64,000 nt of DNA from Malaciobacter pacificus. Lineage in GTDB: Bacteria; Campylobacterota; Campylobacteria; Campylobacterales; Arcobacteraceae. The notes below the pieces were generated by a model. It saw only the letters and a program-made list of their open reading frames with translations. It had not been told where the DNA came from and searched no databases. Shown here in pieces: positions 1-64,000 of the stretch. The position numbers and the translations under genes were made by a program. Within the stretch, counting starts at the first letter, position 1. Each line of letters begins with the position of its first letter. Location of the stretch: NCBI RefSeq assembly GCF_004214795.1, contig NZ_CP035928.1, positions 930,001 through 994,000 of the forward strand. The letters run 5' to 3'.

Positions 1-1796
1 ACTTTGAAAAGAAAAGAACTTTTCATGAAGAAAAAAAGAGTATAGAAGAACAATTTATAAATGAAAATAAAGAGATTATTAAAGATGAAGTGAATAGGGT
101 TTATACTTTTATTAAACATCTGCAAGAAACTACAGAAAATGAACTTAAAAAAAATGTAAAAGAAAGGGTATATGAAGCCCACTCATTAGCTACTAATATT
201 TATGAAAAAAATAAGAATACAAAAACAAAAGAAGAGATTTTTGAGTTAATAAAAACAGCTTTAAGTGGTATTAGGTATAACAATGGCCGAGGTTACTTTT
301 TTATGGATGATATTTATGGAAATAAATTAGTTCATCCAATTGATACATCAATAGAAGGTAAAAATATGCTTAATTTTACAGATGTAAAAGGTTATAAGCT
401 ATTTGAAACAATTGTTGATACCATAAAACAAAAGAGTGAAAGGTTTGATGAATATTATTGGTACAAACCTAATACAAATAAAGAGATTGGAAGAAAAATC
501 TCTTTTTATAAATATTTTGAACCATTAAATATGGCTATTGGTACAGGTGAATATTTTGATGAGTTTGAAAAAGAGATTCAAAAGAAAGCTTTAGAGTATA
601 TAAATCTTATTCGCTTTGGTAAAGCAGGATACATATTTGTAATAAGTTACGATGGTGTTTATCTATCTCATATAAGAAAAAACTATTTAGGTAAACACTA
701 TTTAGAAAATAATGATATAAAAAATATTGCAAAAGTTATAGAAGATGCTATTAAAATTGCAAAAGATGGTGAAGGATACTACTCTTATATTCAAAATAAG
801 AAGCCAGATACAAATGAACCAACACATAAAATTAGTTTTATAAAAGGTTTAAGTAATTGGAATTGGATGATAGGTAGTGGGTTTTATGAAGATGATGTTA
901 TCTCACGTATTGAAGATAGAAAAAGAAAAATTGATGAAAAGTTTGAAGAGTATATTCAAAATATTTTGATTATTAGTTTTGTGATAATGATTATCTTATT
1001 ATTTATTTCAAAATATGTAACAAACTTTTTAGAGCAGAAATTCAGACAATATAAACAAGAATTAAGTAAAAAACAAACAATTTTACATCAACAATCTAAA
1101 ATGGCATCTATGGGTGAAATGATTGGTAATATTGCTCATCAATGGAGACAACCTTTATCAACAATTACAACTGCAGCTACAGGTATGAAACTGCAAAAAG
1201 AGTTTGGCGAGTTTAATGATGAAATATTTTATGATTCAGTTGACAAAATTAATGCTTCTGCTCAGCATTTATCAAAAACTATTGATGATTTTAGAAACTT
1301 TTTTAGTCCAAATAAAACAAAAACACAATTTGATTTGAAAAACACTTTTTCAACGGCATTAGATTTGATATCTGCACAATTTAATGCTAAAGAGATTAAA
1401 ATTATAAAGCATATTGAAAACATTCAATTAAATACATATGAAAATGAATTAATACAAGCTTTAATCAATATTTTAAATAATGCAAGAGATGAACTTATAA
1501 AATTACCCAATAGTATAGAGAGATTAATTTTTATTGATACATATATTGAAGATGGGAATGTGATAATAGAGATTAAAGATAGTGCAGGGGGAGTGCCTTC
1601 AGATATCATAGATAGAATATTTGAACCATACTTTACTACAAAACATAAAAGCAATGGAACAGGTATTGGTCTTTATATGACTGAGGAAATATTAGTTAAG
1701 CATTTAAAAGCTGATATAGAAGTTTATAATCAAAAATATAAATATAATGATAAGTCTTATAAAGGTGCTGTATTTAAAATTACTATTCCTCAGTAG
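1..1796 (+). CDS. Cache-domain sensor histidine kinase, 5' partial
   Basis: The reading frame is open from position 3 with no stop, so the gene begins left of the window; the GTG at 90 is internal. The visible protein has an extracytoplasmic double-Cache-like sensor region, with two similar halves around GYFFMDD and GYIFVISYDG. One membrane segment follows near nt 960-1020, then a HisKA domain with H box IAHQWRQPLS (His codon 1137-1139) and a HATPase domain with N box (NILNNA), G1 (DSAGGVP) and G2 (GTGIGL). It should autophosphorylate in response to a small periplasmic ligand. No response regulator is adjacent on this strand. The ligand cannot be read from sequence. Confidence 0.9.
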   Translation, partial: FEKKRTFHEEKKSIEEQFINENKEIIKDEVNRVYTFIKHLQETTENELKKNVKERVYEAHSLATNIYEKNKNTKTKEEIFELIKTALSGIRYNNGRGYFFMDDIYGNKLVHPIDTSIEGKNMLNFTDVKGYKLFETIVDTIKQKSERFDEYYWYKPNTNKEIGRKISFYKYFEPLNMAIGTGEYFDEFEKEIQKKALEYINLIRFGKAGYIFVISYDGVYLSHIRKNYLGKHYLENNDIKNIAKVIEDAIKIAKDGEGYYSYIQNKKPDTNEPTHKISFIKGLSNWNWMIGSGFYEDDVISRIEDRKRKIDEKFEEYIQNILIISFVIMIILLFISKYVTNFLEQKFRQYKQELSKKQTILHQQSKMASMGEMIGNIAHQWRQPLSTITTAATGMKLQKEFGEFNDEIFYDSVDKINASAQHLSKTIDDFRNFFSPNKTKTQFDLKNTFSTALDLISAQFNAKEIKIIKHIENIQLNTYENELIQALINILNNARDELIKLPNSIERLIFIDTYIEDGNVIIEIKDSAGGVPSDIIDRIFEPYFTTKHKSNGTGIGLYMTEEILVKHLKADIEVYNQKYKYNDKSYKGAVFKITIPQ

Positions 1797-1899
1797 TAAT
1801 TTTAAAATAGTTGCATATGAAAATGTATTTTAATTTAAAATTTGTATATTGAAAAATGATAGTTGAAGTTACTAAGAAAAAGTTATTGTAAAAAAAACA

Positions 1900-1986
1900 T
1901 GGTGCGAATGGTGAGAATCGAACTCACACTCCGAAACCGGAATGGGATTTTAAGTCCCACGCGTCTACCTATTCCGCCACACTCGC
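1900..1986 (-). tRNA. tRNA-Leu (anticodon TAA)
   Basis: Minus-strand cloverleaf of 87 nt including an encoded CCA (complement of 1900-1902). Acceptor stem GCGAGTG pairs with CATTCGC, the anticodon loop is CTTAAAA, the variable arm is long (class II), and the T loop is TTCGATT. It is the last gene of a four-tRNA operon. Confidence 0.96.
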
Positions 1987-2006
1987 ACATGTGTAAAAAA
2001 TTTAAG

Positions 2007-2082
2007 TGGTGGTTCGAGGCAGAATCGAACTGCCGACACAAGGATTTTCAATCCTTTGCTCTACCGACTGAGCTATCGAACC
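2007..2082 (-). tRNA. tRNA-Phe (anticodon GAA)
   Basis: Minus-strand 76-nt cloverleaf with encoded CCA. Acceptor GGTTCGA pairs with TCGAACC; the anticodon stem AAGGA/TCCTT encloses loop TTGAAAA. Third gene of the operon. Confidence 0.97.
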
Positions 2083-2097
2083 ATAACTTAATATAAA

Positions 2098-2182
2098 TGG
2101 TGGTGAGGGAAGGATTCGAACCTTCGAAGCCGTAGGCGGCGGATTTACAATCCGCAGGATTTGACCACTCTCCAACCTCACC
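2098..2182 (-). tRNA. tRNA-Tyr (anticodon GTA)
   Basis: Minus-strand 85-nt class II tRNA with encoded CCA. Acceptor GGTGAGG pairs with CCTCACC, the anticodon is GTA, and a long variable arm is built on GCCTACGGC. Second gene of the operon. Confidence 0.96.
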
Positions 2183-2208
2183 ATTATTGATAAGATCACA
2201 CAAAAATA

Positions 2209-2283
2209 TGGATGGGGTAGCAGGATTCGAACCTGCGCATGACGGTACCAAAAACCGTTGCCTTACCGCTTGGCGATACCCCA
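2209..2283 (-). tRNA. tRNA-Gln (anticodon TTG)
   Basis: Minus-strand 75-nt tRNA with encoded CCA. Acceptor TGGGGTA pairs with TACCCCA; the anticodon stem ACGGT/ACCGT encloses TTTTGGT. The discriminator reads U, where E. coli has G. It is the first gene of the Gln-Tyr-Phe-Leu operon. Confidence 0.96.
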
Positions 2284-2301
2284 TTAATTTAAGTGGATGG
2301 A

Positions 2302-2307
2302 ATTATA
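2302..2307 (-). promoter_or_regulatory. Probable -10 of the tRNA operon
   Basis: On the minus strand TATAAT lies 18 bases before the first base of tRNA-Gln, the right distance for a start about 12 bases upstream of the mature tRNA. No strong -35 is visible, which is usual in Campylobacterota. The rest of the 2284-2516 gap shows no gene. Confidence 0.6.
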
Positions 2308-2516
2308 ATATTACTAATATTAAATTTAGCTAAAACTAGAAGAAAAAAATAAAAAATTTACTAAATTAATAAAAACACTAGTAAATACTAATAATTTGAT
2401 AAAAGAGTATATTTTGAGAAAGAAAACTTATTTTTATTCTTTTGAGCTAAGTTATAAAGTTTTTATGGTACTATTTATTTTAATTAAAAATTATTTATTT
2501 TCACAAAAGGCATAAG

Positions 2517-4130
2517 ATGTTTATGGAGCACTTGGCTTTGACCTATAAGTGTCATAGCTCAATTGGTAATAGTTTAGATTTAAAAAAAATGATGACAGAG
2601 GTTTTAGAAACTTTTGTTACTGAAACTAATGCTGATGGAGGATATTTTTATTTAGTAGATGAAAAGAGTAATCTTTATAAATATTTATCTTTCAATGAAT
2701 TGCCATGTTTTGATGAAAATGACTTAAAAGATAAAATAGAAAAATTTAATATTTATCAATGTCCAAAGAAAAACTTTAGAATAATTATAATGCCTTTAAT
2801 TGAGGGAGTTCTTTTTTTAGTTTATAAAGATAAGAGTATAAATTTTGATTATATTGGCTCAATGTTTCAAGATTTAGTGGTAAAGTTAAATATTAGCATA
2901 GATGCATGTTTAAATGTTCAAAGAATGAAAAACAAAAATAAGATGCTTAAACATTTAACAAATGAGCTTAAAGAACAACAAAAAGAGCTAATCGAATCTG
3001 ATAAATATAAAAGTAATTTTTTAGCAAATATGAGTCATGAATTAAAAACTCCCCTAAATTCAATAATTGTGTTATCTTCAATTATGAAAAAAAATAAGAA
3101 TAGTTCTCTTAGTTTAGAACAAGTTAAAAATTTAACTATAATTAACAATTGTGGAAATGATTTACTGCATTTAATTAATGATATATTAGATATTTCAAAA
3201 ATTGAAGCAGGAGAAATTTCTTTGAATCTCTCTAAGGTTGATATTAATGATTTAATCTTCTCTTTAGTTGAAGAAATGAGACCTTTAGCTTTGGATAAAA
3301 ATCTAGATATCGAATTTAATTGTTTACTTGATGATATAAATTTATTGACAGATTCTCATAGAATTAAACAAATTTTAAAAAATCTTTTAAGTAATGCTAT
3401 AAAATTTACTAATGAAGGCTTAATTGATGTTATTTTAGAAGAGAATGCAAATGATATAACTGTAAAAGTAATTGACCATGGTATTGGTATAGCACAGGAA
3501 AAACTTAGCCATATTTTTGATAGATTTAAACAAGCAGATGGAAGTACAACTAGAAAGTATGGTGGTACAGGCTTAGGTTTAGCTATTTCAAAAGAGTTAG
3601 CTAATTTACTTGGTGGTGATATTAAAGCTTTTAGTAAAATAGGTGAGGGTAGTACTTTTGAAATGATTCTTCCTAAAAAAACTGATATTAAAAATATCTC
3701 AGATGACAATGTCTCTATCTCTTCTCAAAAAAATGGTGATGAGCAAGAAATTGAAGATATAGTATTTTTTGATATGGAAGATATCAATACAAGTCAAGAT
3801 ATTGAAAGTAAAGTACAAAGGGTTGTTTTACTTAATTGTGATAAACTAGCGATGTTTCCTATTGTTGTGCAGTTGAAAAAACATGATATAAAATTAATAC
3901 AACTTGACTCTTTAACTGATACTTTTGATTTAATGGAAAAAGAGTATCAAGATTTAGTCGTAATAGACAAAGAGAATACAAAAACTAAAATAGATGAGTT
4001 TGTAAACTACTGTAAAGGCAAAGAGACACAAACTATTATTTTGTCTAAAAGTGAGGATCAAAAGTATTTTCATAAAGATGATGTAAAAGAGAACTTGGTA
4101 AAAGAAATTTTAGAAAAATTAGGAAGATAA
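2517..4130 (+). CDS. Cytoplasmic GAF-like histidine kinase with degenerate C-terminal receiver-like domain
   Basis: 537 aa, no membrane segment. Residues 1-130 look like a GAF sensor fold (ADGGYFYLVDEKS). A HisKA domain follows with NMSHELKTPLN (His 174), then a canonical HATPase with DHGIGI, FDRFKQADGSTTRKYGGTGLGL and a second G box. After residue 390 there is an acidic linker and about 100 residues shaped like a receiver (VVLLNCDKLAMFP, QDLVVIDKEN) but without the acidic pair and clear phosphoacceptor context. The start ATG has AAGG six bases upstream. It ends one base before the next gene, a REC-kinase, so the two are an operon and probably phosphorelay partners. Confidence 0.9.
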   Translation: MFMEHLALTYKCHSSIGNSLDLKKMMTEVLETFVTETNADGGYFYLVDEKSNLYKYLSFNELPCFDENDLKDKIEKFNIYQCPKKNFRIIIMPLIEGVLFLVYKDKSINFDYIGSMFQDLVVKLNISIDACLNVQRMKNKNKMLKHLTNELKEQQKELIESDKYKSNFLANMSHELKTPLNSIIVLSSIMKKNKNSSLSLEQVKNLTIINNCGNDLLHLINDILDISKIEAGEISLNLSKVDINDLIFSLVEEMRPLALDKNLDIEFNCLLDDINLLTDSHRIKQILKNLLSNAIKFTNEGLIDVILEENANDITVKVIDHGIGIAQEKLSHIFDRFKQADGSTTRKYGGTGLGLAISKELANLLGGDIKAFSKIGEGSTFEMILPKKTDIKNISDDNVSISSQKNGDEQEIEDIVFFDMEDINTSQDIESKVQRVVLLNCDKLAMFPIVVQLKKHDIKLIQLDSLTDTFDLMEKEYQDLVVIDKENTKTKIDEFVNYCKGKETQTIILSKSEDQKYFHKDDVKENLVKEILEKLGR

Positions 4131-4131
4131 A

Positions 4132-5259
4132 ATGGAAAAATTTAAAATTTTATTAGTAGATGATGTACCTGAAAATATTTACTCTTTAAAAATGATGATT
4201 GAAGATAGTTTCGATGTTGAAATTTTTTCAGCTTTGAGTGCCCAAGAGGGTATGGAAATTTTGATGAAAGAAAAAATAGATTTAATCCTTACAGATGTTC
4301 AAATGCCAGAAATTGATGGTTTTGAGTTTGTTGAGTATTTAAAAAATATTGATAGAACTAAAGAAATTCCAGTTATTTTTATTACAGGAATTTATGACAA
4401 AGATGAATATAAATCTAAAGGATATGATTTAGGAGCAGTTGAATATATAACTAAACCAATTCATGATGTATTATTAAACTCTAAACTAAAAGTTTATATT
4501 GATATTTTTGAAAAAAGAAAAGAGGATGAAGAAGAGATTGCTGTAAAAGATGAACTATTGATTCATCAATCAAAAATGGCAACAATGGGAGAAATGATAG
4601 GAATTATTGCTCACCAACTAAAACAGCCATTAAATATTTTATCTTTATATTGTAATGATGTAAAAGACTCTTATACGTATAATGAAATTGATGATAAATT
4701 TATTGAAGATTTTTCAAAAAATACAAAAGAGCAAATTGAATATTTAAGTGAAACAATTGATGGTTTTAGAGACTTCTTTAACCCTGATAAGCAAAAAAGA
4801 GTTTTTGAAATAAAAAAAGTTATAAACAAATCAGTTAAACTTTTAATGAATAGAATTGAAACAGCAAATATAAATTTAAATATTACAGTAAAAGAGGAAA
4901 TGGTTTATGGTGTTGAAACAGAGTTAGAACAAGTTGTATTAAATATTATAAACAATTCAATAGATGCTTTTATAGAAAGAGAAGAACTAAAAGTTAAAGA
5001 GATAAATATTGAAGTTCTTGTTAAACAAAACTATACAATACTAATTATGGAAGATAGTGCAGGTGGAGTAAAAGAAGATAGCTTAGAAAAACTTTTTGAT
5101 CCTTATTATACTACGAAGAGTTCTGGAACGGGAACAGGTTTATATATGGTTAAATTAGTTATTAAAAATAGTTTAGGTGGGGATTTAAAGGTGAATAATA
5201 GTGAAAAGGGGCTTAGATATATAATTGCGCTTCCTAATGAGAAGCCTCATCAGGATTAA
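4132..5259 (+). CDS. Hybrid receiver-histidine kinase
   Basis: 375 aa in the order REC then kinase. The receiver has acidic pair DD (10-11), phosphoacceptor Asp 55 (LILTDVQMPE), Thr 85 and Lys 108 (ITKPI). A HisKA-type domain follows with H box IAHQLKQPLN (His 161) and a HATPase with DSAGGV and GTGTGLYM. No membrane or PAS segment is present, so it probably takes its signal through the receiver, plausibly from the kinase encoded just upstream. Its 3' end overlaps the convergent gene at 5234-6496 by 26 bases. Confidence 0.9.
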   Translation: MEKFKILLVDDVPENIYSLKMMIEDSFDVEIFSALSAQEGMEILMKEKIDLILTDVQMPEIDGFEFVEYLKNIDRTKEIPVIFITGIYDKDEYKSKGYDLGAVEYITKPIHDVLLNSKLKVYIDIFEKRKEDEEEIAVKDELLIHQSKMATMGEMIGIIAHQLKQPLNILSLYCNDVKDSYTYNEIDDKFIEDFSKNTKEQIEYLSETIDGFRDFFNPDKQKRVFEIKKVINKSVKLLMNRIETANINLNITVKEEMVYGVETELEQVVLNIINNSIDAFIEREELKVKEINIEVLVKQNYTILIMEDSAGGVKEDSLEKLFDPYYTTKSSGTGTGLYMVKLVIKNSLGGDLKVNNSEKGLRYIIALPNEKPHQD

Positions 5260-6496
5260 GAATCTCTTTGATTTTTGTCTCTAATGAATTTATTACATCT
5301 TGAAGATCAAGAATTTTTTTATTTTTTTGTTCATTAGTTTCCATAAGTAGTTTTAATTCTTTTTTTGTTGCACTAATTTCTGCCTCATACTCATTATTCT
5401 TATTTTTTAAAAGAAGTTTTTCATTTTTAAGCTCATTTATTTCTCTTGCTTGCTCATCTCTTTTTTTACTTAAGTCTTTCATAAACTTATCATATTTTTC
5501 ATCTACATTATGCATTTGCAACTCATAATGTTCAAGTTGTCTTTGACGGCTTGAAGTCTTTTCTTTTTCTGTTTTTAATTCATCAATTAATCTAAGAAGC
5601 TTTCTCTCTAAGTCTTGTATTTTTTCATTTTGTTCAATTATGATTTTTTTGTAGTTCATCTCATTTTTTTTGAACTCTTGAATTGCTTTCATTACTTTTT
5701 TCTTGAACTCTCTTTTTTCACTATTCTCTTCATTTAAAGAAAATCCAATAGTAATAAATTCATCTAATTCAGGGGATAATTTAAAGATTGAACATTTTAA
5801 ATAAAATGCCTCTTTATCTTTAGTTATGTATTTAGTATTTCCTGTCCAACTTTTACCTTTTTTTATATCTTCCCAACTTCTATTTACTGAAGTTTTTGGA
5901 ATATCTGGATGAACTAAATCATGAAATGAAAGTTCTTTTATCTCATCTTTACTATAACCAGAGATATCTAAAGTCATATTATTTGCATTTAAAACTTTCC
6001 CTTCTATATTTAGCTTATAAATTACAGCAACTTTATTTATAGCATTTATATAGTTTTCAAGTTCTGTTTTAGTATCTTCAAGCTTTTTTTCTACATATTG
6101 TTTTTCACATATTTCATATACTTTTTTTAATAAATCTTCTGAATCTATAGGCTTTAAAATATAATGGCTTACATTTAGGCTAACTGCTTTTAAAATATTT
6201 TCACTTTCACTTCTAGCAGTTGTATATATTAGTGGAACTTCTTTATCTAAATCTCTTATTTTTTCTAACATTTCAAGGCCATTCATAATAGGCATATTTA
6301 TATCAGAAATAATTAAATCTATTTTTTCATCAGAATTAAATCTAGTTGTAAATTTATTTAGACCTTCTTGACCATTTTCACAAATAATAACATTTTTAAA
6401 GACTTTATCTAAAAGTTTTGCAAGTTTTTCCCTTGCTAATTGTTCATCTTCAACAAATAGTACAGTTAAGTTTTTTAAAAAAGTTTTGTCAAACAT
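5234..6496 (-). CDS. REC-PAS-coiled-coil response regulator
   Basis: 420 aa. A receiver at 1-125 has VEDE, Asp 65 (LIISDINMP), Thr and Lys (ILKPID). A PAS domain at about 140-255 has NAINKVAVIYKLN, a conserved HxD-like loop and W/G positions. A long charged coiled coil fills 260-410. No DNA-binding, GGDEF or kinase domain is present, so the output is probably protein-protein. It is a paralogue of the two tandem genes at 42602-45082; all share the same architecture and the FKKKV motif at the PAS/coil junction. Function unknown beyond phosphosignalling. Confidence 0.85.
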   Translation of the reverse strand: MFDKTFLKNLTVLFVEDEQLAREKLAKLLDKVFKNVIICENGQEGLNKFTTRFNSDEKIDLIISDINMPIMNGLEMLEKIRDLDKEVPLIYTTARSESENILKAVSLNVSHYILKPIDSEDLLKKVYEICEKQYVEKKLEDTKTELENYINAINKVAVIYKLNIEGKVLNANNMTLDISGYSKDEIKELSFHDLVHPDIPKTSVNRSWEDIKKGKSWTGNTKYITKDKEAFYLKCSIFKLSPELDEFITIGFSLNEENSEKREFKKKVMKAIQEFKKNEMNYKKIIIEQNEKIQDLERKLLRLIDELKTEKEKTSSRQRQLEHYELQMHNVDEKYDKFMKDLSKKRDEQAREINELKNEKLLLKNKNNEYEAEISATKKELKLLMETNEQKNKKILDLQDVINSLETKIKEILNPDEASH

Positions 6497-6555
6497 AAGA
6501 AACCTTAATATTAATAATAAATTTTACCTAAAATTAATTTAAGGTTTCTCAATTT

Positions 6556-7305
6556 CTATTGATATGGTTTTGGAGTTGGAGGAAACTCTTTAAAAGCCTC
6601 TTTTATAGCATTTGTAATTGAGTTTTTATATTTATGATTTTGATCTGGATTTGAAAATTGTAGATACTCAATAGCACCTTGTTCAGTTTTTTCATATTTA
6701 TATACATAAACAGGTTTTTTACCAAGTTGTAAAACATTTTCATAAAGTGTTTTTGCATATTCATTGATGTAAGGAAATTCTTTATCAGAAATTTTATCTC
6801 CCCAACAGAAAAATACAAACTTACCATTTGGAATAAAAGTTTGTGCATCAATATACATAATATCTCTATCAAATTCAGTGTTTTGGTTTGAGTTATATTT
6901 TTCTAAATCTTCATTAAACTTGATTAATAACTTTGAAGAATCAATATTCTTTTCAACCAAATTAAATAGTGATTTGATTTCAACTATCTTACCTTTACAA
7001 TTTTCTCTCATTGCTTGTTTAAAAGTTGTTAGGTAGTTTTCTACCTTTAATTCAATTAGTTTATCAAAATCTTCAAAATCTTGATCTAATAAGAATTTTT
7101 TAGAATCAAATCCAATTGGCGCAGCTATTGGATTATATAAATAAACAGTTCCTATAATGTTTTTTTTTCTTAATTTTCCAGTTTTGATCTTTTCTTTTAA
7201 CTCTTTTGCTGTAATAATATCTTCATCGTCATAATTAAAATACATATAGCTTTCAGTTAAAAAAATCTCTTCGTATTTAGTTTGAATTGTTCCAAAATAT
7301 TGCAT
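6556..7305 (-). CDS. Hypothetical protein, 249 aa
   Basis: I do not recognise this protein. It is soluble, with no signal peptide or membrane segment. It is rich in Lys, Glu and Tyr and ends in a proline-rich tail (FPPTPKPYQ). The most motif-like stretch is FVFFCWGDKISDKEFPY near residue 170. It sits between the REC-PAS regulator and a UvrD-like helicase on the same strand, with small gaps on both sides, so co-transcription with the helicase is possible. The reading frame and codon use match its neighbours. Confidence 0.6.
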   Translation of the reverse strand: MQYFGTIQTKYEEIFLTESYMYFNYDDEDIITAKELKEKIKTGKLRKKNIIGTVYLYNPIAAPIGFDSKKFLLDQDFEDFDKLIELKVENYLTTFKQAMRENCKGKIVEIKSLFNLVEKNIDSSKLLIKFNEDLEKYNSNQNTEFDRDIMYIDAQTFIPNGKFVFFCWGDKISDKEFPYINEYAKTLYENVLQLGKKPVYVYKYEKTEQGAIEYLQFSNPDQNHKYKNSITNAIKEAFKEFPPTPKPYQ

Positions 7306-7343
7306 ATAAATCCTTTTGATTTTGAAATATTAGCAAATTATTA

Positions 7344-8849
7344 CTAAAGGCTTTGTTCACTATTGTAATTAAGCTGTAAATCTGCTAGAACAATAGCTTT
7401 TTTTGCCCTTGTTGCTGCTACGTAATATATATTTAATTCTTCAATAGCTCTATTATAACTTAAGGGATTTTTTTTGTTAAATAACTCTTTTTTTGTTATA
7501 AAATCATCTGCCATAATAACTTGGTCATATTCTAGACCTTTTGCTTTATGAGTTGTAGTAAATATAATATCTGCATTAGATTTATCTGTTACTACTTTTT
7601 CTTTTAATTTTTTATTTATTTCAAAAATATTATCACCATAAGCATTTATAAACTTTATGACATTTAAATAGTCTTGATTTTTTGTATCTTTTGCAAACTG
7701 TTCTAAATCATAAATAGATTCAAACTCTTTGATTTCATCAATTGTAATTTTGTCATTTTTTTTCTGTTTTAAATAAAATATTGAATATACAGTTTGATTC
7801 ATAAAAGAGTATGAACTATAACCACCTTCAAAATAGATTTTATAATCACTATGAATGAAATGTATGATTTTTTGAATAAGCCCAAAAGTGGTTCTTGCAA
7901 TAATACAAACTGGTTTTTTCATATCTATATACTCTTCACCTATTTTTGTGATAGTATCTATTCCACTTAGTTTAAGTTTATAAGATGATTTAACTTCATA
8001 TAGTTTATTTAGCTTATCTCTGAGTGTTTTTGCAAACTCATTTGAAAATCTAAAAGATTTAGTTAAATCATAAGAGGGTAAATCGATTTTATTTAAAGCA
8101 TTTGTAGCATATCTAAAAGAGTATATCTGTTGAAATGAATCTCCAACATAAATTCTATCACAATTTTGAGCTTCAACAATTCCTATCATAACATCAGATA
8201 TATCTTGTGCTTCATCTATTAAGATTAAATCAAACCCTAAGTTTGAACAAGCTCTTTTATTTAAAAAAAACATTTTAAGATAAAAATCATGAGTTGCTTC
8301 AATAATTTTATTTTTCATACAACTAAGTATATGTTTTAAGTGACCTAAAACCTTTTTTTCATTATTTAAAAGTTCTAATATTTTTGCATCTAAATCAGAC
8401 TGTTTTTTATAAGTATTTAAAAGTTTACTATCAAGTGCAATTAGTGAGCTATTACAATAAAAGTTTACTAAATCTTTTAATAGCGTTAAATATTCAGGCG
8501 TTGGGTAGTACTGTTTTTGATGGGTTATTTGTTCAAACCCACAAATTACTTTTTCTAAAATAGCGATTTTTAAATCTTGAACTAGTTTGTATTGGTAAGC
8601 TGAAATCCTATTATAAGCTAAAGAGTGAATAGTACTTACAAACATATTTGATAATTTATAATTTTTTAGTTTCTCTTGAAGTTCAATTTGTAATGACTTA
8701 TTATATGCTAAATATAAAATCTTTAAATGAGAATTTTTCTTGGCATATTCTAATAGTGTTGTAGTTTTACCACTTCCTGCAACAGCATTTATTTTAAAAG
8801 ATTTCTTTTTTGAGTTTATTATCTCTTCTTGTTCATTAGTTAAAGTCAT
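7344..8849 (-). CDS. UvrD/REP-like superfamily I DNA helicase
   Basis: 501 aa. Walker A is AVAGSGKTTTLL (residues 21-32), Walker B is LILIDEAQDIS, motif III is VGDSFQQIYSFR, and the C-terminal helicase motifs are TTHKAKGLEYDQVI and YVAATRAKKAIVLA. It should be an ATP-driven 3'-5' translocase. It is shorter than UvrD or Rep (about 700 aa) and closer in size to compact FBH1-like members. The start ATG has only a weak ribosome site. No partner nuclease gene is adjacent, so its repair pathway is not defined by context. Confidence 0.85.
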   Translation of the reverse strand: MTLTNEQEEIINSKKKSFKINAVAGSGKTTTLLEYAKKNSHLKILYLAYNKSLQIELQEKLKNYKLSNMFVSTIHSLAYNRISAYQYKLVQDLKIAILEKVICGFEQITHQKQYYPTPEYLTLLKDLVNFYCNSSLIALDSKLLNTYKKQSDLDAKILELLNNEKKVLGHLKHILSCMKNKIIEATHDFYLKMFFLNKRACSNLGFDLILIDEAQDISDVMIGIVEAQNCDRIYVGDSFQQIYSFRYATNALNKIDLPSYDLTKSFRFSNEFAKTLRDKLNKLYEVKSSYKLKLSGIDTITKIGEEYIDMKKPVCIIARTTFGLIQKIIHFIHSDYKIYFEGGYSSYSFMNQTVYSIFYLKQKKNDKITIDEIKEFESIYDLEQFAKDTKNQDYLNVIKFINAYGDNIFEINKKLKEKVVTDKSNADIIFTTTHKAKGLEYDQVIMADDFITKKELFNKKNPLSYNRAIEELNIYYVAATRAKKAIVLADLQLNYNSEQSL

Positions 8850-8971
8850 CTTGAAATTGTATCACGGGATACTAAATATGTAATAAAATCTATAAATAAT
8901 ACTTAAATGATACTTTTAAGCTACATTTATGTAATAAAATAATTCATATAAACTATAACTAGGAGTTTTTT

Positions 8972-10828
8972 ATGAGTTTAAGAAATAAGATAATTATTTC
9001 ATTTGCTATATTAATTGTTATTGTAAGTATATCTAGTATTTATGTATCAAATAATATTTCAAATATAAAAGTAAATGTAGATAAACTAACACATGAACAA
9101 TATCAAGGAATTACAGTCCTTCTTGAAGCAGATAGAGATTCATATCAATCAAATGTTGCTATTAGTCAGATTATGCACCTAAATGATAAAGAAGAAATCG
9201 ATAAGCTCATAAAAAAAGGAGTATTAGATAACCTTACATAAGTTAGACAAAGGTTTGATAAATTTAAAGCAAAACTAGAAAATGAACTAAATAAAAATAA
9301 AAAAGAGTTTGAACAATTTGAAGTTTATTATAATTCAACTGATAAAAATACAAAATATATTGTTGAATTAGTTAAAAATCAAGAGATTGAAAAAGCAAAA
9401 GAGGTTTATTTTTCTACATATCTAAAAGATTATGAATCTATGAGGGATTTGATTGATTTTTTCACTGAAGCAACAAATAAAATTATAGATAAAAATTCAA
9501 AAGATGTTCAAGATTTAATTTCTTTATCATTAAACACATTTATATTTATTGCTTTATTTATTATTATCATAACAGTAATTTTAGTATTTTTTCTTGGTAA
9601 AACAGTTAATGAATCATTATTGAAATTACAAAATGGCCTAGTAGATTTTTTTCAATTTTTAAATAAAGAGACTAAAAGTGTTCATTTATTAGATACTTCA
9701 TCAAATGATGAGATCAGTAAGATTTCTCATGTAATTAATGAAAATATTGAAAAGACAAAAATATTACTTGATCAAGATGAAAAGTTTATTTCTAATGTTA
9801 ATGAAGTAGTTAATAGAGTTAAAAATGGAAGTTTAGAATATAAAGTAAGTGCAGATACTAATTCTGACTCTTTAAAAGATTTAAAAATACTATTGAATGA
9901 AATGTTAGAAACATTATCGAAAAAAATTGCTACTAATATTAATGAAATAGAAAGTGCAATCAATGAAATCAAAGGATTGAATTTCTCTCATAAAATAGAT
10001 AATGCAAAGGGAAATATGGTTGATGGTTTAAATGAAATATCTCAAACAGTAAGTGATATGCTTGTTTCAAATCAAAGTAATGGTTCAACTTTACAATCAA
10101 ACTCTAAAGATTTACTTTCAAATGTAGATAAATTAAGTATCTCTTCAAATGAAGCAGCAGCAAGCATAGAACAAACTGCAGCAGCACTTGAAGAGATTAC
10201 AAGTAATATGAGTAATAACTCTTTAAATGTTATGAAAATGGTACAGTATGCAAATGAACTTACAACTTCAGTTAATGTAGGACAGGACCTAGCAACACAA
10301 ACAACAAATGCAATGGAGTCAATAAATGTTCAAGTTTCTACAATTAATGAAGCAATTACTGTAATAGACCAAATTGCATTTCAAACAAATATCCTATCTC
10401 TTAATGCTGCTGTTGAAGCAGCAACAGCAGGTGAAGCTGGAAAAGGATTTGCTGTTGTTGCTCAAGAAGTGAGAAACTTAGCAACAAGAAGTGCAGAAGC
10501 AGCCAATGAGATTAAATCAATTGTTGAAAATGCAACAGCTAAGGCAAGTGATGGTAAAAAAATAGCAAATGAGATGATAAATGGTTATACAGGATTAACT
10601 TCAAATATATCAAATACAATGGATTTAATTAAAAATGTTGAATCAGGAATAAAAGAGCAACAAACTGGAATAGAGCAAATAAATAATGCAATTAATTCTT
10701 TAGATAAACAAACTCAAGAAAATGCAAATGTAGCAAGTTATACACAAAGTATTGCAAATAAAACTCAGGATATAGCTAAAGAGATTTTGGAAGATGTAAA
10801 TAATAAAAACTTTTTAGGGAAAAAATAA
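8972..10828 (+). pseudogene. Methyl-accepting chemotaxis protein interrupted by an in-frame TAA
   Basis: The first segment (8972-9241) gives an N-terminal membrane helix and the start of a four-helix-bundle sensor. A TAA at 9239-9241 stops it. The same frame then continues with no other stop to 10828, completing the sensor domain, a second membrane helix (near nt 9535-9600) and a full cytoplasmic signalling domain with its conserved hairpin ([24 protein letters not shown], written here in part). The protein would be 618 codons with one nonsense codon. A good ribosome site (AGGAG) precedes the start. Internal start codons near 9440 would give only a fragment lacking the first helix. Either a true nonsense mutation or a base-call error. 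Confidence 0.85.
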
Positions 10829-10854
10829 AAGGGGATTTAATTCCCTTTATTTTA
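10828..10854. terminator. Bidirectional hairpin terminator
   Basis: A 9-bp stem AAAGGGGAT/ATTCCCTTT (one G-T pair) with a 3-base loop, followed by ATTTT. It lies between the convergent chemoreceptor and HDOD genes. Confidence 0.75.
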
Positions 10855-11733
10855 AGAGTCTAAAGCTCTATCTTCTAGTATTTTGATAGCATCTTTTAGG
10901 TATTTAGTATCTAGATTATACTCTGAAGCTTTATTTAACGCTTTATTAATAATCTCTTCATTTAGAGGTTTATAGGGATTACAAATAATCTTTATAATAT
11001 TTAAGATTTTTGCTTTTTCTAAATATTTCTCATCACAGTTTTCAATATCATCAACATATTTAATTAAATCAATAAAATTCTCATCTAGTTTCCAGTGTTT
11101 GAAGATTAAAGCAGACATTTCTGCAGTCGTAATTCCCATAATATCTTTTTCTATTTGATTGATATTTTTACCTGATTCAAGCTCTTCTTGGAATTGTTCA
11201 ACTAAGTCTTTTTCAATAATTAGCTCTGATAATATTATTTTCCCCATAGTTTGTAAAAGTGCAGGTAGTATTAGCTCATCTCTTAATTCAGGATTAGTTT
11301 TATTTATCCAAAGATTAACTAGATTTACAGATAATATGTTACTCTCTTTTAAATCTTCTGTAGTTATATTATACGGCTTTAAATCACCTACCAAAATATT
11401 TTGAACAGATTCACTTATAGCTACATATAAAGTAAATTTTACACCAAGAAGGTTGATTAGTCTTTTTATTGTCTCTACTTAAGATTTAAAACCAAACATT
11501 GCAGAGTTTGCAACTTTTAACAAAGTACTTACTAAAAATGCATCTTTTTCTAGTATTTCTACAAGCTCTTCAACTTCTTGGTTATCTTTTCTTCTAAAAT
11601 CTTCTATTTTCGTAATTGATTCAGGTAATGGAGGTAGTGAATCAATTTTTTTAATTATATCATCAGTCAAATATTTCCTTTTAACTTGTACAGTATGTAT
11701 ATAATTATATGATAAAGTATCTTTTATTTCCAA
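10852..11733 (-). pseudogene. HDOD-domain protein interrupted by an in-frame TAA
   Basis: The 5' part encodes the start of an HDOD domain (LPPLPESITKIEDF, LLKVANSAMFGFKS). A TAA at 11479-11481 stops it, and the same frame continues VETIKRLINLLGVKF and through the rest of the domain to 10852. HDOD proteins are non-catalytic relatives of HD phosphohydrolases found in signalling. The ATG at 11733 overlaps selB by 29 bases. A TTG at 11668-11670 preceded by AAAAGGAAATAT is a more convincing start and leaves no overlap. This is the second signalling gene in the region with a single nonsense codon. Confidence 0.8.
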
Positions 11734-13537
11734 TTTTTTTAATATCTGAAAAATTATCTAAATAGTCTAAATAAGATATCAGATATTTTCTACTTAACTC
11801 AACTCTTTTTTTGAAATTTGAAATTTCTATATATCCATCTTCTTTTATAATCTCTCTCATAATTTTAATGACTTTATTAAGACTTTCACCATGAATAAAA
11901 AGATTGTGTTGTAGTCTTACGACTTGTTTATTTGAAGTTAGTGATTTAAGTATAGTATCACCAAGTTTTCTATCTATATCTAAATCATCATAGATATTAT
12001 AAGGTGCAGTTGGTTCTATATCTTCTTTTTTTAATCTATTTAGAACTATATCTTTTAAATCTTTTTTTATATCTTGTTTTAAATTTGCACTTTTATACAA
12101 ACTATCTTCTGCTATTAAGAACTTTTCTTTAATTAATTCATTTAAAACTGATTGTATGAAGTTTATACTTGCCCATTTTAATCTAAGATTTATAGATGCA
12201 CTTGAAAGTAGGGCGTATTGATTTTTTGTATAGATATTTTTGATGAAGTCTTTTACTTCATCTTGTGTTTTTAGTGGATAAATTACTAAGTCTTTTTCAT
12301 CAATAAATACATTATCAAGTTTATTTGCAAACTCTATAGCTTGGCTATGACTAAGAGCAAATCTTTGAGTTGATGAAATGATTCCAAGACCTTTTTTATG
12401 TACTTCTAGTAAGACTTTATAAGCACTTACAAAATCATTTTTATCTAAAGCTTCCAAAAGTGATTTTTTCTGTGGTTTTTTCATAGGGTCAATTACTGGA
12501 TTTAAAACTTTTCCACCACATATAGTGTCATTTCCACTTCTTAAAATCACTTTTTCGCCAAAAATTGTATATAACTTTTCATCTGCTTTTAGTGTAGCAT
12601 AACCAGTTTCTTTATCTTGTGTTCCATCAAAAAGTAGAGTTTTTACTTCAACTTTTTTTGCACCTATAAAAAGTGAGTATGTTTGGTTGTGTTTTAGTTT
12701 TTTATCTTTTAGGCAAGTAAAGGCTATGTCTATACCATCAAAACCTCTGATATAACCTTTTTTAGTGATTAAGTCACCTTTTTTGATTTGGTTTATATTT
12801 ACACCTTGAAGGTTTAGGGCTGCTCTATTGGAAATATTTGCTTCCATGACATTTTCATTGTGTACTTGGATGTTTTTAAGTTTTACTTCTTTTTGAATTT
12901 GAGCTATGTAAACTTTTTCATTTAGTTCACAAGCTTTTCCTAAAACAGTTCCTGTTACAACTGTACCTATACCTTTTGGAGAAAAAACTCTATCTACATA
13001 GTATCTAAAGAAGTTTTCTTCACTTTTTGTAGAGTTTTCTATGCTAAATAACTGCTCTTTTAAACTCACGATTGAACTTTCATCATATATTGAAACTGCA
13101 CTTATAAACTTAATCTCAAAGTCAAATTCACTTAAAAACTTTTGGATAGTTTGTTTTTGAGTTTCTAACTCTTCAGAGCTTACTAAATCTTTTTTTGTGA
13201 GAACTACAATAATCTCTTTTAGTCCTAGTAAATTTATGATTTGGATATGCTCTATTGTTTGGGGTTTTATTCCCTCTGCTGCACTAACAACTAACATCAC
13301 ATAATCAAATCCAAAAGCTCCTGCAATCATATTTTTCACTAACTTTTCATGTCCTGGGACATCTATGAAAGCTATGTTTTGATTTGCTCTACTTAAGTTT
13401 GAAAAAGATAAATCTATTGTGATTCCTCTTTGTTTTTCTTCGTTTGTACTATCTCCTTCAAAACCATTTAAAGCTTTGATAAGTGCAGTTTTACCGTGGT
13501 CGATATGACCTGCTGTTCCGATGATGATATTTGACAT
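11705..13537 (-). CDS. selB: Selenocysteine-specific elongation factor SelB
   Basis: 610 aa. The N-terminal GTPase has GHIDHGKTAL (G1), DVPGHEKLVKNM (G3) and TKKD (G4). EF-Tu-like beta-barrel domains follow, then four winged-helix repeats at the C-terminus, which in this family bind the mRNA SECIS hairpin. It delivers Sec-tRNA to in-frame UGA codons. Its ATG overlaps the selA stop by one base (TAATG), so translation is coupled. The clients visible in this window are selD and fdhA, each with UGA followed by a hairpin. Confidence 0.97.
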   Translation of the reverse strand: MSNIIIGTAGHIDHGKTALIKALNGFEGDSTNEEKQRGITIDLSFSNLSRANQNIAFIDVPGHEKLVKNMIAGAFGFDYVMLVVSAAEGIKPQTIEHIQIINLLGLKEIIVVLTKKDLVSSEELETQKQTIQKFLSEFDFEIKFISAVSIYDESSIVSLKEQLFSIENSTKSEENFFRYYVDRVFSPKGIGTVVTGTVLGKACELNEKVYIAQIQKEVKLKNIQVHNENVMEANISNRAALNLQGVNINQIKKGDLITKKGYIRGFDGIDIAFTCLKDKKLKHNQTYSLFIGAKKVEVKTLLFDGTQDKETGYATLKADEKLYTIFGEKVILRSGNDTICGGKVLNPVIDPMKKPQKKSLLEALDKNDFVSAYKVLLEVHKKGLGIISSTQRFALSHSQAIEFANKLDNVFIDEKDLVIYPLKTQDEVKDFIKNIYTKNQYALLSSASINLRLKWASINFIQSVLNELIKEKFLIAEDSLYKSANLKQDIKKDLKDIVLNRLKKEDIEPTAPYNIYDDLDIDRKLGDTILKSLTSNKQVVRLQHNLFIHGESLNKVIKIMREIIKEDGYIEISNFKKRVELSRKYLISYLDYLDNFSDIKKIGNKRYFII

Positions 13538-14883
13538 TAGTTAAATACCTCACAAAGGATAGTTGATAGTTTACTTGCATCATCACTACTTATACTTCTA
13601 AAGTCTAGTAAGACTTTGTCATTTTCTATTCTTGCTATGATGTTGTTTTTTCTAAGTAGTTTTTCTAGTGCATTTGGTTTTAGATTTTTATACTCTAAAC
13701 TAAGTGCCACCGATGGTATCTTTTTATTTGGAGTTGTTCCTCCTCCTACCATCGTACTTGTGTTTATAACTTCACATTTGCAAAGAGATTCAATGGCGTT
13801 TTTCACTTCATTAGCTCTTTGCTCTAAAGTTTTAACAGAAGTATTTAACATCTGTAAAGTTGGTATTGAGTCTAACTCATCTTTTAAGTTAGAGTTTAAT
13901 GTATCTTCTAAAATAGCTAGAGTGATTTTATCAACTCTTAGCATTCTTAATAGTTGGTTTTTCTTGATTTTTTCTATTAGTTCTTTTTTACCTATTATGA
14001 TACCTGCTTGTACACTTCCTAGAAGTTTATCCCCTGAGAAGCTTAGAAGCGATGGATTGTATTTCATAAGCTCTTTTATAGATGGCTCACCACTGCTTAG
14101 ATTATATGGTAAATCTATCATATGACCACTTCCCATGTCGTAGTAATCTATCACACCATTTTCTTGTGCAGTTTTTACTATATCTTCAAAATCAACTTCA
14201 CTACTAAAGCCTTCTATTGAGTAGTTTGATTTATGTACTTTCATCAGCATTGAAGTGTTTTCACTAATAGCATTTTCATAATCTCTTAGGTGAGTTTTAT
14301 TTGTAGTTCCGATTTCTTTTAAGATTGCTCCACTTTGAGTCATCACTTCAGGAACTCTAAAACTTCCACCAATCTCCACAAGCTCCCCACGACTTACAAC
14401 TGCTTCTTTTCCTTTGCAAAAAGTATTTAGTACTAAAAACACTGCACTTGCGTTGTTGTTTACTACTATGGAATCTTCACATCCAGTTAGGGCTTGAAGT
14501 GTTTTTACTATGTGTGAGTATCGCTCCCCTCGTTGTCCTTTTTCTAAGTCATATTCTAAGTTGTTGTATGATGTTGCTATATTTATAGCTTTGTTTAGAG
14601 AGTCTTTGTTTATAAGACTTCTTCCAAGATTTGTATGCACTATGATACCAGTTGCGTTTATCACTGTTTGAAGTGATGGAGAGATTTGTTTTTCGTACTC
14701 TTTTATGGTTTGTGATATAAGTAGGTTTTCATCTATTGTTTTTATGTTGTTATTCAAAATATCACTTCTAAGATTTTGTATAATCTCTTTTGAGATTTTT
14801 GTAATAAGTGATTTTGAATATCCATCAAAAGCTTTGTTATTGATAAACTTATCAATCTTAGGAATGGATTTTAGTAAAGTCAT
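13537..14883 (-). CDS. selA: L-seryl-tRNA(Sec) selenium transferase SelA
   Basis: 448 aa, full length for bacterial SelA. It is a PLP enzyme that converts seryl-tRNA(Sec) to selenocysteinyl-tRNA(Sec) with selenophosphate. The pyridoxal lysine lies in SFSGDKLLGSVQAG; other family stretches are NATGIIVHTNLGRS and NNNASAVFL. The start ATG has AAAAGGG upstream. It forms an operon with selB and is divergent from the tRNA-Sec gene 56 bases away, so the whole Sec-insertion machinery except selD is in 3.3 kb. Confidence 0.97.
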   Translation of the reverse strand: MTLLKSIPKIDKFINNKAFDGYSKSLITKISKEIIQNLRSDILNNNIKTIDENLLISQTIKEYEKQISPSLQTVINATGIIVHTNLGRSLINKDSLNKAINIATSYNNLEYDLEKGQRGERYSHIVKTLQALTGCEDSIVVNNNASAVFLVLNTFCKGKEAVVSRGELVEIGGSFRVPEVMTQSGAILKEIGTTNKTHLRDYENAISENTSMLMKVHKSNYSIEGFSSEVDFEDIVKTAQENGVIDYYDMGSGHMIDLPYNLSSGEPSIKELMKYNPSLLSFSGDKLLGSVQAGIIIGKKELIEKIKKNQLLRMLRVDKITLAILEDTLNSNLKDELDSIPTLQMLNTSVKTLEQRANEVKNAIESLCKCEVINTSTMVGGGTTPNKKIPSVALSLEYKNLKPNALEKLLRKNNIIARIENDKVLLDFRSISSDDASKLSTILCEVFN

Positions 14884-14938
14884 TTTGACCCTTTTATAAG
14901 ATTTTAAAATGTTTTAATGTAAGATTTGATTCTCAAGT

Positions 14939-15037
14939 GGGAGATAAGTGTACCTGGTGGGCACCACAGGCTTCAACCCTGATTGACGGTTTTGCTGACA
15001 AAGCCGTGGGAGGTTCGATTCCTTCATCTTCTCGCCA
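14939..15037 (+). tRNA. selC: tRNA-Sec (anticodon TCA)
   Basis: Anticodon stem-loop CAGG-CTTCAAC-CCTG with anticodon TCA. A very long variable arm ACGGTTTTG/CAAAGCCGT and a 5-bp T stem GGAGG/CCTTC with loop TTCGATT follow. The 3' acceptor strand ATCTTCT runs into CGCCA with encoded CCA. The 5' strand GGGAGAT pairs with ATCTTCT over 7 bp with two G-U pairs; the usual eighth bottom pair (T14938 against C15033) is mismatched, so the exact 5' end is uncertain by a base or two. It lies beside selA, which supports the assignment. Confidence 0.92.
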
Positions 15038-15219
15038 TTTGTTTCTTACATATTTTAAAATATTTTATCTAAAATCTTATTTTATGACTCTTAATAAAAT
15101 GGTAAAAAAAGTTTTACTATCTTGTTTTGTGGAAAATTTATGACTTAATAGATAAATGAGTCATTTTTGAGTCATTGTTATTGTAAAATATCTAAATTTT
15201 AAAAGTAGGAGTAACTAAA

Positions 15220-15651
15220 ATGAAAAAATATTTATTTATGATTTCTTTAGTTTTTATTATCACAGGTTGTACTTCAGTTGGGCAGTTTCAAATACCAACT
15301 AAAAGTGTAAAAACTCAAAACGTGGCTTTAAAAAAAGGTCAAAATTGGCAAGGTGCATATAAATGTGCACAAGGTAATACAGCATTAAATCTTCAAATTA
15401 CTAATGTAAATGAAAATAATATAAATGCATTATTCTTTTTCAATTATGCAAATGTGAAAAAGGGCGTTTTTAAATTAGTTGGAAATTATGATGAAGTTTC
15501 AGGAAAATTAGTTTTTGAACCAAGAGAATGGATTCAAAGACCAAGTGGATATAGAACTGTAAGTATGGATGGTTTTGTAAAAGGTGACATATATTATGGA
15601 AAAATTACAACAGCAGGTTGTAGTAACTTTCAAGTAAAACTAGTTGACTAG
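15220..15651 (+). CDS. Small predicted lipoprotein, unknown function
   Basis: 143 aa. An N-terminal signal peptide ends in a lipobox (FIITGC, Cys 17), so the mature protein is probably lipid-anchored. The rest (about 100 residues, with WQGAYKCAQGNTALNL and YYGKITTAGCSNFQVKL) looks like a small beta-rich domain with a possible disulfide between the two non-lipobox cysteines. I do not recognise the family. A clear ribosome site (AGGAG) precedes ATG, and TGTAAAAT about 35 bases further up may be its extended -10. Its stop lies two bases from the remnant of dbpA described next. Confidence 0.75.
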   Translation: MKKYLFMISLVFIITGCTSVGQFQIPTKSVKTQNVALKKGQNWQGAYKCAQGNTALNLQITNVNENNINALFFFNYANVKKGVFKLVGNYDEVSGKLVFEPREWIQRPSGYRTVSMDGFVKGDIYYGKITTAGCSNFQVKLVD

Positions 15652-15653
15652 TT

Positions 15654-15797
15654 TTACTTCTCAAAAACTCTAAAATACTTACCTTTAATCTTATTCTTGC
15701 TAAGTCCATTTAGGGCTTTATCTAGATACTGTTTTTCAACTGCTACATAAGAGCAAAAGTCCATAGAGTTTATCTTTCCTATAGCATCTTTTGGAAG
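15654..15797. repeat. Direct repeat, left copy (partner 16661-16804)
   Basis: 144-bp direct repeat, 140 of 144 bases identical, offset exactly 1007 bases from the right copy. Together they bracket the PIN/RHH toxin-antitoxin module. Confidence 0.93.
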
Positions 15798-15824
15798 TTC
15801 TATTCTAGTAATTTAGAGTATCAC
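15654..15824 (-). pseudogene. Remnant of the 3' end of dbpA
   Basis: On the minus strand this encodes the last 48 residues of DbpA (LPKDAIG through FRVFEK and the stop) with protein sequence identical to the intact gene at 16661-18025. Bases 15654-15797 match 16661-16804 with 4 differences in 144. Beyond 15797 the match decays, with substitutions and a short deletion, and is lost near 15824. It has no start and cannot be expressed as DbpA. It probably marks the original 3' end of dbpA, displaced when the toxin-antitoxin segment arrived. Confidence 0.88.
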
Positions 15825-15877
15825 TAACTTTTAAATACTAATCCTCAGTGCCATATGTATTGGACTAATACATTTTC

Positions 15878-15911
15878 TTGATTTTTACAGTAATATCATA
15901 TATAATATCAC
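15878..15911 (+). promoter_or_regulatory. Toxin-antitoxin promoter and palindromic operator
   Basis: TTGATT (15878-15883), a 17-base spacer and TATAAT (15901-15906) form a near-consensus sigma-70 promoter. Bases 15890-15911 are an imperfect palindrome (18 of 22 positions symmetric) covering the -10, fitting autorepression by the RHH antitoxin. The predicted start lies at or next to the ATG at 15913, so the transcript is probably leaderless. Confidence 0.65.
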
Positions 15912-15912
15912 T

Positions 15913-16335
15913 ATGAAAATAGTTTTAGATACAAATGTCTTAGTCTCAGCACTTTTTTCTCAAAATGGTTCATCAAATAAAGTTTTGATTTGGCTTTTTG
16001 AAAATAGCAAAAAAGTAAATGTTATATCAAATACATTAGTTAGTGAATATACTGATGTATTACTAAGAGAAGAAAATTTAAAACAATATGCAAATTTATC
16101 TAAAGCAGATATTGAAATGTTTTTGGATGATATTTGTTTGATTTCATATCATCAAAACATAAATTTTTTATGGAGACCTTTTTTAAAGGACATAAAAGAT
16201 GATATGGTTTTAGAAGTTGCATTTAATTCTAGTGCAAATTATATAGTTACAAATAATACTAAAGATTTTAAAAATGTAGAGAAAAACTTTAATATTAAAG
16301 TTGTAACTACAAAAGAATTTTTAGAAATTATATAG
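15913..16335 (+). CDS. PIN-domain toxin of a type II toxin-antitoxin pair
   Basis: 140 aa. Opens with the PIN signature KIVLDTNVLVSALF (Asp 6) and carries conserved acidic positions in SEYTDVLLREE and KDIKDDMV. Near the C-terminus it has YIVTNNTKDF, where related proteins usually have a conserved G/D-N-K-x-F motif. PIN toxins are Mg-dependent RNases. The gene precedes its antitoxin by 8 bases, the toxin-first order known for this PIN subfamily. No ribosome site is visible before ATG. The pair lies between two copies of the dbpA 3' end. Confidence 0.85.
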   Translation: MKIVLDTNVLVSALFSQNGSSNKVLIWLFENSKKVNVISNTLVSEYTDVLLREENLKQYANLSKADIEMFLDDICLISYHQNINFLWRPFLKDIKDDMVLEVAFNSSANYIVTNNTKDFKNVEKNFNIKVVTTKEFLEII

Positions 16336-16343
16336 GAGTAGAA

Positions 16344-16565
16344 ATGAATTATTCTCTTAGAATTCCAGATTATTATAAGGAAGAATTAGAAAATTTAAAA
16401 GGTAATACATCTATGAATCAATTCATAGTAAATGCTATTGCAGAAAAAATTTCTGCACTTAAGACTGTTTCTGAGTTAGAAAAAAGAGCAAAAAAAGGTT
16501 CAAGAGAACACGCTTTAAAAATATTGAGAAATGCTCCCGATGTAGAAGCAAAAGAAGATAATTAG
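16344..16565 (+). CDS. Ribbon-helix-helix antitoxin
   Basis: 73 aa. The N-terminus (MNYSLRIPDYYKEELENL, then TSMNQFIVNAIAEKI) has the strand-helix-helix pattern of CopG-type repressors. The charged C-terminal tail should wrap the PIN toxin. AGGAG precedes the start. It is expected to neutralise the toxin and repress the promoter at 15878-15911. Confidence 0.8.
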   Translation: MNYSLRIPDYYKEELENLKGNTSMNQFIVNAIAEKISALKTVSELEKRAKKGSREHALKILRNAPDVEAKEDN

Positions 16566-16582
16566 ACTTTATCTTAAATCGT

Positions 16583-16662
16583 GATAGAGGAATCGCAAAC
16601 ATACCTATATGGTGAGAGTCAGAGTGGTGACTAAAGTTGTTTGTCCTCTATCCTCTTTTTTT
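16583..16662 (+). ncRNA. Structured RNA element ending in a U tract
   Basis: Outer stem GATAGAGGA (16583-16591) pairs with TCCTCTATC (16644-16652) and continues as CAAAC (16596-16600)/GTTTG (16639-16643) after a 4-base bulge. Inside are a small ACC-TATAT-GGT hairpin and AGTCA-GAGTGG-TGACT (16617-16632). Seven Ts follow at 16656-16662. It could be an elaborate terminator of the toxin-antitoxin transcript or a small stable RNA; I match it to no named family. The U tract overlaps the dbpA stop codon on the other strand. Confidence 0.5.
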
Positions 16663-16804
16663 ATTTCTCAAAAACTCTAAAATACTTACCTTTAATCTTA
16701 TTCTTGCTAAGTCCATTTAGTGCTTTATCTAAATACTGTTTTTCAACTGCTACATAAGAGCAAAAGTCCATAGAGTTTATCTTTCCTATGGCATCTTTTG
16801 GAAG
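16661..16804. repeat. Direct repeat, right copy (partner 15654-15797)
   Basis: The functional copy, being the 3' end of dbpA including its stop codon. Confidence 0.93.
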
Positions 16805-18025
16805 ACCAATACTAGCAGTTAGAGCTCCTAGTATATCACCAGCTCTTAGTTTGTGTTTTTTCCCACCATTTATAAATATACTTCTATATTCACTATCAAT
16901 TTTAAAATCAGGGTTATCGTGGATATTTTCTATATTATCTTCAATAATATCATCAAAACACTCTTTTAGGTCTTGCACTTTATCGTCATCATCTTGAGTA
17001 TAAAGTGAGATTGCAACTCCACCTTTTCCTGCTCTTGCAGTACGTCCTATTCTATGTGTGTGTACTTTTTCATCCCTTGCTAAATCATAGTTGATGACTA
17101 AGTCTATATCATCTATATGAAGTCCTCTTGAGGCTACATCTGTTGCTATTAGTATCGGGTATGATTTGTTTGCAAAGATTGTGATGATTTCATCTCTATC
17201 ACGCTGTTCTAAATCAGAGTGAAGTGTAAGTACATCAAGTCCAAGCTTATCTAAATCATCAGCTAGTTCATCACACTTGATTTTCATATTACAAAATATC
17301 AGCGTAGTTTTTGCAGCATTTGAAGAGATGATTGAAGGTATTAGTGATGTTTTTATACTCTCATCACACTCATAAAACTTTTGAGTGATTTTTACTTTTT
17401 GTTCATCTTCAATTTCTACAAAAGTAGGGCTGTTTAGTATGTCGTTTGCTAGTTTTTCGATATTTTCTTCATAAGTTGCTGAAAATAGCATAGATTGTCT
17501 ATTTTTAGGAAGTGCATCTATGATTTTACTAATATCTTCATAAAATCCCATATCAAGCATCTTATCAGCTTCATCTAGTACTAGTGTGTTTAGATTTTCA
17601 AAGTTGATATTATCTTCATCAATGTGTTTTAAAACTCTCCCTGGAGTTCCTACTATGATATGAGCACCATGATATAGTGAAGCAACTTGAGGTTTAAAAG
17701 GAACTCCACCTGTAAGAGTTAAAACTTTTACATTGTGAATATGTCTTGATAGTTTTCTAATCTCTAGTGCGATTTGATTTGCTAACTCTCTTGTTGGAGC
17801 TAATACTAGTGATTGGATTTTAAACTTTTTAACATCAAGTTTATTAACAAGAGGTATTCCAAAGGCTACAGTTTTACCAGAACCAGTCTTAGCTTTTGCT
17901 ACCACGTCTTTGTTTTGTAAAGCTATTGGTAGTGATAGCTCTTGAATCTTTGTCATCTCTTTGAAGTTTAGAGATTGAAGATTTTTTAAAAAGCTATCTT
18001 CTAAGCCAAGTTTATTAAAATCCAA
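16661..18025 (-). CDS. dbpA: DEAD-box RNA helicase DbpA
   Basis: 454 aa. It has the Q motif (TKIQELSLPIAL), Walker A AKTGSGKT, VLDEADKMLD, LFSATY, and helicase C motifs with HRIGRTARAGKGG. The C-terminal DbpA RNA-binding domain (about 380-454, RSIFINGGKKHKLRAGDILGA) in E. coli targets hairpin 92 of 23S rRNA during 50S assembly. The gene is complete; its last 144 bases are duplicated at 15654-15797. Confidence 0.94.
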   Translation of the reverse strand: MDFNKLGLEDSFLKNLQSLNFKEMTKIQELSLPIALQNKDVVAKAKTGSGKTVAFGIPLVNKLDVKKFKIQSLVLAPTRELANQIALEIRKLSRHIHNVKVLTLTGGVPFKPQVASLYHGAHIIVGTPGRVLKHIDEDNINFENLNTLVLDEADKMLDMGFYEDISKIIDALPKNRQSMLFSATYEENIEKLANDILNSPTFVEIEDEQKVKITQKFYECDESIKTSLIPSIISSNAAKTTLIFCNMKIKCDELADDLDKLGLDVLTLHSDLEQRDRDEIITIFANKSYPILIATDVASRGLHIDDIDLVINYDLARDEKVHTHRIGRTARAGKGGVAISLYTQDDDDKVQDLKECFDDIIEDNIENIHDNPDFKIDSEYRSIFINGGKKHKLRAGDILGALTASIGLPKDAIGKINSMDFCSYVAVEKQYLDKALNGLSKNKIKGKYFRVFEK

Positions 18026-18076
18026 GTATTGCCTTTACTTTTTAATAGATATTATAGTGGTTTATCTTTTAAAAGC

Positions 18077-18784
18077 TTATTTTAGTAACTTAACAAACCT
18101 CTGTAATAACTGATTTGAATAACTAGTTTCGTTAACTTTTTCTAAAAGTTCATCTATATTGAAACCAAAGGTGATTAGTTCATTTTTTTGTTCTTCAATA
18201 TAAGATTTCATAATATTTGAATTAAATTCAGGATGAAACTGAACTCCCCAAATTAAATTTGTAAATCTAACAATTTGGTGTTTGTCATGATCATTAAAAC
18301 CTAATACTTTTGAACCTTTTGGTAGTTGTAATACACTTTGCATATGAGTTACATTTGCAAAAAAAGTATCGGGCATATTATTAAAAAGTAAGTCGTTTTC
18401 AATTTCCTTAGTTTTACAAATATAAACTGTACCTATTTCTTTTCCATTTGGATTATTTTGAACTACTCCCCCTAATGCTTTAGCTATTAATTGATGCCCA
18501 TAACAAATTCCAAGAATAGGAATATCTTTTAGTGAAGCCTTTCTAATCCATTCTTCAGTATCTAAACTCCATTTTAAATTATCAGTAACCATAGCATGAG
18601 AACCAGTAATAATTACTCCTAAAGTATTATCAAAGTCAGGTAGTTTTTGATTATTTATTATGTCAATAGTTTCTATTATTGAGTTTGTATAAATAAAGTT
18701 TTTAATCCAATCATCAAAATCACCTAAAGTCTCTTTTGTATTTGCAAATGTATTTCCTACTTTAAAAATATAAAGTTTTTTCAT
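18077..18784 (-). CDS. Class I glutamine amidotransferase (GMP-synthase-like)
   Basis: About 235 aa. Nucleophile elbow GICYGHQLIAKALGG contains the catalytic Cys; GVQFHPEF supplies the His-Glu pair. There is no synthetase domain, so it is a free-standing GATase1 protein like those acting on gamma-glutamyl compounds or as orphan hydrolases. Two ATGs (18787 and 18784) compete; the second has better spacing from AAAGGA. It is monocistronic and not linked in function to its neighbours. Confidence 0.85.
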   Translation of the reverse strand: MKKLYIFKVGNTFANTKETLGDFDDWIKNFIYTNSIIETIDIINNQKLPDFDNTLGVIITGSHAMVTDNLKWSLDTEEWIRKASLKDIPILGICYGHQLIAKALGGVVQNNPNGKEIGTVYICKTKEIENDLLFNNMPDTFFANVTHMQSVLQLPKGSKVLGFNDHDKHQIVRFTNLIWGVQFHPEFNSNIMKSYIEEQKNELITFGFNIDELLEKVNETSYSNQLLQRFVKLLK

Positions 18785-18915
18785 CATATTCCTTTAGAAG
18801 TTTTTAAATTTTTGGAATTATAAGTTTATCATATGAAGAATATTTGTATTTAAATTTTTGTATATTTTTTACGGTTTTAAGATTGTATTAATTAAGTGAT
18901 GTCTGATTTTTAATC

Positions 18916-18936
18916 AAGGAAGTAAAAAACTTCCTT
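18916..18936 (-). terminator. Hairpin at the end of selD
   Basis: Perfect 8-bp stem AAGGAAGT/ACTTCCTT with a five-base T loop on the minus strand, overlapping the selD stop codon. The following U run is weak, so it may be a stability hairpin rather than an intrinsic terminator. Confidence 0.5.
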
Positions 18937-19969
18937 AATGTATTATAATAGGTGTAGCACCTCTAGGGATTACTTCCCCAATAATTGAAGCATAACCATA
19001 AGTTAAGTCTTCCACTTCTTTTATGTACTCTTTTGCATCATTTGCATCCATAGCTATTAAAAGTCCTCCTGATGTTTGAGCATCACAGTACATAGTATAA
19101 CAATCACTCGTAGGACACATGATAGTAGTTTTATCTTTTAGGTGTTTCATATTCTTTTTTGTTCCACCTGGGATTACACCTTCATCTGCTAGGTTTTGAG
19201 CATCAGCCATCACTGGAACATGACCGCAATTAATAGCAAATGATGTGAAATCATTTGTACACTCTAAAGCATGCCCAAGAAGTCCAAATCCTGTGATATC
19301 TGTACAAGAACTTATATCATACTTTCTAAGAAGTTTTGATGGTATGTAGTTTAGTGTTTCCATAACTTTTACTGCTTCATTTTTCGTAGATTCATTTAAT
19401 AAATCACGTTTTATAGCAGTAGTTAAAACACCCATTCCAACAGGTTTTGTAAGAACTAATACATGTCCTATTTTTGCAGTATTATTTCTATATATTTTAT
19501 TAGGATGAACAAGCCCACTAACTGAAAGTCCATAAAACATCTCAGGTGCTTCAATAGTGTGTCCACCCATTAGCAGACCTCCACACTCTTGAATCTTTTC
19601 ATTTCCACCTCGAAGCATCTCTTTTAATACTTCTGTTCCATGGTTAGCTCTATCAAATCCTACGATATTTAGGGCAGTCTTTACTGTTGCTCCCATAGCA
19701 AATATATCTGATAGTGAATTTGCAGCTGCAATTTTCCCATAAACATAGGGATCATCCACAACTGGCGTAATAAAATCAAGTGTTTGTACTAGTGCTTTTT
19801 CATCATCAAGTTTATAAACCGATGAGTCATCACTACTATCAAAACCTACAAGTATGTCATTGTCGCATGGTACTAAGCTAATAATACTTTGTTTAAGATC
19901 ACCCGGACCCAATTTAGCAGCTCAACCAGCAGCTTTGACAAACTTGGTTAATTTATATTCGTCGTTCAT
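18935..19969 (-). CDS. selD: Selenide, water dikinase SelD, itself a selenoprotein
   Basis: 344 aa when the TGA at 19922-19924 is read as selenocysteine (residue 16, context AAGUAAK). That is exactly where other SelD proteins have catalytic Cys or Sec. A frame starting after the TGA would miss the active site. It makes selenophosphate from selenide and ATP for SelA. Family features: LGPGDL, TLDFITPVVDDPY, GGHTIEAPEM, TSGGLL. The ATG at 19969 follows GGAAGAT upstream. A short hairpin 11 bases after the UGA fits a bacterial SECIS. An 18-bp palindrome shared with the fdh promoter region lies 63 bases upstream. Confidence 0.95.
19896..19910 (-). promoter_or_regulatory. Candidate SECIS hairpin in selD
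   Basis: Starting 11 bases after the UGA, GGGTC-CGGGT-GATCT can fold as a 5-bp stem (with two G-U pairs) and a 5-base loop with GGU-type bases. The position matches the hairpin that SelB reads in E. coli fdhF. The stem is weak, so the structure is an inference. Confidence 0.55.
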
Positions 19970-20032
19970 TTATCTTCCTGTTTAATTGTCATAATATTAT
20001 ACAGAAACGAGATTTAAAGGCAGGTTAAGATA

Positions 20033-20050
20033 GGTAAAAAATATTTTACC
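20033..20050 (-). promoter_or_regulatory. 18-bp palindrome/-10 upstream of selD
   Basis: On the minus strand GGTAAAATATTTTTTACC has inverted arms GGTAAAA/TTTTACC with a 4-base spacer. It includes an extended -10-like TAAAAT. Near-identical copies are at 25396-25413 and 39081-39098. Confidence 0.6.
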
Positions 20051-20186
20051 TTTTAAGTATTGTTTTATTAAAGCTATTATAGTATTTCAAAATATTTAAG
20101 TTCATAGGCCATAGTTATGGCAGATATAAAGTATGACTTATTACTTTATCTCAAGTAGAACATTTTACTATTTTGAGGTTTACCTT

Positions 20187-21281
20187 ATGGAAAGAAGAAC
20201 ATTTCTTAAAACTACATCTTTAGTTTGTAGTGCTGCTGTTATTGCACCTAATATTGCTTTAGCTAATACAAAAACTAATCCTTTTGGAATTAAAGAAGGA
20301 TTTAGAAAATTCTCAATTACAAATAATTATGAATTACCCAAAAGTGATGAGTTAGCTCAAGTTTGGATACCAGTTCCATTAGATTCAGAGTATCAAAAAC
20401 TAGTTGATATCAAATATGAAGGAAACTTTAGTGAAGCTAAAATTGTACAAAATGATTACGACACAAAAGTTTTATATGTAACTTGGAAAAAAGGAACTGA
20501 AAAACCAGTTGTAAATGTAACTTTTGATGTATTATCAAATCAAACATTTAAAGATTTATCAAAAGCTAAAAATGATACAAACTATTCAGCTGAAATAAAA
20601 AAATATTTAGAGCCAACAAAACATATTCCAGTTACAGAAAAAATCACTGCTTTAGCAAATGATATTACAAAAGATGCTAAAACTCCACTTGAAAAAGCAC
20701 AAGCTATTTATGATTGGACAGTTACTACAATGTACAGAGATAACTCAGTTGTAGGTTGTGGTATTGGTGATGCTGGAAAATCTTTAGAAGAGAAGATTTA
20801 TGGTGGAAAATGTACAGATATTAGTTCAGTATTTGTTGCACTTTTAAGAAATGCTGGAATTCCTTCTAGAGAAGTATTTGGAATTAGAGCAGGTAAATCT
20901 AAGATTTCTAAAGTTTGTGGAAAAGCTGATGATAATGGTTTTGCAAAAATTACTGGTGGTCAACACTGTAGAGCAGAATTCTTTATAGCTGGTCTTGGTT
21001 GGGTTCCTGCTGATCCTGCAGATGTTACAAAAGTAAGATTAGGTGAAGATTTAACTAATGAATCAGAAAAAACAATTCAAACTAAAAATTTCATGTTTGG
21101 TGCTTGGGAAATGAACTGGGTTGCATTTAACTATGCTAGAGATTTTGTATTAAATCCAAAACCAACTCAATACCCATTAAATATGTTAGGTTATCCATAT
21201 GCAGAAATTGGAGAAGATGCACAAGACTATTATAATGCAAAAGCTTTTGCATATAGTTATACTTCTACTGAGAGAGCATGA
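20187..21281 (+). CDS. Tat-exported transglutaminase-like protein
   Basis: 364 aa from ATG 20187, chosen because ERRTFLKTTSLVCSAAVIAP is then an N-terminal twin-arginine signal and GAGG lies 8 bases upstream; the ATG at 20133 would bury it. The mature part has an N-terminal beta domain and a transglutaminase core with the Cys (GGKCTDISSVFVALL), His (GGQHCRAEFF) and Asp (GWVPADPADV) triad. Such proteins are papain-fold proteases or transferases in the periplasm. The stop overlaps the next start (ATGA), making an operon with MerT/MerP-like genes. Substrate unknown. Confidence 0.85.
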   Translation: MERRTFLKTTSLVCSAAVIAPNIALANTKTNPFGIKEGFRKFSITNNYELPKSDELAQVWIPVPLDSEYQKLVDIKYEGNFSEAKIVQNDYDTKVLYVTWKKGTEKPVVNVTFDVLSNQTFKDLSKAKNDTNYSAEIKKYLEPTKHIPVTEKITALANDITKDAKTPLEKAQAIYDWTVTTMYRDNSVVGCGIGDAGKSLEEKIYGGKCTDISSVFVALLRNAGIPSREVFGIRAGKSKISKVCGKADDNGFAKITGGQHCRAEFFIAGLGWVPADPADVTKVRLGEDLTNESEKTIQTKNFMFGAWEMNWVAFNYARDFVLNPKPTQYPLNMLGYPYAEIGEDAQDYYNAKAFAYSYTSTERA

Positions 21282-21604
21282 GAAAAATAAACCTCCCAAT
21301 AATCGGTGCAGTTTTTACTGCACTATTATCGACACTATGTTGTTTACCGGCTTTTTTATTTATATTCTTTGGAATTTCTAGTGGAGTTTTAACTTATTTT
21401 ACTACATTAGAATATTTGAGAGTTCCTATGGCTATAGTGACTGTTGGGTTGTTTATATTTGCATTTATTACTCTTCGAAAAAAGATTTCTTGCGAATGCT
21501 CAAAGAAAGAAAAAACAAAACAATATTTGATTTTTTCTACTTTTTTTATTTTTTTATCTGGATTACTTTTTTATCCAGAAATTATACCTATGTTTATGGA
21601 CTAA
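21278..21604 (+). CDS. MerT-like inner-membrane metal transporter
   Basis: 108 aa with three hydrophobic segments. The first contains a vicinal Cys pair (LSTLCCLPAF, residues 21-22), as in MerT, which passes Hg(II) across the inner membrane. A second cysteine motif (SCECSKK, about residue 67) is in the cytoplasmic-loop region. Paired with a MerP-like protein directly downstream. There is no merA or merR, so the substrate may be another thiophilic metal. Confidence 0.72.
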   Translation: MRKINLPIIGAVFTALLSTLCCLPAFLFIFFGISSGVLTYFTTLEYLRVPMAIVTVGLFIFAFITLRKKISCECSKKEKTKQYLIFSTFFIFLSGLLFYPEIIPMFMD

Positions 21605-21608
21605 TATT

Positions 21609-21890
21609 ATGAAAATATTTTTATCACTTTTATTACTATCTTCTATTTTATTTGCAGAAAAAATTTCTATTTTCAAAGTTGAGGGGATGCACTGTCCTTT
21701 ATGTACAACTGCTGTTAAAAAAGCTGTAAGAAAATTAGATGGAGTACAAAAAGCTAGTGCAAGATTAAATAACAAAGAAGTAAAAGTTATCTATGATGAA
21801 ACAAAAGTTTCAATAAATGATATTTTAAAAGCAATAAAAACAACTTCATACGAAGGTATCGAAATATCTACAAACAATCATACAAAGTAG
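21609..21890 (+). CDS. MerP-like periplasmic heavy-metal-binding protein
   Basis: 93 aa. A signal peptide (LLLLSSILFA) precedes a heavy-metal-associated fold with GMHCPLC (Cys 29 and Cys 32), the metal-binding CxxC loop, and a typical beta-alpha-beta pattern (VKKAVRKLDGVQKASARL). It lies four bases after the MerT-like gene and should hand metal to it. Confidence 0.85.
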   Translation: MKIFLSLLLLSSILFAEKISIFKVEGMHCPLCTTAVKKAVRKLDGVQKASARLNNKEVKVIYDETKVSINDILKAIKTTSYEGIEISTNNHTK

Positions 21891-21891
21891 T

Positions 21892-22554
21892 TTAAATATT
21901 TTCTAAGGCACTTTCATTAAATCTATAAGTTTTATGTTGTGTTTTTACTAAGATCTCTTTTTGAGCTAATTCTTTAAAAAGTTTTATTAACGTTGGTTTT
22001 GATATAGAAAACTTTTCCATAATATCACTATATGAAGCGATAAATTGATTATCAACATCTAAATTATTTATAATGTATTTTACAATATCAACTTGCTTAC
22101 TATCTGTTATAGCTGATATTGTTTTAATTACATTTTCATTTTTCCTTATCTCTTTTTCTTGAACTACTGGAAGCAAAACATCATGTAAACTATTTAATAG
22201 TTCTTTTATATTTATAGGCTTTACAATATAGTTTTCAACTTTTAATTTTATTGCTTCAAGTAAATAGTTGGTATCTGTGTGAGCTGTTGTCAAAATAGTA
22301 GGAATGTTTATATCTTTCTCTTTTAAATATTTTAAGAAATCAATTCCATTTTCATTTTCAAGTAATATATCAGATATAATTACATCGACTTTTTTATTTA
22401 ATAAAACGTCTAAAGCCTCTTTAGTATTTTCAACAGAATAGATTTTATTCACAAAATCTTCTAAGACATCAGTTGTATGCTTTAATAAACTTTTATCATC
22501 CTCTAGATATAAAACATTAAAATTATGTAAAATATTTAAATCTTTATTGCTCAT
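21892..22554 (-). CDS. Response regulator with winged-helix-like output
   Basis: 220 aa. Receiver at 1-120 with LEDD, Asp 62 (DVIISDILLEN), TTA and KPIN. The C-terminal half (about 150-215, DIMEKFSISKPTLIKLFKEL) looks like a small helix-turn-helix. It is the last gene of a three-gene operon, overlapping the kinase by 11 bases. It is probably the DNA-binding output of the adjacent kinase, and could act on the inverted repeat at 25279-25309. Confidence 0.85.
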   Translation of the reverse strand: MSNKDLNILHNFNVLYLEDDKSLLKHTTDVLEDFVNKIYSVENTKEALDVLLNKKVDVIISDILLENENGIDFLKYLKEKDINIPTILTTAHTDTNYLLEAIKLKVENYIVKPINIKELLNSLHDVLLPVVQEKEIRKNENVIKTISAITDSKQVDIVKYIINNLDVDNQFIASYSDIMEKFSISKPTLIKLFKELAQKEILVKTQHKTYRFNESALENI

Positions 22555-24130
22555 TTATTTCCTCGTTATTGTCATTTTCTATTGGTAGTTTTATAGTAAA
22601 TAAAGTACATTTATAGTTTTTATCATTTTTAATTTTATGATTAATATTTTTACAAGAAATTGCACCATTCATATGTCTTTCAATAATCTGTTTTGACATA
22701 TACAATCCAATACCTGTTCCAGCACTTTTATACTTTGTTGTATAATATGGCTCGAAAACTTTTGAAATAACCTCTTTAGGTATTCCTCCACCATTATCAA
22801 TAATATTTATAATAGCTTCATTTTTGTATTTACTTACTACAATTTTTATAATTCTATCATTTTTGTCAACATTAGTAGCTAAAGCATCTTTTGAATTTGA
22901 GATAAGATTTAAAAAAACATGTGATAGCTCATTATAGTAACTATTTATTTTAATATCTTTTTTCATACTAAGTTCAATATGAATATTCTCTTTTGTTAAT
23001 ATATATTTTGAAAGTTCAATTGAGTGTTCGATGCATTTTCTTAAATCAAAACTGCTTTTTGATTTATCAGGATTGAAAAAGTTTTTAAAATCATCTAGTG
23101 TTGTTGACATATTATCTGCTAAAAGTAGGGCATCATTTACTTTATCTTCCACAAAATCATAAGTTAATTTTCCCATATTCATTTTAGTTTGGAAACTTTG
23201 AATAATCATCGTTATTGAACCAAGTGGCTGTCTCCATTGGTGGGCAATATTATTTAGCATTTCACCCATACTTGCAAGCTTTGCTTGTTGGGTCATTATC
23301 ATATCTTTTTTTCTATTTTGAGCAACTTCTTTAGAAATTTTTATCTCTAAATAGTTATTTAGTTCTGTTAACTCTTTAGTTTTATCTTCAACTTTTTGCT
23401 CCAATGAATTGTGTAGTTTTTTAAAGTTGTTGATAATAAACAGTGTTAAGAAAATAGAGAATAAAAACACGAAGAAAATCGTTATAAATGAAAAAATGAT
23501 AATAATATTAAAAATTTTATCAGTTTTCCTTTTTTCATTTAAAGCTATAGATAAATCATAGTTAATTAAACTTGTAATATAAATATTTAAACCATTTACT
23601 TGTAAATTTATCTCAGAAAAATATTTTTTAGAAGTGTCTAAACTATTTAAAATACTTTTGATAGTAATCATCTTTTTATCGATATTATTCATAATACTAT
23701 CTTTCAAGATTTTATTTTCATTTGATGCTTGATTTTCTAACATAAATTTTTTGATAAAATTAGATATTAGATTATCTTGTTCTAAAATATTTATTTTTTT
23801 ATAGTCATTCCAGTTTTTATTAATAAGTTGTTCACCTAATTGTAAAACCTCTTTTGCTTGTTTGTAAGATAGATTTTTATTCTCTAAGTCTTTTAGTGTT
23901 TCTTGAATGTTTACCTTGTAAGTATCTTTTATATTTTCTAGTTTTATAAGTGAAGTTGTTCTTTTATCAAATAAAACATCAAAATCTTGTTTGATTGTAA
24001 AAATAGATATTTGAAAAAGTATAATAATAGAAATCATACCCCCAGCTATAATAAAAACTAAAAAAGAGGTTTTATAAGAAAATTTTAGGTTGTCAAAATA
24101 ACTTGTGATTTTATTAAAGCTATTTTTCAT
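22544..24130 (-). CDS. Membrane sensor histidine kinase
   Basis: 528 aa. Membrane helices near residues 20-42 and 210-235 flank a helical periplasmic domain. Then a coiled coil, H box NIAHQWRQPLGS and a HATPase with DNGGGI and GTGIGLYM. It overlaps the binding-protein gene upstream by 11 bases and the regulator downstream by 11 bases, so the three are co-translated. The context says it senses its ligand through the separate periplasmic binding protein rather than directly. Confidence 0.9.
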   Translation of the reverse strand: MKNSFNKITSYFDNLKFSYKTSFLVFIIAGGMISIIILFQISIFTIKQDFDVLFDKRTTSLIKLENIKDTYKVNIQETLKDLENKNLSYKQAKEVLQLGEQLINKNWNDYKKINILEQDNLISNFIKKFMLENQASNENKILKDSIMNNIDKKMITIKSILNSLDTSKKYFSEINLQVNGLNIYITSLINYDLSIALNEKRKTDKIFNIIIIFSFITIFFVFLFSIFLTLFIINNFKKLHNSLEQKVEDKTKELTELNNYLEIKISKEVAQNRKKDMIMTQQAKLASMGEMLNNIAHQWRQPLGSITMIIQSFQTKMNMGKLTYDFVEDKVNDALLLADNMSTTLDDFKNFFNPDKSKSSFDLRKCIEHSIELSKYILTKENIHIELSMKKDIKINSYYNELSHVFLNLISNSKDALATNVDKNDRIIKIVVSKYKNEAIINIIDNGGGIPKEVISKVFEPYYTTKYKSAGTGIGLYMSKQIIERHMNGAISCKNINHKIKNDKNYKCTLFTIKLPIENDNNEEINEQ

Positions 24131-25271
24131 AATCTATCTCTTTAAATTTATTATCGTATTCAAACAAATATACTTTATTTAAAAGCTGATTGTTTTTATA
24201 TTGTATATCTATACCATCAAATAAACTTTTATATGTAGTTTTTAAAGTAAGAACTAATTTATCTCTTGTTCTTTCTCCTTTAATTCTATTAAGTGAATTT
24301 ACTAATACTTTTGCTGCTAAAAAAGCTTCAAGTGATATAAATCCTAACTCTTCATTTGGATAGTATTTTTTCATTAGTTTTTGATATTGTTTAATCTCTT
24401 CTATATTTGTATTGTCATAGTGAGGTACAACTTGAGAAAAAAGAAGATTTGATGTGTCTGAATTAAGTTTTTTCAACTCATTAATTGTAGCATTAGCATC
24501 TCCAAACGATATTGTACAAAAAAATGTATTTTTAAAATCATCATTCTCTTTTGCTTTTTTTATAAAAAGTGCATTAGCTCTATTAGCCCCAATAAGCATT
24601 ATAACTTCAGGTTTGGCATCTTTTATCTCATTAAAAGCATGACTTATAGATAAGGTATTTCTTTTATATGTTCCCTCAGCACTTAAACTAAGTTTTCTTT
24701 TTTCTAAGGATTGAATTATAGATACATAACCTTCTTCACCATAATCATCATTTTGATAAAAAACTGCAAATTTAGTTAAGTTTTTCTTTTTATATAAGTA
24801 TTCAATTATTGTTTCAATTTCATTTTGATATGAAGTTCTAAAATTAATTATATTTTCATTGCGAGTATCTCTTAAAAATGAAGCTCCAGTAAAAGGTGCA
24901 AAAAGAGGTATATGATTGTCTTCAAGAATTGGTAAAATTGATTTAACTGTTGGCGTTCCAACTAATCCAAAAAGAGCATAAATATCCTCTTTATAAACAA
25001 GTCTTTTTATATTTTCTTGAGTTAGTTCAGGTTCATATTTATCATCATAAGTGATAAATTTTATAGTTTTATCACCAAGTATTTTATTTTCATTAGCAAA
25101 TTTAAAATAAGCATTTGCACCATTAACAACTGATTTCCCCCAATCTTTTGTAATACCTGTTTTAGGTAAGGAAGAACCAATTTTTATCTCTTTACTTGTG
25201 AAAACATCATCTTTAAAGTAATAAAAAAAGATTAGTAGTATGAATATTATTATAGGAACTCGTTTTAACAT
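24120..25271 (-). CDS. Periplasmic ligand-binding protein (Peripla_BP_6 type) of a signalling operon
   Basis: 383 aa. An N-terminal hydrophobic helix serves as signal or anchor, then a type I binding-protein fold resembling branched-chain amino acid/amide receptors: IKIGSSLPKTG, GLVGTPTVKSILP, FAVFYQNDDYGEEGY. No ABC permease or ATPase genes follow; the next genes are a kinase and a response regulator. The likely role is signal input, not transport. It is divergent from the formate dehydrogenase block, from which a regulatory link is inferred. The ligand is unknown. Confidence 0.85.
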   Translation of the reverse strand: MLKRVPIIIFILLIFFYYFKDDVFTSKEIKIGSSLPKTGITKDWGKSVVNGANAYFKFANENKILGDKTIKFITYDDKYEPELTQENIKRLVYKEDIYALFGLVGTPTVKSILPILEDNHIPLFAPFTGASFLRDTRNENIINFRTSYQNEIETIIEYLYKKKNLTKFAVFYQNDDYGEEGYVSIIQSLEKRKLSLSAEGTYKRNTLSISHAFNEIKDAKPEVIMLIGANRANALFIKKAKENDDFKNTFFCTISFGDANATINELKKLNSDTSNLLFSQVVPHYDNTNIEEIKQYQKLMKKYYPNEELGFISLEAFLAAKVLVNSLNRIKGERTRDKLVLTLKTTYKSLFDGIDIQYKNNQLLNKVYLFEYDNKFKEIDYEK

Positions 25272-25278
25272 ATAAAAG

Positions 25279-25309
25279 TTTACTCAATATTTACTATATT
25301 TTGAGTAAA
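25279..25309. promoter_or_regulatory. Inverted-repeat operator candidate
   Basis: Perfect 9-bp arms TTTACTCAA/TTGAGTAAA with a 13-base spacer, 8 bases from the binding-protein ATG and in the gap shared with the divergent formate dehydrogenase block. Position and symmetry suit autoregulation by the regulator at 21892-22554. Confidence 0.55.
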
Positions 25310-25395
25310 TACGTACAATATATTAAGCCAAATAAAAAATGGTAAATAATTTTTTATTATTTAAGTTCTGTTTAAAAAATATCCAAATAAAATAA

Positions 25396-25413
25396 GGTAA
25401 AATATCTTTTACC
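25396..25413 (+). promoter_or_regulatory. 18-bp palindrome/-10 upstream of the fdh block
   Basis: GGTAAAATATCTTTTACC, arms GGTAAAA/TTTTACC with a 4-base spacer, ends 21 bases before the ATG at 25435. It contains TAAAAT in an extended -10 context. Confidence 0.65.
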
Positions 25414-25434
25414 AAAAAAAGAAGGGCATAGTTT

Positions 25435-27132
25435 ATGCAAGAGTTTATATATTATAATCCTAATGGGCTTGATTTCCCAATTAGTGAAGAGATTTTAGTT
25501 ACTACAAATTTAAAAGAGATTGAAAACAAATCTTTTTTAATCTCTAATACAAATGAGATAAATAGTGAATTAACAGCAAGAGAAATTGATTTTTATATTA
25601 AAAATTCACAAGATACAATATCTCAAAAAATCCAAAATGTTTCAAAGCTTTATGAAATAGCTGCAACTAAGTATGATTTTTCTCAAGATATTTCATACGA
25701 CCAAGAGGTTTCAAATCAGCTTTTACTAGTTACAAATCAAAAAGAACAGTATGATGAGTTTATCTCTTGTATTGATTCAAAAGATTTTGAATTATTCCAT
25801 ATAAATGAAGATATTATAAAAAGTATTGATGGACATATTGGAAATCTAACAGTTGTAGTTGATGATGAAGGAAAAGATGTAAAACTTCAAGTATCACAAA
25901 TTGTTTGGTATAATGCAAAAATTGAAGGAATGAAACAAAGTGGATGCTTTGACCCAAATACTTTGACTCTTAGTGAAGTATTAAAAACTATCAAAGAAAA
26001 TATTAACTCATATTCATACAAAAAAATCACAACTTATGATAAAACAATTTGTCAATATGACTCTAGAAGAGAAGTAATATGTTCAAAGTGTGAAGAAGTT
26101 TGTCCAAGTGTTGCTATTACAAAAGATGATGAAACTAAAACATTAACTTTTTCACAAATTGATTGTCATGGATGTGGTGGATGTATTTCTGTTTGTCCAA
26201 GTGGAGCATTAGAATATACTCCAACTTCAAGGGAGTCTATATATGAGATTAGTTTATTTTATAAAGAGACTCATCCTTTAATTATTCCTTCTAAAATGAA
26301 TATTGAGAATTTAGATATTGAGTTAAAAGAGAATATTTTACCATTTGCAATTGATGGTGAAAAGTTCTTAGATGAAACTATGCTTTTAACTATTGCTCAA
26401 TCTTCATCTTCTCAAATTATATTTTATACTGATTTTATCTCTAAAGGTACTGGCGATGCAATTAGAATTTTAAATGATATTTATCAAGCAAAATATGGAA
26501 AAGATGCCATTATTGTAGCTTCTAATAAAGAAGAGTTAATAGAGGCTATAAATGAAGTATCTTTTATAGAAACCTCATATTTTAACTTCAATCAAAGTGG
26601 TCTTAAAAAAAGAGAAGTTTTCTCACAAAGATTACAAAAAATAGTTGGTGATGAGAACTTAGGCGAGGTTAAAACAGGTGAACATGTTCACTATGGTTTA
26701 GTTAATGTGGATGCAAATAAATGTACTTTATGTTTAGTTTGTGTTGGTGCTTGTAATGTTGATGCACTGCAAGCTGATGCAAAAGATAATACTTTAAGAT
26801 TAAATCCATCTTTATGTACTTCATGTGGATATTGTGAAGTTTCTTGTCCTGAAAGTGATTGTTTAACTATTGATAGAGATGTAATCAAATTAGAGCCTAT
26901 GTGGTTTAAAGAAAATATCTTAGCTCAAGATACTTTATTTGCTTGTGTTGAGTGTGGGAAAGAGTTTGCAACTACAAAATCTGTTCAAAAAATTGCTTCA
27001 ATTATGGCTCCAATATTTGCAAGTGATCCAGTAAAAGAAAGAAGTCTTTACTGTTGTGCTGACTGTAAGCCAAAAATTATGATGCAAAACTATTATGATA
27101 AAAAAATACAAGGGGATACAAATGCAAGATAA
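25435..27132 (+). CDS. Formate-dehydrogenase-linked polyferredoxin (4Fe-4S protein)
   Basis: 565 aa. A first double-cluster ferredoxin (CSKCEEVCPS, CHGCGGCISVCP) lies around residues 220-265. A second (CTLCLVCVGACN, CTSCGYCEVSCPESDC) is around 430-475. A C-terminal CxxC...CCxxC segment (CVECGKEF, CCADCK) resembles a zinc ribbon. It has no signal peptide, so it is cytoplasmic. It is the first gene of the fdh block and overlaps the TorD-like gene by 11 bases. Electron transfer or maturation for formate dehydrogenase is inferred from position; the N-terminal 200 residues are unassigned. Confidence 0.8.
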   Translation: MQEFIYYNPNGLDFPISEEILVTTNLKEIENKSFLISNTNEINSELTAREIDFYIKNSQDTISQKIQNVSKLYEIAATKYDFSQDISYDQEVSNQLLLVTNQKEQYDEFISCIDSKDFELFHINEDIIKSIDGHIGNLTVVVDDEGKDVKLQVSQIVWYNAKIEGMKQSGCFDPNTLTLSEVLKTIKENINSYSYKKITTYDKTICQYDSRREVICSKCEEVCPSVAITKDDETKTLTFSQIDCHGCGGCISVCPSGALEYTPTSRESIYEISLFYKETHPLIIPSKMNIENLDIELKENILPFAIDGEKFLDETMLLTIAQSSSSQIIFYTDFISKGTGDAIRILNDIYQAKYGKDAIIVASNKEELIEAINEVSFIETSYFNFNQSGLKKREVFSQRLQKIVGDENLGEVKTGEHVHYGLVNVDANKCTLCLVCVGACNVDALQADAKDNTLRLNPSLCTSCGYCEVSCPESDCLTIDRDVIKLEPMWFKENILAQDTLFACVECGKEFATTKSVQKIASIMAPIFASDPVKERSLYCCADCKPKIMMQNYYDKKIQGDTNAR

Positions 27133-27901
27133 TCAAGCAATAAATAAAGCAAGAGCACTTTATTACAATTTATTTGCAAATTTTTTTGTTTTATCTAAAG
27201 AGACTCAAAACTATTTAGAACTTAGAGATTTAATCTCAATTCTAAAAGAAAACCCTTTAGATAACTCTTCTGCTGGTGCATTAGAGAATCTATATGAATT
27301 ATTAGACCCCACTTCAAATGCAACACTTATGCAAGAGTTTGATGATTTATTTCATAATCCAATTAATAAAAAAATTAGACTTACAGCTTCATATTATGAT
27401 GAGGGTGTTGAATCAGGTAAAAAAAGAGTTGAGATGATTAATTTTGTGGGAAAAACAAAATTAAGAAGAAATGAAAAAAACTATTATGAATATGAAGATT
27501 CAGTTGGTTTTATTTTCTCACTTATGTCACATCTTTGTGACAATATCTCAAAAGGTGAAAAAGAGTATGAAAATACTGTTCACTGTATTTTTTCATCAGT
27601 TTTAAATGATTTTATTGATGAGGTAGCAAAAGAATTATATGAGCATAATAGTTCAAAGATTTTCAAAGAACTTATGGTTGTATTACACTCATTTATAGAG
27701 TTTGAAAGGCTATATTTAGAAGTTTCAAAACCAGCGCCAAAAGTAAAAGTTGAAAAAACATCTTGTGAGCTTGAAGAAATTAGTGAAGAAGAAAAGCAAA
27801 GACGTGCTAGAAATAAAGTATTAAAAGCAATGGGACCAAAGAAAACCCAAAATGAATCTTGTCCTATTGATATACATTATGATGTGGAGAGTGAGATTTA
27901 G
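27122..27901 (+). CDS. TorD/DmsD-like molybdoenzyme chaperone
   Basis: 259 aa from ATG 27122, chosen because AAGGGG lies 6 bases upstream and the earlier ATG at 27095 has none. The all-helical sequence has the TorD features ARALYYNLFANFF near the start and MQEFDDLFHNP. The family binds Tat signals and holds catalytic subunits for cofactor insertion. Directly before two Tat substrates (28000 and fdhA), so FdhA is the expected client. The acidic/basic tail beyond residue 210 is variable. Confidence 0.82.
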   Translation: MQDNQAINKARALYYNLFANFFVLSKETQNYLELRDLISILKENPLDNSSAGALENLYELLDPTSNATLMQEFDDLFHNPINKKIRLTASYYDEGVESGKKRVEMINFVGKTKLRRNEKNYYEYEDSVGFIFSLMSHLCDNISKGEKEYENTVHCIFSSVLNDFIDEVAKELYEHNSSKIFKELMVVLHSFIEFERLYLEVSKPAPKVKVEKTSCELEEISEEEKQRRARNKVLKAMGPKKTQNESCPIDIHYDVESEI

Positions 27902-27920
27902 TGTAGGAATTCCTACACTA
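27899..27920 (+). promoter_or_regulatory. Perfect 22-bp palindrome at the torD-like stop codon
   Basis: The core GTGTAGGAATTCCTACAC (27901-27918) and two more bases each side are perfectly self-complementary and overlap the TAG stop. As RNA it is a strong hairpin. It is not followed by a U tract, so it looks more like an mRNA-processing or stability element than a terminator. Confidence 0.6.
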
Positions 27921-27965
27921 AGAGATTTTATAAAGAGAGTTTAAACTTTTTTTATAAAGTCTCTA
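27920..27965 (+). promoter_or_regulatory. Second hairpin before the Tat protein gene
   Basis: AAGAGA-TTTATAAA near 27920-27934 can pair with TTTATAAA-G-TCTCT at 27951-27965, a long interrupted stem. With the palindrome just before it, it separates the chaperone from the structural genes and may set different expression levels. Confidence 0.45.
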
Positions 27966-27999
27966 TTTTAGGGGCTTATTTTCTATAAGGAGGTCAGTC

Positions 28000-28209
28000 G
28001 TGCAAAAGAGCAGAAGAGAATTTGCTAAGAAAACGGCAATAGTTACTGCTGGTGCGGCAGTAGCTGCAGGTACTAGTGTATTGGCTGCTACTGGTGAATC
28101 AGTACAAAGTGATTCAAATAATGGTGTTGTATTAGGGTCTTCTAGAAAAAAAGAGATTCTTTACAAAAAAACTGCGACTTGGGAAGAGTACTACAAGAAC
28201 GCAAAATAA
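28000..28209 (+). CDS. Small formate-dehydrogenase-region Tat protein
   Basis: 69 aa. GTG start with a strong AAGGAGG 6 bases upstream. SRREFAKK followed by a hydrophobic run is a twin-arginine signal. The mature part is only about 35 residues and ends WEEYYKNAK. Proteins of this kind are found directly before fdhA in Campylobacterota and many Gammaproteobacteria. The role is not established; partnership with FdhA export is inferred from position (16 bases before fdhA). Confidence 0.85.
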   Translation: MQKSRREFAKKTAIVTAGAAVAAGTSVLAATGESVQSDSNNGVVLGSSRKKEILYKKTATWEEYYKNAK

Positions 28210-28225
28210 AAAGTAGGAGAAGCGT

Positions 28226-31057
28226 ATGTCAGTAAACACATATGAAACTCTAAATGCAAAAGTAGGTAGACGGTCATTTATGAAAATGGCTGCTGTTGCT
28301 TCAGCATTTGGTGTGACATCAGCTTTTGCTAGTACTAACGCAACAAGAGAAGCTACTGAGGAAGAGATAAAAAATCCTTTCCCTGGTTCTAAGATGGTTA
28401 AGTCTATCTGTACGGCTTGTTCTGTTGGTTGTGGAGTTATGGCAGAAGTACAAAATGGTGTGTGGGTAAGACAAGAAGTTGCTCAAGATCACCCTGTATC
28501 ACTTGGAGGGCACTGTTGTAAAGGTGCTGATATGATTGATATGGTTAGATCAGAAGTAAGAGTTAAACACCCGATGGTAAAAAAAGGTGGAAAATGGCAA
28601 AGAATTTCTTGGGATGAAGCGTTAGATAACATTGCTAATAAGCTTGAATCTTTAAGAAAAAATGAAGGGCCAGATGCCGCAATGTTTTTAGGGTCAGCGA
28701 AATTTAATACAGAGCAATCTTATTATTTTAGAAAATTCGCTGCAATGTTTGGAACTAATAATATAGATCATCAAGCTAGAATTTGACATAGCTCAACAGT
28801 TGCCGGTGTGGCAAATACATGGGGTTATGGTGCTATGACAAATTCTTTAGGGGATATTCAAAACACTAAAGCGATAATCATATTTGGTGCTAATCCAGCG
28901 GTTAATCACCCAGTTGGATTCCAACATTTCTTAAAAGCAAAAGAAAGAAATAATGCAAAAATCATTGTTGTAGATCCTAGATTTACAAAAACTGCTGCAA
29001 AAGCAGATTTATATGCACAAATTAGACCAGGTACTGATATCCCATTTATGTATGGAATGTTAAATATCATTTTTGAAAACGGTTGGGAAGACAAAGAATT
29101 CATCAATGATAGAGTTTATGGAATGGATGATATTAGAAAAGAAGCTAAAAATTGGCCTCTTGATAGAGTTGCAGATGTAACAGGTGTAAATGCAGATTTA
29201 ATTATGCAAATCACTAAACTATATGCATCTTCAAATCCAGGAACTTTAGTATGGGCTATGGGTCTAACTCAACATAATAATGGTAGTTCGAATACAAGAA
29301 TTGCTCCAATCGTACAACTTGCTCTTGGAAACATGGGTAAAGAAGGTGGTGGAACAAATATCTTAAGAGGACATGATAATGTTCAAGGTGCAACAGATAT
29401 GTGTTGTTTATCTCATTCATTACCAGGTTATTATGGACTAGCAGATGGTTCATGGAAATATTTTGCAAAAATGTGGAATGTTGATTATGAATGGTTAAAA
29501 GGAAGATTCAAATCTCCTGAATGGATGAATAAAAAGGGATTTACACTAGCTAGATGGTGGGCTGGAGTTCTTGGTGGAAAGCCAGGTGAAGATGCAATTC
29601 ATAATGCTGGAACAAACTTAAAAGCTTTATTTGTTATGGCAAATGGTATTACATCAATTGCACAACAAAAGAAAGTAAAAGAAGCACTTGATAACTTAGA
29701 GTTAGCAGTATTTGTAGACCCATTTGTAAATGAAGGTGCTATTTTAACAGATAAGCAAGATGATGTTTATATTTTACCAGCGGCAACTCAATTTGAAACT
29801 AGTGGTTCAGTTACAGCAACAAATAGATCTGCTCAGTGGAGAGATAAAATTATTGAGCCAATGTATGAGTCAAAAACTGACCATGACATTATGTTTGAAT
29901 TAGCAAAAAGACTTGGTTTCTATGATCAATTAACAGCAGGTATGTTAGTTAGAGAAAACAAAAAAGAGTTTACTTGGCCTGAAGATGCAACAGATGAAAT
30001 TGCAAGAACGATTAAAACAATTGGTTTAACTGGTTGGACGGCTGAAAGATTAAAAAAACATCAGAAAAACTGGCACATGTTTGATGAAGTATCTATGAGA
30101 GGATATGGAGAAATGGCTGGTGAGTACTATGGTTTACCATGGCCTTGTTGGACTGAAGCTCATAGTGGATCTCCTATTTTGTATAACATCAACAGAAAAG
30201 TATCTGAAGGTGGTATGGGATTCAGAAATAGATTTGGATTAGAGCACGATGGTGTTTCTCAATTAGCTGCTAAGGGAAGTGCTCCAAAAGGAAGTGCTAA
30301 TCCAGATGGTTATCCTGAGATTACTAGAGACAATATCGAAGAAGTTTTAGGAATCAAGTTAACTGAAGAAGAGAAAAAGAAAATAGGTAAAAACTGGAAA
30401 GTTGATACATCAAATATTATTGCTGAAAAATGTATGGAAAGAGGAATTGCTCCTTATGGAAATGCTAGAGCTAGAGCTAAAGTTTGGACATTTGCAGACC
30501 CAATTCCATTACATAGAGAGCCATTACACTCTCCAAGAACAGATTTAGTTAAACAGTACCCATCGTTTGCTGATAAAAAAGATCACTATAGAGTTGATAC
30601 TAGATATGTGTCTGAGCAAACTGCACAAGATTGGGCAAAAGACTTCCCTGTTAACTTAGTTACAGGAAGACTTGTAAATATGAATGGTGCTGGTATTGAA
30701 AATAGAGCTAGTAAATATCTAGCTAAATTAACACCTGAAATGTTCTGTGATATTAATCCTGAACTTGCAGGAAGACATGGTATTAGAGATGGTGCTTGGA
30801 TGTGGATTCACTCACCTGAAGGTAATAAGATTAAAGTAAAAGCTAAGTATTCACATAGTGTATCAGAAGATAGAGTATTCCTACCATTCCACTTTGCTGG
30901 ATTTATGGAAGGTGAGGATTTAACTCATAAGTTCCCAGATGGTACAAAACCTTATGCATCAGGTGAGAGTGCAAATACAGTAACTAACTATGGTTACGAT
31001 ATTGTTACTCAAATCCCTGAAACAAAAGGTGGATTATGTAGAATTGAGCGAGCATAG
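28226..31057 (+). CDS. fdhA: Selenocysteine formate dehydrogenase catalytic subunit
   Basis: 943 aa when the TGA at 28784-28786 is read as selenocysteine (residue 187, context RIUHSS), the metal ligand in FdhN/FdhF enzymes. Before it come a Tat signal (GRRSFMKMAA, residues 14-23) and a 4Fe-4S site (CTACSVGCG, Cys 62/65/69, then Cys 97 or 98). After it are the molybdopterin-binding domains and a C-terminal dinucleotide-binding domain (NLVTGR onward). It oxidises formate to CO2 in the periplasm and passes electrons to FdhB and FdhC. A SECIS hairpin follows the UGA. Linked tupABC suggests the metal is tungsten. Confidence 0.97.
28800..28814 (+). promoter_or_regulatory. SECIS hairpin of fdhA
   Basis: TTGCC-GGTGT-GGCAA is a perfect 5-bp stem with a 5-base GGU-containing loop, starting 13 bases after the UGA. 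This matches the geometry of E. coli fdhF/fdnG SECIS elements recognised by SelB. Confidence 0.85.
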
Positions 31058-31066
31058 GAGAGCAAT

Positions 31067-31681
31067 ATGAGTAATAATAAAATCGATTTTTCAAGAATGA
31101 AATTTTATTGCGATGAAAACAGATGTATTCATTGTGATGGTTGTTCTGTTGCTTGTGCTGAAGCTCACGAGTTACCAGTTGAAATCTCTAGAAGAAAAGT
31201 AATTACAATTAATGAAGGTAAACAAGGGCAAGAGTTCTCTATGTCAGTTGCGTGTATGCACTGTACAGATGCTCCTTGTGAACAAGTTTGTCCTGTTGAT
31301 TGTTTTTATATTAGAGAAGATGGAATTGTATTGCATGATAAAGATAAGTGTATTGGTTGTTCATACTGTTTATACGCTTGTCCTTTTGGTGCGCCACAAT
31401 TCCCTAAAGATGGTGCCTTTGGTACTAAAGGTGTTATGGACAAATGTACAATGTGTGCAGGTGGTCCAGATGAGACAAATAGTGAGCATGAAAGAGAATT
31501 ATACGGGCAAAATAGAATTGCTGAAGGTAAAGTTCCTGTTTGTGCAGCTATGTGTTCTACTAAAGCTCTATTAGTTGGAGATTCTGAATCTATATCAAAT
31601 ATTTATAGAGAAAGAGTATTATCATTTGGTCATGGTGTTCAATCTATGCCTTATGGATGGGATAAAGCATATGGAAAATAA
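31067..31681 (+). CDS. fdhB: Formate dehydrogenase iron-sulfur subunit
   Basis: 204 aa. Four 4Fe-4S motifs: CIHCDGCSVACAEAHE, CMHCTDAPCEQVCPVDC, CIGCSYCLYACPFGAP, and CTMC with a later CAAMC. It has no signal of its own and is expected to be exported as a complex with FdhA. It transfers electrons from the catalytic subunit to the cytochrome b. AGGAG-type site 7 bases before ATG. Its 3' end overlaps fdhC by 11 bases. Confidence 0.95.
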   Translation: MSNNKIDFSRMKFYCDENRCIHCDGCSVACAEAHELPVEISRRKVITINEGKQGQEFSMSVACMHCTDAPCEQVCPVDCFYIREDGIVLHDKDKCIGCSYCLYACPFGAPQFPKDGAFGTKGVMDKCTMCAGGPDETNSEHERELYGQNRIAEGKVPVCAAMCSTKALLVGDSESISNIYRERVLSFGHGVQSMPYGWDKAYGK

Positions 31682-32639
31682 AAGTTTTCTTAGCGAATAT
31701 AAAGCCTACATTATTGTAGGTCTTTTATTCGTATTATTAACTTATTGGTATTTTTGGTTAGCAACGATTGCAGATATAAATTATGTATATCAGTTTTTAT
31801 TGCAAGTTCTTCAAGGTAACATTACAGGGCAAGTGGTTCCTTATGAGAGTTTAACTCACTATCAACAAATGGAGGTTTCTTTATTTGGTCCTCAATACGA
31901 CACTATAGCTCCTGAAGTTATTAGAGCCTTTGAAGAGAGACAACACCTACTACCAATAGTTTTTACTGTGGAATTTTTTATCTTTTTAACAATGTTTATT
32001 GTTGCAAAGGGTAGGAAACAAGCACAAATTACAAAAGAAAACGAAAAAGTACAAGTTTATTCTCTTTTCCAAAGAGTTGTAATCTTGTTAAATATTGTAA
32101 TTATGATTTATCTATTTATAACAGGTTTTTCAATTACATTTGGTAACTGGACAGGTGGTGGAATAATTGCTAGATATATGAGAGCAACTCATGAAGTTGT
32201 AGGAGTTGCTTGGATCCCTGTATGGGCAATTATGACAATTATTGCATTTAAAGACCATAAATATTTTATTAGACCAAGTTCTAAGATTTGGAATAAAATT
32301 TTCCTAAGAGGAAAATATAAGCATATGGATAGAATCAACTACTATATGTATGTTGCATTTGGTTCATTATTAGTGTTAAGTGGATTTATAATTTGGTTTA
32401 TGTTTCCAGATTATCAAACACATGCACAAACTATTCAGTTTAAAAGATTTATTCTTTTTATTCACTTTATGGGTAGTGCAATTATTTCATTCTTTACATT
32501 TGAGACAGTATATTCATATTTTGTGTCAGTAAAAGGATACCTTCCAGGTGTTATAACTGGAAAGTTACCACTTGAGTATTTAGAACAATTAAGACCGGAT
32601 GTTTTAGAAGAAGATAAAGATTTAATTAAAAAAGCATAA
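31671..32639 (+). CDS. fdhC: Formate dehydrogenase cytochrome b subunit
   Basis: 322 aa from ATG 31671; a longer frame from 31575 would lie inside fdhB. Hydrophobic segments near residues 12-32, 100-120, 140-165, 185-205, 225-250 and 265-290. The conserved membrane histidines lie in RATHEVVG and in FIHFMG. It carries diheme b and reduces menaquinone with electrons from FdhB. There is an extra N-terminal segment of about 90 residues before the core cytochrome b fold, as in Campylobacter and Wolinella proteins. Confidence 0.93.
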   Translation: MENKSFLSEYKAYIIVGLLFVLLTYWYFWLATIADINYVYQFLLQVLQGNITGQVVPYESLTHYQQMEVSLFGPQYDTIAPEVIRAFEERQHLLPIVFTVEFFIFLTMFIVAKGRKQAQITKENEKVQVYSLFQRVVILLNIVIMIYLFITGFSITFGNWTGGGIIARYMRATHEVVGVAWIPVWAIMTIIAFKDHKYFIRPSSKIWNKIFLRGKYKHMDRINYYMYVAFGSLLVLSGFIIWFMFPDYQTHAQTIQFKRFILFIHFMGSAIISFFTFETVYSYFVSVKGYLPGVITGKLPLEYLEQLRPDVLEEDKDLIKKA

Positions 32640-32663
32640 CGGATATTTCCGTTAGCTTTTTTT
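32634..32663 (+). terminator. Terminator after fdhC
   Basis: Stem TAACGGA/TCCGTTA with a 4-base loop, then seven Ts at 32657-32663. It separates the structural genes from fdhD. Confidence 0.8.
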
Positions 32664-32673
32664 AAAATATTTT

Positions 32674-32697
32674 AAATATGCAAAATTAGCATATTAA
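32674..32697. promoter_or_regulatory. Palindrome before fdhD, copy 1
   Basis: Perfect arms AATATGC/GCATATT with a 7-base centre, ending just before the fdhD ribosome site. Of its 24 bases, 21 match the palindrome at 34302-34325. Confidence 0.6.
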
Positions 32698-32706
32698 AGG
32701 ATAGAT

Positions 32707-33501
32707 ATGGAAAATGCCAAATATTTAAAAACAGTAGTAATAGACAAACTTATAGAAAATGAAGCCACTGAGGTTGAAGATGTGACTATTGAAGAAGCAC
32801 GTCTTAACCTTTATTTAAATGGAGAAAAAGCCATATCTATGATGACGATACCAAAAGACCAAGAAGCTCATGCTATTGGTTTTTTGATGAGTGAAAATGT
32901 TATCTCTTCAATTGAAGATATTAATACAATTAATTTAAGTGAAGATGGACTTAGAGTTGATGTAAGTGCAAAGATAAATGAAGAGTCACTAAAACATCTT
33001 TATAAAGAAAAAACACTAACAAGTGGATGTGGTGGAGGAGTTACTGGAACAGCTGAGTGTGAGCTTGAAATACCATTTAATCAAACAGCTTTTAAAGTAA
33101 AGCCTAAAACTATTTTAGATGAGATTAAAATATTTTATAAAGAGAGTGAACTATATAACTTAACTGGTTGTGTTCATAAAGCAATGATTTATTTACTTGA
33201 TGGAACAACTATAACAGCAGAAGATATTGGAAGACATAATGCAATTGATAAAGCTATTGGAAAGTGTAAATTAGCTGGACTTGATACTACAAAATCGATT
33301 CTTTTTGTAAGTGGCAGATTAAGTTCAGAAATGGTTACAAAAGCAGTGATGCATAGAGTTCCAATAGTTGTGTCAAGAACAGCTCCAACATATCTTGGAG
33401 TTCAAACAGCTCATAAACATGGAATTACTCTTATTGGTTTTGCAAGGGGTAGAAAAATGAATTTATATACTCATAGCGGAAGGATAGATTTAGATGTCTA
33501 G
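32707..33501 (+). CDS. fdhD: Sulfur carrier FdhD
   Basis: 264 aa. FdhD passes sulfur from a cysteine desulfurase to the metal cofactor of formate dehydrogenase. Family motifs: IGFLMSENVI, TSGCGGG (Cys 108), ALYLDG-like YLLDGTTITAEDIGRHNAIDKAIG, and ILFVSGRLSSEMV. Where E. coli has CxxC this protein has CGGG, so only the first cysteine is kept. Ribosome site AAAGGA. It overlaps the next gene by 8 bases. Confidence 0.95.
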   Translation: MENAKYLKTVVIDKLIENEATEVEDVTIEEARLNLYLNGEKAISMMTIPKDQEAHAIGFLMSENVISSIEDINTINLSEDGLRVDVSAKINEESLKHLYKEKTLTSGCGGGVTGTAECELEIPFNQTAFKVKPKTILDEIKIFYKESELYNLTGCVHKAMIYLLDGTTITAEDIGRHNAIDKAIGKCKLAGLDTTKSILFVSGRLSSEMVTKAVMHRVPIVVSRTAPTYLGVQTAHKHGITLIGFARGRKMNLYTHSGRIDLDV

Positions 33502-33922
33502 TATTGATGATAATGTAAAAATAAAACTTGATTCTATTCAAAAAGAACTGATTTTAACTAACTTAGATGAAGATGGAAAATTATCTTGTTTAAAGGCCTT
33601 TAAAGTATCAAGGTTAATTGGTAGAAAACCAAAAGAGATGAGTGCTATTACAAAAAGTTTGGGTATTAAAATTACTAATTGTGAACTTGGAGTTTTTGGA
33701 AAGTTAAGATTTCAAGACCCTAATATTGAAGTATATAATAGACTAAAACAAAATTATATGGGACACAAAACTTTAGAGTGCAAAGTTTTATGGGATGAAG
33801 CACAAAGAAGTAGTTTAAAAACAGTTGGCTCAACTGTAAAAAATTCTGATATTGATGTTGTTCATTGTCAATTAGGATGTTTTAGAGAGAAAAAAGGTCA
33901 TAAAAATGGAAGTGAAAGTTAA
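33494..33922 (+). CDS. Two-repeat cysteine protein of the fdh block
   Basis: 142 aa; I do not recognise a named family. The sequence is an internal tandem duplication: the first half ends GIKITNCELGVFGKL and the second ends DIDVVHCQLGCFREK, each preceded by a short Cys/Lys/Val-rich strand-helix segment (LSCLKAF and LECKVLW). It is translationally coupled to fdhD (8-base overlap) and to the ModE-like gene (17-base overlap). A role in molybdenum/tungsten cofactor handling or sensing is inferred only from this position. Confidence 0.75.
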   Translation: MSSIDDNVKIKLDSIQKELILTNLDEDGKLSCLKAFKVSRLIGRKPKEMSAITKSLGIKITNCELGVFGKLRFQDPNIEVYNRLKQNYMGHKTLECKVLWDEAQRSSLKTVGSTVKNSDIDVVHCQLGCFREKKGHKNGSES

Positions 33923-34280
33923 AGTCTGGATTGAAGATGATAACAGAAATCTTGTTTTTGGAAGTGGAAAAAATGAGATTTTAAAATATGTTGAGTTAAC
34001 TGGTTCGATTTCAAAAGCAGCTACAAAAGCTGGAATGAACTATAAAAAAGCTTGGAGTCATATTCAAGTTTTAGAAAATTATATTGAAGATAAATTAGTT
34101 ATTACAAAAAAGGGTAGAGGAGAAGATAGTGGAAGTAAACTAACTCCTAAAGCTAAAGAATTAATTGAACTATATAACCAGTTAGATGAAGATATTAAAA
34201 AATATTCTCAAAAAAGATTTGAAGAGCTATTTTTAAAAAAAGATGAATTAATAAGTTTAAAGGAAGATGATGCTTCATAG
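33906..34280 (+). CDS. ModE-like transcriptional regulator lacking the metal-binding domain
   Basis: 124 aa. The N-terminal winged helix matches ModE (GSISKAATKAGMNYKKAWSHIQVLEN, then VITKKGRGEDSGSKLTPKAKEL). The C-terminal TOBE/Mop domains that bind molybdate or tungstate in E. coli ModE are absent; a short charged helix ends the protein. It probably controls cofactor or uptake genes. Two related palindromes lie before fdhD and just after this gene and are candidate operators. The start overlaps the upstream gene. Confidence 0.85.
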   Translation: MEVKVKVWIEDDNRNLVFGSGKNEILKYVELTGSISKAATKAGMNYKKAWSHIQVLENYIEDKLVITKKGRGEDSGSKLTPKAKELIELYNQLDEDIKKYSQKRFEELFLKKDELISLKEDDAS

Positions 34281-35256
34281 TTTTAATGCTTTGCAATATA
34301 GAAATATGCAAAATTTGCATATAAGTGAGGAAAATTCTCTTAGTGTTTTAAAAAACAATGAACAATATTTATCTTTAGAAAAAAACTTTTTAGACAAGTT
34401 TGGATTTGAAAGTTTAAACTACTTTTCTTTTAGTAGTGAGGGTTTTTTATCACTATTTTTAAAACTTTCTAAAAAAGGAAAAATTGCACTTAGTCTTGGA
34501 GAATCACAAGCTTTAATTGATGCAGCATTAGTTTTTGAAGAGCTTGGATTTGAGATAGTTTATATTCCACTTTTAAAAGATGGAAGTGTTGATTATGAGT
34601 TTATAAAAACTTTAGAAGTTGATTTTATATTTCTTAGTTCTTATGTGATGGATACATTTTTAAAGACTGATTTAGAAAAAATCAAAACACTTTGTAGTGC
34701 AAAAATCATCTCAAATGCAAGTGCAAATTTTGATGAAAATTCTGATGTGATTTATTTTGATGCTTATAAACTAACTGGATTTTTTACTCATTCAATAATA
34801 CTTTTTAATGAGGAGCTATTAGATGAACAATCAATTGGATTTAAAGATTCACTTGCTCTTGAGTTTATATCAAAAGCAATACAAAATTGTACTTTTAACT
34901 TAACTCAAAAAGAGCTATTTAAATCAAAACTAGTAGAGGCTTTTGGAGAAGATATTTACTTCTTTATTGATAATAACAACACTTTAGAGTATTCACTTCA
35001 CTTTGGTTTAAAAGATATAAAAGCAAGAGAGCTTATAAGAACACTTGCCCTTAATGAAATCTTTATCACAAATGGAGAAGGGTGTTCACTAGGACTTTCA
35101 AAACCATCAAGAATAATTCAAGCTATGGGATATGATGAAACTACAAGTAGAAACTCAATTAGTCTAACTTTTACAAAAGAGTATGAAGAAGAAACTATTG
35201 AGAAAATAGTTAAAACAATGGCAAAAAAATATAGACAAATCAAAGTTTTAAATTAA
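34267..35256 (+). CDS. Cysteine-desulfurase-like PLP-fold protein
   Basis: 329 aa, shorter than IscS/NifS (about 400). It keeps a Lys in DAYKLTGFF (K168, at the PLP-lysine position of SxHKxxGP) and a Cys-containing segment near the C-terminus (GEGCSLGLSKPSRIIQAMG, C273), then SISLTF as in IscS SIRxSxG. The conserved His before the lysine is Tyr, and the N-terminal cofactor-binding motifs are weak. It overlaps the ModE-like gene by 14 bases, with AAAGGA upstream. Being next to fdhD, it may be the sulfur donor for FdhD; whether it still binds PLP is unknown. Confidence 0.7.
   Translation: MMLHSFNALQYRNMQNLHISEENSLSVLKNNEQYLSLEKNFLDKFGFESLNYFSFSSEGFLSLFLKLSKKGKIALSLGESQALIDAALVFEELGFEIVYIPLLKDGSVDYEFIKTLEVDFIFLSSYVMDTFLKTDLEKIKTLCSAKIISNASANFDENSDVIYFDAYKLTGFFTHSIILFNEELLDEQSIGFKDSLALEFISKAIQNCTFNLTQKELFKSKLVEAFGEDIYFFIDNNNTLEYSLHFGLKDIKARELIRTLALNEIFITNGEGCSLGLSKPSRIIQAMGYDETTSRNSISLTFTKEYEEETIEKIVKTMAKKYRQIKVLN
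34302..34325. promoter_or_regulatory. Palindrome after the ModE-like gene, copy 2
   Basis: ATATGCAAAATTTGCATAT (34304-34322) is a perfect 9-1-9 palindrome lying just inside the next coding region. It closely matches the site before fdhD. Confidence 0.5.
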
Positions 35257-35265
35257 GGAAATTAG

Positions 35266-36513
35266 ATGAATCAAAAAATGAATTTTTTAGACTTCCCAAA
35301 TGCAGTACAAAAAAGTTTGGAAATGGTAAATCCTATTAGTTTTACTGAAATTATACCAATTAGTGAAGCAATTAATAGAACAATAGCTAAAGACATAGTT
35401 TGTGTAAAAAATTTACCAGCTTTTAATAACTCAGCGATGGATGGTTTTGCAGTAAAATTTAGTGATGCTGGAAAAACTCTAAATATAAATAAAGTTATCT
35501 ATGCAGGTGATAAAGGGGAGGCTGTAAAGGAATCACTTTTGGATAATGGGTGTTATAAAATTATGACAGGTGCAAAAGTACCAAATGATGCTGATACTAT
35601 TATTCCTATTGAGAACTGTTTTGATGTAACTAATAAAACAGTTAGAATCCCTGAAGATATTAAAAAAGGTGCAAACTTAAGATTAAAAGGTGAAGAGCAA
35701 AAAGAAGGAAGTGTATTATTCCAAAAGGGTGAGAGAATAACATCTTCTCATATTACTCTTTTAGCTTCACAAGGTTTGATTATGGTTGAAGTTTACAAGA
35801 AAATCACTATTGCTGTACTTTCAACTGGAAATGAGATTAAGGAGCCTTGGGAAGAAGCTGATGATGAAGAGATTTATAACTGTAATTCTTATGCACTTAT
35901 TTCTCAATTAAAAGAGAAAGGTTTTGATGCAACTTATACAGGGGTAGTTCCTGATAATCTTGAAGAATCAAAGCAGTTTATTAAAAATTTAAAGACTTAT
36001 GATGTGATTATTACAACAGGTGGTATTTCTATGGGGGATGCTGATTTTGTAGGAGAGGCATTTTTACAAAATGGATTAGAAACTTCTTTTCATGGAGTAA
36101 ATATAAAACCAGGGAGACCAATTATGATGGGAACTATGGGTAAAACATCTGTTATATGTCTGCCTGGAAATCCATTGACTGCTATGGTAAATATCTATTT
36201 ATTTGTAATTCCAATGCTAAGAAAATTACAAGGTGATACAAGTATTTATCATACATTTTTAAAAGCTGTAAATAGTAGTGATTTTAAAACTAAAAAGGGG
36301 AGGGTAAATGTAGTTCTAGGAACTATTTTAAACGGAGAGTTTAAAGTAACAAGAAACAATAAATATGGTTCAGGAATGATAACTGCACTGTATGAAAGTA
36401 ATTGTATCTTAGTAACAAATGAAAATACACAAAATATACAGAGTAATCAAGAAGTAAAAGTAATACCTTTTGATTCACAATTTGATAAAAACCAAACAAA
36501 TATATTTAACTAA
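35266..36513 (+). CDS. moeA: Molybdopterin molybdenumtransferase MoeA
   Basis: 415 aa, full length. It inserts molybdate (or tungstate) into adenylylated molybdopterin. Signature stretches: LPAFNNSAMDGFAV, IMTGAKVPNDADTIIP, LRLKGEE, ITTGGISMGDADFV, and IKPGRPIMMGT with CLPGNPLTAMV. It lies between the desulfurase-like gene and tupA with gaps of only 9 and 12 bases. Its location with tup genes suggests it works in a tungsten-loading pathway for FdhA. Confidence 0.95.
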   Translation: MNQKMNFLDFPNAVQKSLEMVNPISFTEIIPISEAINRTIAKDIVCVKNLPAFNNSAMDGFAVKFSDAGKTLNINKVIYAGDKGEAVKESLLDNGCYKIMTGAKVPNDADTIIPIENCFDVTNKTVRIPEDIKKGANLRLKGEEQKEGSVLFQKGERITSSHITLLASQGLIMVEVYKKITIAVLSTGNEIKEPWEEADDEEIYNCNSYALISQLKEKGFDATYTGVVPDNLEESKQFIKNLKTYDVIITTGGISMGDADFVGEAFLQNGLETSFHGVNIKPGRPIMMGTMGKTSVICLPGNPLTAMVNIYLFVIPMLRKLQGDTSIYHTFLKAVNSSDFKTKKGRVNVVLGTILNGEFKVTRNNKYGSGMITALYESNCILVTNENTQNIQSNQEVKVIPFDSQFDKNQTNIFN

Positions 36514-36525
36514 AAGGAGAATTTT

Positions 36526-37341
36526 ATGACAAAAACATTAGTAACATTAGGATTGAGTACATTATTAGTAACAACTCTTATGGCAAAAGATTCACTTATG
36601 ATGGCTACAACTACAAGTACAGATAACACTGGATTGTTAGACTATTTAGCACCAAAATTTGAAAAAGAGACAGGTACAACTTTAAAATGGCTTGCAACAG
36701 GAACTGGTAAAGCACTTAAAATGGGAAGTAACTGTGATGTTGATATTTTATTTGTTCATGCACCTGCTAGTGAGAAGAAGTTTGTAGAAAGTGGTTATGG
36801 TGTTAATAGAAAACAAGTTATGTATAATGACTTTATTATTGTAGGACCAAAAACTGATGGTGCTAAAGTTTCTGGTATGACTCCAAGTGAAGCATTAATG
36901 AAAATTAAATCAGTTGAAGCTAAATTCTTTTCAAGAGGTGATAACTCAGGAACTAATAAAAAAGAGATTGCATTATGGAAAACTGCTTTACAAAAAGCAC
37001 CTGAAAATGCAGCTTGGTATGTACAAACTGGACAAGGAATGCTAAGAACTATCAATATGGCATCTGAAAAAGATGGATACACTATGACTGATAGAGGAAC
37101 TTGGATTAAGTATGAATCTCAAAAGAGAGATAACAATAATATGAAAATTGTAGTTGAGGGTGATAAATCTTTATTTAATCAATACTCTGTTGTAACAATC
37201 AATAAAGATAAATGTCCAAATGTGAAACCAGAACTTGCAACACAATTTACTAACTGGATTGTAAAACCTGAGACTCAAAAAATTATTGCTGATTTTAGAT
37301 TATTAGATAAAGCACTATTTATTCCAAATGCAAATAAGTAA
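36526..37341 (+). CDS. tupA: Tungstate ABC transporter substrate-binding protein TupA
   Basis: 271 aa. A signal peptide ends near LMAK; the mature start SLMMATTTSTDNTGLLDYL carries the TTTS oxyanion motif typical of TupA. FSRGDNSGTNKKE and GTWIKYE continue the family pattern. It binds tungstate with very high affinity in Campylobacter and Eubacterium homologues. AAAAGGAG precedes the start. No modABC is present in the window. Confidence 0.95.
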   Translation: MTKTLVTLGLSTLLVTTLMAKDSLMMATTTSTDNTGLLDYLAPKFEKETGTTLKWLATGTGKALKMGSNCDVDILFVHAPASEKKFVESGYGVNRKQVMYNDFIIVGPKTDGAKVSGMTPSEALMKIKSVEAKFFSRGDNSGTNKKEIALWKTALQKAPENAAWYVQTGQGMLRTINMASEKDGYTMTDRGTWIKYESQKRDNNNMKIVVEGDKSLFNQYSVVTINKDKCPNVKPELATQFTNWIVKPETQKIIADFRLLDKALFIPNANK

Positions 37342-37356
37342 GGAACAGTTTAAAAT

Positions 37357-38052
37357 ATGAATCTATTTACCGATGGTTTTGCTGAAGCAATACAACTGTT
37401 AAGCTCAGGAAATGAGAGTGTGTACTCTGCAATTACTACAACTATAACTGTATCTTCTTGGTCTTTACTAATAAGTTTAATTATAGGTTTACCTCTGGGC
37501 TTTGCCCTTGGGTATTACAACTTTTATGGAAAAAGTGTGCTTAGAACTATCGTTGATACACTACTAGCTCTTCCAACTGTTGTAATAGGACTTATTGCAT
37601 ATACCATGCTTTCACAAGCAGGACCATTTGGTAAATTTGATTTACTGTTTACTCCTCAAGCTATTATTATAGGACAGATAGTTTTAGGTCTTCCTATCAT
37701 AATAGCTTTAACAGCAACTCAAGTAGAAGCAGTGGATAAAAGGCTATATACATCCCTAAAAGGTATGGGTGCAAGTTCATATCAAATATTAGTTGCAACA
37801 CTAGTTGAAGCTAGGTTTGGACTTATGACAGCAGCCATGACTGCATATGGAAGAATTATAACTGAAATTGGTATTTCTATGATGGTTGGTGGAAATATTA
37901 AATATCACACAAGAACTGTTACAACTGCAATCGCACTTGAAACAGGTAAGGGTGAGTTTGTTACAGGTATTGCACTTGGAATTGTTTTATTTGCAGTTGC
38001 ATTGATGGTAAATATTGCACTTTCAGTTTTAAAAAGGAAATGGACACAATGA
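37357..38052 (+). CDS. tupB: Tungstate ABC transporter permease TupB
   Basis: 231 aa with about five to six membrane helices and the ABC permease EAA loop (GMGASSYQILVATLVEARFG). It overlaps tupC by 4 bases (ATGA). Confidence 0.93.
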   Translation: MNLFTDGFAEAIQLLSSGNESVYSAITTTITVSSWSLLISLIIGLPLGFALGYYNFYGKSVLRTIVDTLLALPTVVIGLIAYTMLSQAGPFGKFDLLFTPQAIIIGQIVLGLPIIIALTATQVEAVDKRLYTSLKGMGASSYQILVATLVEARFGLMTAAMTAYGRIITEIGISMMVGGNIKYHTRTVTTAIALETGKGEFVTGIALGIVLFAVALMVNIALSVLKRKWTQ

Positions 38053-39071
38053 GTAGTTTGTATAGTCTTAAAAATATAGAACAATACTATGAAGGTAGAA
38101 GAGTTTTAAATATTCCAAATTTAACTATTAATGAAAATCAAATTGTTGGTTTTTTTGGTCCAAATGGTAGTGGTAAATCTACACTATTTTCTATACTTTC
38201 TTTTATAAATAATCCTAGTAATGGAGAACTAATTTATAAGGGGATTGAAAATAAAAAATTAGATTTAAAAACTAAACAAAGTGTTGTAATGGTTCCTCAA
38301 AATCCTTATTTACTTAAAAGAACAGTTTATGAAAATATTGCCTATGGTTTAAAACTAAGAGGTGAAAAAGAAAATTTAGATGATAAAGTGTTTGAAGCTT
38401 TAAGTGTTGTAGGACTAAGTAATTCATTTGCAAAAAGGAAGTGGAGTCAACTTTCAGGTGGTGAAGCACAAAGGGTAGCCTTAGCAGCTAGACTAATACT
38501 TAAGCCAAAAGTATTGATACTAGATGAGCCAACAAGTGGAGTTGATACGAATTCTGCTCAATTAATAAAAGAGGCGATATTAACTGCAAAACAAGATTAC
38601 AACACAACAATATTTATCTCAAGTCATGACCATAATTGGTTAAATCATATTTGTGATAAAAAAGTAGCTCTTTTCCAAGGTAACCTAATAGAAAGTAGCA
38701 GTGTAAATCTACTTTTTGCTCCGTGGAGTAAAAATGAAAATCAAAACTTAGTAAAAGAGTTTATTGATGGACAAAAACTAGAAATCCAAAATAGTTTTGA
38801 TAAGAAAAGAGATTCAATAGCTATGATAAATAGTGATGATATAACTATATGTAGAGTAGATTGTGAAGAGTTTAATAGTGGTAATACATTAAAAGGTATT
38901 ATTGATTCTATTCATCAAATAAATGGTGGTGTTAAACTATTGGTACAGTTTGCTATTTGTGGAATTAGTTTTAATTGTAAAATAACAAGAGAGTACATGC
39001 AAGAACAAAGACTTTTACCAGGTGATGAGGTTAATATAAATATCAATACACAAAATGTATGTTGGATTTAA
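38049..39071 (+). CDS. tupC: Tungstate ABC transporter ATPase TupC
   Basis: 340 aa from ATG 38049, which overlaps the tupB stop and is better spaced from AAAAGGA than the ATG at 38040. Walker A FFGPNGSGKST, signature LSGGEAQRVALAAR, Walker B LILDEPTSGVD and the switch His in SSHDHNW. A C-terminal TOBE-like domain (LKGIIDSIHQINGG to the end) probably senses oxyanion. It powers tungstate import with TupA and TupB. Confidence 0.93.
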   Translation: MSSLYSLKNIEQYYEGRRVLNIPNLTINENQIVGFFGPNGSGKSTLFSILSFINNPSNGELIYKGIENKKLDLKTKQSVVMVPQNPYLLKRTVYENIAYGLKLRGEKENLDDKVFEALSVVGLSNSFAKRKWSQLSGGEAQRVALAARLILKPKVLILDEPTSGVDTNSAQLIKEAILTAKQDYNTTIFISSHDHNWLNHICDKKVALFQGNLIESSSVNLLFAPWSKNENQNLVKEFIDGQKLEIQNSFDKKRDSIAMINSDDITICRVDCEEFNSGNTLKGIIDSIHQINGGVKLLVQFAICGISFNCKITREYMQEQRLLPGDEVNININTQNVCWI

Positions 39072-39080
39072 TTATTTAAT

Positions 39081-39098
39081 GGTAAAATATTTTTTACT
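39081..39098 (+). promoter_or_regulatory. 18-bp palindrome/-10, third copy
   Basis: GGTAAAATATTTTTTACT matches the selD copy at 17 of 18 bases and lies 23 bases before the ATG at 39122. It contains TAAAAT in an extended -10 context. Confidence 0.6.
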
Positions 39099-39121
39099 AA
39101 AATAATACAAAAGGAGAATGT

Positions 39122-39313
39122 ATGTTTGTAAGATTAAATGAGAGAGTTTATTTAAACATGGCAAAGATTACTAGAACTAAAATTGATCATGTTGAAGATG
39201 GAATTAGAGTAAGGTTCTATGAAGGACAAGATCAAGTTGCAAAATCTAGAAGATTTGATAGTGTTGAAGAAGCAGCTAAATGGTTTGAGGAGTTAATTAA
39301 AGATATAAAGTAA
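39122..39313 (+). CDS. Small hypothetical protein, 63 aa
   Basis: No recognised family. A compact acidic/basic sequence with a predicted beta strand pair (DGIRVRFYEG, VAKSRRFDS) and a C-terminal amphipathic helix (VEEAAKWFEELIKDI). A strong AAAAGGAG lies 6 bases before ATG. It has its own promoter-like motif shared with selD and the fdh block, so it is probably co-regulated with them. Confidence 0.75.
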   Translation: MFVRLNERVYLNMAKITRTKIDHVEDGIRVRFYEGQDQVAKSRRFDSVEEAAKWFEELIKDIK

Positions 39314-39340
39314 AATTAAGTTTAAATTAACTTTAAGAAA

Positions 39341-39350
39341 TGTAGAATTA
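39341..39350 (+). promoter_or_regulatory. Orphaned promoter element left of the IS
   Basis: TGTAGAAT (extended -10 form) followed by AGATAAAAGGAG. Joined across the insertion it would drive the gene at 40846 from about 30 bases upstream. The IS now separates the two by 1.48 kb. Confidence 0.5.
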
Positions 39351-39405
39351 GATAAAAGGAGTCAACTATAAAGAAACCTAACTAAAAAACAAAGATTTTA
39401 AAGTT

Positions 39406-40602
39406 TCATTTGGAAACACCTAAAGCTAAATTTTCATCAAATTTGGTTTTGTTCTTTAACATTACAAATATTGTTTTTAGAAGTTTATTTGCAACAGCAA
39501 TAACAGCTTGTTTGAATTTTTTACCTTCTTCTCGTTTTTTAGAGAAATAGAGTTTAAATTTTTCACAAGAACGAATAGTACCAATTGCCATTTGCCAAAT
39601 AGTTCTTCTAAGGTTTGCATTACCTCTTTTAGAGATTTTGCCCCTATAGTTGATTGAAGTACCACTTTGTCTAACTGATGGGTCAATTCCTATAAAAGCA
39701 CATAGTTGCTTTACGGAATTAAACTTATCAACAGAGGATACTTCAACCATAAAGTTTTTAGAAGTTACTGCTCCAATTCCTGGTATTGATTGTACTATAT
39801 CAATATCATTGTTTATATCAGTATCTTCTAAAGAGTTTTCCAACTCAGAATCTAGAATAGATAATTCATCTTGAATAGCTATTAATCTTCTAATTTTAGA
39901 AGTTAAAACCTTTTCAAGATATTTATCGGATACGGCGATAGAAGTTTTTGCTAAGGCTAATATATCCTTTGCAGTAATTTTAACTTTATTGCCACTTGTA
40001 TCATCTAAGATTCGTTGGATGGTCTTTTCCCTTAAGTTCCTAATTGCTTTACGGCTAGGAGCTTTAAGGAGCAGATTTAAAATGCTCTTTGTAAATATAT
40101 TTGTGTTCTTTAACAATTCAGGGAATAATTGCACTAAATTAGCTTTTATTTCAGTTTTTAATCTTGCTACATCTTTCGAGAGGTTTTCTCTTTCACGGAT
40201 AAGCGGTCTAATATTTTCAATATTATTAGTACTAGCAAGATGTAAAGATTGATATGATTTTAAACTAAATAGAGCAATTGAAGCTGCATCTTTTTTATCA
40301 TTCTTAGTTTTTCTAAGGGTAGTTGAACCAATAAAACTCTTTATGAGTATTGGATTAATCACTACACACTTAAAACTATTTTCTAATAAAAAAGATAATA
40401 GTGGTAAATGATAAATACCAGTTGCTTCCATTGCTATTAAAAGCTCTTCTTTAGGATATGTGGATAAATACTCTACTAAAGTATCAAATCCATCTCTATT
40501 CATTGTAAGCTTTACTTCTAGTTTAATTTCACCACTATTTTCAAGTAGTGTTAAATCAAAGCTATCTTTAGAAATATCTATTCCTATGAATTGTTTATAC
40601 AT
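39406..40602 (-). CDS. IS110-family transposase (DEDD recombinase)
   Basis: 398 aa from ATG 40602 (AAAGG 8 bases upstream); an in-frame GTG lies one codon earlier. The N-terminal RuvC-like domain has FIGIDISKDSFDL, AMEATGIYHLP and KNDKKDAASIA, giving the D-E-D-D set. The C-terminal Transposase_20 domain has VQSIPGIGAVTS, LCAFIGIDP and RQSGTSINYRGKISKRG with the conserved serine. Intact, so the element may be active. This family uses a bridge RNA to pair donor and target DNA. Confidence 0.95.
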   Translation of the reverse strand: MYKQFIGIDISKDSFDLTLLENSGEIKLEVKLTMNRDGFDTLVEYLSTYPKEELLIAMEATGIYHLPLLSFLLENSFKCVVINPILIKSFIGSTTLRKTKNDKKDAASIALFSLKSYQSLHLASTNNIENIRPLIRERENLSKDVARLKTEIKANLVQLFPELLKNTNIFTKSILNLLLKAPSRKAIRNLREKTIQRILDDTSGNKVKITAKDILALAKTSIAVSDKYLEKVLTSKIRRLIAIQDELSILDSELENSLEDTDINNDIDIVQSIPGIGAVTSKNFMVEVSSVDKFNSVKQLCAFIGIDPSVRQSGTSINYRGKISKRGNANLRRTIWQMAIGTIRSCEKFKLYFSKKREEGKKFKQAVIAVANKLLKTIFVMLKNKTKFDENLALGVSK

Positions 40603-40627
40603 CACAAATACCTTTACAAATGTTATT

Positions 40628-40649
40628 TTACATACAAACAGATAAGTAA
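40628..40649. repeat. 22-bp inverted repeat, arm 1 (partner 40794-40815)
   Basis: 21 of 22 bases complementary to 40794-40815. The two arms enclose the two guide-loop regions, so in the RNA they would form a closing stem. Confidence 0.85.
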
Positions 40650-40810
40650 CCTTACTTTTATCCTATCTCCATAATGACAGAAGCTCGAAGCTTAATCAAC
40701 CTATTGGGATTTGAAGTAAGTGATAGACTCCTTGGAGATTTAATAAAACTTCATTAAAAGTTCTATCATTGATCTAAAAAAAATGTGATCATCTTACTTA
40801 TCTCTTTGTA
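40628..40810 (-). ncRNA. Candidate IS110 bridge RNA
   Basis: Non-coding left end read on the transposase strand. A promoter-like TTTTGTATAAT (-10 TATAAT at 40820-40815) predicts a start near 40808. Two large stem-loops follow. Loop 1 is closed by TGATAGA (40768-40762)/TCTATCA (40727-40721). Loop 2 is closed by CTTACTT (40720-40714)/AAGTAAG (40657-40651) and capped by AAGCT-TCG-AGCTT. In loop 1, AAGGAGT (40733-40727) is exactly complementary to ACTCCTT of the right target, and GAACT (40763-40759) matches left target AAACT with one G-U. In loop 2, GTTGATT (40700-40694) matches the element's right end GTTGACT. The right donor guide is weaker (GGAG or TAGGA near 40670-40661). Confidence 0.7.
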
Positions 40811-40815
40811 TGTAA
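40794..40815. repeat. 22-bp inverted repeat, arm 2 (partner 40628-40649)
   Basis: Overlaps the predicted bridge-RNA start and the edge of its -10 element. Confidence 0.85.
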
Positions 40816-40845
40816 TTATACAAAATTTATTAGTAGGAGTTTATT

Positions 40846-41463
40846 ATGCAAGTAAATAATAGTGTTAATCAGGCTCTGAATCTATTTAAACAAAATGATA
40901 GTTCAACAAATGAATCTAAAACAAGTAAAGAATCAGTAGAGAATCTTGAAGATACTTTTAATGAATCTGCTGTTAAAGTTAGTTTATCTATGAATGCTCA
41001 AGTAATACTTTTTAGTATGAATACAGCAAGTTCTATGAAAGAAAATACAATAGCTCAAGGTGCGGCTTCATTTAAAATTAGTGATGAACAACAAGAAGTT
41101 TTAGATTTCTTATCTGGTAAAAGTGTTAATGATGGTGAAATGAGTTTAGAAAATATTGGTTACGAAGGTAAACCAATTTTAGAACTAACACCCCAAGAAG
41201 CACAAGATTTAGTTAGTGAAGATGGTTTTTTTGGAGTAGAACAGACTTCAAATAGAGTTGCTAACTTTGTATTTAGTTTTGCAGGTGATGATTTAGAGCT
41301 ATTACAAAAAGGCAAAGAGGGTATTATTCAAGGTTTTCAAGAGGCTGAAAAACTTTTTGGAGGAAAACTACCTGAGATATCTTATGAAACTCAAAATAGA
41401 ACTTTGGCTTTATTAGATGAAAAAATATCAAGTTTAGGTGGTGATATTTCACAAGAGAGTTAA
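40846..41463 (+). CDS. DUF5610-like protein (annotated elsewhere as hydrogenase-4 component G)
   Basis: 205 aa, no signal or membrane segment. A low-complexity Ser/Asn/Glu N-terminus precedes a conserved C-terminal block (RVANFVFSFAGDDLELLQKGKEGIIQGFQEAEKLFGGKLP) that resembles DUF5610. The function is unknown and a hydrogenase link is not supported by context. The IS110 element is inserted in its leader 8 bases before the ATG; the element's own end supplies AGGAG as ribosome site. Confidence 0.75.
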   Translation: MQVNNSVNQALNLFKQNDSSTNESKTSKESVENLEDTFNESAVKVSLSMNAQVILFSMNTASSMKENTIAQGAASFKISDEQQEVLDFLSGKSVNDGEMSLENIGYEGKPILELTPQEAQDLVSEDGFFGVEQTSNRVANFVFSFAGDDLELLQKGKEGIIQGFQEAEKLFGGKLPEISYETQNRTLALLDEKISSLGGDISQES

Positions 41464-41468
41464 GTTAA

Positions 41469-41495
41469 AAGAGTATAGCTATTAGCTATACTCTT
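41469..41495. terminator. Bidirectional hairpin
   Basis: Stem AAGAGTATAGCT/AGCTATACTCTT with a 3-base loop between convergent genes; it overlaps the aldolase stop codon. Confidence 0.7.
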
Positions 41496-42456
41496 CTGTC
41501 ATTCTGTTGTAAAAATCTACATATTTTGTATCTTTTTCATCCCTAGCTTTCATTGCAGGTCTTGGATGTTCGTTTAACTTACCAGTGATCATATAAGGTA
41601 CACTATAACCCCAGTCAAGTTCTTTTTCTAAATCTACAATATAATTTTCAATAAATTTTAATACAGGTGTTAATTTATATTTTGGGTTCTTTAAGAAACC
41701 TAATAATAACTCTAAATTACAATTTCCAGCACCTCTTCCAAGTCCTGAAACTGTTGCATCTAAATAACTTGTTCCATAAATCATAGCTTCAAGTGTGTTT
41801 GCGTATGCAAGTTGTAAGTTATTGTGCGCATGAATACCGATTTTTTTACCAGCAGCATTTGCTTTTGTTAGATATTTTGCTGTTAACTTTTTAATTTGTT
41901 CTGGATAAAACGAACCAAAACTATCAGCTATATAAATTACATCTACATTTGAAGCACAAACTTGATCTAAAACTCTATCTAACTCATCATCAAATGATTT
42001 AGAAATAGCCATAATATTACAAGTTGTTTCATATCCTTTTGCGTGGAAATCTTCAATTAATTCAATTGCTTCAGGAATTTGGTGAATATAAGTAGCAACT
42101 CTAATCATATCTACAACTGACTCAGATGCTAAAGGAATCTCTTCTTTTAAAGTTCTACCAACATCTGCCATTGTTGCAATTTTCAGGTTTGTATTGTTTT
42201 CACCAACAACACTTCTAATATCATCTTCTAAACAAAAATTCCATTTCCCATACTCTTTTGGATCCATTACTGTTGGAGAAACATTTTTACCAATCTCCAT
42301 GTAATCAACTCCAGAAGCAACACACATCTCGTAATGTGCCTTTACAAATTCATCAGTGAAGTGGTAATTATTTACTAAACCACCATCTCTAATAGTACAG
42401 TCAAATACTTTTAAATCTTCTCTAACTGTTAACATATCACCATTCTTTTCAATCAT
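41482..42456 (-). CDS. DRE-TIM metallolyase/aldolase-family enzyme
   Basis: 324 aa from ATG 42456 (AAAAAGG 6 bases upstream); the longer frame from 42483 lacks a ribosome site. HMGL-like TIM barrel: DCTIRDGGLVNN (metal Asp and catalytic Arg), HAHNNLQLAYANT (metal His pair), GLGRGAGN. It is related to 4-hydroxy-2-oxovalerate aldolase and isopropylmalate synthase, but without the C-terminal regulatory or dimer domains that define those enzymes. No pathway neighbours are present, so the substrate is not assigned. Confidence 0.85.
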   Translation of the reverse strand: MIEKNGDMLTVREDLKVFDCTIRDGGLVNNYHFTDEFVKAHYEMCVASGVDYMEIGKNVSPTVMDPKEYGKWNFCLEDDIRSVVGENNTNLKIATMADVGRTLKEEIPLASESVVDMIRVATYIHQIPEAIELIEDFHAKGYETTCNIMAISKSFDDELDRVLDQVCASNVDVIYIADSFGSFYPEQIKKLTAKYLTKANAAGKKIGIHAHNNLQLAYANTLEAMIYGTSYLDATVSGLGRGAGNCNLELLLGFLKNPKYKLTPVLKFIENYIVDLEKELDWGYSVPYMITGKLNEHPRPAMKARDEKDTKYVDFYNRMTEEYS

Positions 42457-42601
42457 TTTGTACCTTTTTATAAAAAAATTCAATGATTATATCCAAATCA
42501 TAATCAAATTGTTATTAATCTAAAAATAACTAAATGTTATAAATAAAATAATTAGCTTACTTGTTGTAAAATATACATACAATGTAAAAATAAGAAGTTA
42601 T

Positions 42602-43846
42602 ATGGATAAAGATTTTTTAAAACAGTTAAATATTTTGTATGTTGAAGATGATGAGCTAATAAAAAAAGAACTTAACGATACTTTGAAACTTTTCTTCAAA
42701 GATATTTTATTAGCATCAGATGGCGAAGAAGCTATAGAACTGTTTAATGCTAATCAAAAAAATATTGATTTAATACTTAGTGATATAAATATGCCTAAAA
42801 AAGATGGGATAGCTTTATTACATGAAATAAGAAAAATTGATAAAATCGTTCCTTTTATTTTTACTACTGCTTTTACAAACCATGAGTATTTAATTGATTC
42901 TATCAAATATGGAGTTAACGATTATTTTGTTAAACCATTAGATATTAAAGAACTTTTAGGAAAAATAGAAACTTTATCTAGAAAAAGTAAAAAACAAAAA
43001 AAGATAGATCATTATCAAAATATGATAAATGAATATCTTGATACTATTAATAAAGTAGCATTTGTATTTGTTTTTGATAAAAACAAAAAAATTACTTATG
43101 TAAATGAATTTTACACAGAGCTTTCAAAATTAGATGTAGATGATGTCTTAGATAATGAATTCAACTATATTTATCATAAAGATATTCCTTCTGAAATTAT
43201 TAATAAACAATGGGAAGATTTAAATAATAATAAAAGGTGGTCAGGTAATTTAAAGTTTATGACCAAAGATGATACTGCTTTTTATTCAAATTGCACAATT
43301 ATTCCTGTATTAAATGAAAATGGTAACAAATTTATTAGTATAAATTTTATTACAACAAAAGAAGAAAATAACAGAAGAAACTTCAAAAAGAAAGTTTTAT
43401 ATAACTTTAATGAAACAAAAAAAATATATAGAAAAGCTCAAGAAAAAATTGATTCATTAACTAAAGAATTGGAACACTATAAAGGTTTTGAAAAAAAAGA
43501 GTCAGAATTTGAAAAAGTAAAAAATCAAAATAATGAATATATTAACAATATAAATAATCTAGAAAATAAATTAAAAGATATAAGAAATAGGCAGGAATTA
43601 TTTACTAAAAATGTTAATTTAAAAATGAAAGAGATTAGTGAATCTACAGATAGTATGAAAGAACAAATGATAAAGGCTGATAAAAAAGTAATTTATTTAA
43701 GAAGAGAAATAAAAGTAAGAGAGCATTATATAGAAAAAATTCAAAAAGAGTTACAAATAAAGAAGCAAAAAGTTAGTGATTTAGAAGATGTTTTAAATCA
43801 TAGAGAAAGTCAGTTATATAATGATAAAAATAAAACGAAAAAGTAG
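42602..43846 (+). CDS. REC-PAS-coiled-coil response regulator (paralogue)
   Basis: 414 aa. Receiver with VEDD, Asp 61 (LILSDINMPKKDG), TTA and KPLD; PAS at about 140-250 (DTINKVAFVFVFDKN, then YIYHKDIP); then a 150-residue coiled coil with the FKKKV junction. Same design as 5234-6496. Preceded by an extended -10 (TGTAAAAT) and followed after 5 bases by a third paralogue, so the two are an operon. Confidence 0.85.
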   Translation: MDKDFLKQLNILYVEDDELIKKELNDTLKLFFKDILLASDGEEAIELFNANQKNIDLILSDINMPKKDGIALLHEIRKIDKIVPFIFTTAFTNHEYLIDSIKYGVNDYFVKPLDIKELLGKIETLSRKSKKQKKIDHYQNMINEYLDTINKVAFVFVFDKNKKITYVNEFYTELSKLDVDDVLDNEFNYIYHKDIPSEIINKQWEDLNNNKRWSGNLKFMTKDDTAFYSNCTIIPVLNENGNKFISINFITTKEENNRRNFKKKVLYNFNETKKIYRKAQEKIDSLTKELEHYKGFEKKESEFEKVKNQNNEYINNINNLENKLKDIRNRQELFTKNVNLKMKEISESTDSMKEQMIKADKKVIYLRREIKVREHYIEKIQKELQIKKQKVSDLEDVLNHRESQLYNDKNKTKK

Positions 43847-43851
43847 TTAAT

Positions 43852-45082
43852 ATGGTATTAAGTAATGAAGAGTTTTATAGTAAATTAAATGTTATTTATA
43901 TTGAATCAAATCAAACAACTGCAAAATATTTTGAAAATATTTTGAAGAAAACTTTTAATAAAGTATATTTATTTGATAGTTCAAAAAATGTTTTTGAATA
44001 CTTCTTAGAAAACAAAAATAATATTGACCTTATAATTTCAGATATGCAGTTAGAAAAAGGTGTTCGGGGAATAGATTTACTAAATAAAGTAAGAGATATT
44101 GATGAGGAATTACCCTTTATTATAACAACGGGAGTTTTAGACTCAAAGGAATTATTAGAGGCTTTAAAATTAAATGTTACTGATTTTTTAATTAAACCTT
44201 TAGGTGCTAAATCTCTTTTAGACTCAGTTGAAAAGATATGTCGAACAAAATATTATGAACAAACAAAAGCTCAAACAATGAAAAACTTAGAAGATATTTT
44301 TGAAGTTGTAAATGAAGTAGCAATAGTGTCTAAAACTAATAAAAATAATGAGATTACATTTGTTAATAAATCTTTTTTAGAGGTTTCATATTATTTAGAG
44401 ACAGAAGTAATTAATAAAAAAATAGATTTAATAGTTAATGATAAAAATACTTTACAAGAAATTTTAAATACTATTTCTCAAGGGAATACTTGGGAAGGTA
44501 AAGTTAAAAATCTCTCAAAAAATAAAGAAGAGTTTTATACATATTTAACAGTTATACCTACTAAAAGATGAAACAACTAATAATATTTATGAATTTACTT
44601 GGATAGGTTTTTTAGCTACACAGTATGAATTAGAGCAAAAAAAATTTAGAAAAAAAGTAATTGAAAATATTAATAAAAATAGAAGAATTAATATTGAAGC
44701 TAGAGAAAAAATTGACGAGTTGTTTGCTCAACTTTCAAAATACAAAAATATTGATAATTCTATAGCATTAGAGGTATCTAGGCAAGATAAATTTAAACAG
44801 CAACTTAGATATTTTAATGATGAAACAAATGAAAGAAAAAAGAAATTAACCAATTTAAGTGTTAGAGCTAAAGAGAAATTAACAATTGCTGTTGAAAAAC
44901 AAGATGAAGTGAAAATTAAAAGTGAACAAATGGAGATTTTATTGGATTCAGTAAATAGTGAGTTTGATTTGAAAAATAAAACTATTAGAGAGTTAAAAAA
45001 AGAGATTGATAAACATCAAAAAATTATTGATAGATTATTATTAAAGATTGAATATAAAGAGGGGCAATTAGGACTAGAATGA
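43852..45082 (+). pseudogene. REC-PAS-coiled-coil regulator, frameshifted
   Basis: The first frame (43852-44571) encodes a receiver (Asp 64, LIISDMQLEKG; the acidic pair is IES, one acid missing) and most of a PAS domain, then hits TGA. A second frame, offset by one, continues the PAS end (EFTWIGFLATQYE), FRKKV and the coiled coil to 45082. Dropping one A from the AAAA run at 44560-44563 joins them as VIPTKDETTNNIYEF, matching the paralogues in length and pattern. Either a one-base insertion in a homopolymer or a sequencing error. Confidence 0.8.
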
Positions 45083-45930
45083 ATTATATAATTAAAAATG
45101 ACTATATTCAAGCCACAATTAATTCTTATGGGGCACAGTTAAATAGTTTGAAAAAAATTGATGAGTCATTAGATTATATTTGGTGTGCTGATGAGAAATA
45201 CTGGAATAGAAGTTCTCCTATTCTTTTTCCAATAGTTGGAAAACTAAAAGATAATGAATATATCTATAATAATAAAACATATAAAATGAATCAACATGGC
45301 TTTGCTAGGGATAAAGAGTTTGAAATAGCTAAATTAAGTGATTTAGAAATCAAATTTAGATTATCATATGATGAAAGCACTTTAAAAATATACCCTTTTA
45401 AATTTGAACTATATTTATCATATAAATTAGAAGATAATAGATTAATAATTTCTTATGAAGTAATTAATAAAGATGATGACCTTATGTATTTTTCTATTGG
45501 TGCTCATCCTGCCTTTAATTGGCCTTTAGAGGATGAAAGAAAAGATGAGTGTTATTTAGAACTTGACAAAAAAATAGCTTCAAGATTCTTTTTAGAAGAT
45601 GGATTGTTATCTAATTTTTCAGAAATGAATAGTGAAAAAATATATCTAAGTGATGAATTATTTAGTAAAGATGCATTGGTTTTTAAAAATGAATTTAAAG
45701 AAGTAGTATATAAAAATACACAAAATGATAGATTTGTAAAAATTAACTTTAAAGATTTCCCTTATCTTGGGATTTGGTCTAAACCTACAGGTGCTCCTTT
45801 TTTATGTATTGAACCATGGCATGGTGTAGCTGATAATATAAATCATAATAAAGATATCAAACTTAAAGAGGGAGTAATTACTTTAAAAGCTCAAGAAGTT
45901 TTTAGATCAACTTATTCAATAGAGATTTAA
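45079..45930 (+). CDS. Aldose 1-epimerase family protein
   Basis: 283 aa. Mutarotase beta-sandwich: an N-terminal GAQLNSL, WNRSSPILFPIVGKL, the catalytic-type His in MNQHGFARD and the second His in IGAHPAFNWPL, with Glu in CIEPWHG. It converts alpha and beta anomers of sugars or sugar phosphates (YeaD/LacX-like branch); the substrate is unknown. Start overlaps the preceding stop (ATGA), so it is co-transcribed with the two regulators. Confidence 0.87.
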   Translation: MNYIIKNDYIQATINSYGAQLNSLKKIDESLDYIWCADEKYWNRSSPILFPIVGKLKDNEYIYNNKTYKMNQHGFARDKEFEIAKLSDLEIKFRLSYDESTLKIYPFKFELYLSYKLEDNRLIISYEVINKDDDLMYFSIGAHPAFNWPLEDERKDECYLELDKKIASRFFLEDGLLSNFSEMNSEKIYLSDELFSKDALVFKNEFKEVVYKNTQNDRFVKINFKDFPYLGIWSKPTGAPFLCIEPWHGVADNINHNKDIKLKEGVITLKAQEVFRSTYSIEI

Positions 45931-46027
45931 ATAAATCTTGATTTTAGATATTATTTATATAGTTTCTACTAATTTATATTTTTAAATTAAGATATAATTG
46001 CACTAAATTATTTATTGAAAGTTTTAC

Positions 46028-47650
46028 ATGGAAAATCTCTTATTTACTATTTTTCTAACTATTACTATTGCTACAATATTAAATATTATTTTAAAAAAGT
46101 TTGGTATATCTCATATAATTGGCTATATATTAACAGGAACAATAATTAGTTATTTTTTTAATTTTAGCAAGCTAGATATGCATTCTTTAGAACTACTTGG
46201 TGAATTTGGTATTGTTTTTTTAATGTTCACAATTGGACTTGAAATGAGTTTTGATAAGATTAAGAAAATGAAAGAAATTCTTTTTATTAATGGCTCTTTA
46301 CAAGTAGGTTTAAGTGCAATTATTATTTATATTTGTTCTTATTTTATTTTTGATTTGGGACTTGAAGTATCTTTAATAGTTTCACTGGCATTTTCATTAT
46401 CTTCAACAGCTATTGTATTAACTTATTTAAAAAGTTCAAAAGATATTCATACCCCTTATGGTGAAAAATCAACGGCAATTTTAATTTTTCAAGATTTAGC
46501 AGTTATTCCTATTCTTTTATTAATTACATTCTTAGCTAATGATACTTTATCAATAAGTGAAGTTCTAACAAAAACTTTTATTTCAGCAATTGTAATTATT
46601 GCATTTATGTTTATAGTTGGTAAGAAGATAATTAGTTGGTTATTGAAATTTTCTGCTAAAACAAGAATTGAAGAGCTGTTTTTAGGTTCTGTTTTCTCTA
46701 TCGTAATTGGGGCATCACTTTTAGCTCATGAATTAGGTTTTACTTATTCTTTAGGTGCTTTTATTGCAGGAATGATTATCTCTGATACAAACTATTCAGT
46801 AAAAGTTGAATCGGATATTGCAACTTATAAAGATCTGTTATTAGGAACTTTTTTCTTTTGGGTTGGAACAAAAATAGATGCTTTATATTTCTTATATAAT
46901 GTTCATATAATACTATTGTTTTTATTAGCTATTATGCTTATTAAAGCAATTGTTATTTATTTTATAATTAGAAGAAAAAGTGATAAAAGTACATCTATAA
47001 AATCAGCAATTGCCCTTTGTCAAGTTGGAGAGTTCTCCTTTGCAATTTTTGCACTAGCAACAAATGATAATCTTTTAAGTAGTGAACAATCTAGTTTTTT
47101 AATTTTAATATCTGTTTTATCGATGATTATCACGCCTTTTATTGTTTCTAATATTTATAAGTTAGCTTCATATTTTGTAGTAGAGTTTTATGAATCAGAT
47201 AAAATCACACCAATTAAACAAAAAAATCATATTGTGATATGTGGATTTTCTACTTTAGGAAGAATTATTGCAAGAGATTTAAGTGAACAAGAGGTTCCTT
47301 TTGTAATTATTAGTGATGATTTAAGGCATGTACTTTTAGCTAGAAAACTTGGCTATATGGCATATTTTGGTCACTTAGATAAAAAACCTGTTTTAGAGTC
47401 ATTAAAAATTGAACAGTCAAGTGCAATAATAATTACTCTTAGTGATATTCATGTAAAAAGATTAGTTTGTGAAGCTGTTTTAAATTATTATGATGAAGCT
47501 AATATAATTTTAAAAATTCAATCAACTAAAGAAAAAGCTGAATTAAAAGATTTAAAAATAAATAAGTACATACATGCTTATCATGAAGTTGCAAAATTAC
47601 TTATTAATGAAGCAACAATTAATTTAGAAATTAAAAAACAAGTTAAATAA
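46028..47650 (+). CDS. CPA2-family monovalent cation:proton antiporter (KefB-like)
   Basis: 540 aa. Twelve or so hydrophobic segments over residues 1-385 with the antiporter core (FGIVFLMFTIGLEMSF, SLSSTAIVLTYL, FQDLAVIPILLL). A cytosolic RCK/TrkA-N domain follows from about 395 with the Rossmann motif NHIVICGFSTLGRIIARDL. No TrkA-C domain is evident. Probably K+ or Na+ efflux coupled to H+; the ion is not certain. Confidence 0.88.
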   Translation: MENLLFTIFLTITIATILNIILKKFGISHIIGYILTGTIISYFFNFSKLDMHSLELLGEFGIVFLMFTIGLEMSFDKIKKMKEILFINGSLQVGLSAIIIYICSYFIFDLGLEVSLIVSLAFSLSSTAIVLTYLKSSKDIHTPYGEKSTAILIFQDLAVIPILLLITFLANDTLSISEVLTKTFISAIVIIAFMFIVGKKIISWLLKFSAKTRIEELFLGSVFSIVIGASLLAHELGFTYSLGAFIAGMIISDTNYSVKVESDIATYKDLLLGTFFFWVGTKIDALYFLYNVHIILLFLLAIMLIKAIVIYFIIRRKSDKSTSIKSAIALCQVGEFSFAIFALATNDNLLSSEQSSFLILISVLSMIITPFIVSNIYKLASYFVVEFYESDKITPIKQKNHIVICGFSTLGRIIARDLSEQEVPFVIISDDLRHVLLARKLGYMAYFGHLDKKPVLESLKIEQSSAIIITLSDIHVKRLVCEAVLNYYDEANIILKIQSTKEKAELKDLKINKYIHAYHEVAKLLINEATINLEIKKQVK

Positions 47651-47728
47651 TTATCTAATAAGTGTGTTTTTTATTTTTTATTTAAGTGATTTAAAAGTAC
47701 AATACCTAACTTTATAAAGGGACAATCG

Positions 47729-49576
47729 TTGAATAAAATAATAATTAAATTTCTTACTATATCAATAGTTTTAACTATACTAGTTACTTTAGTAATTACA
47801 TATAATTTTAAACAAAATAATAAAGAACTTGCTATTCATAATGCAAATGTCGTTTCAAATGTAATAAAAAATGGAATTACTAATTACATGGAAAATGATA
47901 ATATGAAAGATATAGATTCTTTTTTAGATTCTATTAAGGATATGAAAGATGTTAATAGTCTTTGGATTGTAAGAAGTGAATTAATAAATAAACAATATTC
48001 AACTTTTAATGAGAAGTCGCCTAGAGATGACATTGATAAAGAGGTATTACAAACAGGAGTTACAAAATACGAAGTTTCAAATTCATTGTTTGATACAACT
48101 ATGAGAATTACTATACCTTATAAAGCAGATGATACAAATGGTAGTAATTGTTTATCATGTCATAATGTTCAAAAAGGTGATGTGTTAGGTGCAATTTCTT
48201 TAGAAATGGATTTAAGTAAAATAGAAGAACTAAGCATAAACATATTTTTAACTGCTTTAGTTCTAATATTTTTATCAGCAGTATTGATTTTATTAATATT
48301 TAGAAAAGTTTTAACACAATACTCTAGATTATTTAAAAATTTAACTGAGAGCTTAGATAGTGCAATTGCAGGTAATTTTAAGAAGGTAGAATATCCAATT
48401 GATTTAACACCTCAAATGGTTACAACAATGGATAATTTTAATAGCTTATTAACAACTTTCAAAGATACTTCAAATGATATTGATAAAAAATTAAAAGTTT
48501 TTATTGGTAACTCTAGTAGTGAAGATGAATCTAAAATTTCAATTTTAAAAGATTCAAAAAAAATTATTACAAACCTTTCTAATCTTTATCAGTTTAAAAA
48601 GGAAATTGAGTTAGATAGCTCGAAAGATGAGATTTACAATAGATTAAGTCAAGTTTTAATTAATCAATTTAATCAAAAGAATTTTACATTTGTTGAGATT
48701 GATTCTTCAAAACAAAAAATGGAAGTTATTAAAAAAATTGGTGAAGGTTTTTATTGTGAAAGTTCTTTAAAAGATTCACCTCATTTATGTAGAGCTGCTA
48801 GAACTAAAAATGATGTGATGTCCTTAGAATTCCACAATAGTTGTCCATATTTTAATGAAAAAAATAAATTTCATTTTTGTGTACCAACAAGTATTAGTAA
48901 AAATATATATCTAATTATCAATTTTGTATTCGATAATGAAAAAGAGTTAGAAAAACTAAAATCAAATATCTCTTTTATAAAAAGTTATATAAATGAATCA
49001 GCACCTTCTATTGAAGTTAAAATACTTATGGAAGCTTTAAAACAATCAGCATTTAGAGATGGTCTAACAGGACTTTATAATAGAAAATTCTTAGAAGAAC
49101 ACTCTAAAAAATTAATTCCACAAGCTAATAGAGAAAACTTTGATATTGGAGTATTATTACTTGATATGGATCACTTCAAGGCTGTAAATGATGAATATGG
49201 ACATGACATTGGAGATAAAGTATTAAAAGAACTATCTAGAATATTAGTTGAAACAGTTAGAGATTCAGATATTGTTGTAAGATATGGTGGTGAAGAGTTT
49301 ATGGTTTTATTAATAAATGTAAAATCTTTAGATAATGCATTAGAAATTGCAAATAAAATTAGAGTAAAAGTTAGTCAAAATGATATTGATGTTTATGCTG
49401 GAGCAAAACTAAGAAAAACAGTTAGTATAGGGGTTTCTATGTTCCCTAATGATTCAACAAATTTTGAATCAGTTATTAAAAATGCTGATATTGCATTGTA
49501 TGAAGCAAAAAATAAAGGGCGAAATCAAGTTATAGCATTTAATGAAGATTTAGTTTCTAGTGTAGATTTATTTTAA
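47729..49576 (+). CDS. Membrane diguanylate cyclase with a periplasmic heme-c motif
   Basis: 615 aa, TTG start supported by AAAGGGA 8 bases upstream. Membrane helices near 8-26 and 172-192 bound a periplasmic sensor with CLSCH (residues 141-145), a covalent heme-c site. A HAMP-like/linker region and a Cys-rich GAF-like segment (CESS, SPHLC, NSCPYF, FHFC) follow. The C-terminal GGDEF domain has YGGEEF, and RDSD upstream fits the inhibitory I-site. It should make cyclic di-GMP under redox or gas control. No EAL domain. Confidence 0.9.
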   Translation: MNKIIIKFLTISIVLTILVTLVITYNFKQNNKELAIHNANVVSNVIKNGITNYMENDNMKDIDSFLDSIKDMKDVNSLWIVRSELINKQYSTFNEKSPRDDIDKEVLQTGVTKYEVSNSLFDTTMRITIPYKADDTNGSNCLSCHNVQKGDVLGAISLEMDLSKIEELSINIFLTALVLIFLSAVLILLIFRKVLTQYSRLFKNLTESLDSAIAGNFKKVEYPIDLTPQMVTTMDNFNSLLTTFKDTSNDIDKKLKVFIGNSSSEDESKISILKDSKKIITNLSNLYQFKKEIELDSSKDEIYNRLSQVLINQFNQKNFTFVEIDSSKQKMEVIKKIGEGFYCESSLKDSPHLCRAARTKNDVMSLEFHNSCPYFNEKNKFHFCVPTSISKNIYLIINFVFDNEKELEKLKSNISFIKSYINESAPSIEVKILMEALKQSAFRDGLTGLYNRKFLEEHSKKLIPQANRENFDIGVLLLDMDHFKAVNDEYGHDIGDKVLKELSRILVETVRDSDIVVRYGGEEFMVLLINVKSLDNALEIANKIRVKVSQNDIDVYAGAKLRKTVSIGVSMFPNDSTNFESVIKNADIALYEAKNKGRNQVIAFNEDLVSSVDLF

Positions 49577-49605
49577 ACCAGCATCTAAAAGATGATGGTT
49601 TAAAA
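49571..49605. terminator. Bidirectional terminator
   Basis: Stem TTTTAAACCA/TGGTTTAAAA plus inner CATC/GATG around a 5-base loop, between the cyclase and rraA; A and T runs flank it on both sides. Confidence 0.75.
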
Positions 49606-49607
49606 AA

Positions 49608-50096
49608 CTATTTAAGTGGTTCTTTTGAGAAAATTACTCCATCTTCATCTGCATAAACCCAATCACCAGATTGTATATTTACACCTTCAAAACTTAAATC
49701 TTCTCCCCTTGACGATTCTGTTTTATCAAAATTTCTTAAAGGGCAAGTTCCAATTGCATATAATCCAACATCAATATTTTGTGTCTCTTTAGTATCTCTA
49801 ACATAACCATTTAATATTATTGCTTTCCAGTTGTTATTTTTTGCAAATGCCATAAGTTTATCCCCTACAACACCAAAAAACTCTTGAGAATTATCAACTA
49901 CAACTATTTTGCCTTCACCTTTTTCATCCCTTAACATTTCAAGAAGTCTAAAATTGCTTTTGTCTAATTTAATTGTTTCAATTCTTCCTTGAAAACTTTT
50001 AAGACCACCATAGTTTCTAAACTTAGGCGATAAAACTTGAATCTTTTTGTTTCTATTATCGTCACATAAATCTGCTGTTTGCATTTTCATATTCAT
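49608..50096 (-). CDS. rraA: RraA-family protein
   Basis: 162 aa, the usual family size. MQTADLCDDN, FRNYGGLKSFQGRIETIK, VVDN, GYVRDTKET and DWVYADEDGV match RraA. In E. coli it binds and inhibits RNase E; relatives act as 4-hydroxy-4-methyl-2-oxoglutarate aldolases, so either activity is possible. GGAAG-type ribosome site. Monocistronic. Confidence 0.9.
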   Translation of the reverse strand: MNMKMQTADLCDDNRNKKIQVLSPKFRNYGGLKSFQGRIETIKLDKSNFRLLEMLRDEKGEGKIVVVDNSQEFFGVVGDKLMAFAKNNNWKAIILNGYVRDTKETQNIDVGLYAIGTCPLRNFDKTESSRGEDLSFEGVNIQSGDWVYADEDGVIFSKEPLK

Positions 50097-50227
50097 ATCT
50101 CTTCCTTTTTTATCTATCTTCCAAATAGAATGTAATAATATAAAAAAAGAATGTAAGAAAAATGTATATATATTAAAATTAGTTTAAAAAAATAAATTAA
50201 CTTATAAAAATAAGTATATTCGTAACA

Positions 50228-51202
50228 TTAAAAATTAAAATCTATACTAATTATGGTATGATCACTTTTTAGTAAAGAACCATCTTTATTATCTTTTAGA
50301 TGCTCTTCATAGATATGATATTTTTTAAAGAATTGTTTTAAACTATTTGATATAAATATATAATCTATTACATTTCCAACGGTTCTAAAATAAGATGTGG
50401 CTGGTCTAGTTTTATAGCTCTTATCTAAATAAAAAGAATCAAGTATCTGTTTTTCATTATTGTTTAACTTTAAATTAGAGAGACTTTTTGATTTAATGAT
50501 TTGTTCAATCAAAGTTTTAGATGTTAATAAATCAATACTCAAGCAGAATTCTTTATCGTTTAAATCACCTAATGCAATAATATTTTTATTTGTTTTAAGT
50601 GTTTTATTTATATCTGCTGATAGATGAACTACTTCGCATAATCTTTGTTTTAAAGCATTAGCATTTTTGTAACTAAAGCTTAAAAGGGATTTTTCTATTT
50701 TTTCTTCTACTTTTGTATTTTTTGAAAATTTATATTCAAACTCATTTAATCGATTTGATTTTAGGTGAAATACATAAGTTATAAGTTCTTCATTATCTAT
50801 TTGAATAAAAGCTTTTATTGGCTTTCTTGAATAAATAAATTCATCATCAAATTCAAATATATCTACAATATCTTTATTAGTTTTTATTGTTTCTATTTTA
50901 TTTATTGGGAATTTTGAAGCTAAAAAAACAGTACAAGTTTGAAAAATATTTTTTTCACAAATTGCTTCATCTACACTTGCAAAATGTTTGTAACCATTTT
51001 TGAGTAGAAGTTCTTTTAGTTCATTTTGAGTGAAAACTTCTTGAAATGCTATGATATCGCTATCAATATTTTTTATCGTTTGCTCAATCCAGTTTAATTT
51101 ACTTTGCCATTGAGTAGTACTAAATTTCTCTTTTTTTGTATAGTAAGAGTAGGGTGGAGAACAAAATTGATATAGGTTATAAGTTGATATTCTAAGATTC
51201 AT
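50228..51202 (-). CDS. Endonuclease/exonuclease/phosphatase-family protein
   Basis: About 324 aa. EEP fold: LRISTYNLYQF at the start, DIIAFQEVF (metal Glu), ALGDLND, YIFIS and KSDHTIISIDF (catalytic Asp-His). It could be a nuclease, phosphodiesterase or lipid phosphatase. A TTG at 51223 would add 7 residues; ATG 51202 is preferred. TATAAT ends six bases before that ATG, so the message may be leaderless. Divergent from the methyltransferase. Confidence 0.85.
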   Translation of the reverse strand: MNLRISTYNLYQFCSPPYSYYTKKEKFSTTQWQSKLNWIEQTIKNIDSDIIAFQEVFTQNELKELLLKNGYKHFASVDEAICEKNIFQTCTVFLASKFPINKIETIKTNKDIVDIFEFDDEFIYSRKPIKAFIQIDNEELITYVFHLKSNRLNEFEYKFSKNTKVEEKIEKSLLSFSYKNANALKQRLCEVVHLSADINKTLKTNKNIIALGDLNDKEFCLSIDLLTSKTLIEQIIKSKSLSNLKLNNNEKQILDSFYLDKSYKTRPATSYFRTVGNVIDYIFISNSLKQFFKKYHIYEEHLKDNKDGSLLKSDHTIISIDFNF

Positions 51203-51243
51203 AATACTATTATATGATTTCAAAATAAAAAGAAGATTTATAT

Positions 51244-52167
51244 ATGAAAAAATTTACAAATGAAACAATGTATGAAATAATAAATTTCATGCAAAATGAG
51301 TTGTTACACAAAGATAGTGTTCAAATTAAGGTATTAAATCCAAGTGTATCAAAAGATTTATTTAGTGGTGAAATAATTAAACTAGAAGAGGAGTTTATTT
51401 ATCGATCTTTTAAGGTTTGGAGTGATTTAAGTGAAATACTTTTTTGTAAAATGTATGTAAGTAGTATTGATAAATATTTTATGGATTTACAGTTTGAAAA
51501 ACTAAATTCAAATGACTCTTTTCATAATCAACAACTAATCAATCCAAATGATAAGTATGGCATAGAATCAATATTTTTTAGAATTAATAAAAATGAAGAC
51601 CCAACTTTTTTAAATAATTATGTAAATGCACTAAAAAATGTAAAGATTGAAGATAAAAAAGTAGTACTAAATTTAGGTATAAATAAAGCTGATGAATTTG
51701 AAGTAATTAAACAAACTCTTGATAATAATTTAGCAGATATTGAATTTCATGGAGTAGATTTCTCTTCTAGTGCTATTGAATTCTCAAAAGAAAGATTTCC
51801 TTTTAATAATTTTAATTTTTACAACCATGATATTAATAAGTTAGATGAGTTAGATTTACCAAAAGCAGATCTTTTGATTTCAATTGGTACTTTACAAAGT
51901 TCAAGTTTGAATTTTAAACTTTTATTTATGAATTTAATTCAGAACCATCTTAAAGATAAAGGCAGTGTTATTTTAGGATTTCCTAATTGTAGATGGATTG
52001 GAAATGAAGTTGTTTTTGGTGCAAAAGCAAAAAACTACACATTCTCTGAACAATCAGTATTGTATAATGATGTGATGTTTTGTAAGAAATATCTTCAACA
52101 AAAGAAATATAGGGTAACTTTAACAGGTAAAAACTACTTGTTTTTGACGGCTACATCAATAAAATAA
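51244..52167 (+). CDS. Class I SAM-dependent methyltransferase
   Basis: 307 aa. The N-terminal 130 residues are unassigned. The Rossmann methyltransferase core begins at VVLNLGINKADEFEVI (motif I), with FHGVDFSSSAIEFSKERF (motif II) and KADLLISIGTLQSSS, GSVILGFPNCRWIG (motifs IV-V). The substrate is unknown. The start ATG has a weak AGA-type site. Confidence 0.8.
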   Translation: MKKFTNETMYEIINFMQNELLHKDSVQIKVLNPSVSKDLFSGEIIKLEEEFIYRSFKVWSDLSEILFCKMYVSSIDKYFMDLQFEKLNSNDSFHNQQLINPNDKYGIESIFFRINKNEDPTFLNNYVNALKNVKIEDKKVVLNLGINKADEFEVIKQTLDNNLADIEFHGVDFSSSAIEFSKERFPFNNFNFYNHDINKLDELDLPKADLLISIGTLQSSSLNFKLLFMNLIQNHLKDKGSVILGFPNCRWIGNEVVFGAKAKNYTFSEQSVLYNDVMFCKKYLQQKKYRVTLTGKNYLFLTATSIK

Positions 52168-52236
52168 CTTGATTATTTTTTGATTAAAGCTTAACTTATG
52201 GTACAATATTTTTATACTAATATTAAGGAGTTTATT

Positions 52237-52521
52237 ATGCCAAAAAGACATATAGAAGTTAAAACATTAAAATTAGCCCACTCTACTGATGACACAGTTA
52301 GAATTACTCATGTTGAAAAACCTTATGGTGAATATAGCAGTCCTGTAATTAATATTGCAATATATTCTCATGGTAAAGATAAAGTATCTGAAATAGATAT
52401 TCCTTATGAAAATGTCGAGGATTTCATGAAAGCATTAAATGAGTCGATTGAATTATGTGATTCAATACCTAGAAATACTATTCATGATGAAATCAACTCA
52501 CCTATTGGTGGTGGGGCATAA
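52237..52521 (+). CDS. Small hypothetical protein, 94 aa
   Basis: Starts at ATG 52237 with AAGGAG 7 bases upstream, not at the ATG at 52198. No recognised family: a lysine-rich start (MPKRHIEVKTLKL), a beta-rich middle and a Gly-rich end (SPIGGGA). TGGTACAAT (52198-52206) just upstream is a good extended -10. It precedes the thiol-disulfide genes. Confidence 0.75.
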   Translation: MPKRHIEVKTLKLAHSTDDTVRITHVEKPYGEYSSPVINIAIYSHGKDKVSEIDIPYENVEDFMKALNESIELCDSIPRNTIHDEINSPIGGGA

Positions 52522-52522
52522 T

Positions 52523-52545
52523 TTAAGATGGGTTCCCCATCTTAA
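52523..52545 (+). terminator. Hairpin after the 94-aa gene
   Basis: Perfect 10-bp stem TTAAGATGGG/CCCATCTTAA with a 3-base loop. There is no U tract, so it is perhaps a processing or attenuation hairpin before dsbB. Confidence 0.5.
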
Positions 52546-52555
52546 AAATAAATTA

Positions 52556-52987
52556 ATGGAGGTTGTTTTGGGTTCAGTTTTAGTTTTTTTATCTTTTCTT
52601 GTATCAAGTATTGCTACGCTTGGTAGTCTTTTCTTCTCAGAAATCATGAATTTTGTTCCTTGTTCTATGTGTTGGTACCAAAGAATATTTATGTATCCTT
52701 TAGTTTTAATATTTCTAGTGAATCTTTTATATCCAGATAATAAATTATTTAAGTATGCATTTCCTCTTGTTTTAGGAGGTCTTATAATGGCTATTTATCA
52801 TAATTTACTAATGTTTGGAATTATTACTGATGATTTGACTCCGTGTGTTCAAGGAGTTCCTTGTTCTACTAGATATATAGATTTATTAGGTTTTATTACA
52901 ATTCCATTTTTATCTTTAGTATCATTTTGTATGTTATTTATATTTTTAATTATTTTGAAAAAAGGAAAGTATTTAGATGAAAAATAA
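52556..52987 (+). CDS. dsbB: DsbB-family disulfide bond formation protein
   Basis: About 143 aa with four membrane helices. First periplasmic loop PCSMCWYQR has the CxxC that reoxidises DsbA and the quinone-site Arg. The second loop PCVQGVPCSTRY has the other Cys pair. The ATG at 52556 lacks a ribosome site; a TTG at 52568 has GGAGG 5 bases upstream and may be the true start. Overlaps the DsbA-like gene by 11 bases. Confidence 0.88.
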   Translation: MEVVLGSVLVFLSFLVSSIATLGSLFFSEIMNFVPCSMCWYQRIFMYPLVLIFLVNLLYPDNKLFKYAFPLVLGGLIMAIYHNLLMFGIITDDLTPCVQGVPCSTRYIDLLGFITIPFLSLVSFCMLFIFLIILKKGKYLDEK

Positions 52988-53633
52988 AAGTTTAGTTGCA
53001 ATTACACTTATTGTTTTAATTGCTTTATTTGTTGGTGGTGGTTATGCATTCAAAAATAAAGAAGAAAAGAAAGTTCAAGAAGTTACAGCTTCAATAGATT
53101 ATAAAAAAGACCCTTTTATAAGAGAGTATAGCCCATCATTTGGTGACAATGAAAAAGGTATTTATGTTGTAGAATATATAGATCCAGAATGTGAATCTTG
53201 TGCATTATTTAATGGTATTATTAAAGATTTTTATAAAGAGTATTATAAAGATATAAAGTTAGTTATTAGATATTTAGCTAATCACAAAAACTCAGAGTAT
53301 GCTATTCGTATTATTGAAGCTGCTAGAGAGCAAAATAAATACTTAGAAGTATTAGATGTTGTATATTCTAAACAGCCTTTATGGGCACAGCATAATAATG
53401 AAAAACCAGAACTTTTAATGGGCTTTTTAGAAGAGGTTGAAGGTTTAGATTTAGTTAAATTACAAAAAGATATGCAAAATCCTGAAATCAAAAAAAGAAT
53501 TAATTTAGATCTAGTTGATGCTCAAAAACTTCAAGTTAGAGGTACACCAACTATATTTATAAATGGTAAAAGGTTAAGAAGTTTATCTGCTGATGCTTTA
53601 GAAAACTTGTATATATCTGAAGCATATAAATAA
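52977..53633 (+). CDS. DsbA-family thioredoxin-fold oxidoreductase
   Basis: 218 aa. N-terminal membrane anchor, then a thioredoxin fold with CxxC (ECESCALF) and the cis-proline in GTPTIFING. Helical insertion between as in DsbA/DsbG-like proteins. Translationally coupled to dsbB, its likely oxidant, so it forms or shuffles disulfides in periplasmic proteins. Confidence 0.88.
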   Translation: MKNKSLVAITLIVLIALFVGGGYAFKNKEEKKVQEVTASIDYKKDPFIREYSPSFGDNEKGIYVVEYIDPECESCALFNGIIKDFYKEYYKDIKLVIRYLANHKNSEYAIRIIEAAREQNKYLEVLDVVYSKQPLWAQHNNEKPELLMGFLEEVEGLDLVKLQKDMQNPEIKKRINLDLVDAQKLQVRGTPTIFINGKRLRSLSADALENLYISEAYK

Positions 53634-53639
53634 TAAAAG

Positions 53640-53662
53640 TAGTACAGCATTTTGCTGTACTA
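53640..53662 (+). terminator. Hairpin after the DsbA-like gene
   Basis: Stem TAGTACAGCA/TGCTGTACTA with a 3-base loop; only a weak T run follows. Confidence 0.55.
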
Positions 53663-53727
53663 AAGTATTAAGAAATATTATTATAATATATTATATAAAT
53701 ATAAGTTACGCATAAAGGAACCCCACA

Positions 53728-54909
53728 ATGTCTTTTTTAGAAAATATTAAATCTTTTTTTGCTCTAGTAAAAGAATCAAACTATGATTTATTAAAAATAT
53801 ACGAGCAAGATACAAATGGCTTTTTAATAGCATTACTTGTTGTTTTATCAATTATTTTGATAATCATATTTTTAATTAGAAGATCAATAAAAATTTCCAG
53901 TGCTGTAAAATTAGTTTCTAATATTCAAGATACAAAAGATATTAATGATTATGATACAAAATTAACAAAGTTAGTTACTGAATTACCAAAAAGAGGTATA
54001 AAAGTTGCGCAAAGTATTAATGCATCAAAAAATGATATTTTAAAGCAAGAATTAGCTTTATTAAAAAATTTAGATATAAGTGAAAAGATAAATAGATACC
54101 AACAAATTGCATCACAATATGCATTGATGGCACAAAACTCTAAAAAATATAAAATTGATGAGTTGACATCTTTTTATGAGGAAAAATCTAAGTCACTTTT
54201 AGATATCAATTTATTAAAAGAGATTGAAGAATATTACACAAATGCTTTATTTGATGAAAATGATATAAAACATGTTAATGAAATAGTAAATTATGCAAAT
54301 ACTACTTCAAATCCGAGTATAATTATAAATCCATTACAAAAACAAATTGATAAATTTAGTTATGGTTATAATCTTGATTTATTTAAATTTATAAGAGGTT
54401 TAGATAAAAATAAAGCTTCAAATATTTATTCAAACTGTAATGAGAAGTTAAGAAGTCTATTTACAAGTGGCGAGGGATTAATCTCTAAAGAAATACTGGA
54501 TTATTTATTAGAAAATGATGAAAAACAGAATGTATATGGATATATTTCGAAACTTGAAGTTAAAAATCATTTAAAACTATTATCTAAAACAATGTTTGCA
54601 AAGAGAAATGATATAGATTTAGATTTATCTTTTGTTGCAAATAAAACTGATATTGGTGCAGATTATAAATCTCACTTAGATAATAAATTAACTGAAAACT
54701 GGAAAGATTTATCTTATATTAAATATATAATTGAATCAGATGGAGTATTGGAAACTATAGGACATATTGACTATAGAAATGTATTAGAAAGAATCGAAAG
54801 ATTACAAACAGAAGAAGAAAACAATAAAGCTGTTGCAGAAGCTTTAGAAATGGCTAGAAAAGCACATGAAATTGCAAATGAAGCAAAAGCAATAGCAAGA
54901 AGTAAATAG
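53728..54909 (+). CDS. Membrane-anchored coiled-coil protein, unknown function
   Basis: 393 aa. One membrane helix near residues 33-52 (LIALLVVLSIILIIIFLI) and a long, mostly helical cytoplasmic part. The C-terminus is an alanine-rich helix (ALEMARKAHEIANEAKAIARSK). No catalytic motif is visible and I do not recognise the family. AAAGGAA precedes the start. It is followed after 6 bases by a second small membrane protein and then a thioredoxin lipoprotein, likely one operon. Confidence 0.75.
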   Translation: MSFLENIKSFFALVKESNYDLLKIYEQDTNGFLIALLVVLSIILIIIFLIRRSIKISSAVKLVSNIQDTKDINDYDTKLTKLVTELPKRGIKVAQSINASKNDILKQELALLKNLDISEKINRYQQIASQYALMAQNSKKYKIDELTSFYEEKSKSLLDINLLKEIEEYYTNALFDENDIKHVNEIVNYANTTSNPSIIINPLQKQIDKFSYGYNLDLFKFIRGLDKNKASNIYSNCNEKLRSLFTSGEGLISKEILDYLLENDEKQNVYGYISKLEVKNHLKLLSKTMFAKRNDIDLDLSFVANKTDIGADYKSHLDNKLTENWKDLSYIKYIIESDGVLETIGHIDYRNVLERIERLQTEEENNKAVAEALEMARKAHEIANEAKAIARSK

Positions 54910-54915
54910 TAAGTA

Positions 54916-55206
54916 ATGGAATTTTTATTAATTATATTATTAGTTGTTGGTATAGTTGTTGCATTTTTTATTAAAGCAAAAATTGCAGCAAATAAAAAAA
55001 GCCCAGCTATTAAGAAAAGCGAAATAGAAGATTATTATATTGAAAAGATGAAAGAGATAAATCTTAGATATAAAAAAGATGAAGATCTTTTAAAACATGA
55101 GAAATTAAAGTTTTTAAAGAGAGTTAATCAAGAACTTTCTATGAATATTTTTTTTGATGAAGATGAAGCGAAAGATCTTTTAAAAAAATTGACAATTATG
55201 GAATAA
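54916..55206 (+). CDS. Small membrane-anchored hypothetical protein, 96 aa
   Basis: One N-terminal helix (FLLIILLVVGIVVAFFI) and a charged helical tail (YYIEKMKEINLRYKKDEDLLKHEKL). The size and design suggest a partner of the preceding coiled-coil protein. The ribosome site is weak (AGTA), consistent with coupled translation. Confidence 0.7.
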   Translation: MEFLLIILLVVGIVVAFFIKAKIAANKKSPAIKKSEIEDYYIEKMKEINLRYKKDEDLLKHEKLKFLKRVNQELSMNIFFDEDEAKDLLKKLTIME

Positions 55207-55208
55207 GA

Positions 55209-55775
55209 ATGATAAAAACATTAGTTGGATTATTAAGTATTATGCTTTTATTCACAGCATGTGATAATAAAAGTAGTTTTGATGAAAGTTTAGTTGCTAA
55301 AACAGAAGTTGTAGAAGAAAAACCATTTGAGCCAGTTGATTATGCCTTAACAACTGTTGATGCAAAAATTATTGAATTTCAAAGTACACCAGAAGGTTTT
55401 AATTTTAATGACTATAAAGGTAAAAAAGCTGTACTAATTGATGTCTTTGCAACATGGTGTCCACCTTGTATTGAAGATATACCAGTTTTTAAAGAATTAA
55501 GAGAAAAATATAAAGATGACTTTGAAATAGTATCTGTTTTATTTGAAAAAGATAAACCTCTAGAAGAGGTTTTAGAATTTATAAATAAGTATAATATTCC
55601 TTATCCTGTGACAATTGGAGAAGAGAATTTTGTACTAGCAAAAGACTTAGGTGATATTCAAAAAATTCCTGAGAAATTTCTATTTTCTAAAGATGGTGAA
55701 TTCATAAAAAAATTTGTGGGAAATACATCAAAAGAGAGTTTAGAACAATATATTAAAATTGCTATTGAAAACTAA
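55209..55775 (+). CDS. TlpA-like thioredoxin lipoprotein
   Basis: 188 aa. Signal peptide with lipobox (LFTAC, Cys 18). The TlpA/ResA core has FATWCPPCIEDIP with the CPPC site, and IPEKFLFSKDG supplies the cis-Pro region. It is an extracytoplasmic thiol reductase, possibly for cytochrome c maturation. It starts two bases after the upstream stop, so it is in the same operon. Confidence 0.88.
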   Translation: MIKTLVGLLSIMLLFTACDNKSSFDESLVAKTEVVEEKPFEPVDYALTTVDAKIIEFQSTPEGFNFNDYKGKKAVLIDVFATWCPPCIEDIPVFKELREKYKDDFEIVSVLFEKDKPLEEVLEFINKYNIPYPVTIGEENFVLAKDLGDIQKIPEKFLFSKDGEFIKKFVGNTSKESLEQYIKIAIEN

Positions 55776-55806
55776 TAGATATTATAAAATATCTATTAGT
55801 TTTTTT
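55771..55806. terminator. Bidirectional terminator
   Basis: 13-bp stem ACTAATAGATATT/AATATCTATTAGT with a 4-base loop, followed by six Ts, between convergent genes. Confidence 0.85.
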
Positions 55807-56408
55807 AAACTATCAATTTTATATTTTGCTGTTGAAAAATCTTGAGTTTGTGTAAATTTATTATGAACTATTACGCAATCTATTTTGGCTTTATTTGCTG
55901 ATATTAAACCTCTTTGTGAATCTTCAACTACTATTGTTTCTTCTTTTTTTGCTTTAAATAGCTCTAATCCTTTTAAATATGGATCAGGGAATGGTTTAGC
56001 TCGTGGGTAATCTTCAACACATAAAACAAACTCCATAAAGTCTGTTATTCCTCTATTATTATGTATAATCTCAAAATCTACTCTTCTTGAAGTTGTAACT
56101 ATACCCATTTTATAGGTTTGTTTTAATTCATCTAATATTTCATGAACACCACTTATTGCAATATCCTCTTTTTTTAAGTACTCTTGATAATAAACATCCC
56201 TTTGATTTCTTGCAATTATTACCTCTTCATATGAAGCATTTGGTGCAGCTACCCAAACTCCATTTCCATCGGTCATAATTTTCATATAATCTTCAAATTG
56301 TAAGTTAACATTAAAAAACTCTTTTAGTGCTCTTTTGCTTGCTTCATAATATAATGGTTCTGTTTCAACTAAAACACCATCATTATCAAATAATATATAT
56401 TTTTTCAT
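55782..56408 (-). CDS. HAD-superfamily hydrolase (phosphoglucomutase-like)
   Basis: 208 aa. Motif I FDNDGVLVETE (the nucleophile Asp and the second Asp), a helical cap of the subfamily IA type, motif II MGIVTTS, Lys in AKPFPDPYLKG and motif IV VVEDSQRG. It is a phosphatase or beta-phosphoglucomutase-type enzyme; the substrate is not predictable. The following 207-base gap (56409-56615) holds only the terminator and a palindrome. Confidence 0.87.
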   Translation of the reverse strand: MKKYILFDNDGVLVETEPLYYEASKRALKEFFNVNLQFEDYMKIMTDGNGVWVAAPNASYEEVIIARNQRDVYYQEYLKKEDIAISGVHEILDELKQTYKMGIVTTSRRVDFEIIHNNRGITDFMEFVLCVEDYPRAKPFPDPYLKGLELFKAKKEETIVVEDSQRGLISANKAKIDCVIVHNKFTQTQDFSTAKYKIDSLKKLIDIL

Positions 56409-56443
56409 AGATGAATTATACAGAAACTAATTTATGCAGACAT

Positions 56444-56474
56444 AAAAAAAGGAAAGCCTAGGCTTCCCTTTTTT
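56444..56474. terminator. Bidirectional terminator
   Basis: AAAAGG-A-AAGCC/GGCTT-C-CCTTTT stem with a 2-base turn and flanking A and T runs. Confidence 0.75.
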
Positions 56475-56530
56475 AACTTGTATTTTAGTAGTAGGAGAGA
56501 GTTAAATTCAAAAATCTTAACATCGTGGTT

Positions 56531-56548
56531 AAGTTAATTAATTAACTT
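56531..56548. repeat. Perfect 18-bp palindrome
   Basis: AAGTTAATTAATTAACTT reads the same on both strands. It lies in the intergenic region after LOG and the HAD gene. A dyad operator or a simple AT-rich coincidence are both possible. Confidence 0.5.
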
Positions 56549-56615
56549 GTAATACAATTATAAACAATGGTAATTAACATTTATTTAATAAAAAGTTAAT
56601 AGTTAGTAAACCGCT

Positions 56616-57185
56616 TTACTTTTCTTTCTTCCATTTTGAAGTTGGAGCTTCATAATTTTTTATTCTTTTTATAATTTCATCAATATCATCACTAACAATT
56701 AGCATTTCAATAAATCTTTTTGCAATAAAACCTTCATATACAGCATTTTCTAAAAATTTGATAAAGTTATCATAATAACCATTTATATTTAAAAATGCAC
56801 ATGGCTTTTTGTGATAACCTAGTTGCGCAAAAGATATAACTTCAGAAATCTCTTCTAATGTACCAAACCCACCAGGAAGAGTAATAAATGCATCTGCAAG
56901 CTCTTCCATCTTCTCTTTTCTTTCATTAATAGTATTTACTTTATAAATCTTATTAATAGCTTTATTTTCAATCTCTTTATCTACTAAATCATATGTTATT
57001 ACACCTGTAACACTATTTTTTAGTTTTAAAGATTCATTTGAAATTACTCCCATTAATCCTTGAGTAGAACCTCCATAAACTATATTCATAGAGTTCTCAA
57101 CTAATTTTAAAGCAAGTTTTTTAGTCTCTTGTTCATATATTGAACTTCTTCCAAATGCTGAACCACAATAAATAGCTACATTCAT
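56616..57185 (-). CDS. LOG-family protein (nucleoside 5'-monophosphate phosphoribohydrolase)
   Basis: 189 aa. The signature LPGGFGTLEEISEV plus YCGSAFG and VYGGSTQGLMGV are typical of the LOG/TIGR00730 family. Members cleave cytokinin-type or purine nucleotides to base and ribose-5-phosphate. It is the last gene of the RND-MlaC-MlaA operon, overlapping the RND gene by 4 bases, though a lipid role is not implied. Confidence 0.88.
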   Translation of the reverse strand: MNVAIYCGSAFGRSSIYEQETKKLALKLVENSMNIVYGGSTQGLMGVISNESLKLKNSVTGVITYDLVDKEIENKAINKIYKVNTINERKEKMEELADAFITLPGGFGTLEEISEVISFAQLGYHKKPCAFLNINGYYDNFIKFLENAVYEGFIAKRFIEMLIVSDDIDEIIKRIKNYEAPTSKWKKEK

Positions 57186-59683
57186 TTTTCTACCTTTAAT
57201 TTTTCATAGGGTTTAAATATAATCATTAGTCTTGGTAATAGAAGTAGAGCTGATGTTAAAAGTGAAGCCATAACTACAACTGTTAATAGACCAAAATAGA
57301 TTGTAGGAATTAGATTTGATAAAATTAAAATAGAGAAACCTAACATAATTACAATAGATGTATAATACATTGCAAAACCTATACTTTTATGAGCTCTTCT
57401 CATTGAGTTAACATAATTATGGTCAACTTTGAATTCTTCTTTATATCTATGGATATAGTGAATTGTATCATCAACTCCAATACCAATAGAAATTGCTGCA
57501 ATTGTAATAGTCATAATATCTAGTGGAATATTTAACCATCCCATTATACCAAATATAGCTGATATTGGTACAATATTAGTTGCTAATGCAATTAGGGCTA
57601 CTTTTACTGACCTAAATAAAATTAAAAACATAATTAATAGTATAATTAAAACAAAACCTAAAGTTTTGATTTGTGAATCAAAAAGAGATTGAAGCATATT
57701 ATTATATAAAACCATTAGATTTGAAAGTCTAAATGTAGTATCTTTATCTTCTATTATTTGTTCAACATCATATTTAATTTTGTTTAAAAGTTCATTTCTT
57801 CTTAGTTCAGGATTTGAATCAATAATTCTCATACTAATTCTTGCTTCATTTTTCTCAATATTTATATATGGAGATAAAATCAAGTCTTTGTATTCACTTG
57901 GAATTTCGTTATATAGTAAAGCTAAAGTTATACCGTCTAACTCTTTCCCATCATTTAATATTTTACCAATTTTCAAAAGAGTTGCCAATGAGTTTACTTT
58001 TCCAATTTGAGGAAGAGTTTCAAGATAGTCATGTATGGCTGTAATAGTATCCATTTTATCTTTTGTAAACCAGTATTGTTCATCATTAGCATTTGCTTCA
58101 AACTCGTTATCAAAGGAATCAAACATATCAAAAGCATCATTTTGCTCAGGTTTTTCTTCGACTTTTTTCTCAATAGATTTAAATTTTACTATTATATCTA
58201 AAGGAGTAGTCCCACCTAATTGCTCATCAATTACTTCCATCCCTTTATAAATATCTGTAGATTTTTTAAAGTAATTAATAAAGCTATTTTCAACTATTAA
58301 TTTTGAAGCACCAGTTAGTGAAAAGGCCACTACAATTATACTTGCAATTATAATTGCTCTTTTAGAATTTTCTACAATTTTAATACATTTATCAATTAAA
58401 GAGAAGTTAGATGTTTTATTATCATGTTCATCTTTTCTTTTCATTAAAATTAATAAAACTGGAAAAACTAAAAAAGCTATTATTAGTGAAATAGCAATAC
58501 CAGCACTCATCATAAGTCCAAGGTTTTTAACTGGTTCAATACTTGATAAAACAAGTGAAGCAAAACCAGTAATAGTAGTAACTACAGCAAAAAATGATGG
58601 ATTGAACTTAGATAAAATTGTATTGATTACTAGCTTATATTGGCTAGCATGTTTATATTTTACGTTTAATTCTCTATATCTAACTATTAAGTGCAGTATT
58701 ATTGATATTGTTATAATTAATTGTAATGATATGAAATTAGATGATATTACAGTAACTTCCCACCCAAATAATCCTAAAAGACCAGTTGTTGAAATTACTG
58801 ATAAAATACAAATACTAATCGGTATTACAATCCATCTAATATGTCTAAATATAAACCATAAAATAAAAATAAGAATAAATACTAATGTAGAACCATATAT
58901 TTTTAAGTCATTTTTTACAAAGCCAATTACATCATTGGCAATCATACTAACTCCACCTAAAAATATTTTTGAGTCATTAGAGTATTTAGAGATTATATTT
59001 CTAATATTTTCGATATCTTTACTCTCTTTTTCTCTTAAGTAATCTCTATATTTTTTAAACTCTTTTTGAATTAATTCAAGTTCTTTTAAATCATCATTTG
59101 TGGCACTATTGTTTTTTTGTTTTTTTAATAATAAATTTCTTTTTTCTAAAAGTTCGTAATATTTTCTCTCTTCTTTTAAACTTAACACAATAGCTGTAGT
59201 TTTTAAATCTTCACTAACAAGTGCATTTTTATATAAAGGAGAAGTTAAAAACTCATTTTTGATTAAATCTTTGTTTGGATTTTGTTTTGTTTGTAGTGTA
59301 TCAATTCCAGAAACTAGCTCAGAAATAGGTTTAATTGGAGATTGAAGCAATGGTACATTTAAAATTGAAGTAACATTTTCAACTACATCTAAAGATAAAA
59401 AATCTTTACTAATATTTTCAATTATATTAAGATTCTTCTCATCAAGTAATTCGCCTTGTTTAGGACTAAATGCTACAATTAAAAAGTTGGGGTTTTTATA
59501 TGTTTTGTTTACTTCTCTGTAGAACTTTAGGTCTTTGTCATCTTCTACTAATAATGTTTCAGAAGAAGCATCAATTTCTAATTTCGTAGCAAAATACCCT
59601 AGTATTCCTATTAAACTTAAAAGTATGATAAGAATTGCAAGGGGATATTTTAATATTAATTTGTCATAAAACTTTTTTATCAT
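57182..59683 (-). CDS. RND/MMPL-family transporter of the MlaA-MlaC operon
   Basis: 833 aa. Twelve predicted membrane helices arranged as two repeats, with large periplasmic loops after helix 1 and helix 7. Sterol-sensing-like blocks VVTTITGFASLVLS and ISIGIGVDDTIHYIHRY match HpnN/MMPL relatives. It starts 3 bases after mlaC. Genes of this type with MlaC and MlaA are thought to move phospholipids between outer and inner membrane in place of the MlaFEDB ABC system. Direction not established. Confidence 0.87.
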   Translation of the reverse strand: MIKKFYDKLILKYPLAILIILLSLIGILGYFATKLEIDASSETLLVEDDKDLKFYREVNKTYKNPNFLIVAFSPKQGELLDEKNLNIIENISKDFLSLDVVENVTSILNVPLLQSPIKPISELVSGIDTLQTKQNPNKDLIKNEFLTSPLYKNALVSEDLKTTAIVLSLKEERKYYELLEKRNLLLKKQKNNSATNDDLKELELIQKEFKKYRDYLREKESKDIENIRNIISKYSNDSKIFLGGVSMIANDVIGFVKNDLKIYGSTLVFILIFILWFIFRHIRWIVIPISICILSVISTTGLLGLFGWEVTVISSNFISLQLIITISIILHLIVRYRELNVKYKHASQYKLVINTILSKFNPSFFAVVTTITGFASLVLSSIEPVKNLGLMMSAGIAISLIIAFLVFPVLLILMKRKDEHDNKTSNFSLIDKCIKIVENSKRAIIIASIIVVAFSLTGASKLIVENSFINYFKKSTDIYKGMEVIDEQLGGTTPLDIIVKFKSIEKKVEEKPEQNDAFDMFDSFDNEFEANANDEQYWFTKDKMDTITAIHDYLETLPQIGKVNSLATLLKIGKILNDGKELDGITLALLYNEIPSEYKDLILSPYINIEKNEARISMRIIDSNPELRRNELLNKIKYDVEQIIEDKDTTFRLSNLMVLYNNMLQSLFDSQIKTLGFVLIILLIMFLILFRSVKVALIALATNIVPISAIFGIMGWLNIPLDIMTITIAAISIGIGVDDTIHYIHRYKEEFKVDHNYVNSMRRAHKSIGFAMYYTSIVIMLGFSILILSNLIPTIYFGLLTVVVMASLLTSALLLLPRLMIIFKPYEKLKVEK

Positions 59684-59685
59684 TA

Positions 59686-60282
59686 CTATTTTTTAGCTTC
59701 TTCTTTTAAAGAATCTTTTAACATATTTAGCATTTCATCAAAAGTTTTTTTATCTAATAAACCAGCAAATTGTTGTCTATATGTTTGTATTATACTAACT
59801 CCAACTAAATCAACATCATAAATTAACCAATCACCTTTTTTATTATAAAAGTTATAGTTAATTTGATAAGTTTTATCTTTACCTAAAAGTTCAGTTTTTA
59901 GTTGTTGTCTACTTCCTTTATACTCTTCAAGTCCAATAATTTTAACTTTTTGGTCCGTATATAATTCAAGTTTTTCAATATATGATTTTTTTAGTTTATC
60001 TTCAAATACTTTTGTAAACTCAGCCCTTTGTTCTTTTGTAATTGATGTCCAAGTCTCTTTACCAAGAGAAATCATAGCCATTAAGTTGTAATCAAAAACT
60101 TCATCCATAATTGTGATTATTTCATCAGCTTTTTGTTGAGTAGTTAAATCTTTTTTCTCTAAAACTAAAAGTACTCCATCAATTTTTTGAGTCATTACAG
60201 ACTGGATTTCATCTTTTTTTAATGCATAAGCACTACTAATTGCCAAAGACATAACTAAAAAAAGTTTAAATAAGTTTTTCAT
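59686..60282 (-). CDS. mlaC: MlaC/Ttg2D-family periplasmic lipid carrier
   Basis: 198 aa. Signal peptide (LVMSLAISSAYA) then the helical-beta MlaC fold: FDYNLMAMISLGKETW, QRAEFTKVFEDKLKKSY, and GDWLIYDVDLVGVSIIQTYRQQF. It shuttles phospholipid across the periplasm between MlaA and the RND protein. It starts 1 base after the mlaA stop. Confidence 0.9.
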   Translation of the reverse strand: MKNLFKLFLVMSLAISSAYALKKDEIQSVMTQKIDGVLLVLEKKDLTTQQKADEIITIMDEVFDYNLMAMISLGKETWTSITKEQRAEFTKVFEDKLKKSYIEKLELYTDQKVKIIGLEEYKGSRQQLKTELLGKDKTYQINYNFYNKKGDWLIYDVDLVGVSIIQTYRQQFAGLLDKKTFDEMLNMLKDSLKEEAKK

Positions 60283-60283
60283 T

Positions 60284-61027
60284 TTATTCCTCTATTTGTT
60301 TATTTCTTGATTGTGTATAAATATCTCGTAAGAATGGGTATAAATCTAAAGCATCTTTTTTAATAGCTTCATATTGTCCTAATCTTAAAGATGTGCCATT
60401 TACAACATCAACAGTTTTTATTCCTAGTTGCTCATATGTGTTGTTTGGTATTTTATATGATACTTCATTTGAAGCTGTAGTTGTTAAAGGATTAACATAT
60501 CCATCTGCAACAAGTCCAAACATATCTCTAAGATTTGAAGGCCCTAAAAATGGTAAAACTACATGAAAGCCTTCACCAACACCCCAATATCCTAAAGTTT
60601 GTCCAAAATCTTCATCATGGCTAACCCATCCTAAATCATCTTTAGCTGGATCTAAAATTCCTGCAAATCCCCATAGTGTATTTACTAAAAATCTTCCTAA
60701 CTCTTCAGCTGAATTTTCAAATTTAAACTGTAGAAGATTATTTACAAATCTAACAGGAAAAAGTAAATTATTAAAGAAATTTGATATACCAATTCTTACA
60801 TTCTCATTTACTGTATTTGAATAGCCTGTTGCAACAGGATTTAATACATTTTCATAAACTTTATCATTAAAGTTTGTCATTACTCTGTTGTAACCACTTA
60901 GTGGGTCAAAAACTACTTTTGTTTCTTGCCTTTTAAGCTCATTATCAAATTCATTTGTAAAGTCATCAAATGTCTCATCTGCGAAAGAAGAAAGTGTTAA
61001 AAATAGTACAAAAATTAAATTTTTCAA
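60284..61027 (-). CDS. mlaA: MlaA/VacJ-family outer-membrane lipid-asymmetry protein
   Basis: 247 aa. Signal peptide, then GYNRVMTNFNDKVYENVLNPVATGYSN in part, FFNNLLFPVRFVNNLLQ, FLVNTLWGFAGILDPA, and EDFGQTLGYWGVGEGFHVVLPFLGPS, all MlaA features. No lipobox Cys at the signal end (LSSFADE), so it is probably not lipidated, unlike E. coli MlaA. First gene of the operon. Confidence 0.92.
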   Translation of the reverse strand: MKNLIFVLFLTLSSFADETFDDFTNEFDNELKRQETKVVFDPLSGYNRVMTNFNDKVYENVLNPVATGYSNTVNENVRIGISNFFNNLLFPVRFVNNLLQFKFENSAEELGRFLVNTLWGFAGILDPAKDDLGWVSHDEDFGQTLGYWGVGEGFHVVLPFLGPSNLRDMFGLVADGYVNPLTTTASNEVSYKIPNNTYEQLGIKTVDVVNGTSLRLGQYEAIKKDALDLYPFLRDIYTQSRNKQIEE

Positions 61028-61085
61028 ATTTGTCCTTTTAGAAATAATAAAAATTATACTTAAAAAATGTGTAAAAAATGTTGAA

Positions 61086-61934
61086 TTAATTATTTATTGA
61101 GTTTAGTACTTCAATAGCTTGTAATGGATCTACTTGAATTCCATGTATTCTAAAAGCAAAATGTAAGTGTGGTCCTGTGCTTCTTCCTGTATTTCCGCTA
61201 AGTCCTAACACTTCACCTTTTTTTATAAAATCACCAACTTTAAAATTCATTTTGTTTAAGTGGAAATAACAGCTGTATACTCCATGTCCATGATCAATTA
61301 TAATTGAATTTCCTGCATAAAATCTATCTTGAGCAATTCTAACTATCCCGCTGTTAGAAGCTATAATAGGAGTATTGTTTTTTGCTCTAAAGTCCGTACC
61401 GCTATGATAAGATTTTAGTTCCCCATTATAAACTCTTTTTGTGCCAAAATTACTTGTGATTTTTGAATTTAAAGGATAAATAAAATCTTCACTCCAGTAA
61501 AGTTTTTCTGACTTACTATTATAAACTTTCATTGCATCACTATACTCTTTTTTTGTTCTCTCAACTCTTGATTTTGGAGGTTTAAATTTCGAAGGTTTTA
61601 CATTTATAACTTCACTTTTATAGTTTCCATCAACTACTTTTAAGTCTTTACCCACAAAAACTCTTTTGTTATTTTCTAAATAAGAAATAATTATTCTATA
61701 CTCTTTTAATTCTTGATAATAAGATATTGGAAGTAGAGCATAAAAGCTATTTTTTTTAAAAGGGTTTTTATTAAAGTTTATATTCTGTTTATCAAAAGTT
61801 AGTTTGACATCTTTTATATTCTCTTTTTCTATTTCTAATAAAACAGTATTTGCATTATTTACTAGATTAGATGATAACTCAAGTGCGAAAAGATTAAAGT
61901 TTAATATCAAAATAATAAGTATAATTTTTTTCAT
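61086..61934 (-). CDS. M23-family (LytM-type) peptidase
   Basis: 282 aa. Signal peptide, an N-terminal beta domain and a C-terminal peptidase M23 domain with HSGTDFRA (zinc His and Asp), DHGHGVYSCYFHLN and HLHFAF. It should cleave peptidoglycan cross-links. All metal ligands are present, so it is probably active rather than an EnvC-like activator. Confidence 0.92.
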   Translation of the reverse strand: MKKIILIILILNFNLFALELSSNLVNNANTVLLEIEKENIKDVKLTFDKQNINFNKNPFKKNSFYALLPISYYQELKEYRIIISYLENNKRVFVGKDLKVVDGNYKSEVINVKPSKFKPPKSRVERTKKEYSDAMKVYNSKSEKLYWSEDFIYPLNSKITSNFGTKRVYNGELKSYHSGTDFRAKNNTPIIASNSGIVRIAQDRFYAGNSIIIDHGHGVYSCYFHLNKMNFKVGDFIKKGEVLGLSGNTGRSTGPHLHFAFRIHGIQVDPLQAIEVLNSINN

Positions 61935-62040
61935 ATTAAAATAGTAGCAAATTTTAAATTAGGCGCTTATAATAAATTTATTATTACAAAAGTGCTATAA
62001 TCCCAAAATATTTAGAAAAACAAATTTAATTGGAGTTAAT

Positions 62041-62751
62041 ATGGGTAGAGCCTTTGAGTATAGAAAAGCCGCTAAAATGAAAAGATGGGGAGCAATGTCT
62101 AGAGTTTTCCCTAAACTTGCAAAAGCTATTGAAATGGCAGCAAAAGCAGGAGGTGGAGATCCTGAGATGAACTCTGCACTTAGAACGGCAATCTTAAATG
62201 CAAAAGCTGAAAATATGCCAAAAACAAATATTGATGCAGCAATTAAAAGAGCAACAGGTAAAGATGCTGCAAACTATTCAGATGTAAACTTTGAAGGTAA
62301 AGGACCTCATGGTGTTTTAGTTTTTGTAGAAACTGCAACAGATAATAATACAAGAACAGTAGCAAATGTAAAAATGCATTTTAATAAAAATGGTGGTCAA
62401 GTAGTACCAACTGGTTCTTTAGAATTCTTCTTTGATAGAAAAGCTATTTTTGAATTTAATAAACCAGAAGATATGGATATCGAAGAGTTAGAATTAGAAT
62501 TAATTGATGCTGGACTTGAAGAGATTGAAGAAGAAGATGGAATTGTACTTGTAACTGCTGATTATACTGATTTTGGAACTTTAAACAAAGCCTTTGAAGA
62601 TATGGGAATAGAACTTACAAAAGCAGAGTTAAAAAGAATTCCAAATAATCCTCAAGAGTTTAGCGAAGAGCAACAAGAAGAGATTGGGAAGTTATTAGAA
62701 AAGCTTGAAGACGATGATGATGTTCAAGCTGTTTATACAAATATAGCTTAA
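62041..62751 (+). CDS. yebC: YebC/PmpR-family protein
   Basis: 236 aa, full length. [25 protein letters not shown] at the start (shown in part), [31 protein letters not shown] and LPGPHGV-like [16 protein letters not shown]. Known as a transcription regulator or, in recent work, a ribosome factor that relieves stalls at proline runs. A good GGAG site precedes the start. Confidence 0.95.
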
Positions 62752-62782
62752 TTAAATAGAGATAAGTTTTATCTCTATTTAA
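62752..62782. terminator. Bidirectional terminator
   Basis: 13-bp stem TTAAATAGAGATA/TATCTCTATTTAA with a 5-base loop between convergent yebC and the M48 gene; it overlaps the M48 stop. Confidence 0.8.
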
Positions 62783-63606
62783 TATACTTGTTTACCTAAT
62801 AAAGAACTTTCAGATTTACTCTTTTCAATTATACTTTTTGTCGAATTATTATTTAGTTTCATTTTATTTATAGTTTTTTGTATATTTTCAATTCTAGTTG
62901 ATGAACTAGGGTGTGTAGAAAAAAACTCACTACTCTCTTTTTTGTTTTTACTCATATTCTTCCAAAAGTTTAATGCTTCATATGGATTATAACCAGCTTT
63001 TGTCATAAGATATATTCCTATTTCATCAGCTTCATTCTCTTGTAGCCTTCCATAAGGAAGCATAACTCCAAGTTGCGTACCAACTCCATAAGCTTGATTA
63101 AATATATCTGTATATTGAGGTGCTGTTGAACCTAATACAATATTTCCAAGTAGTTGAACCCCTTGTTGCATTTTTGCGCTACTCATTCGCTCAGCTCCAT
63201 GTCTAGCTAGTGCGTGAGCTATTTCATGGGCTATAACAGTAGCTAATTGGTCATCATTTTTTGCAATATTCAAAATACCTGTATATACAACAACTTTTCC
63301 TCCTGGTAAACAAAAAGCATTTGCTGCATCATTTTTTACTAAGTTAAATTCCCATTTATAGTTTGGAATATTTGCTGCTTGTGCTATTTTAAAACCAATA
63401 TTTTTAACCCTTTGTGCATCATAAGTCCCTGTGATAACTTCAGATTTTTCTAAGGCTTGTTTATATGATTGTTCACCTAATGCTAACTCTTCTTCTTGTG
63501 ACATTAATATCATTTGTGATCTATTTGTATATGGAGTTTTATGCGTACATCCATTTATAAATAGTGTTAAAGCTAATGGAATAAAAGTATATTTAATCAT
63601 CTTCAT
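62779..63606 (-). CDS. M48-family metallopeptidase lipoprotein
   Basis: 275 aa. Lipobox FINGC (Cys 20). The zinc site is HEIAHALARHGAER with a downstream Glu in ENEADEIGIYLM. Related to LoiP/BepA-type periplasmic proteases that handle outer-membrane protein quality. The end SSLLGKQVY is a variable tail. Confidence 0.9.
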   Translation of the reverse strand: MKMIKYTFIPLALTLFINGCTHKTPYTNRSQMILMSQEEELALGEQSYKQALEKSEVITGTYDAQRVKNIGFKIAQAANIPNYKWEFNLVKNDAANAFCLPGGKVVVYTGILNIAKNDDQLATVIAHEIAHALARHGAERMSSAKMQQGVQLLGNIVLGSTAPQYTDIFNQAYGVGTQLGVMLPYGRLQENEADEIGIYLMTKAGYNPYEALNFWKNMSKNKKESSEFFSTHPSSSTRIENIQKTINKMKLNNNSTKSIIEKSKSESSLLGKQVY

Positions 63607-63625
63607 AACTTATCCTTTGTGAAAA

Positions 63626-63877
63626 TTAATCTAGTTTCATCTCTTCAATAGCACTAATCAACTCTTTTGCTTCATCTTCATTTATGGCATTTTCATTTAA
63701 GTCTTCAATAACTTTATCAAAGAACTTTTTCATTTGCTTTAAATCTTCAAACTCTTCTTTATCTTCGCTTGTTGCTTTCCATGATTGAGTAATATTAGCA
63801 AGTTCTAATAATGCTTCATCTAATTCTGGTATAAACTCTTCTTTTAGAAGTTTTTCAAGTTTTTCTGTGTTTGTCAT
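63626..63877 (-). CDS. Small acidic hypothetical protein, 83 aa
   Basis: No recognised family; all-helical, very acidic (EDKEEFEDLKQMKKFFDKVIEDLNE, shown in part) with no signal. It lies 19 bases before the M48 gene on the same strand, so co-transcription is likely. Confidence 0.7.
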   Translation of the reverse strand: MTNTEKLEKLLKEEFIPELDEALLELANITQSWKATSEDKEEFEDLKQMKKFFDKVIEDLNENAINEDEAKELISAIEEMKLD

Positions 63878-63907
63878 TTTTTATCCTATAAATTTTTTTT
63901 ATTATAT

Positions 63908-64000
63908 CTAAATGAGTTTAATTACATAATAACCTTCAAACTCAACACATACTTCTTTCTCTTCTTTAATATATGATTTTATTTTTATAGATGCACTACC
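63908..64000 (-). CDS. 3' partial CDS at the window edge
   Basis: The last 30 codons of a minus-strand gene running in from the right, ending with TAG at 63908-63910. The residues include SYIKEEKEVCVEFEGYYVI near the C-terminus. The pattern could be the last strand of a hotdog-fold thioesterase, but this is too short to assign. Confidence 0.6.
   Translation of the reverse strand, partial: GSASIKIKSYIKEEKEVCVEFEGYYVIKLI

Follow-up and report, generated by a model that had tools for sequence, protein, structure and literature searches.

A protein encoded in the fdhD block of Malaciobacter pacificus is predicted to keep the NifS/IscS fold together with its mobile cysteine loop, but in all likelihood can no longer liberate sulfur from L-cysteine. 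Its role is probably that of a sulfur hand-over or docking factor dedicated to the maturation of formate dehydrogenase. The gene lies in the window, namely the whole stretch of 64,000 nucleotides of DNA that was analysed. It is tentatively suggested, at somewhat less than even likelihood, that the protein belongs to a pseudo-cysteine-desulfurase family not described before, which has been eroded in two opposite ways and serves as a NifS-to-FdhD transpersulfurase for one clade of FdhDs lacking the CXXC motif.

The reading frame is uninterrupted and is part of a co-directional block with the order fdhA(Sec)-fdhB-fdhC-fdhD-142-residue protein-modE-pseudo-desulfurase gene-moeA-tupABC (Table 1). 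Matches in 17 of the 41 genomes of relatives covered in a first scan, the own genome included, and the conserved neighbours place the gene beyond chance. The two short frames between fdhD and this gene overlap, and share 34% and 50% identity respectively with the halves of one 251-residue ModE-type protein, which adjoins fdhD in a Campylobacter-like genome (L127). A 399-residue frame following the fdh/tup block (39406-40605, reverse strand) has the look of an IS110-type transposase, as judged by eye. The SelD of this genome is probably a selenoprotein itself, given the in-frame TGA inside the match. The genome also encodes a SUF-type enzyme and a NifS (G000:C1:679549-680646), the latter adjoining a NifU-like gene, these names being assigned by eye.

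Table 1. Features of the window discussed in the text, with the basis of each assignment
Feature	Position	Strand	Basis or remark
selB and selA, 20 kb upstream within the window	11705..14883	-	selA by search; selB by likeness
selD	18935-19912	-	SelD match runs across an in-frame TGA
fdhA, two frames joined over the in-frame TGA 28784-28786	28226..31057	+	selenocysteine presumed from the reading frame and known formate dehydrogenases
fdhD, clade with KTLTSGC loop	32707..33501	+	profile searches, FdhD alignment and tree
142-residue protein	33494..33922	+	matches N-terminal half of the Campylobacter-type 251-residue ModE protein
ModE-type HTH protein, 124 residues	33906..34280	+	matches C-terminal half of the Campylobacter-type 251-residue ModE protein
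Pseudo-cysteine-desulfurase, NifS/IscS fold, 329 residues	34267..35256	+	open reading frame, NCBIfam, AlphaFold, structure search
moeA	35266..36513	+	profile searches
tupABC-type tungstate transporter	36526..39071	+	TupA and TupC by NCBIfam, under curated cut-offs

The likeness of this protein to cysteine desulfurases is weak by sequence and strong by predicted structure. The curated NCBIfam scores are not reached for IscS (40.4 bits, E-value 1.8e-10, cut-off 643.2) or for NifS (38.6 bits, cut-off 530.75), a Pfam search with the protein did not find Aminotran_5, and the sequence match in the PDB has an E-value of 3.8e-7. The AlphaFold model (pLDDT 88.1) has human Nfs1 as its best Foldseek match (E-value 1.3e-17), and IscS is also matched. 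The structure comparison with IscS proposed in the first-pass annotation was run with VIA-align and recovers the desulfurase fold, the model superposing on the Archaeoglobus fulgidus IscS (4hvk) with a Z-score of 27.8 at 3.1 A over 315 residues. The model of a member from a second family of genomes, f13, which appears to be Helicobacteraceae-like, has the same fold (pLDDT 91.8, Z-score 29.4), and its only segment of at least three residues with pLDDT below 50 is 282-285, directly after C281. A fold type I, class V aminotransferase fold is thus present in the predicted structures of both branches, with structural matches across the two models at Z-scores of about 24-29 over nearly the whole length, the window protein (329 residues) being 75 residues shorter than IscS (404 residues). 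The first-pass annotation had seen a divergent IscS-like protein in the fdhD block, and this is borne out by the reading frame, the block order, the weak profile match and the strong structural match.

Residue equivalences have been taken from a profile alignment to IscS. The PLP-type lysine and the C-terminal cysteine that had been noted as retained do align with the catalytic residues: K168 (codon 34768-34770, forward strand) corresponds to the PLP lysine K206, and C273 (codon 35083-35085, forward strand) to C328, with a C-x6-P-S spacing that matches IscS. The conserved histidine is indeed missing, Y167 being found at the position of H205 and S80 at that of H104, the histidine above the PLP ring. 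D180 of IscS, which contacts the pyridine N1, aligns with S152 directly or, if the sister branch is used as intermediate, with N150, and neither is an aspartate; S299 occupies the position of R354. H104, D180, Q183, K206 and C328 are reported to be indispensable for the activity of IscS, and an R354K variant to retain full activity (PMC9978102). The missing arginine is only a weak sign, since one NifS-type reference protein (L017) is also without it.

A sample of 347 genomes of the phylum gave 118 matches to the family, 88 of them strong; the other 30 (E-values 1.4e-9 to 8e-4), for the most part short stretches matched within longer frames, were left out before counting and are read as ordinary NifS-type paralogues. 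The strong carriers comprise 29 genomes of the window's own family, Arcobacteraceae (f1), 54 of f13 and five of f16, which is probably Sulfurimonas-like. One Arcobacteraceae record, AH-541-O20, has two family copies (L194, L202) on one contig about 6 kb apart. The 90 members aligned are 36 from f1 and f16 (four of them from the 41-genome scan and outside the sample), referred to here as the window branch, and 54 from f13, the sister branch; the f1 carriers G135 and G337 are outside the alignment. The two branches form one family (hhalign E-value 7.3e-59).

The loop cysteine is kept in all 90 members, as are G276, P280 and S281, and R254 and R295 are kept in 89. The PLP lysine is found in 36/36 sequences of the window branch as against 1/54 of the sister branch. 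At the H104 position all of the window branch (36/36) have S, T, C or P and 46/54 of the sister branch have His, and in the N150 column 33/36 of the former have Asn and 49/54 of the latter Asp; by neither alignment is the D180 position an aspartate in 34 of the 36. The erosion of the lysine in one branch and of the histidine and aspartate in the other are therefore opposite patterns. The equivalents of H104, D180 and K206 occur together in none of the 90 members, and an arginine at the R354 position is likewise found in none. In the same alignment the genome's own NifS retains His, Lys, Cys and Arg at the positions compared, its Asp being in column 152. Since each branch has shed a different portion of the PLP pocket while the cysteine is common to both, the pattern argues for a shared function that requires the cysteine but not PLP chemistry. 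PLP binding by members of the window branch is possible, as K168 is invariant there.

The association of the family with FdhD has been examined from the match lists of the two, tallied by hand. FdhD is found in 175 of the 347 genomes, in 174 above the cut-off; the match in G249 is under the cut-off and excluded from the counts. Genetic linkage to and co-occurrence with fdhD are both found, with exceptions. As many as 85 of the 88 carriers have fdhD. In G008, one of the remaining three, a contig end is 0.4 kb away from the family gene. The other two, G093 and G098, with no FdhD or close formate dehydrogenase, are real counter-examples to a role with FdhD. Conversely, 85 of the 87 fdhD genomes in f1, f13 and f16 carry the family gene; G162 and G256, with formate dehydrogenase and FdhD but no family gene, count against the role. 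The other 87 genomes with FdhD above the cut-off (f6, f9, f10, f15 and f19) have no strong family match, and this presence of FdhD without the gene in Campylobacter-like and other families also counts against it.

In 34/36 loci of the window branch fdhD precedes the gene on its strand, either immediately before it or one to two genes away; at the 35th (L086 in G161) it is adjacent by coordinates and the last locus is at a contig end. The order in the f13 loci read is selA-selB-family gene-moeA, and G194, which appears to be Wolinella-like, has selA-selB-fdhD-modE-family gene-moeA. In G162 (L066) selB and moeA are about 80 bases apart where the relatives carry the gene.

The FdhD sequences themselves divide along similar lines. 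A tree of 75 FdhDs separates, with a support of 100/100, 22 non-carriers from 53 others, the latter comprising 51 carriers with G162 and G256. Two non-carrier sequences (L174, L176), too short or partial, are outside the tree and inside the loop count: the loop KTL[TV][ST]GC is present in 51/51 carriers and in the exceptions G162 and G256, and in 0/24 non-carriers outside the carrier families. The FdhD of G162 has the longest end branch of the tree (1.24 against a median of 0.2). As judged from the tree, the match to an FdhD clade is one deep event and not many independent ones, and a single deep split shows co-inheritance and no interaction. Full co-phylogeny was rejected, the agreement of the trees being only partial; the CCV-type FdhDs are positioned differently in the FdhD and pseudo-desulfurase trees, which counts against the association. 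CXXC is absent from the FdhDs of both clades; the variation among FdhDs without CXXC, including how sulfur reaches them, is reported as puzzling (PMC6239281).

The role as a degenerate desulfurase that has lost its PLP activity, and that either relays persulfide from a genuine desulfurase to FdhD or clamps the two, is given about even chances. C273 would accept a persulfide from NifS or the SUF-type enzyme and would hand it, most plausibly in this direction, to the loop cysteine of FdhD, which would then provide the Mo/W-bisMGD of formate dehydrogenase with its sulfido ligand. Alternatively the pseudo-desulfurase may clamp or dock NifS and FdhD, its presumed partners, together. FdhD of E. coli is reported to obtain sulfur from IscS before sulfuration of the cofactor (PMC10609526, PMC6239281), and that it is served there by IscS alone (PMC6239281) counts against an extra relay protein. 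The first-pass annotation had left the choice between a dedicated donor of sulfur and a non-catalytic adaptor that bridges IscS and FdhD. The link to FdhD is supported by co-occurrence, synteny and the FdhD clade; a PLP-dependent donor is disfavoured, given the His/Asp/Lys set in 0/90 members and the lysine in 1/54 of the sister branch; on these residue patterns the adaptor or relay option fits better.

Were the window branch nevertheless an active PLP enzyme, it would be a cysteine desulfurase that has diverged and is dedicated to FdhD, a reading that the invariance of both K168 and C273 (36/36 each) would favour. It is quite unlikely in view of the lost H104 and R354 positions, the absence of Asp at D180 in nearly all members, the shorter chain and the sister branch, which is without the lysine in 53/54. 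The same cysteine could instead serve a metal centre (Fe-S or Mo/W cofactor) by acting as its ligand or scaffold, and not as a carrier of sulfur. The A. fulgidus IscS, which ranks first or joint first among the structural matches, provides the precedent: it is without the lysine, has no desulfurase activity and donates its cysteine as a ligand to a [2Fe-2S] cluster (PMC7585200). Such a loss of activity therefore occurs, and the precedent also supplies this rival reading. The gene moeA is moreover often the next gene. None of the blocks read contains a recognised IscU-like partner, the family is tied to fdhD more than to MoeA, and we regard a metal-centre role as quite unlikely. A general role in molybdenum cofactor synthesis as the main role was rejected: five genomes (G006, G007, G023, G080 and G205) have MoeA and no close formate dehydrogenase, FdhD or family gene, so the gene does not serve the cofactor in general.

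A further possibility, again unlikely, is a selenium carrier, in which a perselenide on C273 would feed SelD for selenocysteine (in FdhA) or selenouridine. The f13 gene order would suit it, selA being 2.8-4.4 kb upstream in 44/54 loci as counted by hand from coordinates (five are not adjacent and five are without a resolved distance), as would the occurrence of selA, selB and selD all within the window and of selenocysteine lyase among the structural matches. Yet G080 and G205 have SelA and SelD and no family gene, so that selenocysteine does not require it, and SelA is present in Campylobacter-like genomes without the gene. G320 has fdhD and the family gene in one block with a TGA-free fdhA, and a SelA search of this genome gave no match; it keeps a SelD-like gene, which leaves a selenium role weakened but still conceivable. 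These three genomes weaken a general selenocysteine role. The FdhTU proteins were also considered as a replacement in non-carriers and rejected, FdhT being found or missing in both kinds among 28 genomes: matches with E-values below 1e-100 are present in the carriers G010, G012, G346, G350, G036, G148, G156, G259, G103, G182, G096 and G093 and in the non-carriers G136, G270, G162 and G256.

Alternative suppliers of sulfur to FdhD have been raised as a question in the literature (PMC10609526), and the family is a concrete, deletable candidate for the supply to FdhDs without CXXC. If the relay or docking role is true, the family joins the archaeal IscS as an example of a desulfurase fold put to new use, with the PLP chemistry gone and only the loop that carries the sulfur retained. 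The label cysteine desulfurase would mislead annotation. No naming of this family was found in the available text of open-licence PMC papers; the accessible parts of a selenoproteome paper (PMC4607533) do not mention cysteine desulfurase, moeA or fdhD, and those of PMC5322559 do not mention NifS, desulfurase or FdhD.

Compared with the NifS/IscS-type (group I) desulfurases, the family shares the predicted fold over nearly the full length, the position and spacing of the cysteine loop and, in the window branch, the lysine. It differs in that the window branch is without the equivalents of H104 and R354 and the Asp at D180, the sister branch has lost the lysine, and the window protein is 75 residues shorter and far under the NCBIfam cut-offs. 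With the A. fulgidus IscS, which lacks the PLP lysine, it has in common a degenerate active site with the cysteine kept, as well as the structural match; that protein partners IscU on an Fe-S cluster, whereas the family described here goes with FdhD, ModE, MoeA or SelAB. The proposed pathway is that of the E. coli IscS-FdhD transfer, from a desulfurase persulfide to the FdhD loop cysteine and on to bisMGD, but the E. coli FdhD has CXXC and receives sulfur from IscS directly, while in the FdhDs here the motif reads SGCC or SGCG and a further desulfurase-like protein is present. The FdhTU proteins of Campylobacter jejuni are, as judged by eye, TusA/YedE-like and not NifS-like. They too are encoded by formate dehydrogenase accessory genes in the same phylum (PMC4178425), but FdhT is shared by carriers and non-carriers and is thus no counterpart of the family.
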